Shown here: in pieces, positions 1-26,778 of the stretch
Position numbering within the stretch: the stretch's first letter is position 1
Layout: every line of letters starts with the position of its first letter
Source: a virus
IMG/VR virus record: IMGVR_UViG_3300013093_004123
Location: 1 to 26,778 of that record
Strand: one strand, 5' to 3'
Length of the DNA stretch: 26,778 nucleotides
Notes under the pieces: generated by a model
What the model was told of the DNA's origin: nothing
Databases searched by the model: none
The model's input: only the letters and a program-made list of their open reading frames with translations
Position numbers and translations under genes: made by a program

Positions 1-138
1 AACAGCTTGAATACCATTTGTTGTGTCATACATTGTTGTGTAAGCGACTGTAGGGGCAGCTTGTGACGGGAGTGCAGCAATACCTGCAAACGCCAATGCA
101 CCAACTACGGCTACAGCGATCTTTTTATTTAGCTTCAT
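1..138 (-). CDS. Secreted protein with Sec signal peptide (N-terminal fragment)
   Basis: Only the first 46 codons are inside the window; the gene runs off the left edge. The N-terminus (MKLNKK, then a hydrophobic run AVAVVGALAFAGIAAL, then PSQAAPT) is a textbook Sec signal peptide with a likely signal peptidase I cut after SQA. The ATG is preceded by an AAAGG ribosome site 5 nt away, and a strong promoter lies about 70 nt upstream (207-236), so the gene has its own transcription start. The mature part (VAYTTMYDTTNG) matches nothing I recognise. It is an exported or virion/cell-surface protein by inference only. Confidence 0.75.
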   Translation of the reverse strand, partial: MKLNKKIAVAVVGALAFAGIAALPSQAAPTVAYTTMYDTTNGIQAV

Positions 139-167
139 CTATACCTTTCCGTATATACGTTAATATC

Positions 168-177
168 CCTGTACAGG
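168..177. promoter_or_regulatory. Palindrome in the 5' leader of the secreted-protein gene
   Basis: CCTGTACAGG is a perfect 10-bp palindrome, flanked by TAT/ATA that extends the symmetry if one G is bulged. It lies about 25 nt downstream of the expected start of the 207-236 promoter. A second 10-bp palindrome, CGTATATACG, covers 150-159 next to the ribosome site. Either could be an operator or a leader hairpin; nothing decides between them. Confidence 0.3.
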
Positions 178-206
178 ATAATCGTACCTGATGGCACGAA
201 TACTTT

Positions 207-236
207 ATTGTATCGTGTATTCTTTCTATCTGTCAA
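207..236 (-). promoter_or_regulatory. Sigma-70-type promoter TTGACA-N18-TACAAT
   Basis: On the minus strand a perfect -35 box (TTGACA, 231-236) is followed after 18 nt by TACAAT (207-212). It drives the secreted-protein gene at 1-138, with a leader of roughly 60 nt. The -35 box overlaps the end of the RsmI-like gene, so that gene's 3' end doubles as promoter. The same boxes and spacing recur at 5730-5759. Confidence 0.75.
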
Positions 237-951
237 GCCTAGATAGCACTAAAGTCACATAAAATACACCATTCTCAGTATATTCTCGGAATTCATGGAT
301 AATACTGGATAGTAACCCAGTTATTATCTTTTCTCTATCTGTAGTTAAATCTATACATATAGTTGCTTGCCTTTCGCCAATTCTATCATATATATCCCAT
401 AGAAGTCCAGCGTAGTCAAAGTTATTATAACTAGGCAAGAAAAGGATTGCTGTTTCATCTTTCCTTTCAGCAATCTTACTTATTGTTTGCTCAAATCTTT
501 CTTCATTTAAAAATCCATAGAAATGAAATTCATTATCATCTGGTGCATTTGCATGAACAAAAGATAAAGTAATAGCACTGGGTCCTGGTATTACATCTAT
601 ATGTAACTCAGGATAGTGATCTTTAGCAAGTTTTATTAGTCCCTGCCCTGGATCTGATATACATGGCATACCAAAATCTGATAAAAATAAAACATTTTTA
701 CCATGAACTGCTTGCAAAATTATTTCAAGGTCATGGGCTATATTGTAATTTCCACCACTAATATTTACAGTATTTGCATACTGTTGTATTTTATGCCAAA
801 CATTAATGCCCATCTGCATTAAAACATCATGACAAGTTTTATCAATTTCAGCAATGATTATGTCAGCTTCATAAATTGCATCTGACAATCTTAATGAAGC
901 ATCACGTATATTGCCTATTGGTGTACCAGCAAATACAAGTTTTCCAGACAT
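226..951 (-). CDS. rsmI: RsmI-like 16S rRNA 2'-O-methyltransferase (tetrapyrrole methylase fold)
   Basis: The 241-aa protein matches the RsmI branch of the SAM-dependent tetrapyrrole (corrin/porphyrin) methylase superfamily. Visible motifs are GTPIGNIRDASLR (9-21), SDFGMPCISDPG (91-102, family form SDAGTPxISDPG) and VIPGPSAI (120-127), the SAM-binding elements. RsmI methylates C1402 of 16S rRNA in the decoding centre. Differences: the usual AEDTR after the first helix reads AEIDKT (35-39), and the protein is shorter than cellular RsmI (about 280 aa), lacking most of the C-terminal region. No Shine-Dalgarno is visible; TATATT lies 5 nt before the ATG. It could instead methylate another RNA or a small molecule. 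Confidence 0.8.
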   Translation of the reverse strand: MSGKLVFAGTPIGNIRDASLRLSDAIYEADIIIAEIDKTCHDVLMQMGINVWHKIQQYANTVNISGGNYNIAHDLEIILQAVHGKNVLFLSDFGMPCISDPGQGLIKLAKDHYPELHIDVIPGPSAITLSFVHANAPDDNEFHFYGFLNEERFEQTISKIAERKDETAILFLPSYNNFDYAGLLWDIYDRIGERQATICIDLTTDREKIITGLLSSIIHEFREYTENGVFYVTLVLSRLDR

Positions 952-1002
952 TAATAAATATATTTTCTAGGTTGCTTTAGAATTTTTTTAGCTTTTCTAA
1001 AT

Positions 1003-1977
1003 CTAATCCACGAAAAAATTCGGGTGAACATTTAGCCCCTTCTTCCTTGCTTGGTCGGCAAAAGCGTTACCCCACCATTTGCATTTAAGCAAACCAGTGT
1101 GGTTATCTCTTCTCTTTAAATCATCAACTTTAAACTTTCCATCAGGTCGGTCTCTTTTAATAAATTCCATCAAATTGTCTGAATTTGGTAATTCAAAAAA
1201 GTTTTTAAACAAATGCCCCATATTAACAATATTAATATGATCAACATCCGTTTCCCAGCATGTCCAAATAAGTTTAGTGCCTATCGCCTCACAATATGCT
1301 TCCAAAAATGTCATTGTGTATGCAAAGTTAATAAACAAATCTCTATGCTTTTTAACTGTTAAATAATTAGTAATATTTCCATAAGTACCATGCCTAAACG
1401 ATGACTCTGAATCGGCTTGTGATCCATACTGATGTAACACATAATATTCTAGTTCGTCTGACCATTCTACAAGCCTATTAATATTTGGGTGAAGCAAAAA
1501 GATATAGTCTGGTGTTCCATATTTACCAACATACTGAGTTATAGCTCTAACTATCTTTTGAAATCCCCAGCCAGCTTTACCCACATTAAAATATCCAGAA
1601 GTTTCATTAACGTAAGCAATTCTGTCATAAAACATTTTTGCCCAAGATGTATCCAGAGGTGAGCCTACACCTTCTGTTTCTGAACATCCCGCAAAAAGAA
1701 CATGTAGCTTTCCTTCGTGATCTTTTTTAAACTCATCACATCTAAAACCATCTGAATTAAACTTGTAGGTTACTCTTCCATCATCTTCAATATCGCCTTC
1801 AGGGGGGATAATAGTAAAAACTTTATCTATCTCAAATTGATTAAGTCCCTCCATCCAAGACTTATCAAAGTTATTTCCTGGGGCCAAGTCAGCAATGTTT
1901 CCAAGAACATCTGGTAATTGCAAAAAAGAATTTTTAAGACTTTCTTTTTTAACTTTTGAATTCATTGGTATATCCAT
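1003..1977 (-). CDS. SGNH/GDSL-hydrolase-like protein
   Basis: The 324-aa protein has the block HVLFAGCSETEGVG, a GDSxTxG-type nucleophile loop with Ser after GC, and a C-terminal DNHTG segment that fits the DxxH catalytic pair of SGNH esterases. It shares the string N..GFRCDEF...HVLFAG and an overall layout with the genes at 13101-13883 and 13873-14646, so these are paralogs. SGNH enzymes remove acyl groups from sugars and lipids; the substrate here is unknown. The start is ATG with GGAG 8 nt upstream. It is separated from its paralogs by 11 kb, which suggests duplication followed by dispersal. Confidence 0.65.
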   Translation of the reverse strand: MDIPMNSKVKKESLKNSFLQLPDVLGNIADLAPGNNFDKSWMEGLNQFEIDKVFTIIPPEGDIEDDGRVTYKFNSDGFRCDEFKKDHEGKLHVLFAGCSETEGVGSPLDTSWAKMFYDRIAYVNETSGYFNVGKAGWGFQKIVRAITQYVGKYGTPDYIFLLHPNINRLVEWSDELEYYVLHQYGSQADSESSFRHGTYGNITNYLTVKKHRDLFINFAYTMTFLEAYCEAIGTKLIWTCWETDVDHINIVNMGHLFKNFFELPNSDNLMEFIKRDRPDGKFKVDDLKRRDNHTGLLKCKWWGNAFADQARKKGLNVHPNFFVD

Positions 1978-2012
1978 TATTTTTTCTCCATTACTATTTT
2001 AAAAATCATAAT

Positions 2013-3662
2013 TTACTGGCCATTCCATTTTGCAAGTTCACTATCTAGCATATCTAAACCCATCGGTCCAAGCTTCAAGGCATACATATGAAACTTCTTT
2101 AAATTAAACTTACTTCCTAAACGCTTTTTAGCATCTTCTCTTGCTTGTAGCCAAACTCTCTCACCTAACTTATAAGTTATTGCTTGACCCGCCCAAGATA
2201 TATAACGCTTAACCTCTGACACTGCATAACTATGGTTCAGCAAAGCGTAGTCAGTCATGTATTGAACAGCTTCTTCTGGTGTCCATTTTCCGTCTGTTAC
2301 TAAGGAATTGTACTGTAAATGCAAGCCAATGTCAACTACTAAACGTGCTGCTCTCATGGCTTGACACAATAGATATCCCATCTTGTATCCTGGATCTTCA
2401 AAATAACCAAGTTCATCCATTAACTTTTCTGAATACAATGCCCAACCTTCTCCATAGCCACTATTCCAAGCGTCGTTACGTTGGAATGCAGTTAAAGTAT
2501 CTTTATTTAAATAAGAAGTTATAATTTGCATGTGATGTCCTGGCACTGACTCATGAAGCCAAGTAGAATAATTTTCCCAAGTTGAAAATACATTTCTTCC
2601 CAATGTTGGATATGAAGTTTTTGCTGGACGGATTAAATCATCAGATGGTCCAAGATAGTACGGTGACTCATCAATGGTAACCTCATCAAGCTCTACTTTA
2701 CAATCTCTTGCAGCTTTAGGAATATCAAAAACCTTGTTGTGAAGGTTTTTTATAGCCATATTTGTAATAGACTCAAGAAACTTTTTAAAGTTTTCTTTAC
2801 CTTCAATTTGATATTTAGGATCTTTATTTAATGCATCTGCTAAATCAGTCAAACTTATAGCATTAGGCTTAATTACTGCTGCAACTTTCCACATTTCTTC
2901 ATTAATTCTTGCTACTTCATGAAGTCCCCACTCATAAACTTCACGGGGATTAATTGTAAGTCCTGTTTGAGATTTAACTAATTGAATATATCTATCTTCA
3001 CCAACCCAGTATTCATCAGAAGCTTTGTCTTTATAATCTATAAGAAAACCCGCCATCATAATGTAAGCTGTATCTGCTTTATGGGCAGCATAAATCAACT
3101 TTTTATTATTTGGATCAATATCCATAGCAAATTTTAAAAATAATTTTTTTTCTCCAATATTTTTTAAAATATCTATTACGTATTGAACACGAAGTTTTGC
3201 ATTTACAAGGCCTTTCTCTTTTGTCTTTATAAGAGCATCTGCCCATTCATTAAGTGCAATGGGAATTTTAGACATACGCTTAATTATATTCGAAATATCA
3301 TTAACAGTTTCTTTAGGCATATGCTCAAATACATTGTATATACCCTCTGGTTCAGAAAACACTGATCCCCAATTTGTATATTGCCAATTATCATTTGCTG
3401 TCTCAATATAATCATCAATACCACTCAAAATTACCTTTTGTGCAACTTCATCATAGTAATCAATTGGGCATTGTGCAGCAATTTTTTTTCTGTAAGATTT
3501 TGCATTTTTAAAAAATGGGTCAACTTCGTGAAATGAATAATCATTCCATCTATGATCGTTATCGTGGATATGATTCCACGTAGCACTGATATAGTCGTCT
3601 TCTGCTAACTTATGAGAATACTCATCGCTTAGCCTGAAGATTTCTGATCTGTGCTTTGCCAA
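2013..3662 (-). CDS. DUF885-family zinc metallopeptidase-like protein
   Basis: The 549-aa protein carries WLHESVPGHHMQ with H370, E371 and H376, and a downstream EGWALYSE with E405. This is the HExxPGH...EGWA[LM]Y signature of DUF885 (COG4805), a family with a gluzincin-like zinc site. Length matches full-length members. There is no signal peptide, so it is cytoplasmic. The start is TTG, 1 nt after the thioredoxin stop codon, with GGTAG just upstream; no good ATG lies nearby. It follows thioredoxin closely and is probably co-transcribed. A family of this size is unexpected among packed phage genes; whether it acts on host peptides or on virion proteins is not visible. Confidence 0.8.
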   Translation of the reverse strand: MAKHRSEIFRLSDEYSHKLAEDDYISATWNHIHDNDHRWNDYSFHEVDPFFKNAKSYRKKIAAQCPIDYYDEVAQKVILSGIDDYIETANDNWQYTNWGSVFSEPEGIYNVFEHMPKETVNDISNIIKRMSKIPIALNEWADALIKTKEKGLVNAKLRVQYVIDILKNIGEKKLFLKFAMDIDPNNKKLIYAAHKADTAYIMMAGFLIDYKDKASDEYWVGEDRYIQLVKSQTGLTINPREVYEWGLHEVARINEEMWKVAAVIKPNAISLTDLADALNKDPKYQIEGKENFKKFLESITNMAIKNLHNKVFDIPKAARDCKVELDEVTIDESPYYLGPSDDLIRPAKTSYPTLGRNVFSTWENYSTWLHESVPGHHMQIITSYLNKDTLTAFQRNDAWNSGYGEGWALYSEKLMDELGYFEDPGYKMGYLLCQAMRAARLVVDIGLHLQYNSLVTDGKWTPEEAVQYMTDYALLNHSYAVSEVKRYISWAGQAITYKLGERVWLQAREDAKKRLGSKFNLKKFHMYALKLGPMGLDMLDSELAKWNGQ

Positions 3663-3663
3663 T

Positions 3664-3966
3664 TTATTCTACCGATTCCTTTTCCAAAATGATTCCATCT
3701 GATGTGCGAGACTTGATTGTTTTAACAATTTCACCCTTTTTCATCACAAAAACTTGGGGGATACTTTGAATGCCATAGCCAGACAAATGATCTGTGGATA
3801 CCTTATCAACATCCAGCATGTAATAATTTGTGTTTGGATCAGTAACTGATGCTTTGCCATACTGTGGCTTTAGCTGCTTACATGGAACACACCATTCAGC
3901 AGTAAAATAGACTACACACTTATCTTCTGACTTAAAATCTTCTACATTATCTGTGATCTTAAGCAA
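3664..3966 (-). CDS. Thioredoxin-like protein
   Basis: A 100-aa thioredoxin fold with the redox motif WCVPC (W25-C29) and the cis-proline segment IQSIPQVFVMKKG. The active-site proline (WCxPC) is kept. Phage thioredoxins serve ribonucleotide reductase or, in T7, polymerase processivity with the host protein; neither partner is in the window. The start is TTG, chosen because GGAGG lies 6 nt upstream, and it overlaps the preceding gene by 8 nt, implying translational coupling. It could also be a glutaredoxin-like reductant for the oxygenases encoded nearby. Confidence 0.85.
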   Translation of the reverse strand: MLKITDNVEDFKSEDKCVVYFTAEWCVPCKQLKPQYGKASVTDPNTNYYMLDVDKVSTDHLSGYGIQSIPQVFVMKKGEIVKTIKSRTSDGIILEKESVE

Positions 3967-4189
3967 TTAATTCCTCCGCCATGATAGTCTTGCCCAAGTA
4001 CCGACGCTTAACAATATATTCTCTGACATGCTCAGGGCCATACTGTCTACCCGCCATAACTACTGTCCATCTAGGCTCGTACTTTTCATCAATACAAGCT
4101 TGGCACATAAGTAGCTGTACACCACTTAGTATATCCGATTTTTGTGGCTGAAGCTCATTTTTTTGCTTCCCGCAGCTAAAACATAGCAT
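3959..4189 (-). CDS. Small zinc-ribbon protein
   Basis: A 76-aa protein with two CxxC pairs, CFSC (3-6) and CQAC (29-32), consistent with one structural zinc, followed by a basic helix-rich tail (EHVREYIVKRRYLGKTI). I do not recognise the family. Start and the preceding stop overlap as TAATG, and its stop overlaps the thioredoxin start, so it sits inside a coupled run of small genes from about 5700 to 3664. Nucleic-acid binding is a guess from the zinc pairs and basic tail. Confidence 0.7.
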   Translation of the reverse strand: MLCFSCGKQKNELQPQKSDILSGVQLLMCQACIDEKYEPRWTVVMAGRQYGPEHVREYIVKRRYLGKTIMAEELIA

Positions 4190-4410
4190 TATAAATTATC
4201 TCCTGTTTCATCTATATATCCTACACCTATCTCATCTACCTCGATAAACTCGTCATTTGGAATTTCAATGGTGTATTTGACTCCCTCATCATAATAAGTA
4301 ATCATGGAGGCCCAAGCTCCATGAGTCTCTATAATTCCATATACATCCTCATCTGGCACATATACATAAGTAATTGTGTTTTCATTTTCTTCTTGCTCTT
4401 GATTGCTCAT
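4189..4410 (-). CDS. Small acidic protein of unknown function
   Basis: A 73-aa, strongly acidic protein (many Glu/Asp, isoleucine- and tyrosine-rich strands such as TYVYVPDEDVYGIIE). No known motif. It starts inside the end of the 4382-4654 gene and ends by sharing TAATG with the next gene, so it is a member of the coupled small-gene run. The acidic, beta-rich composition would fit an inhibitor or DNA mimic, but that is speculation. Confidence 0.65.
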   Translation of the reverse strand: MSNQEQEENENTITYVYVPDEDVYGIIETHGAWASMITYYDEGVKYTIEIPNDEFIEVDEIGVGYIDETGDNL

Positions 4411-4654
4411 CAGTATATTTCATCCCTTCTAGCTCGCACGGTGTTCCATAAGAAATTATAAGGTCCCTGACTTGTAGCAAATACTCCATAATTGCCATTC
4501 TATCAGATTCGCTATACTCCATGATATTACTTTCATATACAGTAAGTGCTAGGTAATTTGGTCTTGCCCTTACATCCAGTATTAGATTTTTAACTGGAGG
4601 CTTGATTTTCCTAACACTCTTAGCCATATCAACGGTGTACTGTATTTTTGCCAT
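4382..4654 (-). CDS. Small hypothetical protein
   Basis: A 90-aa basic/mixed protein with a beta-strand start (IQYTVDM), a strand LILDVRARPNYLALTVYE and a long helix (ESDRMAIMEYLLQVRDLIISYG). I do not recognise it. Its ATG lies inside the end of the WhiB gene, with AAAGAG about 5 nt upstream, and its 3' end overlaps the following gene by 29 nt. Overlaps on both sides support it as a real gene in the run. Confidence 0.65.
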   Translation of the reverse strand: MAKIQYTVDMAKSVRKIKPPVKNLILDVRARPNYLALTVYESNIMEYSESDRMAIMEYLLQVRDLIISYGTPCELEGMKYTDEQSRARRK

Positions 4655-4967
4655 GAAGTCTCTTTAGCTGTTTCCATATTTCAGGAGTTTTATGTGAGTT
4701 ATGTTGTTTATCTGGTCTACCAAGATCCATATAAACACCTCCCCATACTCCCTTTTCTTTATTCTTTACGCCTTCTTCATGACAAATTTTAATTACAGGA
4801 CAATTCAAGCAAATTTGATCAACTTGTTGTGCTGCAACTTTATCCGTCTCATATAGGTCGTAGAACCAATCATACTTAGAGCTAACAGTCATGCCATTAC
4901 ATGCTGCAAGATGATACCAATCGGCGTCTTCTTCATCAATACCAAGAAAATTAAATAAACTTGGCAT
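4629..4967 (-). CDS. whiB: WhiB-family [4Fe-4S] transcriptional regulator
   Basis: The 112-aa protein has the four WhiB cysteines, C23, C53, C56 and C62 (AACNG; ICLNCPVIKIC), and the G-V-W-G-G turn at 73-77. WhiB proteins bind a 4Fe-4S cluster, contact region 4 of the host principal sigma factor and are confined to actinobacteria and their phages. This is the best host marker in the window. A start at ATG 4967 is preferred over GTG 4976. The basic tail (KQLKRLHGK) after the G-V-W-G-G turn is the usual DNA-contact region. Phage WhiBs such as that of mycophage TM4 repress host whiB genes; a similar role here is inferred. Confidence 0.88.
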   Translation of the reverse strand: MPSLFNFLGIDEEDADWYHLAACNGMTVSSKYDWFYDLYETDKVAAQQVDQICLNCPVIKICHEEGVKNKEKGVWGGVYMDLGRPDKQHNSHKTPEIWKQLKRLHGKNTVHR

Positions 4968-5181
4968 ATTTATCACTTATATCCCATGTACCATCGGACT
5001 TTAAATGATAACGATTAACAAAGCCCCACTTATTGTTTTTAAACATGCCATTTTTTTCCATAAAAGCATTGTTGCTTGGTGTCCATCGAACAATTGTATA
5101 ATTGTCCCAGAAGAACCCATTTGATTTGTTGTTTTCAACAAATTTGTGTGCTGCTTCATAGTCTAGATTAATCTTAGCCAT
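4951..5181 (-). CDS. Small hypothetical protein
   Basis: A 76-aa protein rich in Asn, Lys and aromatic residues (FFWDNYTIVRW; NNKWGFVNRYHL). No family recognised. The ATG follows the GroES stop directly, with GGAAAAG upstream, and its end overlaps the WhiB start by 17 nt. Position between GroES and WhiB in a coupled run supports it as real. Confidence 0.65.
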   Translation of the reverse strand: MAKINLDYEAAHKFVENNKSNGFFWDNYTIVRWTPSNNAFMEKNGMFKNNKWGFVNRYHLKSDGTWDISDKYAKFI

Positions 5182-5481
5182 TTACTTTTCCGTTCCAAAT
5201 AGTTGTCGCCAATTAATAAACTTATACTTATTGCCATCTTGATCTTCAATTTCAGTAGCATGATTTGGAGAATAAATTACAATATCTCCAGGACTAAGCG
5301 GAATAGGATGCAAGTCACCATTGCTATGGTAATCTCCTGGTCCAGTTGCTACAACTGTTCCACGACGCAAAACATCATCAATAACTGTTGATGCAATAAC
5401 AAGTCCAGACTTGGTTGTCTTATCAGCTTGTTCTTGTTCTTTAATCAGGATTAAGCTTCCCAAAGGGTTAATAGTGGTCAT
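5182..5481 (-). CDS. groES: GroES-like co-chaperonin (Cpn10)
   Basis: The 99-aa sequence follows the Cpn10 layout: the opening strand INPLGSLILIKEQ, a mobile loop TKSGLVIAST (23-32) that would dock onto GroEL, the GTVVATGPGDY segment, PLSPGDIVIYSP and the closing TEIEDQDGNKYKFI. Phages encode GroES (T4 gp31, RB49 CocO, cyanophage homologs) to let the host GroEL fold the major capsid protein. No GroEL is visible, so it must work with the host chaperonin. It is coupled by TAATG to the gene before it; promoter 5730-5759 probably drives both. Confidence 0.85.
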   Translation of the reverse strand: MTTINPLGSLILIKEQEQADKTTKSGLVIASTVIDDVLRRGTVVATGPGDYHSNGDLHPIPLSPGDIVIYSPNHATEIEDQDGNKYKFINWRQLFGTEK

Positions 5482-5699
5482 TAAAATGTATAATCCTTAA
5501 CCTGCTCGGTCTTAACCAATTCATTATGCTGAACTGTAATTGCATACGGCTTTTCAAATTCTTGATGAGCTTTAATAAAATCCATTTGATCGTTTACTGA
5601 AAGAGTGTCCCACTCTGGTGGAAGACCATCTGGAGCAATTGGAAGCATGTGGTCAACGGTTTGTACACCAATGATTTTGTGATGAGTTTGAATAATCAT
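5481..5699 (-). CDS. Small hypothetical protein, first gene after a promoter
   Basis: A 72-aa protein (PIAPDGLPPEWDTLSVNDQMDFIKAHQEFEKPYAIT). No family recognised. The ATG has AGAAAG 7 nt upstream. It is the first gene after promoter 5730-5759 and is coupled to GroES by TAATG, so it leads the run of small genes down to thioredoxin. Confidence 0.7.
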   Translation of the reverse strand: MIIQTHHKIIGVQTVDHMLPIAPDGLPPEWDTLSVNDQMDFIKAHQEFEKPYAITVQHNELVKTEQVKDYTF

Positions 5700-5729
5700 T
5701 ATATTTCTTTCTAACTAGTAGGTTTATAT

Positions 5730-5759
5730 ATTGTATCAGTTTTGTTTATGCTTTGTCAA
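5730..5759 (-). promoter_or_regulatory. Sigma-70-type promoter TTGACA-N18-TACAAT
   Basis: Minus-strand TTGACA (5754-5759), an 18-nt spacer and TACAAT (5730-5735), in the gap between the SLOG-like gene stop (5762) and the 5699 start. It has the same boxes and spacing as 207-236. The expected transcript begins near 5723, about 25 nt before the ATG, and covers 5481-5699, GroES, WhiB and onward. Confidence 0.78.
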
Positions 5760-5761
5760 GC

Positions 5762-6130
5762 TTATTTTAAAAAATGTCTATACGGAACTCCGTATGTTTC
5801 TAGCAAACTTAGGCACTGTTTTATTCTTGGAGACTCCCCAAAAAGTAAAGCTATATTTGGTGCAGATTCAATCATTGTCAAATCAGAAAAAGATGATTTA
5901 TCTCTAACCAATTCTTCTTTGATTTTATATCCTTTTTGACGTAAAAACTTTTCTGTTTTTCCTACATATTCGGTGATCATATTTTCAGCACCGTAGTTTC
6001 CTTTATGGACAAAAATACACTCTTTATCGTCTGGATAATAATGTCTGTTGTCTTCAATTAAAAGAGTTACTTGTCTAATAAGGTCATTGTAATCGTCCCA
6101 ATCCTTACTTCCAAACACTAAAACTCTCAT
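5762..6130 (-). CDS. SLOG-family (YspA/DUF2493-like) nucleotide-binding protein
   Basis: The 122-aa protein begins MRVLVFGSKDWDDYN and continues with VHKGNYGAENMITEY, matching the G-S-x-D-W and H-G-x-x-x-G-A-D-type signatures of the YspA/cpYpsA SLOG Rossmann family. SLOG proteins bind nucleotides or nucleotide-derived signals and occur in phages and conflict systems. I chose ATG 6130 over ATG 6154 because it has AAGGA 6 nt upstream and because the longer form would start inside the 6150-6175 hairpin. The canonical glycine-rich block is loose (H-K-G instead of H-G-G), so ligand binding may differ. Confidence 0.65.
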   Translation of the reverse strand: MRVLVFGSKDWDDYNDLIRQVTLLIEDNRHYYPDDKECIFVHKGNYGAENMITEYVGKTEKFLRQKGYKIKEELVRDKSSFSDLTMIESAPNIALLFGESPRIKQCLSLLETYGVPYRHFLK

Positions 6131-6149
6131 TATTTTCCTTTCTGAAATG

Positions 6150-6175
6150 CACAAGGACGGTTTCCCGTCCTTGTG
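6150..6175 (-). promoter_or_regulatory. Strong RNA hairpin with GAAA tetraloop before the SLOG-like gene
   Basis: An 11-bp perfect stem (CACAAGGACGG / CCGTCCTTGTG) closes a GAAA loop when read on the minus, transcribed strand. GAAA is a stable GNRA tetraloop, which argues that the hairpin acts as minus-strand RNA. No U-tract follows it, so it is not a standard intrinsic terminator; it ends about 12 nt before the ribosome site of the 6130 start and may protect a processed mRNA end or attenuate. Confidence 0.7.
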
Positions 6176-6197
6176 TAAATATATACGTATATATTTA
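6176..6197. repeat. 22-bp perfect AT-rich palindrome centred on ACGT
   Basis: Positions 6176-6197 form a perfect 22-bp palindrome made of TAAATATATAC and its reverse complement. It lies between the stop at 6200 and the 6150-6175 hairpin, so two inverted repeats stand side by side in a 69-nt intergenic gap. Its core TATATACGT also occurs in the leader at 152-160. It may be an operator or a cruciform-forming site. Confidence 0.6.
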
Positions 6198-6199
6198 AT

Positions 6200-6829
6200 T
6201 TACTTAACTGGTGCGAATGCTCCGCCCCAAAGTGACTTCTTGACTTCTGCTATTGGTGCAACTGGTGCATCAACAGCTTTCTCGACAGTTTGGTCATCTG
6301 AGTTATCTTCTGTAACTTCATCTGAAGATGCAGCCTTAGTTACGTTTGATGAATCTCCCCAGCACTCGTGTACCATGTTAGCACCGCAATCTGGGCAAGT
6401 TGTTGACTTTGTGATCTTCTCTGGCTGTGCCATCTCGTCTGAACGTGATGCTGCAGGTGCAGATGTTGCTGAGCTTGAGAAAGTCTCTTCAGTCGGAACT
6501 GGACCTTCTGGTGCTGCAGAAGCTGATGAATCACCATTTGGGTTTGTAGCTGAACCAATCAATGGACCACCTGAAGCAGATGGAAAATCTTTTGTTACAG
6601 CAATGTCTCCCTTTGGATCTGGCTCTGTTGTTTGATCTGACATTGTGTTTCCTCCAATCGTGTAATCGCCAGGCTGCGATGCTATTATATTTGTATTAGC
6701 AGTTTGTCTGACGTAATTTTCTACGGTTCTTTCGTCCCGCTCTTGTCCTACTGATGATGACGTTCCGATTGCTTTTTCAATAGCATCTTTAGCATCACCA
6801 ATAAATTTATTAATTATTTCTTTATTCAT
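6200..6829 (-). CDS. Disordered Ser/Ala/Pro/Thr-rich protein ending in WGGAFAPV
   Basis: A 209-aa acidic, low-complexity protein: a short N-terminal amphipathic helix (EIINKFIGDAKDAIEKAIG), a long disordered middle, a single zinc-ribbon-like CPDC...HECW segment and the C-terminal tail LWGGAFAPVK. The tail motif recurs in the 10737-11210 protein. It starts by TAATG coupling to the upstream gene. An internal in-frame ATG at 6643 (MSDQTTEPDPKG) has GGAGG 7 nt upstream, a better ribosome site than the first ATG has, so a 147-aa shorter product is likely too. Possible virion or scaffold-associated protein; function unknown. Confidence 0.65.
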   Translation of the reverse strand: MNKEIINKFIGDAKDAIEKAIGTSSSVGQERDERTVENYVRQTANTNIIASQPGDYTIGGNTMSDQTTEPDPKGDIAVTKDFPSASGGPLIGSATNPNGDSSASAAPEGPVPTEETFSSSATSAPAASRSDEMAQPEKITKSTTCPDCGANMVHECWGDSSNVTKAASSDEVTEDNSDDQTVEKAVDAPVAPIAEVKKSLWGGAFAPVK

Positions 6830-7068
6830 TATGCGTGAGACCCTGGCTCTGTTGTTGCAATTGGCCCACCTGCATATTGAGGTGTTGTCATTGAAACATC
6901 TTTCCCTGTGAAGGGGCCTGATGTTGTAGCAACACGTGGAGAGTTAACTCCTAGGTCATTTGTTGATGGCGACTTAGAGCCACCGTCTGGTCCTGCTTGC
7001 TCTGTTACTGGAGTAGCGGAAGCTGATTGCTGTACTCCGCCTTCTTTACCTTGCTGATTGTTATCCAT
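6829..7068 (-). CDS. Disordered Gly/Ser/Thr/Pro-rich small protein
   Basis: A 79-aa protein with no hydrophobic core (GKEGGVQQSASATPVTEQ; GPDGGSKSPSTND) that must be largely unstructured. GGTGGTG lies about 9 nt before the ATG, and TATAAT lies 26 nt before the ATG inside the end of the preceding gene, a possible promoter. It is coupled by TAATG to 6200-6829, whose composition is similar, so the two may work together or derive from one longer protein. Confidence 0.6.
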   Translation of the reverse strand: MDNNQQGKEGGVQQSASATPVTEQAGPDGGSKSPSTNDLGVNSPRVATTSGPFTGKDVSMTTPQYAGGPIATTEPGSHA

Positions 7069-7084
7069 ATTTAAATCACCACCT

Positions 7085-7780
7085 TCAGTCTATTATACAC
7101 TTTTTGATATAGATATCATAAAAGCCCAGGGGATGTAGTGCCAATGCATCTACTTCCCAATCAGTATTCTTTTCCAAGAATTCATTTACCGCCTGAGAAA
7201 CACCGTAAGCTTTCTCCTCAATTATACCATCCCACATAACATAATCGTTCAAACCTATAATAGTGCCATTTTCAGCCAGTTTTGATGCTGCCCATAGGGT
7301 AGGGGTAACACAATCTCTATCATTATTTGAATCTATGTAAATATAATCATATTTATATGGAATTTTAGGCAAAATATCTCTACTATCACCCTTAAAGGTT
7401 TTAGCATTATATTCTGAAAATAGCTCTAAAATATAAGCTTCGTGGGTATCTGCAGTGTAGTTGCCATGTGGCTGGCTACAAGAACAGACCCCGTTGTATC
7501 TTTGACCCCAGCACATATGATCCTGATTATAAAGGTCCTGTAAATGTATGGCTGATGGATTTTTTTGATTGGCTACCAATAGAGAATAGTAGCCCCAAGC
7601 TACACCAACCTCTAAATACCTAAGTCCTTCTGGTAAGGTCTGTATATAATCTTCACGCTTTGAAAATATTTTAGCATTTTTTAATTGTTTAGGAGAAATT
7701 GTATATGAATCTTCAACCTCGTTGTCATTTAGTTGACCTAGGTTATTGTAATCGAATCTTGCTTTTACAATTTTAGACAA
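7085..7780 (-). CDS. Class I SAM-dependent methyltransferase
   Basis: The 231-aa protein has the SAM motif I LEVGVAWGYYS (ExGxxxGxxS), a middle KGDSRDILPKIPYKYDYIYIDSNND (acidic motif and the strand before motif IV) and NGTIIGLNDY. The layout resembles Methyltransf_24 / macrocin-O-methyltransferase-like enzymes, which methylate sugars or small molecules. A Cys-rich insertion (MCWGQRYNGVCSCSQPHG) is unusual. The start is TTG in a TAATTG overlap with the upstream stop, with GAAGAAGAG before it. Substrate unknown; it could belong with the sugar-type genes elsewhere in the window. Confidence 0.7.
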   Translation of the reverse strand: MSKIVKARFDYNNLGQLNDNEVEDSYTISPKQLKNAKIFSKREDYIQTLPEGLRYLEVGVAWGYYSLLVANQKNPSAIHLQDLYNQDHMCWGQRYNGVCSCSQPHGNYTADTHEAYILELFSEYNAKTFKGDSRDILPKIPYKYDYIYIDSNNDRDCVTPTLWAASKLAENGTIIGLNDYVMWDGIIEEKAYGVSQAVNEFLEKNTDWEVDALALHPLGFYDIYIKKCIID

Positions 7781-8125
7781 TTACTCTTCTTCTTCTGTGA
7801 GATATGTGAGGCCCATTGCTTCAAGTTCTGCTTTTGCAGCTTCCGATACTTTAAAGTTAGCCTCTAAGTTTTCATTATATTCTATATCAACTAAACCTTT
7901 TTGAAATAGATCTAACATTGCTAAATCTACATCTTCCATAATTTGTTGGTATAGGGCTGGCATTACTACTGAAAGAACATCCATGTTGAACTTAAACATT
8001 CTTTCTCCGTATTGGTCCATCCCGTCCCAAACAGCAGCACCATTGTCAACGAGGAACTGAATTATTTCTTCAGTCTCCTCGTCGCTTAGTCCATCAAAAA
8101 AATCATCAAAATCTGCGTCTTCCAT
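7781..8125 (-). CDS. Small, very acidic protein from a leaderless promoter
   Basis: A 114-aa protein with acidic ends (MEDADFDDFFDGLSDEETEE; LTYLTEEEE) and a helical middle (FNMDVLSVVMPALYQQIMEDVDLAMLDLFQKGLVD). No family recognised. It has no Shine-Dalgarno; instead TATAAT ends 6 nt before the ATG with TTAACA 17 nt further up, so the mRNA should begin at the start codon. The charge pattern would fit a DNA-mimic or a protein-binding inhibitor, without direct evidence. Confidence 0.75.
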   Translation of the reverse strand: MEDADFDDFFDGLSDEETEEIIQFLVDNGAAVWDGMDQYGERMFKFNMDVLSVVMPALYQQIMEDVDLAMLDLFQKGLVDIEYNENLEANFKVSEAAKAELEAMGLTYLTEEEE

Positions 8126-8131
8126 ACTTTA

Positions 8132-8160
8132 ATTATACTCTACTTCAAAGCACTTGTTAA
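8132..8160 (-). promoter_or_regulatory. Leaderless promoter TTAACA-N17-TATAAT-N6-ATG
   Basis: TTAACA (8155-8160), exactly 17 nt, TATAAT (8132-8137), then 6 nt to the ATG at 8125. The -35 box lies in the last codons of the subtilase gene. A start 6-7 nt past the -10 box falls on the ATG. Confidence 0.75.
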
Positions 8161-9051
8161 ATCTAAAGTAGGGATATTACTAACATATTGGTTGCCAGAT
8201 TTTGGACCAGTAGTTTGAATTAAACTATAGATTTGAGAATAGTTTAGATTAGGCTTTGCTTGTCGAATTGCCACCCAAGAAGCAGCAGATATTTGGGTTG
8301 CAATAGATGTTCCAATTGATTGTACTGTTGAATTTCCAAGTGAAATTACAGACAAACTTCCATTTGCATCCCAGCCAAGTGCCGATCCTGCATTACTCCA
8401 GAGCTGGTGCACATTATTAATCTCTGCACCGACTGGGATAATACCAGTATTACATGCTGGAAAACCAATGTGTGTAGAATCTGAGTCATTACCAGCACCT
8501 GCAAAAACTGGAATATTTAATGCCTTAAGATTTGCAGTTGCAGTAGCAAGTGGTGTGTTGATAGGACATGCACCAGTGACGTGTCGTTCAAAACTCATAG
8601 CAACAGCCTGAATGTTGTATGTGGATGCGTTTGCTTGTACCCAATTAAGAATTGTAGGCAAATCTGTATCATATGGACCGAACGAATTTGTCGAGTATAC
8701 CGAAAATACACGGAAGTAAATAAACTTAATATTTGGATTTGTTTGAATTTCACCCGAAAGCATTTCGCTACCATGACCCATACCAGCAATCTTAATTTGT
8801 GCTGGAGTCAATGCTGCAGATCCTGTTCCTGACTGAGAAGATTTACCATTCGGGCAAGAAGGAGAAAAACTTGTGATACATTGTTCATAAACAATTTTAT
8901 TCGAAAATTGAGTAACAGATGGATCGTAGCCAGTATCAATAATAACAACTGATGGAGTTGTCGCTGCAGTTGCCTTACTAATTGTAAAACATACCGAACC
9001 AATAGCAGCAAGAATAACTGCTAGAACTATGATGGATTTACGTGCTTTCAT
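8140..9051 (-). CDS. Secreted subtilisin-like serine protease (peptidase S8)
   Basis: The 303-aa precursor has a signal peptide (MKARKSIIVLAVILAAIGSV...ATAA, cleavage near residue 30) and the S8 catalytic triad: D39 in VVIIDTGYD, H93 in GMGHGSEM and S249 in IGTSIATQISA, plus the oxyanion Asn188 in AGAGNDS. It lacks a clear propeptide, the triad starting within ten residues of the mature end. No membrane anchor follows. The ATG has AAAGGA 6 nt upstream. It lies right after tRNA-Arg and before the acidic 8125 gene. Secreted subtilases are uncommon phage cargo; an action on host surface proteins or on competing agents is inference. Confidence 0.88.
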   Translation of the reverse strand: MKARKSIIVLAVILAAIGSVCFTISKATAATTPSVVIIDTGYDPSVTQFSNKIVYEQCITSFSPSCPNGKSSQSGTGSAALTPAQIKIAGMGHGSEMLSGEIQTNPNIKFIYFRVFSVYSTNSFGPYDTDLPTILNWVQANASTYNIQAVAMSFERHVTGACPINTPLATATANLKALNIPVFAGAGNDSDSTHIGFPACNTGIIPVGAEINNVHQLWSNAGSALGWDANGSLSVISLGNSTVQSIGTSIATQISAASWVAIRQAKPNLNYSQIYSLIQTTGPKSGNQYVSNIPTLDLTSALK

Positions 9052-9080
9052 TTCTTTCCTTTGTTAGTAGTTATATTGCG

Positions 9081-9153
9081 TACCCCCAGAGAGATTTGAA
9101 CTCCCGACCTGATGGGTAGAAACCATACGCTCTATCCGCTGAGCTATGGGGGC
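9081..9153 (-). tRNA. tRNA-Arg(UCU)
   Basis: 73 nt folding as a full cloverleaf: acceptor GCCCCCA/TGGGGGT with one G-U at the end, D-stem GCTC/GAGC, anticodon loop TTTCTAC (UCU, reads AGA/AGG), T-arm GGGAG-TTCAAAT-CTCTC, discriminator A. The top anticodon-stem pair is T-C mismatched. CCA is not encoded. It lies between the oxygenase gene and the subtilase gene on the coding strand. UCU-Arg serves AGA, a codon used in this AT-rich genome. Confidence 0.93.
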
Positions 9154-9161
9154 AAACACAA

Positions 9162-9179
9162 AAGGCCCCTGAGGACCTT
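9162..9179 (-). terminator. Hairpin between the 9202 gene and tRNA-Arg
   Basis: On the minus strand AAGGTCC-TCAG-GGGCCTT forms a 7-bp stem (one G-U) with a 4-nt loop, followed by TTTGTGTTT, a broken T-tract. It sits 22 nt past the stop of the oxygenase gene and just upstream of tRNA-Arg. It could terminate part of the transcripts or mark a processing site for the tRNA. Confidence 0.55.
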
Positions 9180-9201
9180 CTGTTACTTGTATTCTACACT
9201 A

Positions 9202-9972
9202 TTAAAACTTCTTTGGCAAGGGGTTATAATGCTGTTCCCAAAGCTTGTCTGTTTCTTCCAAGATAGGCATCTTTAGAAAAGCTTCCTGCTGCATGGTATG
9301 CAATGGAATAACATCATAAGCAATGGTAATACGAGGACCATCCCATTCCCAATCACCTTGAGCATGTGGGTAACCAGTCTTAGACAAAATTGCTCGGTTA
9401 TTCTTATTTTCATTTACTTTAAGAACACCATCAACATCATAATGGGTTTGAGAAGGCTCTGCACTTACGCTGAAATAGCCATGGAAGGCAATATCGCCAT
9501 AATCTTTTCTTGTATGATCATGGAAATGTAGCTTACCGCCCTTATCTTTACTGTTAATATTAAACCAAGACTGAGCAATAAATCTATAATCATTAAAATT
9601 AACGCCATAGTATTCACAAGCTTCTTGAGCCATCTGATTTACAGCTGTAAACAAATCATGTGCCCAATCATAATGCATTTGAAACACATTGTATTCACGA
9701 GATTTAATTGTTGAAATAGAATTTGATTCTTTAAAAAACTCTGTGTAAGATTTTTCACGATTGAATGGAGCTACTCCACGCATTTCTGCATTCTTGATTC
9801 TTTCATATTCACGATGAAGATCATCACTAATCTTATTTAGGTCTAAATCTAGGTCTCTATAAAAAAACTTATGCTCTACCTTGGGTTCAAAACGTCTGCC
9901 ACCCATCATTGTCAAATCTTCTACATAATTTACGTTATCTTTGTATGGTGGTGGAACTTCTTTATTAAGCAT
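9202..9972 (-). CDS. Putative 2-oxoglutarate/Fe(II)-dependent oxygenase
   Basis: The 256-aa protein contains FIAQSWFNINSKDKGGKLHFHDH followed by a beta-rich region and GYPHAQGDWEWDGPRITIAYDV. The WFN(I/V)N...HxHxH/D entry and a distal H with a downstream Arg on a strand resemble phage 2OG-Fe(II) oxygenases of the 2OG-FeII_Oxy_5 type. Metal ligands proposed: the H and D of H-x-H-D-H and the H of GYPH. The start is ATG with AAAGGG 8 nt upstream. A terminator-like hairpin follows. Two other proteins in the window carry a clearer oxygenase signature, so a shared role in modification is possible. Assignment is tentative because the family is divergent. Confidence 0.6.
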   Translation of the reverse strand: MLNKEVPPPYKDNVNYVEDLTMMGGRRFEPKVEHKFFYRDLDLDLNKISDDLHREYERIKNAEMRGVAPFNREKSYTEFFKESNSISTIKSREYNVFQMHYDWAHDLFTAVNQMAQEACEYYGVNFNDYRFIAQSWFNINSKDKGGKLHFHDHTRKDYGDIAFHGYFSVSAEPSQTHYDVDGVLKVNENKNNRAILSKTGYPHAQGDWEWDGPRITIAYDVIPLHTMQQEAFLKMPILEETDKLWEQHYNPLPKKF

Positions 9973-9995
9973 TAAATGCCCTTTCTAGGTTATTA

Positions 9996-10454
9996 TTACA
10001 TTATAGTAGGTTTGAGTGTTGCTGTCAACTGCCAAGCCCAAAATTGGTGCTGTTCAATTCTTCCAGCAATAAAGTTGCAAATTCCCTGTTCATCTAATTC
10101 ATTAGATATATCAAATGTACGCTTAAGCATAGCTAGTACTAATGTATTTGTATTTAATAGTTCTTGAAACATCTGTTTAGGGCCAAGTCCTTCAGAATCA
10201 TTAATTTCCAGGTCGCTATTTTCGTTCCATTCTTTTACGCCAAATGGGGCTTTAGCTCCCAACTTGCGAAGGTTTTCTGATATTGGATCAATTGACTCAT
10301 ATACATCAGAATAAATTTTTAAAAGAAACTTATGATACTGAGGAAATCCAGCACCTTCAACATTCCAGTGGTAACCGTGTGCTTGACCATACATTTTTAC
10401 AACAAGTGATTGAAGTTTTACTAAAGCGTCAACCAATTCATTTTTTTCTGACAT
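9996..10454 (-). CDS. dps: Dps/ferritin-like protein
   Basis: The 152-aa four-helix protein contains HGYHWNVEGAGFPQYHKFLLKIYSDVYESIDPISE, the signature of Dps. Ferroxidase ligands at the subunit interface are kept: H29, H41, D56 and E60. Dps oxidises iron with hydrogen peroxide, stores it and can coat DNA. The C-terminus ends in LKPTIM with no DNA-binding lysine tail, and the N-terminus is short, so DNA compaction is less likely than iron/peroxide detoxification. The start is ATG after a strong GAGGAG site. Dps homologs are known in a minority of actinobacterial phages. Confidence 0.85.
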   Translation of the reverse strand: MSEKNELVDALVKLQSLVVKMYGQAHGYHWNVEGAGFPQYHKFLLKIYSDVYESIDPISENLRKLGAKAPFGVKEWNENSDLEINDSEGLGPKQMFQELLNTNTLVLAMLKRTFDISNELDEQGICNFIAGRIEQHQFWAWQLTATLKPTIM

Positions 10455-10737
10455 TTCTTCTCCTCTTCTTAGAATTCTCTAAATGTTCTACCATTGCAGC
10501 TAGAATCTCCTCATCAGGCTTATTTGGGTCGTTATGAGTATATAACGCTTCAAGAGTCTTTTTATCTTCCATTCTCTGGCTTCCTTCACCCATCATAACA
10601 ATTAACATTGCAATAGGGATAAGCAGACCAAACGGTACATTCGTCCAATACTTCATGGCATTAAGACTAATAGCTGAAACATATCCTGAAACTCTTGCAG
10701 GATATTTTTGTATATAAAAGCCTATTCTACTTAGCAT
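10438..10737 (-). CDS. Small single-pass membrane protein
   Basis: A 99-aa protein with one likely transmembrane helix (FGLLIPIAMLIVMMG, about residues 36-50), a basic/aromatic N-terminal part and a charged, basic C-terminal tail (KKRRRNVRKK). No family recognised. It begins by TAATG coupling to 10737-11210 and its end overlaps the Dps start by 17 nt. The tail should lie in the cytoplasm by the positive-inside rule. Holin-like function is possible but one helix and position do not prove it. Confidence 0.65.
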   Translation of the reverse strand: MLSRIGFYIQKYPARVSGYVSAISLNAMKYWTNVPFGLLIPIAMLIVMMGEGSQRMEDKKTLEALYTHNDPNKPDEEILAAMVEHLENSKKRRRNVRKK

Positions 10738-11210
10738 TATGAATTGCTTCTTCCTTTTGGATCAGAATGATTTCCATATCCAACTGACGGCTTACCATCA
10801 TTTTGTGGCGGAGTATTATAAGTTGACATAAACCTTGCATCAAGGTACTGTGATCCAATTACAGGAGCAAAAGCACCATTCCAAAAATTAAAAGCACCAA
10901 TTCCTGGTTGTTCGTTTTGATTTGTTTGACCGTTAACATCATCTTTTTCAACTGGAATATGCACATGATCATTTCCTGGGTCATCACAACCGCATGTCAT
11001 GCATTTATTTACAATTGGCTCAGTAACTGCAAGTGCTTCCAGTGCTGACTGTGCGTCTTCTTCTTTAAAATAACACCCAATTGATTGACCTGTTCCTTCT
11101 TTCATAACTGACCAACCATGTTGGCAATCTGGAGTGTTAAATTGAATAGACCAACCAACCCCACCGCTAATTCGGCCAGAGTTGGCTGCAAAGTCTTTTT
11201 CAATAGTCAT
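10737..11210 (-). CDS. Protein with C-C-G-C/H metal site and WNGAFAPV motif, leaderless
   Basis: A 157-aa protein with three parts: an N-terminal beta-rich domain (SIQFNTPDCQHGWSVMKEGTGQSIGCYF), a CMTCGCDDPGNDHVHI segment likely to bind metal, and a disordered tail containing FWNGAFAPVIGSQ. The last motif matches the end of the 6200-6829 protein (LWGGAFAPVK). There is no Shine-Dalgarno; TATAAT ends 6 nt before the ATG, in an extended form (TGATATAAT), so the mRNA is probably leaderless. Function unknown; the motif sharing suggests a common partner. Confidence 0.65.
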   Translation of the reverse strand: MTIEKDFAANSGRISGGVGWSIQFNTPDCQHGWSVMKEGTGQSIGCYFKEEDAQSALEALAVTEPIVNKCMTCGCDDPGNDHVHIPVEKDDVNGQTNQNEQPGIGAFNFWNGAFAPVIGSQYLDARFMSTYNTPPQNDGKPSVGYGNHSDPKGRSNS

Positions 11211-11216
11211 ATGATT

Positions 11217-11222
11217 ATTATA
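11217..11222 (-). promoter_or_regulatory. Leaderless -10 box (TGATATAAT) 6 nt before ATG 11210
   Basis: Extended -10 TGATATAAT, then exactly 6 nt (AATCAT) to the start codon. No clear TTGACA lies 16-18 nt upstream, consistent with an extended -10 promoter. Confidence 0.6.
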
Positions 11223-11663
11223 TCACTTATCTTGTTCTGTTATTACCTCAGCTGCGGGTTCAGTCCCCGTTTTTCTGAATCTAAAAGTCTCCCATAATGG
11301 GGCGGGTATAGAGTGAATACCAAAATGCGTCCTATGATGTGCAGCACATAAAACTTCTAAGTTTCCTGGGCTTTCGATCCATTTTTGAAAATCATCATCA
11401 GACTCAAAATGAAGTCCAAATGCTGCTTCAATTTTATGTGGATCCATATTGGCAATTTGGCTAAACTCTACAAATGAATGGTGCAATTCAGGTTCCCCTG
11501 AACACAAATCATCATTAATTATACATTTCCACATACCAGTTTTCTTTATACGAGCTTTTGCTTGCATAAAGTACTTGTAGTATGGATCCCCAGTTCTCGG
11601 AGAATGCTCTGGAATTGAAGTTATTAAATGTAAATTAAGTTTTTGTTTGTGTGCATCAGTCAT
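11223..11663 (-). CDS. HNH endonuclease-like protein
   Basis: A 146-aa protein with WKCIINDDLCSGEPELHHSFVEFSQ, then PGNLEVLCAAHHRTHFGIH. The ELHH...N...HH spacing and the C...C / C pattern fit HNH nucleases, with the first H of ELHH, the N of GNL and the H-H of AAHHRTHFGIH as metal/catalytic residues. HNH proteins are frequent near phage terminases and as homing or packaging endonucleases. TATAAT sits 6 nt before ATG, so translation is probably leaderless. The C-terminal PAPLWETFRF segment is typical of related actinophage proteins, from memory. Confidence 0.65.
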   Translation of the reverse strand: MTDAHKQKLNLHLITSIPEHSPRTGDPYYKYFMQAKARIKKTGMWKCIINDDLCSGEPELHHSFVEFSQIANMDPHKIEAAFGLHFESDDDFQKWIESPGNLEVLCAAHHRTHFGIHSIPAPLWETFRFRKTGTEPAAEVITEQDK

Positions 11664-11666
11664 AGA

Positions 11667-12359
11667 CTAATTATACATCTTTTTGTTCCAAAACTGGTTT
11701 TTATAAGACCTATTCATTTTGGACAAAAGGTTAAAAGAATTTTGTGCTAGATACTTTTCATCTGGTTCTACTATTTCATGCTGCCAAGATTCTCTTTTAA
11801 TTGGTATAATTTGTGCTACTGGAGTTCCTTTTTCTATAATACCCTCAAAATCTCCAACAAAAAACATTGAAACAGTCAATGCTCCATGAAGCTTGTCAGA
11901 GTCAACAAAACCAGTGACAGTTGTAAATGGAAGCTCAAATCTATTTATGGGGTTAGTAATTAAAATGCTGTATCCATCTGGGACAATAGTTGCTGGATAA
12001 GTAACCATTCTCCATATTGTTGGATCATGATGTGGTGGAACTGGAATTCCCATAGCTCTTTCATGATTCTCTAGGTCGAATAAAGGCATGTCTGGTTGCC
12101 ATTGAACTTTTAAATTGCCATTGATTCTTGTCACAGCAATATCACAAGGAAGTGTGACAAGATAACCAGCAGTCATAGCATCAAAAAATGGTAAACATTG
12201 CTTTACTGTACTACCATTTCTACCAAATATTTTTTGTTGTGTGTCTCTATATGCAGGAATATCTTTATACCATTGTGGCAAACCACTTATTGCTGGTATA
12301 GGGGGTTCATGAAGATCATACGTCTGGCGATCTTTTGCCATAAACTTAATTTTTTTCAC
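11667..12359 (-). CDS. Conserved phage/bacterial hypothetical protein (DUF6065-like)
   Basis: A 230-aa protein with IPAISGLPQWYKDIPAY, then TVKQCLPFFDAMTAGYLVTLPCDIAV and GTPVAQIIPIKRESWQHEI near the end. The P-x-W-Y-K-D, C-x-P-F-x-D-A-M-T-x-G-Y and G-T-P-V-x-Q-I-I-P features recall a family of phage and bacterial proteins I associate with DUF6065; the call is from memory and the function is unknown. The start is GTG (TAGTG overlap zone with the previous stop); an in-frame ATG lies six codons in. It precedes the HNH gene with a 3-nt gap. Confidence 0.5.
   Translation of the reverse strand: MKKIKFMAKDRQTYDLHEPPIPAISGLPQWYKDIPAYRDTQQKIFGRNGSTVKQCLPFFDAMTAGYLVTLPCDIAVTRINGNLKVQWQPDMPLFDLENHERAMGIPVPPHHDPTIWRMVTYPATIVPDGYSILITNPINRFELPFTTVTGFVDSDKLHGALTVSMFFVGDFEGIIEKGTPVAQIIPIKRESWQHEIVEPDEKYLAQNSFNLLSKMNRSYKNQFWNKKMYN
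11670..11675 (-). promoter_or_regulatory. Leaderless -10 box TATAAT 6 nt before ATG 11663
   Basis: TATAAT, then TAGTCT, then ATG. The box lies inside the end of the 11667-12359 gene. No ribosome site is present, so the transcript should start at or next to the start codon. Confidence 0.6.
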
Positions 12360-12361
12360 TA

Positions 12362-13093
12362 TTAAAACAATTCTGCTTTTGAGTAATCTTCACCTTCGTC
12401 ATACCAAAGGATGACTGAATCAGACGCATCAAGGCCTGGTTGAGGTCTGAGCAACTCTGGCAAATCAAATGTATACCATGTAGGCATAGTATATCTGTTC
12501 TGCTTACCCTCTACTTCATCAACACGATGTCTAAATCTTCCAGGGAACATTATCAAATCTCCCGCCTGAGGCTTAACACTTACATCATGTCCAGGAAATA
12601 CAATTCTTCCGCCTTCGTAATTGTCATTAATATAGCCCAGCAACGAAACATTCATTCTATAAAAATCTGCGTGAAAAGCTGGTGTACCGTCTGGTCTTTC
12701 ACAATCTGCATGCAATCCAGTTGACATTCCCTCTGTCCACTTAACAAAATGACAGGTATTTATAGGTTCTGGATTTACCTTGACACCAAATGGTTTGGCA
12801 TAGTTTTCCTGAATAACATCCCATATTTTTGCCTGATATTTTTTCAAAAGTCCTGCTACATGTGGGTTTTCTTTAATTACCAATTCATAACGCTTATCGT
12901 TGCCACCTCGAAAACCTTCATCATCCTTATATTCTTCAAGATAATTATAGATCGTTTCTCTATCTTCTTTTGATATAAAGTCATGTATCAAAACAATTCT
13001 TTCAGGGCTATCACCAAGCTTTGCAAATTCCTCTGCATATGGCGTATAGTCTGGCTCTTGATCTGGGTGAAAGTGGGCTATTTTTTGTTCCAT
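12362..13093 (-). CDS. 2OG-Fe(II) oxygenase (prolyl-4-hydroxylase type)
   Basis: The roughly 243-aa protein has a double-stranded-helix core: HxD at GLHADCERP, the strand RMNVSLLGYINDNYEGGRIVFPGHDVSVKPQAGDLIMFPGRFRHRVDEV with the distal His in RHRV, and the 2OG-binding Arg in QNRYTMPTWYTF. These are the full Fe and 2-oxoglutarate ligands of the P4Hc/PKHD family. Substrates may be protein, nucleotide or small molecule. ATG 13099 has AGGAG upstream but TATAAT occupies 13100-13105, which places ATG 13093 exactly 6 nt past the -10 box; I chose the latter. Confidence 0.82.
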   Translation of the reverse strand: MEQKIAHFHPDQEPDYTPYAEEFAKLGDSPERIVLIHDFISKEDRETIYNYLEEYKDDEGFRGGNDKRYELVIKENPHVAGLLKKYQAKIWDVIQENYAKPFGVKVNPEPINTCHFVKWTEGMSTGLHADCERPDGTPAFHADFYRMNVSLLGYINDNYEGGRIVFPGHDVSVKPQAGDLIMFPGRFRHRVDEVEGKQNRYTMPTWYTFDLPELLRPQPGLDASDSVILWYDEGEDYSKAELF

Positions 13094-13099
13094 ATCCAT

Positions 13100-13105
13100 A
13101 TTATA
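13100..13105 (-). promoter_or_regulatory. -10 box TATAAT (6 nt before ATG 13093)
   Basis: TATAAT directly abuts ATG 13099 and lies 6 nt before the second in-frame ATG at 13093. AGGAG just upstream of it offers a ribosome site for 13099, so both a leadered and a leaderless product are possible. Confidence 0.5.
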
Positions 13106-13883
13106 CTCCTAGTTCTTTTAGGAATGACTTAGCAAAAACTTCTTGGCATCCGCCGTTCCAAATATCTCTGTCATCATCAGGCATATCAATCTCAAAAAAG
13201 AACCTATGGTTATACTGCTTTAACAAAAGGTTTGTTGATTCATCCCAAGAAGACCACTTAAGGTCTATACCTGTTGCATAACAGTATTGTTCTAGATACC
13301 TAACTTGTTGTAGGTAGGTGAGTGCAAGCAATGTCATAGGCACATCATGAGGGACTGCTTTTTTGTTATGTTCAATTCCTGGAGGAGTGATATCCATGTG
13401 CTGTCTGTACATCTTTGGTTTAAATACACCAAACTCTTCAATTACGCCTATGCCCCTAATTACTTCTGGCATCAAAACATAAAGCTTATCTGGGTTTCCA
13501 TAAGTTTTAAAATATTTAAAAAGATTTGTAACAACTTTAGTTGCACTAGATCCTGGGATTGATAAATTTCTAAAGTTTCCACCAACTGGGTCCAATGCCC
13601 TGTAAACTACATTTGCCCATCCTTTTTCTATATCAACATCTTGAGCAAGACTAATTTCATCTCCCGCAAAAAGTATATGATTTTTTGGTGGAGGATTAAA
13701 AAAATCATCACACCTTAAACCAATGTTATTGAATATATAAGTAGTTTTACATTCAGGATCCCCTGGAATTGTCCATGGCGGAGGAGTATCATCAGTATCA
13801 ATTACTCTTTCAATTTGGTCTGACATCCACAGCTTATACTCATCAAGCTCAGGATTTGATTTTTCAAAATACTTATGATCCAT
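13101..13883 (-). CDS. SGNH-like paralog that has lost its catalytic residues
   Basis: A 260-aa paralog of 13873-14646 and 1003-1977: it keeps the string IFNNIGLRCDDF...HILFAG and the same downstream layout, but the nucleophile loop reads AGDEISLAQD where the sisters have AGCSETxGxG, and the C-terminal catalytic D-N-H block is replaced by DIWNGGCQEVFA. It is therefore probably not a hydrolase; a binding or structural role is inferred. I chose ATG 13883 with AAGGAG 5 nt upstream; the longer form from 13943 would lie largely within the upstream gene. Confidence 0.65.
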   Translation of the reverse strand: MDHKYFEKSNPELDEYKLWMSDQIERVIDTDDTPPPWTIPGDPECKTTYIFNNIGLRCDDFFNPPPKNHILFAGDEISLAQDVDIEKGWANVVYRALDPVGGNFRNLSIPGSSATKVVTNLFKYFKTYGNPDKLYVLMPEVIRGIGVIEEFGVFKPKMYRQHMDITPPGIEHNKKAVPHDVPMTLLALTYLQQVRYLEQYCYATGIDLKWSSWDESTNLLLKQYNHRFFFEIDMPDDDRDIWNGGCQEVFAKSFLKELGV

Positions 13884-14646
13884 GGTTCTCCTTATATTTA
13901 TTGTAAAAAACATCTGCAAAATATTTGTGACCCGCACTTCCATAATGATTATCTGGCTTTAAAATAGACAAATTATTATTTTTTGCATATATTTGTGCAA
14001 TAGAATCATGATAATTATCTGGAAATTCAATAAAATTGCTAAAATAATTTCTTACCTTTTCAGTATACCATTGCCTTGTCTGTTGATGCCACTGCGACCA
14101 ATAGAGTTTTATTCCTTCTGCATTACAATATTTTTCAAAAAGTCTGGTTGCTAACAAATAGTTGATAAATAGATTTTCTATATCATATTCACCCCTATTA
14201 AATTTTTGCCTAATGCCCCAATATGGTGAATCAAATTGGTTAAGTTGCCATTGATCATCATCTTGAACACAAGCATGATATTTGCCTTCATAATAATGCC
14301 TAAAGCGAGTAAAATCTGGTAACAAAATAAATAAATATTTTGGTTTTCCAAATTTCTCTATATAATCCATTACAAGGCTATATATATCTTGAAACCCTCC
14401 GCCTGGAATAGCAGTAACAAAAAAACCTGAACATTCTTCTATTTTATTTATTTCTTTATATAGAATTGCAGGCCATGCTTCTTCCAAGCTACCACCCATA
14501 CCCCATGTTTCTGAGCATCCTGCAAACAATACGTGAGTTTTTCCTTCATGATTAGTTTTAAATTCATCGCAACGATGACCATAAGAATTAAGTTCTTCAT
14601 CAAATCTTTTGTCTTTGTCAAGCTTGAAGTTTTGAAAATAATTCAT
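13873..14646 (-). CDS. SGNH/GDSL-hydrolase-like protein
   Basis: A 257-aa protein with RCDEF...THVLFAGCSETWGMGG (nucleophile Ser in GCSET) and PDNHYGSAGHKYFADVFY at the C-terminus, giving the catalytic D and H. The G of AIPGGGF and the LLPDF segment fit the SGNH block II/III positions. The start is ATG with AAAGG 7 nt upstream and overlaps the preceding gene by 29 nt. Probably an esterase acting on acylated sugars; substrate unknown. Confidence 0.68.
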   Translation of the reverse strand: MNYFQNFKLDKDKRFDEELNSYGHRCDEFKTNHEGKTHVLFAGCSETWGMGGSLEEAWPAILYKEINKIEECSGFFVTAIPGGGFQDIYSLVMDYIEKFGKPKYLFILLPDFTRFRHYYEGKYHACVQDDDQWQLNQFDSPYWGIRQKFNRGEYDIENLFINYLLATRLFEKYCNAEGIKLYWSQWHQQTRQWYTEKVRNYFSNFIEFPDNYHDSIAQIYAKNNNLSILKPDNHYGSAGHKYFADVFYNKYKENHGS

Positions 14647-15271
14647 TTAACAACCTTTCACTAACATTTTTCCTCAAATGTCTATTATCAATAGTTTCTG
14701 ATTTATCAAGCATTTCAGAAATCAATACATTTTCTGAAAGATCAAATACGTTGATATTATTTTTACTACATTCAAATTTTAACTTTTCTATAAAATTTTT
14801 ATGAATTTTAATAGCTTCTTCTTTGTTTAAATTACTCATACTTCTATCCCATGAATCCCTTGACCAGTCTTCATCTTTACATATTGGAACTGGTGTTATA
14901 AAGGTTAATTTCATCTTATGTTTTTCAGCAAACTCAATTGATTTTTTTACATAATTCTCTACAACAAAATCTAAATTTTTATGTTTTGGCAAATAATATC
15001 TAATATCAGAATCACCCAAAAACATACATAAATGATGACCTGCCATTTCTGGAGCCATATGCTCTTTATATATTTCTTCTAATTTTCCCTCAGTTACTGA
15101 ATAAGCTGTCATACCAACTTGATATATAAGATGCAAATAAAATTTATTTTCAATGTTTTTGCTTATATTATCGTTGTATAGATCAAATTTTAATATAATT
15201 CTATGTATATCCTCATGTCCATTTAAAGCATAGGTATGCGAGTTACCAATAATAAAAATGTCATTAAGCAA
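14618..15271 (-). CDS. SGNH-hydrolase-like protein (divergent)
   Basis: A 217-aa protein starting LNDIFIIGNSHTYALNG, with the G-N-S-H-T block I Ser, an FLGDSDIRYYL strand and the C-terminal DNRHLRKN as catalytic D-x-x-H. It is more distant from the other three SGNH-type proteins but joins their cluster by position. The start is TTG, chosen because AAAGGA lies 6 nt upstream. It follows the candidate structured RNA at 15291-15414 and the carbamoyltransferase. Confidence 0.62.
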   Translation of the reverse strand: MLNDIFIIGNSHTYALNGHEDIHRIILKFDLYNDNISKNIENKFYLHLIYQVGMTAYSVTEGKLEEIYKEHMAPEMAGHHLCMFLGDSDIRYYLPKHKNLDFVVENYVKKSIEFAEKHKMKLTFITPVPICKDEDWSRDSWDRSMSNLNKEEAIKIHKNFIEKLKFECSKNNINVFDLSENVLISEMLDKSETIDNRHLRKNVSERLLNELFSKLQA

Positions 15272-15290
15272 TATTAATCCTTTAATAGGG

Positions 15291-15414
15291 GGCTGTGGGC
15301 AAATATTCCAGCACCGAATGACGCTGCCCTAAGAGTCTCCCGCTGAACTCTACTCACACGGGTTACTTGGTTATTCGTAACTATATCCATACCTAAGGTG
15401 TGTTGCCCACAACC
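15291..15414 (-). ncRNA. Candidate structured RNA, four helices closed by a 12-bp stem
   Basis: Read as minus-strand RNA, GGTTGTGGGCAA (15403-15414) pairs with TTGCCCACAGCC (15291-15302): 12 bp with one G-U. Inside lie four helices: CACAC/GTGTG (15398-15402 with 15355-15359) enclosing GTTAC/GTAAC (15377-15381 with 15362-15366), AGAGTT/GACTCT (15346-15351 with 15332-15337) and CAGCGTC-ATTC-GGTGCTG (15309-15326, two G-U). The 5' arm starts at the base after the carbamoyltransferase stop; the 3' arm ends about 20 nt before the next start. It is more GC-rich than its flanks. No U-tract follows, so it is not a simple terminator. An overlapping 38-codon ORF (15274-15390, MDIVTNNQVTRVS...) has no proper ribosome site. 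Confidence 0.5.
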
Positions 15415-16842
15415 TTATACAATTATATCAGAGTTATACATGTTATTCCACTCTGATATATCATTCCAATCATTAAGCAAAGGTTGCCCCTTAATATTTA
15501 GACTGGTATTTAAAAGCACTGGGCATCCCGTAATCTCATTCCATCTTCTAAGCACCTCGTACAATTCGGGGTGCTGTTCTTTATTAACTGTTTGAACCCT
15601 GGACGTTCCATCAACATGCACAACTGACGGTATAAGCTCTGGTTTTAAACACTTAAAGGTATATTGCATATATGGACTGGTGGCATTTTTAGGCATATCA
15701 AACCATTCATGAGCATATTCTTCCATGATAACTGGAGCAAATGGTCTAAACAACTCTCTTTGTTTAATTAAATTAACTTTATCTTTTATTTCTGGATATC
15801 TTGGATCAGCAAGAATACTTCTATTGCCCAATGCCCTAGGGCCAAATTCGGCTCTTCCCGCTGCAACTGGTGCAACTTTTTCAGTAATTAGCTTATTAAT
15901 TATTTTATAAATTGGATATTCATTTCCCAAATCATATCCAAGGTACGGTCCACTCCATTCAATATGCTTTCCTCGCAAAGCTAATGCTGAACCTAAACTT
16001 GAACCAGCATCTCCTGGGTTTGGCATAATCCAAATATCTTCAAAAACTTCCCAAAGCCTTGTATTTGCAGAAGAATTTAATGCACATCCACCCATAAATA
16101 CAAGCTTACTCTTTTTGGTGATAGATCTGACATGCCACATAAACTCAATTAATCTAATCTCATAAACTTTTTGAACTGCTGCTGCAATGTCAAATTTATC
16201 TTGTTCATTTAATATTTGATGAGGCCAATTGTTTATACCTTTATGAAAATTATATTTTTGCTTATTAAAGTGTGGGAAATATCTATTTACATCAAGAAAG
16301 TATCTACCTGGGTCACCATACCCAGCCATTCCCATCATAATATATTCTTCTTGATTAGGCATCAATCCGATCAATTGTGTAAAGGCTGAATAAAATAGTC
16401 CAAAGCTAAATGGATAATTCTTTTTATACTTAAGCTTTATACTTTCACCAACGCCAGTCCATACTGTTGAAGTATTAAATTCCCCAATAGCGTCTAGCAC
16501 CACAATTACAGCATCATCAAATGAGCTTGTATAGTACCCAGCTGCTGCATGAGAATAGTGATGTTTAAACTCTTTTGCCTTTATGCCTTTGTATACAGGT
16601 TTCCAGTCTGCTGCTCCGCCACGGAGCTTGATTCTTAATCTTTTTAAGCGGGATTTTTCATAATAAGCAATATCATCAGGAAAACCATAAGATAGTAAAT
16701 CTAAATATATGGCATTATTGTTATACCAATCATTCTTCTTCTTACTATATCTTTCGGCATGTCCTGCAAACAATATGCTTTTATCATCAATTAATGCCAT
16801 AGCAGCATCGTGTGATGTTTCATTAAATCCGAGTATATTCAT
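15415..16842 (-). CDS. NodU/CmcH/TobZ-type carbamoyltransferase
   Basis: A 475-aa protein, start ILGFNETSHDAAMALI. The Kae1-like domain shows KEFKHHYSHAAAGYYTS and VVLDAIGEF; the C-terminal domain shows GRAEFGPRALGNRSILADPR, KQRELFRPFAPVIMEE, VVHVDGTSRVQTV and GCPVLLNTSLNIKGQP, all family signatures. The enzymes make carbamoyl-adenylate from carbamoyl phosphate and ATP and transfer the carbamoyl group to a hydroxyl (sugars in NodU, noviose in NovN, an aminoglycoside in TobZ; phage forms can act on 5-hydroxymethylcytosine). It is shorter than the usual 550-600 aa. ATG has AAGGA 6 nt upstream and begins 12 nt after tRNA-Ile. Confidence 0.92.
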   Translation of the reverse strand: MNILGFNETSHDAAMALIDDKSILFAGHAERYSKKKNDWYNNNAIYLDLLSYGFPDDIAYYEKSRLKRLRIKLRGGAADWKPVYKGIKAKEFKHHYSHAAAGYYTSSFDDAVIVVLDAIGEFNTSTVWTGVGESIKLKYKKNYPFSFGLFYSAFTQLIGLMPNQEEYIMMGMAGYGDPGRYFLDVNRYFPHFNKQKYNFHKGINNWPHQILNEQDKFDIAAAVQKVYEIRLIEFMWHVRSITKKSKLVFMGGCALNSSANTRLWEVFEDIWIMPNPGDAGSSLGSALALRGKHIEWSGPYLGYDLGNEYPIYKIINKLITEKVAPVAAGRAEFGPRALGNRSILADPRYPEIKDKVNLIKQRELFRPFAPVIMEEYAHEWFDMPKNATSPYMQYTFKCLKPELIPSVVHVDGTSRVQTVNKEQHPELYEVLRRWNEITGCPVLLNTSLNIKGQPLLNDWNDISEWNNMYNSDIIV

Positions 16843-16854
16843 TTATTTCCTTTG

Positions 16855-16929
16855 TACGGGAGGTGGGATTTGAACCCACGGTACACAGCTTATAAGACTG
16901 CTTCCAAAACCAGGCTAGGATACTCCCGT
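16855..16929 (-). tRNA. tRNA-Ile(UAU)
   Basis: 75 nt: acceptor ACGGGAG/CTCCCGT, weak D-stem TCC/GGA with GG in the loop, anticodon stem GCAGT/GCTGT (two wobble pairs), loop CTTATAA giving UAU (reads AUA), T-arm GTGGG-TTCAAAT-CCCAC, discriminator A. No CCA is encoded. It lies between the oxygenase and carbamoyltransferase genes. A UAU-Ile tRNA is unusual in bacteria, which normally read AUA with lysidine-modified CAU. Confidence 0.88.
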
Positions 16930-16935
16930 TTGATT

Positions 16936-17532
16936 TTAACGAAAGTCCTTAAACCTTGTCCATAAAGATATTGTACACCTTTTATTGCCAGAAAAAGAGT
17001 TGACTAGATGCTTATAATTTACGTTTCCAGGAAAAGCTATAAACAATCCTGCTTCTGGCTTTATTGAAATATCATGTTGAGGAAACACAATTTCTCCACC
17101 CTCAAAATCATCATTTAAATAAACAATTATTGATAGGTGACCAGACCAACCATAGTCATAATGTGCTGGGTTCTTAGGTACTAGAGGATCATAAAATTGT
17201 GGCTCAATAAAATCGGTATGTTCCCCAACTTCTTCTCTACGCCCATTAAAGTCAACAGTTCTATCTCTTTTGAATTCTCTACCGTATAGCCTTGTTGCTT
17301 CAGCTCTCATCAAATGTTCATAGCTTTTTGCAAGCTCTCTATCATAAAAAGCTTTCTGGTATTTCATTTCACTTTGCAAGTCTCTTTGACCTGTAGAAAG
17401 AAGGGTGTAATCTAGCAGAGTCTTAATGTGCTCTTCTGGCATCCAATTTTTAATTACTTTAATATTTTCTGGACCATCACCAAGATCTTTTGTTAATGGA
17501 TCAATTACTGTAAGCTCGGGGTTATTATGCAT
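16936..17532 (-). CDS. 2OG-Fe(II) oxygenase (prolyl-4-hydroxylase type)
   Basis: A 198-aa protein with EVGEHTDFIEP (HxD), the strand GHLSIIVYLNDDFEGGEIVFPQHDISIKPEAGLFIAFPGNVNYKHLVNSF with the distal His in YKHLV, and KRCTISLWTRF with the 2OG-binding Arg. The jelly-roll half is closely similar to that of the 12362-13093 protein (EGG-IVFP-HD-S-KP-AG). The start overlaps the previous gene by 8 nt. It stands between a small zinc protein and tRNA-Ile. Substrate unknown. Confidence 0.83.
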   Translation of the reverse strand: MHNNPELTVIDPLTKDLGDGPENIKVIKNWMPEEHIKTLLDYTLLSTGQRDLQSEMKYQKAFYDRELAKSYEHLMRAEATRLYGREFKRDRTVDFNGRREEVGEHTDFIEPQFYDPLVPKNPAHYDYGWSGHLSIIVYLNDDFEGGEIVFPQHDISIKPEAGLFIAFPGNVNYKHLVNSFSGNKRCTISLWTRFKDFR

Positions 17533-17758
17533 GTGCTTCGCCTACTAATTTATTTTGAATCAGCTTATCTCTTTCATCAATAATCTCAAAAGCATAATCT
17601 TTAAGCTTTTCTTCATGTTTATTATAATGATGGCCACAGAACAAAAGTTCCCCCGCCACCCCATTCACCCAAACTAAAGCTTCTGCAGAACATGAGTCAC
17701 AGCGATCTTGTGGTCCAAGTACATAAGACTTAACTTCTTCTGTCTTTTCTGCCATCAT
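17525..17758 (-). CDS. Small zinc-binding protein (DUF7455-like)
   Basis: A 77-aa protein (counting from ATG 17758) with LGPQDRCDSCSAEALVWVNGVAGELLFCGHHYNKHEEKL. The D-R-C-x-x-C...G-E-L-L-F-C-x-H-H layout is the zinc-ribbon of small actinobacterial proteins I associate with DUF7455; this supports an actinobacterial host. TATAAT abuts ATG 17764 and lies 6 nt before ATG 17758; as other leaderless genes here use that gap, 17758 is chosen. Function unknown. Confidence 0.7.
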   Translation of the reverse strand: MMAEKTEEVKSYVLGPQDRCDSCSAEALVWVNGVAGELLFCGHHYNKHEEKLKDYAFEIIDERDKLIQNKLVGEAHA

Positions 17759-17764
17759 ATTCAT

Positions 17765-17770
17765 ATTATA
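17765..17770 (-). promoter_or_regulatory. Leaderless -10 box TATAAT (6 nt before ATG 17758)
   Basis: TATAAT, ATGAAT, ATG. TTAACA lies 15 nt upstream, a shorter spacer than optimal. It separates the tRNA/structured region from the 17758 gene as an independent transcript. Confidence 0.55.
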
Positions 17771-17936
17771 CTCTTTCTGTTAGTTTGTTAATAATATATC
17801 GGATCAGTTTATCTTTCACCACACTGTAAGGTCTAGTAACCGAGTACTCCGATGATACCGTCTAAGCCGTGCTAGCGTCCACTTAGATACTTGCGTAAAC
17901 TTCCAACCGTCGAGAAATAATACAAGTGTTGCCACG
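17771..17936 (-). other. Gene-less stretch with inverted repeats downstream of tRNA-Trp
   Basis: No ORF of useful size. On the minus strand ATCGGA (17848-17853) pairs with TCCGAT (17798-17803), extendable by TAT/ATA with one bulge, and encloses GGTT-ACTA-GACC and CAGT...ACTG hairpins; TCTAAG/CTTAGA (17882-17887 with 17861-17866) forms a separate stem. The segment is more GC-rich than neighbouring intergenic DNA and would be co-transcribed with the tRNAs. It lacks a T-loop sequence, so it is not a normal tRNA. It may be a small structured RNA or a decayed tRNA. Confidence 0.4.
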
Positions 17937-18008
17937 CATGGATGGTAGGAATCGAACCCACTCCAAGAGGTTTGGAAGCTCTTGTGCTAACCATTACACT
18001 ACATCCAA
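17937..18008 (-). tRNA. tRNA-Trp(CCA), anticodon slightly uncertain
   Basis: 72 nt: TTGGATG acceptor with T1-T72 unpaired, T8-A9, D-stem GTGT/GCAC, anticodon loop TTCCAAA, T-arm GTGGG-TTCGATT-CCTAC, discriminator G. Counting standard positions gives anticodon CCA (Trp), and G73 fits bacterial Trp. The C31-C39 pair is mismatched. Shifting the loop by one base would give UCC (Gly) but then the anticodon stem fails. CCA end not encoded. Confidence 0.7.
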
Positions 18009-18009
18009 G

Positions 18010-18083
18010 CGATCCGTATCGGACTTGAACCGACGACCTTTGCCGTGACAGGGCAACGCTCTAACCAACTGAGCTAACGGACC
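18010..18083 (-). tRNA. tRNA-Asp(GUC)
   Basis: 74 nt with acceptor GGTCCGT/ACGGATC (one G-U), D-stem GCTC/GAGC, anticodon stem TTGCC/GGCAA, loop CTGTCAC (GUC), T-arm GTCGG-TTCAAGT-CCGAT and discriminator G, the expected Asp identity base. One base separates it from the Trp gene. Confidence 0.95.
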
Positions 18084-18087
18084 TTGG

Positions 18088-18160
18088 CTGGGATGGTAGG
18101 GGTCGAACCTACGACATTTCGATTAACAGTCGAACGCTCTGCCTGCTGAGCTACATCCCA
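18088..18160 (-). tRNA. tRNA-Asn(GUU)
   Basis: 73 nt with acceptor TGGGATG/CATCCCA, D-stem GCTC/GAGC, anticodon stem TTCGA/TCGAA, loop CTGTTAA (GUU), T-arm GTAGG-TTCGACC-CCTAC, discriminator G. Followed directly by an encoded CCA (18085-18087), unlike the other four tRNAs. First gene of the tRNA cluster after promoter 18171-18200. Confidence 0.95.
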
Positions 18161-18168
18161 TTATAGGA

Positions 18169-18456
18169 TTATTCTACTATACCTCCGCCTGCTTTGTCAA
18201 TCATTGCAAGCAAATCTTCAGGACTATCAATTAGTCTCCTTTGTGCTTCAAATTTTCCAAATTCAATAAACTCGTTTGCAATAGCTGCAATCATGTCAAC
18301 CATACCACGAGCATAGGGGATTTCTTTTTCATCTAAGTTTTTAACTTCTTGCACCATAAGGTTAGTTGATTGAGTAAAGTATTCACATAGTTGAGTTAAA
18401 GATACATAGATATCTTCCTCATCTTCGATTGTTTTAAGTGTTCCGTCTGCTATCAT
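18169..18456 (-). CDS. Small helical acidic protein after TerL
   Basis: A 95-aa, mostly helical, acidic protein (IYVSLTQLCEYFTQSTNLMVQEVKNLDEKEIPYARGMVDMIAAIANEFIEFG). I do not recognise it. It is the first gene downstream of TerL. No ribosome site is visible; TAAACT lies 6 nt before the ATG with TTGACA 17 nt further upstream, so translation is probably leaderless. Its 3' end carries the -35 box of the tRNA promoter. Confidence 0.7.
   Translation of the reverse strand: MIADGTLKTIEDEEDIYVSLTQLCEYFTQSTNLMVQEVKNLDEKEIPYARGMVDMIAAIANEFIEFGKFEAQRRLIDSPEDLLAMIDKAGGGIVE
18171..18200 (-). promoter_or_regulatory. tRNA-cluster promoter TTGACA-N18-TAGAAT
   Basis: TTGACA (18195-18200), 18 nt, TAGAAT (18171-18176). 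The expected start near 18164 is about 4 nt before tRNA-Asn. Same boxes and spacing class as 207-236 and 5730-5759. It would give the tRNA array and the following structured stretch their own transcript. Confidence 0.65.
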
Positions 18457-18462
18457 GTCTGT

Positions 18463-18491
18463 AGTTTACTACAGTATTCTCATGCTGTCAA
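18463..18491 (-). promoter_or_regulatory. Leaderless promoter TTGACA-N17-TAAACT-N6-ATG
   Basis: TTGACA (18486-18491) within the last TerL codons, 17-nt spacer, TAAACT (18463-18468, 4 of 6 to consensus), then 6 nt to ATG 18456. Confidence 0.55.
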
Positions 18492-20316
18492 CAGGGAAGT
18501 CATCCTCATCTTCTTCAATGCCCATAAATTCACGTAATGTGGTTGGCATCACAGGTTTATCTGGTACCACAATAGTGTTTCTTGATTTTAATCTTGCATC
18601 AGATTCTTCTTTTAGCTTTTCAATATCAGACTGGAATACGGTTCCATAAGTATACAATTCTAAGTCCTGATTCATATCTCTAGGGGTCAAGGCTACTGAG
18701 TTGTAGATTGCACCACAGACAGCATCTGAAAGGTCCTTAGATCCCTTTCTGGGGTGATCTACCTTGTCTTTAACAATACGTAGCTGAAGCAATTCATCAA
18801 TCAATAACTGGATATGTGGACCAAGTACACGCTCTTCGGTGATACAAAGAGACATATCTTCATAATGTTTTTTAGCAACAGAAAGTAATTCAGTATTGAT
18901 TCCATGTGCTTTTAGCTGTTGCATCATGTCATGTGAATTCCATCGGTCAAATGTAACCATTTTTAGATTGAATCCCCGCTGTCTTAAACTAATTATATAC
19001 TCTTTTACCTCAGTAAAATCTACAGATTTAGATGCAGTCGGGGTCCAAAAACGTACAGCATCAACTATAATTCTAGGAGCTGCTTCCTTATATTTTTCAC
19101 CAATTTTCATTGTCACCCAGCCATCCACATGTGACATTGCTACTGCACAATGGTCATGTTTCTGTGCTAAGTCAACGTGAACAAAATAAAGTTTGTCTGG
19201 ATCTGGTTGAAAATGATCATCAAACCTACCATATTCATCAACATTTAATTTATGGTTGCTAAATGCTTTTTCAATAACTTCACGGTTTTTAAAGAAAGCA
19301 TCTGTTGCTTCTGGTGGCATACATGCAAAACGCATAAGGGCATCCATTGGATCTGAATAAAAAGCCTCGGTAAAATCTTCGATTTTTCTTGTAGGATTAA
19401 TTTCCCATGTTGGCCTTTTCAATGCAAATATTTTTGGCATTTTATAAGATACAATATGATCTTCTTCCCATTCAATCTCAAATTCATTTCCCTGTGTTCC
19501 ATCAGGAAGATCTGGGTCAACTTTAAATTTATAATGCCTTAAAACTATTTCTTTCTCTGCTATAGACTCATTATACCTTTGCTGGATATAGTCATTCTTA
19601 AAACGTGGGAATGAAAGCAACACAAGTTTTCCAAAATCTGGAAAGCGAGATGTAATAGATCCCTTATACATTTTATAGATAGATGATGCAGTTTTTGCAT
19701 TTTGATGTCCCGACGTTGATTCTAGCTCAAAACCCGCAATTTCATCAAGGATAACCGCAATAACGTTATATCCTTCCCATGCTTCCGATTCGGAGTGACC
19801 AGAGTGCACGGTAACACCCTTATCAAATTCAACCATGTTAGCCTTAGCAACATATTTTCCTTGAAACCAAGGTGACTTTTCGATACGCTGATTAAAACCT
19901 TTAAAGAATACTCGATTGGCCTGAACAGCGTTAATAGCAATGTTAATAATATCAATAGCATCTCCTGGAGGCTTGCCATAATATTTTGCTGGATCCTTTA
20001 AACATAAAAGCATGTGAACCATGTAAGCACAAGCAATAGTTGATGTATAGTCTTTTCCAGAACCTTTACCAAGTTGCAGAATAACTTCATTACAAGTTTG
20101 TTTAAATATTTTTTCGCCTTCAACTTCTCCATAAATTCTATGAAGAGTATCACGCTTATAAATTTGAGTTGATGCTTTAATCATTGTATACTGCAATTCA
20201 GACAATGGTGGCAATCCAAGATACTCTTTTTTAGTTACAAAGTCTTCTAATGTGGCTGGAGTTTCATCAAACTCATCTCCACTTAATGCATCTAAAAAGA
20301 TATCAAAATCACTCAT
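18469..20316 (-). CDS. terL: Terminase large subunit (TerL)
   Basis: A 615-aa packaging motor. ATPase domain: Walker A GKGSGKD at 83-89 and Walker B VIAVILDE at 185-192. RNase H-fold nuclease domain: D382 in HVDLAQ, D457 in MVTFDRWNSHD and D528/D531 in SKDLSDAV, the acidic residues that bind two metals. It cuts concatemeric DNA and drives it into the prohead through the portal. Length is normal. Its start overlaps the TerS-like gene by 8 nt. No portal or capsid gene follows within the window, so the structural module must lie elsewhere, an unusual separation. Confidence 0.93.
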   Translation of the reverse strand: MSDFDIFLDALSGDEFDETPATLEDFVTKKEYLGLPPLSELQYTMIKASTQIYKRDTLHRIYGEVEGEKIFKQTCNEVILQLGKGSGKDYTSTIACAYMVHMLLCLKDPAKYYGKPPGDAIDIINIAINAVQANRVFFKGFNQRIEKSPWFQGKYVAKANMVEFDKGVTVHSGHSESEAWEGYNVIAVILDEIAGFELESTSGHQNAKTASSIYKMYKGSITSRFPDFGKLVLLSFPRFKNDYIQQRYNESIAEKEIVLRHYKFKVDPDLPDGTQGNEFEIEWEEDHIVSYKMPKIFALKRPTWEINPTRKIEDFTEAFYSDPMDALMRFACMPPEATDAFFKNREVIEKAFSNHKLNVDEYGRFDDHFQPDPDKLYFVHVDLAQKHDHCAVAMSHVDGWVTMKIGEKYKEAAPRIIVDAVRFWTPTASKSVDFTEVKEYIISLRQRGFNLKMVTFDRWNSHDMMQQLKAHGINTELLSVAKKHYEDMSLCITEERVLGPHIQLLIDELLQLRIVKDKVDHPRKGSKDLSDAVCGAIYNSVALTPRDMNQDLELYTYGTVFQSDIEKLKEESDARLKSRNTIVVPDKPVMPTTLREFMGIEEDEDDFPVDSMRIL

Positions 20317-20836
20317 TAATTATTACAGCCTCTACTTGGCCAGTTACTTGTGAAAGTCTTTTTGATACTTCCCATTTACAATGATCACACGAGGATGTGA
20401 CATCTCTAAGTATGCCAACCAATATCTCTTGTTTTCTTTCTGATTCCAAGATCTCATCTGCCATGTCATTGTTTTCCAAGACTCCCGCCTTGTTCAACAT
20501 GTCAATACGTTTAGCTTCAATATCAGCAATAAGCTTTAATGTCTGTGCTTTAACGTTAAGTGCATCCTGCATATCTGCTTGCTCTACTGTACGCCAAGCC
20601 TCTTTAATCAGCATATTATAATGCTCGTCTGCTCCAGCTAGTGCCTCTTTAGCACGTGCCTTTATAGCATTGTTATCCTGAACAAGCTCTTTCCATGTTT
20701 GGATATGAGTATCTACTTGAACACGTGTAAGCTCAAGCGTTCTGGCAATTGATGAAGGAGTATTGCCTTTAAGCAATTCTTCAACAACCTTATTCATTTG
20801 ATCAAATTGACCAGCTAATTCTATTTCATTATCCAT
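20309..20836 (-). CDS. Terminase small subunit-like protein (TerS)
   Basis: A 175-aa protein with an N-terminal helix-turn-helix (LLKGNTPSSIARTLELTRVQVDTHIQTW, about 22-48), a long helical oligomerisation region (ADEHYNMLIKEAWRTVEQADM...DIEAKRIDMLNKAG) and a C-terminal CDHCKWEVSKRLSQV. HTH plus helical core, immediately before TerL, is the TerS design; TerS recognises the packaging start. The C-x-x-C near the end is extra and may bind zinc. Identity is mostly by context. Confidence 0.72.
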   Translation of the reverse strand: MDNEIELAGQFDQMNKVVEELLKGNTPSSIARTLELTRVQVDTHIQTWKELVQDNNAIKARAKEALAGADEHYNMLIKEAWRTVEQADMQDALNVKAQTLKLIADIEAKRIDMLNKAGVLENNDMADEILESERKQEILVGILRDVTSSCDHCKWEVSKRLSQVTGQVEAVIINE

Positions 20837-21008
20837 TATCTGTTTTATAAAACCCTGATCCTTTGAATTGAATTCCTGCAGGACTGTAAACCCTTGTCAT
20901 TTTATATCCACAAGTTGGACATGGTGGTAGAACTTCATCATCTTTGAAGCCCCTAGTTATTTCCTTTTTTGTATCGCACTCGACACAATTGTATTCATAA
21001 ACTGGCAT
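20829..21008 (-). CDS. FmdB-family zinc-ribbon protein
   Basis: A 59-aa protein, MPVYEYNCVECDTKKE...PPCPTCGYKMTRVYSP...FKGSGFYKTDNG. The two C-x-x-C pairs (8-11 and 30-33) and the F-x-G-x-G-F-Y-x-T-D ending are the FmdB (CxxC_CxxC_SSSS) signature. Role unknown in the family; often linked to regulation. It overlaps the TerS start by 8 nt. Below the size often used for gene calls. Confidence 0.85.
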   Translation of the reverse strand: MPVYEYNCVECDTKKEITRGFKDDEVLPPCPTCGYKMTRVYSPAGIQFKGSGFYKTDNG

Positions 21009-21014
21009 ACTTAA

Positions 21015-21335
21015 TTATAACTCATATTCCCTGTTCTTGTCAACTGCAATTTTAAGTAAAATTAAATAACCAATCATATCATCAATATCATTGTCTCCTG
21101 GATAGCCTTGAGAATTTGAAATACGATTTAATTTGTCATCAATTCTTACCTTAAGCTGCTCGACATTATCTGATTTTGAGAATACACGTTTTGGTGAAAG
21201 TGCAGAGTCTCCATATGAAATATTTTTGTCAACCAACATCTTTGCAGTCTTCATGCATTGCCCCAAGATTCTAAGTCCTGATGGGGCAGTGTTTGCATGC
21301 AAATAAAGATCTTCATAGTCTTTTGGGGATATCAT
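21015..21335 (-). CDS. Nmad1/DUF1599-like protein
   Basis: A roughly 106-aa helical protein with KNISYGDSALSPKRVFSK, EQLKVRIDDKLNRI and DNDIDDMIGYLILLKIAV. This matches, from memory, the nucleotide-modification-associated domain Nmad1 (DUF1599), which recurs near phage DNA hypermodification genes and resembles all-alpha NTP pyrophosphatases. ATG 21335 gives the common ATGA overlap with the preceding stop; ATG 21347 is an alternative four codons longer. It sits between the sugar dehydratase and the packaging genes. Confidence 0.6.
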   Translation of the reverse strand: MISPKDYEDLYLHANTAPSGLRILGQCMKTAKMLVDKNISYGDSALSPKRVFSKSDNVEQLKVRIDDKLNRISNSQGYPGDNDIDDMIGYLILLKIAVDKNREYEL

Positions 21336-22321
21336 GTTTCCAGCCATTCTCTATTGTCTAATGTCCATTTTACAGTTTGCTCAAGTGCTTTGTCAAACTT
21401 TAATGGAGGCTCCCAGCCAGATTCTTCCAGCTTAGTTCCGTCTAAAGCATAATCTATGTCATACCCTGGCCTTATGGTATTGCCTTCTACTAAACTGTAA
21501 TTAAGTGGCTTTCCGATAATATCAGCAATTTGTTTTGCTAAATCAAGATTATTAATTTCTTTTTCACCAAAAATGTTAAACTTATCTGGCAAAAGAGATT
21601 TTTTGAAAGTAATTACTGGTCTATCAATAATATGCAGTAGTGCTGAAGCTTGGTTTTCAGCATGCAAATAGTATCTGCTACCTATTCTGCCATTGCTTGT
21701 ATGAAGATCAAGCACATCCCCATCTAAAACCTTCTTAATAATTTTAGGAACAAATTTTTCTGGGTCTTGAGTTTCCCCTATAATATTCATAGTATTAGTA
21801 ATTATAAGAGGAATATCATATGTTCTCCAGTAAGAGTAAGCTATGTTTTCTTGTGCAGCCTTGCTAGCACTGTATGGATTACTAGGTAGGTGTGTGTCCC
21901 ATTCCTTGTGCTTATTACCATTTCTTGATGGTCCATATACTTCGTCTGTAGAAAATTGCAAGAACTTTTCTATATCATTATTCCTTGCCCATTCAAGCAA
22001 GTTACAAATTAAAGATACATTGTTCATTATAAATGGTTCAGGATACTGAATACTTCTGTCAACATGGCTTTCACTAGCAACATTGAAAACATAATCAATT
22101 TTGCCAAACTCTTTTGCGGTTAAGCTAGATATCGGAGAGCTTAGGTCACAATTAATTACCTTGATTCTTTTCAAAGCATTGTCAATATCTTTAATTGCAA
22201 AACTAATTCTATCCTGTACCCCTTTATGCCTAAAGGTTGTGGGGCACACGACAAACCAATCAGTATTTTTTAATATGTAACGAAGTACATGAGCACCCAC
22301 AAATCCTGATGCTCCAGTCAA
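21332..22321 (-). CDS. NAD-dependent sugar epimerase/dehydratase (RmlB-like)
   Basis: A 329-aa extended SDR: TGASGFVGAH (NAD-binding GxxGxxG), STDEVYG, the catalytic YSASKAAQE (YxxxK) and a substrate domain (NTMNIIGETQDPEKFVPKIIKK; GSRYYLHAENQASALLHII). It is closest to dTDP-glucose 4,6-dehydratases. The start is unclear: TTG 22321 would remove the first beta-strand (KRVLL) that sits just upstream in frame, and the only codon that restores it before an in-frame stop is ATA at 22336. It probably makes a 4-keto-6-deoxy sugar nucleotide for the C-methyltransferase at 23350-24546. Confidence 0.85.
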   Translation of the reverse strand: MTGASGFVGAHVLRYILKNTDWFVVCPTTFRHKGVQDRISFAIKDIDNALKRIKVINCDLSSPISSLTAKEFGKIDYVFNVASESHVDRSIQYPEPFIMNNVSLICNLLEWARNNDIEKFLQFSTDEVYGPSRNGNKHKEWDTHLPSNPYSASKAAQENIAYSYWRTYDIPLIITNTMNIIGETQDPEKFVPKIIKKVLDGDVLDLHTSNGRIGSRYYLHAENQASALLHIIDRPVITFKKSLLPDKFNIFGEKEINNLDLAKQIADIIGKPLNYSLVEGNTIRPGYDIDYALDGTKLEESGWEPPLKFDKALEQTVKWTLDNREWLET

Positions 22322-22332
22322 TAATACTCTTT

Positions 22333-22509
22333 TTATTTTTTAGTCCACTTTCTAGGTTTCTTAATTAGATCAAAACGCTCTAACGCTCTTTGAATTGTCA
22401 TATGAGAGCACTTTGCTTCCATAGCCATATCTAATACACTTTTCTTTTCAACTACGTATCTCTTGTATACCCAGTCTTTGTTTTCCCAAAGTTTTAAACT
22501 CTTAGCCAT
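22333..22509 (-). CDS. Small helix-turn-helix protein
   Basis: A 58-aa protein: WENKDWVYKRYVVEKKSVLDMAMEAKCSHMTIQRALERFDLIKKPRKW. The K-S-V-L-D-M-A-M-E-A-K-C-S-H-M-T-I-Q-R-A-L run is a helix-turn-helix of the kind found in small phage and homing-nuclease DNA-binding proteins. The start is ATG with a perfect AGGAGG 4 nt upstream, the best ribosome site in the region. It ends 12 nt before TTG 22321. Likely a DNA-binding regulator or nuclease accessory. Confidence 0.78.
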   Translation of the reverse strand: MAKSLKLWENKDWVYKRYVVEKKSVLDMAMEAKCSHMTIQRALERFDLIKKPRKWTKK

Positions 22510-22518
22510 TATACCTCC

Positions 22519-23076
22519 TCACACAATCTCATTTATCGCATACCATGCAATTCCCGCAGCATCCGCCACGTTATCTGACTTAGTTTTGATGCCCATATTT
22601 CTAGCAAAGTCAATTGTTCTTTGCTTTCTACGTTCCCTGATCTTTCCTTTAATCCAGTTGTCGGATTTGTCTGGAAATTCAGCTTTGATTGCATCCTTTT
22701 CCGCCTTGGTATAATTTTTATTACCCAGATAGGACTGCCAAGTTATGGGGTGAACCTCAACAACTTCAACATTATCACTAAGTAACTCTCCCATTATAAC
22801 ACCAAATACGTATGCCATCTTCATTCCTGTATGAACAGATTTAACTGAGATTGCTGCCTCAATAACAACGAAATCAAAGTCTAATGTATGCTTAAATGCT
22901 TTTATCTTATTTTTTGCGTCGAGTATTCTTTCATAGACATCCCCGCCTTCAAAATTAATTTCTCCCCACTTTACCGCAGTCTTTTCATGCATCAGGCAAA
23001 ATGCAAAGCTATTTGTACTTGCATCTATACCTAAAACCTTACTGACTTGTGGCTTAGCTAGTTTTGCTAGTGACAT
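22519..23076 (-). CDS. RuvC-like Holliday junction resolvase
   Basis: A 185-aa RNase H-like nuclease: D18 in VLGIDAST, E73 in FVVIEAAI and D168/D172 in SDNVADAAGIAWYA supply the metal site of RuvC. It resolves recombination junctions and prunes branched DNA before packaging. It starts 23 nt inside the preceding gene. The window also holds a second putative resolvase (25944-26255) and RecA. Confidence 0.82.
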   Translation of the reverse strand: MSLAKLAKPQVSKVLGIDASTNSFAFCLMHEKTAVKWGEINFEGGDVYERILDAKNKIKAFKHTLDFDFVVIEAAISVKSVHTGMKMAYVFGVIMGELLSDNVEVVEVHPITWQSYLGNKNYTKAEKDAIKAEFPDKSDNWIKGKIRERRKQRTIDFARNMGIKTKSDNVADAAGIAWYAINEIV

Positions 23077-23350
23077 CTCTGACCATATCTAAAATTTTTC
23101 TTTTTTCTTCTTTTCTACTTTTGTTTTTACAAGAATCACAAATTGAGCTTTCATTGTATCTACTCAAAATAGTATTACAGTTACTGCCTTTACAGACCCT
23201 TTTCTTTCCTGCAAGCCTAGCCTTTTTTTCGTAATACTGCTCCTTTAGCTTTTCATTCGTAGCACTACGACAGCATTCATCTGAACAATATTTTTGATTA
23301 TGAGTTCTAGGCTCAAAGGAATTATCACACTTATCATATGCACAAATCAT
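23054..23350 (-). CDS. Small protein with two zinc-knuckle clusters
   Basis: A 98-aa protein with two Cys sets: CAYDKC...KYCSDEC (MYM/TRASH-like zinc finger) and CKGSNC...SICDSC. A basic helical linker follows each. ATG 23350 is preferred (TAATG with the preceding stop) over TTG 23368. Such proteins are common in phage genomes and bind DNA or protein; this one is not otherwise identified. It overlaps the RuvC-like gene by 23 nt. Confidence 0.7.
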   Translation of the reverse strand: MICAYDKCDNSFEPRTHNQKYCSDECCRSATNEKLKEQYYEKKARLAGKKRVCKGSNCNTILSRYNESSICDSCKNKSRKEEKRKILDMVRDVTSKTS

Positions 23351-24546
23351 TAATCTAACCAGCTCCAAATTCTGACGTGTTGTGGTACTAAAGCTCTAAG
23401 CTTTTCTGTTAATTCTGTTTGTATATTCCACGGGAATATAATTATATGGTCTGGGTTTCTAGAGAGCATTTCTGACATGCTTACTATTGGTATGTTTCTA
23501 TCCATAGCTGGAACAAATTTGCCAAGCTTTTCTTCTCCATCATCGGCAATACATTCAATTGCATCGCCACCAATTTTTGCAAAATTAATCTGAACAGTTG
23601 CTTTAGAAGATGCTGCATACCCACAAACTACACTTTGATCATGCAATATGTAGTAAATCTTATCTTTAAAATCAGCCATCTTGTTCTTTATTCTATTCAT
23701 AACAGATTGCCATTTTGCTTCATCAAACAGACCGTTGGACCATTCAAATCTAATTCTTTGAGGTATGTCCATAGTAAATGGAGGGTTTTTCATTATCCAA
23801 TATCTATTTGAACCACCTTGAGTTGGTATTTCCTGTACACTAAATAGTTCTAGCCCAAATTTTTCTGCAAGTTTAGATACTGAAGTGGCAGACAAATAGG
23901 AATAATGTTCGTGAAAAATAGTATCAAAATGATTCTTTAAAAGAATATTCATTATTGTAGGGTTCTCAATGCTTACAACAGTTTTGTCCCCACATAGAAT
24001 AGCAATTCCCTGCATAAAATCTTGAATATCTGGTACGTGTGCCATAACATTGTTGGCAACAATTAAAGATGGGTTTCCTTTTTCTTCAAGGATCTTTTTT
24101 GCAAGTTCAGTACCAAAGAATTCATTTATTGTTGGTATTCCCTTTTCTAGTGATATCTGAGCTAGGTTAACAGCTGGCTCAACGCCCAAGCAATCTATGC
24201 CCTTTTGCATAAAGAAGTCAAGCATATAACCATCATTACTTGCTATCTCAAGAACCCATCCGTTATTGTTTATTAAATCATTACTAACAATGTCATCAAC
24301 ATACTTTTCTGCATGCTTAACAAAACTATTACTTACAGATGTCTTATAGGTATAATCAGAGAACATTCTTTCTCTCCCCGCATCAACAGTTAATTGCCCT
24401 AGGCCACAGTCCCTGCATACCATCATGATTGTTTCAAACGTTTCAAAATCACAATACTCATCTGAAAGGAACTCTAGGGAAAGGGGGAGATTCCCTAGGT
24501 CCATAGCTTTAAATAAACTCTTACTGTCGCAGGCTCTACATTTCAC
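23350..24546 (-). CDS. Sugar C-methyltransferase (NovU/TylCIII/EvaC type)
   Basis: A 398-aa enzyme in the usual three-part layout: an N-terminal zinc site CRAC...CRDC (C3, C6, C44, C47), a SAM-binding domain (WVLEIASNDGYML) and the C-terminal half with HEHYSYLSATSVSKLAEKFGLELFSVQEIPTQGGSNRYWI and VVCGYAASSKATV. These are the features of C-methyltransferases that add a branch methyl to 4-keto-deoxysugar nucleotides. Start is GTG overlapping the previous stop (GTGA). It pairs logically with the RmlB-like gene at 21332-22321. No glycosyltransferase is visible. Confidence 0.82.
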   Translation of the reverse strand: MKCRACDSKSLFKAMDLGNLPLSLEFLSDEYCDFETFETIMMVCRDCGLGQLTVDAGRERMFSDYTYKTSVSNSFVKHAEKYVDDIVSNDLINNNGWVLEIASNDGYMLDFFMQKGIDCLGVEPAVNLAQISLEKGIPTINEFFGTELAKKILEEKGNPSLIVANNVMAHVPDIQDFMQGIAILCGDKTVVSIENPTIMNILLKNHFDTIFHEHYSYLSATSVSKLAEKFGLELFSVQEIPTQGGSNRYWIMKNPPFTMDIPQRIRFEWSNGLFDEAKWQSVMNRIKNKMADFKDKIYYILHDQSVVCGYAASSKATVQINFAKIGGDAIECIADDGEEKLGKFVPAMDRNIPIVSMSEMLSRNPDHIIIFPWNIQTELTEKLRALVPQHVRIWSWLD

Positions 24547-25328
24547 TTTTCAAGCACCAAAGGTTCTATATAAACTTCTCCCAAATCTTTTTTATCCGCC
24601 CAACAAACTTTCTTTACTGGGCATCCTTTACAAGCCCATTGAGATTTAGTAAATGTTCTTTCTGGAAGAGTATTAGCTTCGTATGCAGAATATACTTTTC
24701 TCATCCAATCCCAAACACCGTCTACGAGTTTAGTATTCTTTTCATCCATATTAATCGGGATTACAAGAAATGAATTGTCATTTTTATTTTCATAAAAGAA
24801 AAAACCCTGCTGTGCTCCACGGATCTTCATATATGTAAGTAGTTGAACCTTATGGTAAGTAAGTCCCTGCATCTCAGCTTGACGAATAGCAAAAATCTCT
24901 TCTTTTGCAGACTTGATTTCTCCTACTACCTCTTTGCCATTCCATTCAATAAACGTATCTGCATATCCTCGAATTGGCGGATCATCATGGGTAACTTCTG
25001 TTTCATTTGCTTTGAAGATTGGGAGCTTAGCCATAACTTTCTGAATGCGATCATGAACATACGTACCGTTATCCATGTTAATGACACCCATAGCATCGGT
25101 TTCATTTTCAAATTCAGCACCAGTAAAAGCAATGAACCAATATCTAGGACAGTTACCATTACCATAGCCAACAGTACTAGGACTAAAAGTTTTCTTTTGA
25201 GTAAATTCATTTGGTCTCTTTCCACTTAAAACTGCTTCTTCATACATCTCTGCAAATTTAATTGGATCAAATCCTTCTGGATCAGATATCTTTTGAAATT
25301 TAAGGTTTGCAATTATATCTCTACCCAC
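24543..25328 (-). CDS. Cas4/RecB-like PD-(D/E)XK nuclease with Fe-S cluster
   Basis: About 261 aa. The nuclease core is VTHDDPPIRGYADTFIEWNGKEVVGEIKSA (D of GYAD and E-x-K of GEIKS). A first Cys lies in GNCPRYW, and WACKGCPVKKVC supplies three more near the C-terminus, forming the Cas4-type 4Fe-4S ring. It is likely a 5'-3' exonuclease for recombination with RecA. I chose GTG 25328, where GGAGG stands 7 nt upstream and the start overlaps the stop of the 42-codon gene; GTG 25358 lacks a good site. Confidence 0.82.
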   Translation of the reverse strand: MGRDIIANLKFQKISDPEGFDPIKFAEMYEEAVLSGKRPNEFTQKKTFSPSTVGYGNGNCPRYWFIAFTGAEFENETDAMGVINMDNGTYVHDRIQKVMAKLPIFKANETEVTHDDPPIRGYADTFIEWNGKEVVGEIKSAKEEIFAIRQAEMQGLTYHKVQLLTYMKIRGAQQGFFFYENKNDNSFLVIPINMDEKNTKLVDGVWDWMRKVYSAYEANTLPERTFTKSQWACKGCPVKKVCWADKKDLGEVYIEPLVLEK

Positions 25329-25449
25329 TAGTATGCCTCCAACCAAATCTTTTTCCACAATACTTGCATAAAGAATATGTTTTCATGGTATAAGGACAGC
25401 TAACCTCTTCTACTTCATGCTTATGAAATAGCTTCTTAAATATATTCAT
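25321..25449 (-). CDS. Tiny Cys-containing protein (42 aa)
   Basis: A 42-aa protein: MNIFKKLFHKHEVEEVSCPYTMKTYSLCKYCGKRFGWRHTSG. The C...C-x-x-C with nearby His fits one zinc. It begins in an ATGATG overlapping the previous stop and ends overlapping GTG 25328 of the Cas4-like gene, so it fills what would otherwise be a gap. Function unknown. Confidence 0.65.
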   Translation of the reverse strand: MNIFKKLFHKHEVEEVSCPYTMKTYSLCKYCGKRFGWRHTSG

Positions 25450-25775
25450 CATGCCCCATATCTAGCAGAATACTTTAGGGCATCTACTAATCTATTAATA
25501 GCTTCTTCAGCTGTGTAATACACATTCTTCTTCTTTGCATTCTCCCCGCCTTTTTCAAAGGTGGTGTAAAATCTTGACATGACTGCAAACTTTGCAGACA
25601 AAGCTTGCATCTTAACTATAAGATCAGGGGCCTTAGATGATGGCACATCGGGCTTAGCAATTAATTTAATGATTAAATCAAGGGCATAGTCAAGATCTGG
25701 ATCATTCATGTATGCTTTCATATCGTTAAACTCTGTAAGTTCACTTACAAGTTCAATAACAGGCTTGTCCGTCAT
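25449..25775 (-). CDS. Helical hypothetical protein
   Basis: A 108-aa, mainly helical protein (DYALDLIIKLIAKPDV; IVKMQALSAKFAVMSRFYTTF; EEAINRLVDALKYSARYG). Actinophages often have a similar protein directly before the Cas4-like exonuclease (from memory); function unknown. It starts by ATGA overlap with 25772-25954. Confidence 0.65.
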   Translation of the reverse strand: MTDKPVIELVSELTEFNDMKAYMNDPDLDYALDLIIKLIAKPDVPSSKAPDLIVKMQALSAKFAVMSRFYTTFEKGGENAKKKNVYYTAEEAINRLVDALKYSARYGA

Positions 25776-25954
25776 TCTAAAATCCTAACAACAAACTGAC
25801 ATGGGTCTCCGCCTTCTTCCCATTCTTTTTCTTCTTCTTCATCAATAGGGGGAATTCCATCGTGTGTGGCACAAACCATATCACTAATCCAGCCACGTTC
25901 TACTCCATTGTTAAACCAGATTAGAAACTCTGGTTGATCTTGATCAGTTATCAT
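25772..25954 (-). CDS. Small acidic protein (60 aa)
   Basis: MITDQDQPEFLIWFNNGVERGWISDMVCATHDGIPPIDEEEEKEWEEGGDP... ends with a strongly acidic run and CQFVVRILE. The W-I-S-x-x-x-C-x-T-H-D-G-x-P pattern is common in small actinophage proteins in my memory. Both ends overlap neighbouring genes. Confidence 0.65.
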   Translation of the reverse strand: MITDQDQPEFLIWFNNGVERGWISDMVCATHDGIPPIDEEEEKEWEEGGDPCQFVVRILE

Positions 25955-26255
25955 TTTGTGTCTCCCAACACTCTACCATTTGTTCAAACAATGCCCATTC
26001 TACAACAGCAAGTCTAGTCTTTGTTCCATCTCCACCAAGGATAAGTTTGAGTACAGGATATTTCTCACGTGATACTTTAAAAGTATCAGTACAGATTTTT
26101 GCCCAAATTTCCTTACTAATAGATATTGACTTTGAATACTCTTTATAGTCAACCACAAAATCATGCCATACAGCGTCGCCTTTTTGGTAATCACCACGCC
26201 CTGAATTCTTTTGTGCCTTTGCACTATCACGCTTAACTTCGCCTCTTTCAGACAT
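25944..26255 (-). CDS. Putative PD-(D/E)XK Holliday junction resolvase/nuclease
   Basis: A 103-aa protein: RDSAKAQKNSGRGDYQKGDAVWHDFVVDYKEYSKSISIS. The Q-x-N-S-G-R-G...K-G-D...V-V-D-Y-K sequence has the R-N-S-G, D and D-x-K features of archaeal-type/phage Holliday junction resolvases of the PD-(D/E)XK class, followed by KEIWAKICTDTF. Role likely in recombination with RecA next door. Start by TAATG. Assignment is tentative, as the protein is short. Confidence 0.55.
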   Translation of the reverse strand: MSERGEVKRDSAKAQKNSGRGDYQKGDAVWHDFVVDYKEYSKSISISKEIWAKICTDTFKVSREKYPVLKLILGGDGTKTRLAVVEWALFEQMVECWETQNDN

Positions 26256-26443
26256 TAAATAGCAACCGCCGAGTCATGGCCTTTACTGCATGTCCACTTT
26301 AATTTTCCATGAGTTCTATCAACATATCCCTCATAAACAACCTCTAAACACTCCGTGTTTTGACAGGTAAAGGAACCACTTGCTGGATCCATAACAGTGT
26401 TTGGATCAGTTTCTTTATTCAAAAATTTTTCAAGACTTGTCAT
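26255..26443 (-). CDS. Small zinc-ribbon protein
   Basis: A 62-aa protein with ASGSFTCQNTECLEVVYEGYVD...LKWTCSKGHDSAVA. C-x4-C and C-x-x-x-H suggest a zinc ribbon. ATG 26443 has GGGGAA about 5 nt upstream; TTG 26455 would be a longer, less likely start. It overlaps the recA end by 14 nt. Confidence 0.65.
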   Translation of the reverse strand: MTSLEKFLNKETDPNTVMDPASGSFTCQNTECLEVVYEGYVDRTHGKLKWTCSKGHDSAVAI

Positions 26444-26778
26444 AAATTTCCCCAATCAATTTATCCTGCACATCCTTGTTTGCCCTGATATACTCTACAG
26501 CCTTAGATCTTCCTTGAAAACGTTCTTCTCCAACTGTATACCAAGCCCCGCCTTTTTGAACAATACCCATCATTTCAGCAACATCTAGGATTTCTCCAAC
26601 GGAATCAACTCCAACTTTATCCCCTTGGAAATAAAAATCGTACTGACCGCTGAGACCCATTGGTCCAGTTTTGTTATAGTCAATGATCCAGTTAACGGGT
26701 CTCCCAACTTTTTGTTCAATAATTTTATCACCAACTTGGATTCCAGATTTAATAGCATTTGCATCAGCTTCGGATGCC
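26430..26778 (-). CDS. recA: RecA recombinase (C-terminal fragment)
   Basis: The last 115 codons are inside; the N-terminus and Walker motifs lie beyond the right edge. The ending GEILDVAEMMGIVQKGGAWYTVGEERFQGRSKAVEYIRANK matches the C-terminal domain of RecA (EIxDxxxxxGIVxKxGAWY...QGRxxAxxxL). The segment continues in frame to the window edge with no stop. Phage RecA promotes strand exchange and late replication. It heads a recombination gene run with the two resolvases and the Cas4-like nuclease. Confidence 0.88.
   Translation of the reverse strand, partial: ASEADANAIKSGIQVGDKIIEQKVGRPVNWIIDYNKTGPMGLSGQYDFYFQGDKVGVDSVGEILDVAEMMGIVQKGGAWYTVGEERFQGRSKAVEYIRANKDVQDKLIGEIYDKS

Follow-up and report, generated by a model that had tools for sequence, protein, structure and literature searches.

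The window, by which we mean the whole 26,778-nucleotide stretch analysed here (IMG/VR record IMGVR_UViG_3300013093_004123), carries a carbamoyltransferase gene and an SGNH gene separated by 143 nt, between the carbamoyltransferase stop codon (15415–15417) and the TTG start of the SGNH gene (15271). A structured small RNA of 124 nt, on the minus strand and running from 15414 to 15291, fills nearly all of this gap. An earlier note on this sequence had described a structured RNA here, and its account of the locus held up well: the RNA starts on the base after the stop codon, it is richer in GC (50%) than the neighbouring genes (35% and 26%), and no terminator U-tract lies downstream. The closing stem P1, which had been given as 12 bp with one G-U, is exact on the minus strand, where the 5′ arm GGTTGTGGGCAA (15403–15414) pairs with the 3′ arm TTGCCCACAGCC (15291–15302). 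The virus itself appears to infect actinobacteria. Its terminase is 63–64% identical to those of Streptomyces phages such as Francob, Phredrick, Moab and Gilson, and a WhiB-like regulator (4629–4976, minus strand, with Pfam and PHROGs matches) marks it as an actinophage, as a WhiB-like gene does for most of the long contigs that carry the RNA. A search for relatives of the SGNH protein of the window found none.

The minus strand folds better than its dinucleotide-shuffled controls, with a minimum free energy of −44.1 kcal/mol and a z-score of −2.95, a value that only 2 of 200 shuffles equalled; the plus strand of 15291–15414 is weaker (−37.4 kcal/mol, z −2.77). The minimum free energy structure is the same as the centroid and keeps both P1 and the hairpin CAGCGTC-ATTC-GGTGCTG (15309–15326, minus strand). 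Thus, of the four further helices originally proposed inside P1, this hairpin stands, but the other inner helices are individually unsupported. Elsewhere in the window, a 171-nt non-coding stretch that follows a tRNA-Asn-Asp-Trp array (17765–17935, minus strand) folds no better than shuffles (z −0.09).

At the gathering threshold, Rfam matched five tRNAs in the whole window and nothing else, and a permissive scan of the RNA region returned irrelevant, chance-level matches far under threshold. The phage-associated wcaG and manA families, which had been suggested as candidates, do not match the window RNA; with these, GOLLD, ROOL, tmRNA and Y RNA all included, Rfam 15 found only tRNAs in the window and in 10 loci that bear relatives.

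Relatives, closing stem and genomic context

A direct BLAST search of the window RNA against phage isolates gave no match, and queries with the 33-nt core gave matches at chance level only. The first relatives came instead from the loci around relatives of the neighbouring carbamoyltransferase. One of these RNAs (L002) is 84% identical to that of the window, and those of L011/L012 and L013 have closing stems wholly different from the window's around a common inner core. Scanning with the core pattern CTTAGN{0,2}ATGN{0,6}TATAGTTAC then yielded many more relatives, about half of the matches being due to chance; a mis-set pattern, intended to omit the core element A described below, added only two new members. 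In all, 58 distinct relatives of 77–138 nt were collected.

The first point to note is the behaviour of P1. Across 38 distinct pairs of P1 arms, whose sequences are almost completely different, all 418 of 418 base pairs are canonical, whereas random reassignment of the arms among the members gives 62% (maximum 72%). Because a stem was required for collection, its presence among the members is partly a matter of selection; the first of them, though, were found through their gene neighbourhood. Collecting homologous regions, as the earlier note had proposed, therefore bore out the closing stem through compensatory changes; it did not bear out the helices inside P1, which is the sole helix supported when RNAalifold is applied to a mixed alignment of relatives. 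We regard it as virtually certain that the RNA at 15291–15414 is a member of a real structured RNA family.

The exact 19-mer core CTTAGGAYGNTATAGTTAC occurs in 72 viral contigs, where we estimate that about three would be expected, and the ATG form of this core has a single match in 257 Gb of bacterial and archaeal genomes. The family is restricted to phages, and its carriers include many actinobacterial viruses, cultured Streptomyces phages among them.

The placements of the RNA fall into two kinds. In 67 of 93 it begins 0–2 nt after the end of a tRNA (58 at exactly 2 nt), and in 65 of the 93 a tRNA begins close downstream, mostly within 11 nt. The remaining 26 have no upstream tRNA, and 18 of these carry a TATAAT-like −10 box 4–9 nt before the stem. 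Such a box is found in none of the 67 tRNA-preceded placements, with a background of 1.9%, and in three contigs (L225, L233 and L239) a consensus promoter, TTGACA-17-TATAAT, directly precedes P1. A promoter-like box or a tRNA junction is thus found at the RNA 5′ end in 85 of the 93 placements. As a result of this split, the family RNAs appear to be independently transcribed or processed, either starting from their own promoter at P1 or being cut from a tRNA transcript. In the window, a TATAAT with an extended −10 (TGATATAAT, TATAAT at 15422–15427, minus strand) lies 7 nt before the first RNA base and is a candidate promoter of its own. However, it falls in the last codons of the carbamoyltransferase gene, and since TATAATTGTATAG is also present in relatives of that gene that lack the RNA, the window box is only suggestive. 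The context of promoters and tRNA arrays, the compensatory changes in the stem and the phage-restricted distribution all back a phage small RNA, one of three possibilities raised at the outset.

Complementarity to 23S rRNA

The main feature of the core, its complementarity to 23S rRNA, was absent from the earlier note. Using as references the 23S rRNA of E. coli K-12 and actinobacterial rRNA loci verified against it, we found that element A, ACCTTAGGTATGGATATAGTTAC (15377–15399, minus strand), is antisense to E. coli positions 1910–1931, covering the loop of helix 69, the 3′ strand of that helix and the CCUAAGG linker that leads to helix 70. This element is identical to antisense Arthrobacter 23S at 21 of 23 nt, and it is the best antisense-23S match across the whole window on both strands. 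The window RNA has an antisense-23S score of 34, compared with 19.1 ± 2.2 for shuffles, and none of 1000 shuffles reached it.

Three further elements, all on the minus strand, have counterparts in the same part of the rRNA. Element C, GAGTTCAGCGGGAGACTC (15333–15350), is a weak counterpart of antisense 23S ∼1990–2010, and is stronger in L192, L116 and the Streptomyces phages than in the window. Element B, CATTCGGTGC, lies within the hairpin at 15309–15326 and corresponds to antisense ∼1964–1973, where relatives have CATTCGTGC. Element D, TGGAAT (15305–15310), was recognised by eye and from the L192 alignment as a possible counterpart of antisense ∼1938–1943 (AAGGAATTTCGC). In the window B, C and D are weak and only A is significant alone; they are likewise weak in other single members and eroded in most type-1 members. 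The order of the elements in these RNAs is P1, A (1910–1931), C (∼1990–2010), B (∼1963–1976), D (∼1935–1944) and P1′, which amounts to a circularly permuted antisense that has the closing stem at the point where the chain would otherwise run on and lacks the hairpin of helix 71.

As the family was collected with the core, and most relatives were found with a pattern that contains A, the way in which they were gathered accounts in part for their shared A, and an independent test was needed. We therefore took the interior 3′ of A from 17 non-redundant members and summed their window scores over both 23S strands, some 350 windows in all. The three best windows were antisense 1939, 1956 and 1922, so that by this measure parts of the RNA that had not been used in finding the family point to the adjacent stretch of 23S rRNA. 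When the post-A part was simply aligned locally to the entire 23S rRNA, no more than 4 of 50 members gave the site; this was not decisive, and the summed scores were used instead. By duplex energy, the site comes first in just 5 of the 17 members, yet it heads the ranking of the sum. In L192, a single member on its own, antisense 23S 1963–2013 is matched over 50 nt. None of the fetched viral loci holds a perfect 20-nt complement to 23S rRNA, and element A is interrupted mid-way in all collected members, mostly near 1919–1922, with an interruption that varies in length and position.

A second layout is seen in cultured Streptomyces phages. Downstream of the endolysin gene of Gilson there is a short antisense match, in an RNA candidate that we place at 11721–11875 of this genome (L243), between the LysM endolysin and the next gene. 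In all, 126 records of Streptomyces phages (Gilson and 125 others) share this intergenic region in conserved form, and it is covered by no feature wherever the record is annotated. Its alignment shows an extended −10 box, a body and a terminator-like hairpin, the body reading CAGCCTATGGAAATGAGTCCG...CATTCGTGC...CGCTA.CTTAGGATGG.TATA.TTACC. Here the elements are collinear (C, B, A) with the antisense of 23S 2010–1910, helix 70/71 being skipped. Antisense 1906–2010 ranks first among all 23S windows in 9 of 9 representatives, and its sum is still first when element A is removed. The Streptomyces phage RNAs score 32.5 against Streptomyces 23S rRNA and 26.4–31.1 against that of five other bacteria; a notable stretch is the phage GCCTATGG against CCATAGGC in Streptomyces 23S. 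In the contigs L090, L128 and L133 the elements B and A have a similar linear arrangement, with a hairpin after them. Elsewhere in the Gilson genome (NC_048742), the product of 68830–70446, annotated just as ‘RNA-binding protein’, is a TROVE (Ro60-like) protein.

Element A also exists in an AC form that suits 23S rRNA of the E. coli type; it was found in 16 contigs, a number near the chance estimate. These matches lie mostly between genes, behind capsid genes or before terminators, and the contigs are probable members of the family on this positional ground. In L207, L208, L209, L210, L211, L214, L218 and L222 the AC-form 19-nt core lies a few nucleotides past the stop codon of a capsid or head gene and before a terminator-like hairpin. 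In L217 and L213 it is enclosed in a long stem, immediately before a gene that looks structural, and is preceded by a GTGCA-like element. One AC-form phage is Bacillus-phage-like and another, L209, is a WhiB-carrying actinophage, whose AC form agrees with 23S rRNA of the E. coli type and not with the actinobacterial sequences sampled. A search with the collinear B-A pattern written for E. coli-type 23S gave no match.

By these tests the complementarity of the family to 23S rRNA is beyond chance, and in the stem-closed RNAs the conserved interior is, by sequence comparison, a rearranged antisense copy of 23S domain IV, from helix 69 to helix 71 and beyond (∼1910–2010). Very probably, then, 23S rRNA is the pairing partner of the RNA.

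Possible action on the ribosome

The predicted target takes in the loop of helix 69 (bridge B2a) and the linker to helix 70, along with the flanks of helix 71. Helices 69–71 form the main inter-subunit contact and touch tRNAs, the recycling factor and several antibiotics, and so an RNA that paired with them could govern how ribosomes are assembled or how their subunits join. The face formed by these helices is buried in 70S ribosomes. A toxin has been found to reach and cut helix 70 in free 50S subunits and not in 70S ribosomes (PMC5408214), and a PNA against helix 69 is described, in the citation of Kulik et al. (2017) given in PMC7038079, as inhibiting the growth of E. coli.

We lean towards a model in which a stable phage RNA pairs with 23S rRNA in free or maturing 50S subunits and blocks their maturation or joining. 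The RNA would be made from its own sigma-70-type promoter or cut from a tRNA transcript, would accumulate as a stable species and would base-pair with helices 69–71 of free or still-maturing 50S subunits. As a result of the interruption of element A in all collected members, no long perfect duplex would form; the complex would then be spared RNase III, which favours stoichiometric binding over degradation of the rRNA. The least certain step is that the pairing would hold helices 69–71 open, and bridge B2a and late 50S maturation would thereby be blocked. New host ribosomes would be halted, whilst existing 70S ribosomes would keep translating phage mRNA. Because the phage still needs ribosomes, a strong blocker would require timing or selectivity, and inhibition of 50S maturation or subunit joining, taken as a claim of its own, is put forward tentatively.

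The same pairing might serve the opposite purpose, with the RNA protecting or helping the host ribosome. It could shield the UUCCU of helix 70 from MazF-type toxins released by host defences, act as a splint for the repair of cut 23S rRNA, or be a chaperone of rRNA folding. Such a role would suit the usual location of the RNA among arrays of tRNAs, as these arrays are often seen as making up for tRNA damage. M. tuberculosis MazF-mt6 and MazF-mt3 cut UUCCU in helix/loop 70, MazF-mt6 in free 50S subunits only (PMC5408214). This cut site is flanked by the targets of elements A and B, and UUCC itself would be the partner of element D; however, this element is weak and the Streptomyces phage RNAs skip it, and a T4-type RNA ligase, Rnl1, occurs in none of the RNA-bearing contigs searched, many of them fragments. 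We consider protection unlikely, though it is the alternative that fares best.

It is less likely still that this is a structured phage RNA acting by its fold or through a protein partner, in which the 23S-like sequence is a relic of its origin. P1 is indeed the best-kept structural feature and most type-1 members show erosion of B, C and D, but the complementarity of element A is kept across phages and layouts, permuted in aquatic actinophages and collinear in Streptomyces phages, and the latter RNAs fit their hosts' 23S rRNA best. A relic would hardly persist in both layouts.

Helix 69 is a hot spot of modification, and the bipartite element A, with its conserved central interruption at ∼1919–1922, is laid out like an H/ACA or C/D guide, which raises the idea of a snoRNA-like guide by which 23S rRNA would be modified at helix 69 or close to it. 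Against this, no C/D or H/ACA box elements were seen, the permissive Rfam scan was only at chance level, and the interruption differs in length and position between members. We know of no guide machinery in bacteria, and give this idea little credence.

A Y RNA partner of a Ro60 (TROVE) protein would account for the long end-to-end stem, and the related Streptomyces phage Gilson does encode a TROVE protein, but Gilson alone has one; it was found in none of 34 viral contigs searched (several longer than 90 kb, many of them fragments), no Rfam Y RNA matched, and the idea is highly improbable. Equally improbable are the two other possibilities that had been raised, a cis-regulator of the SGNH cluster and a 38-codon coding leader: the window RNA does lie directly before the SGNH gene, but most relatives lie among tRNAs or before unrelated genes, and their lengths of 77–138 nt fall into all three classes modulo 3, with no frame constraint.

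Comparison with known systems

Taken together, we think it likely that these RNAs form a widespread class of phage antisense RNA, with at least two layouts, that pairs with helices 69–71 of host 23S rRNA and takes control of ribosomes. One layout is permuted and closed by a stem (aquatic actinophages) and the other is collinear, with promoter and terminator (cultured Streptomyces phages). Phage small RNAs are known to act on mRNAs, and we know of none that targets ribosomal RNA; a literature search, thin in subscription journals, found no such 23S-antisense phage RNA. If the assignment is correct, this would be the first case known to us in which a natural small RNA, whether bacterial or phage-encoded, targets 23S rRNA. 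It would suggest that phages use RNA to bind host ribosomes or their precursors directly, and would point to a site on the ribosome that nature may already exploit as an antisense target. The family also offers a testable function for an unassigned intergenic sequence in more than 100 cultured Streptomyces phages.

On its sequence features, the RNA would work like a trans-acting antisense sRNA with an rRNA target, and it belongs to no known family. The closest parallels in setting are the stable RNAs C and D of phage T4 (bands 1 and 2), which we take to belong to the T4 tRNA cluster. They too are small stable phage RNAs in a tRNA array, of unknown function, and to our knowledge no complementarity to 23S rRNA has been described for them. 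GOLLD, ROOL and other ornate phage RNAs are similarly structured, often near tRNAs, and come from lake or phage sequence, but RNAs of the GOLLD/ROOL type are several hundred nucleotides long and self-assembling, whereas the present family is of 77–138 nt and has no Rfam match. The wcaG and manA RNAs share with it a phage association, a structure and an aquatic origin; unlike it, they are cis-regulatory. The archaeal and eukaryotic C/D and H/ACA guides are also small RNAs that pair with rRNA in short blocks around an interruption, but the RNA described here comes from a bacterial phage, shows no box motifs and has no modification machinery known to us. In its target it most resembles the synthetic anti-helix-69 PNA (Kulik et al. 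2017, as cited in PMC7038079), which is likewise antisense to helix 69 and, in that account, inhibits growth. Whilst the PNA is a synthetic oligomer directed against the E. coli sequence, the present RNA is natural, phage-encoded and structured.
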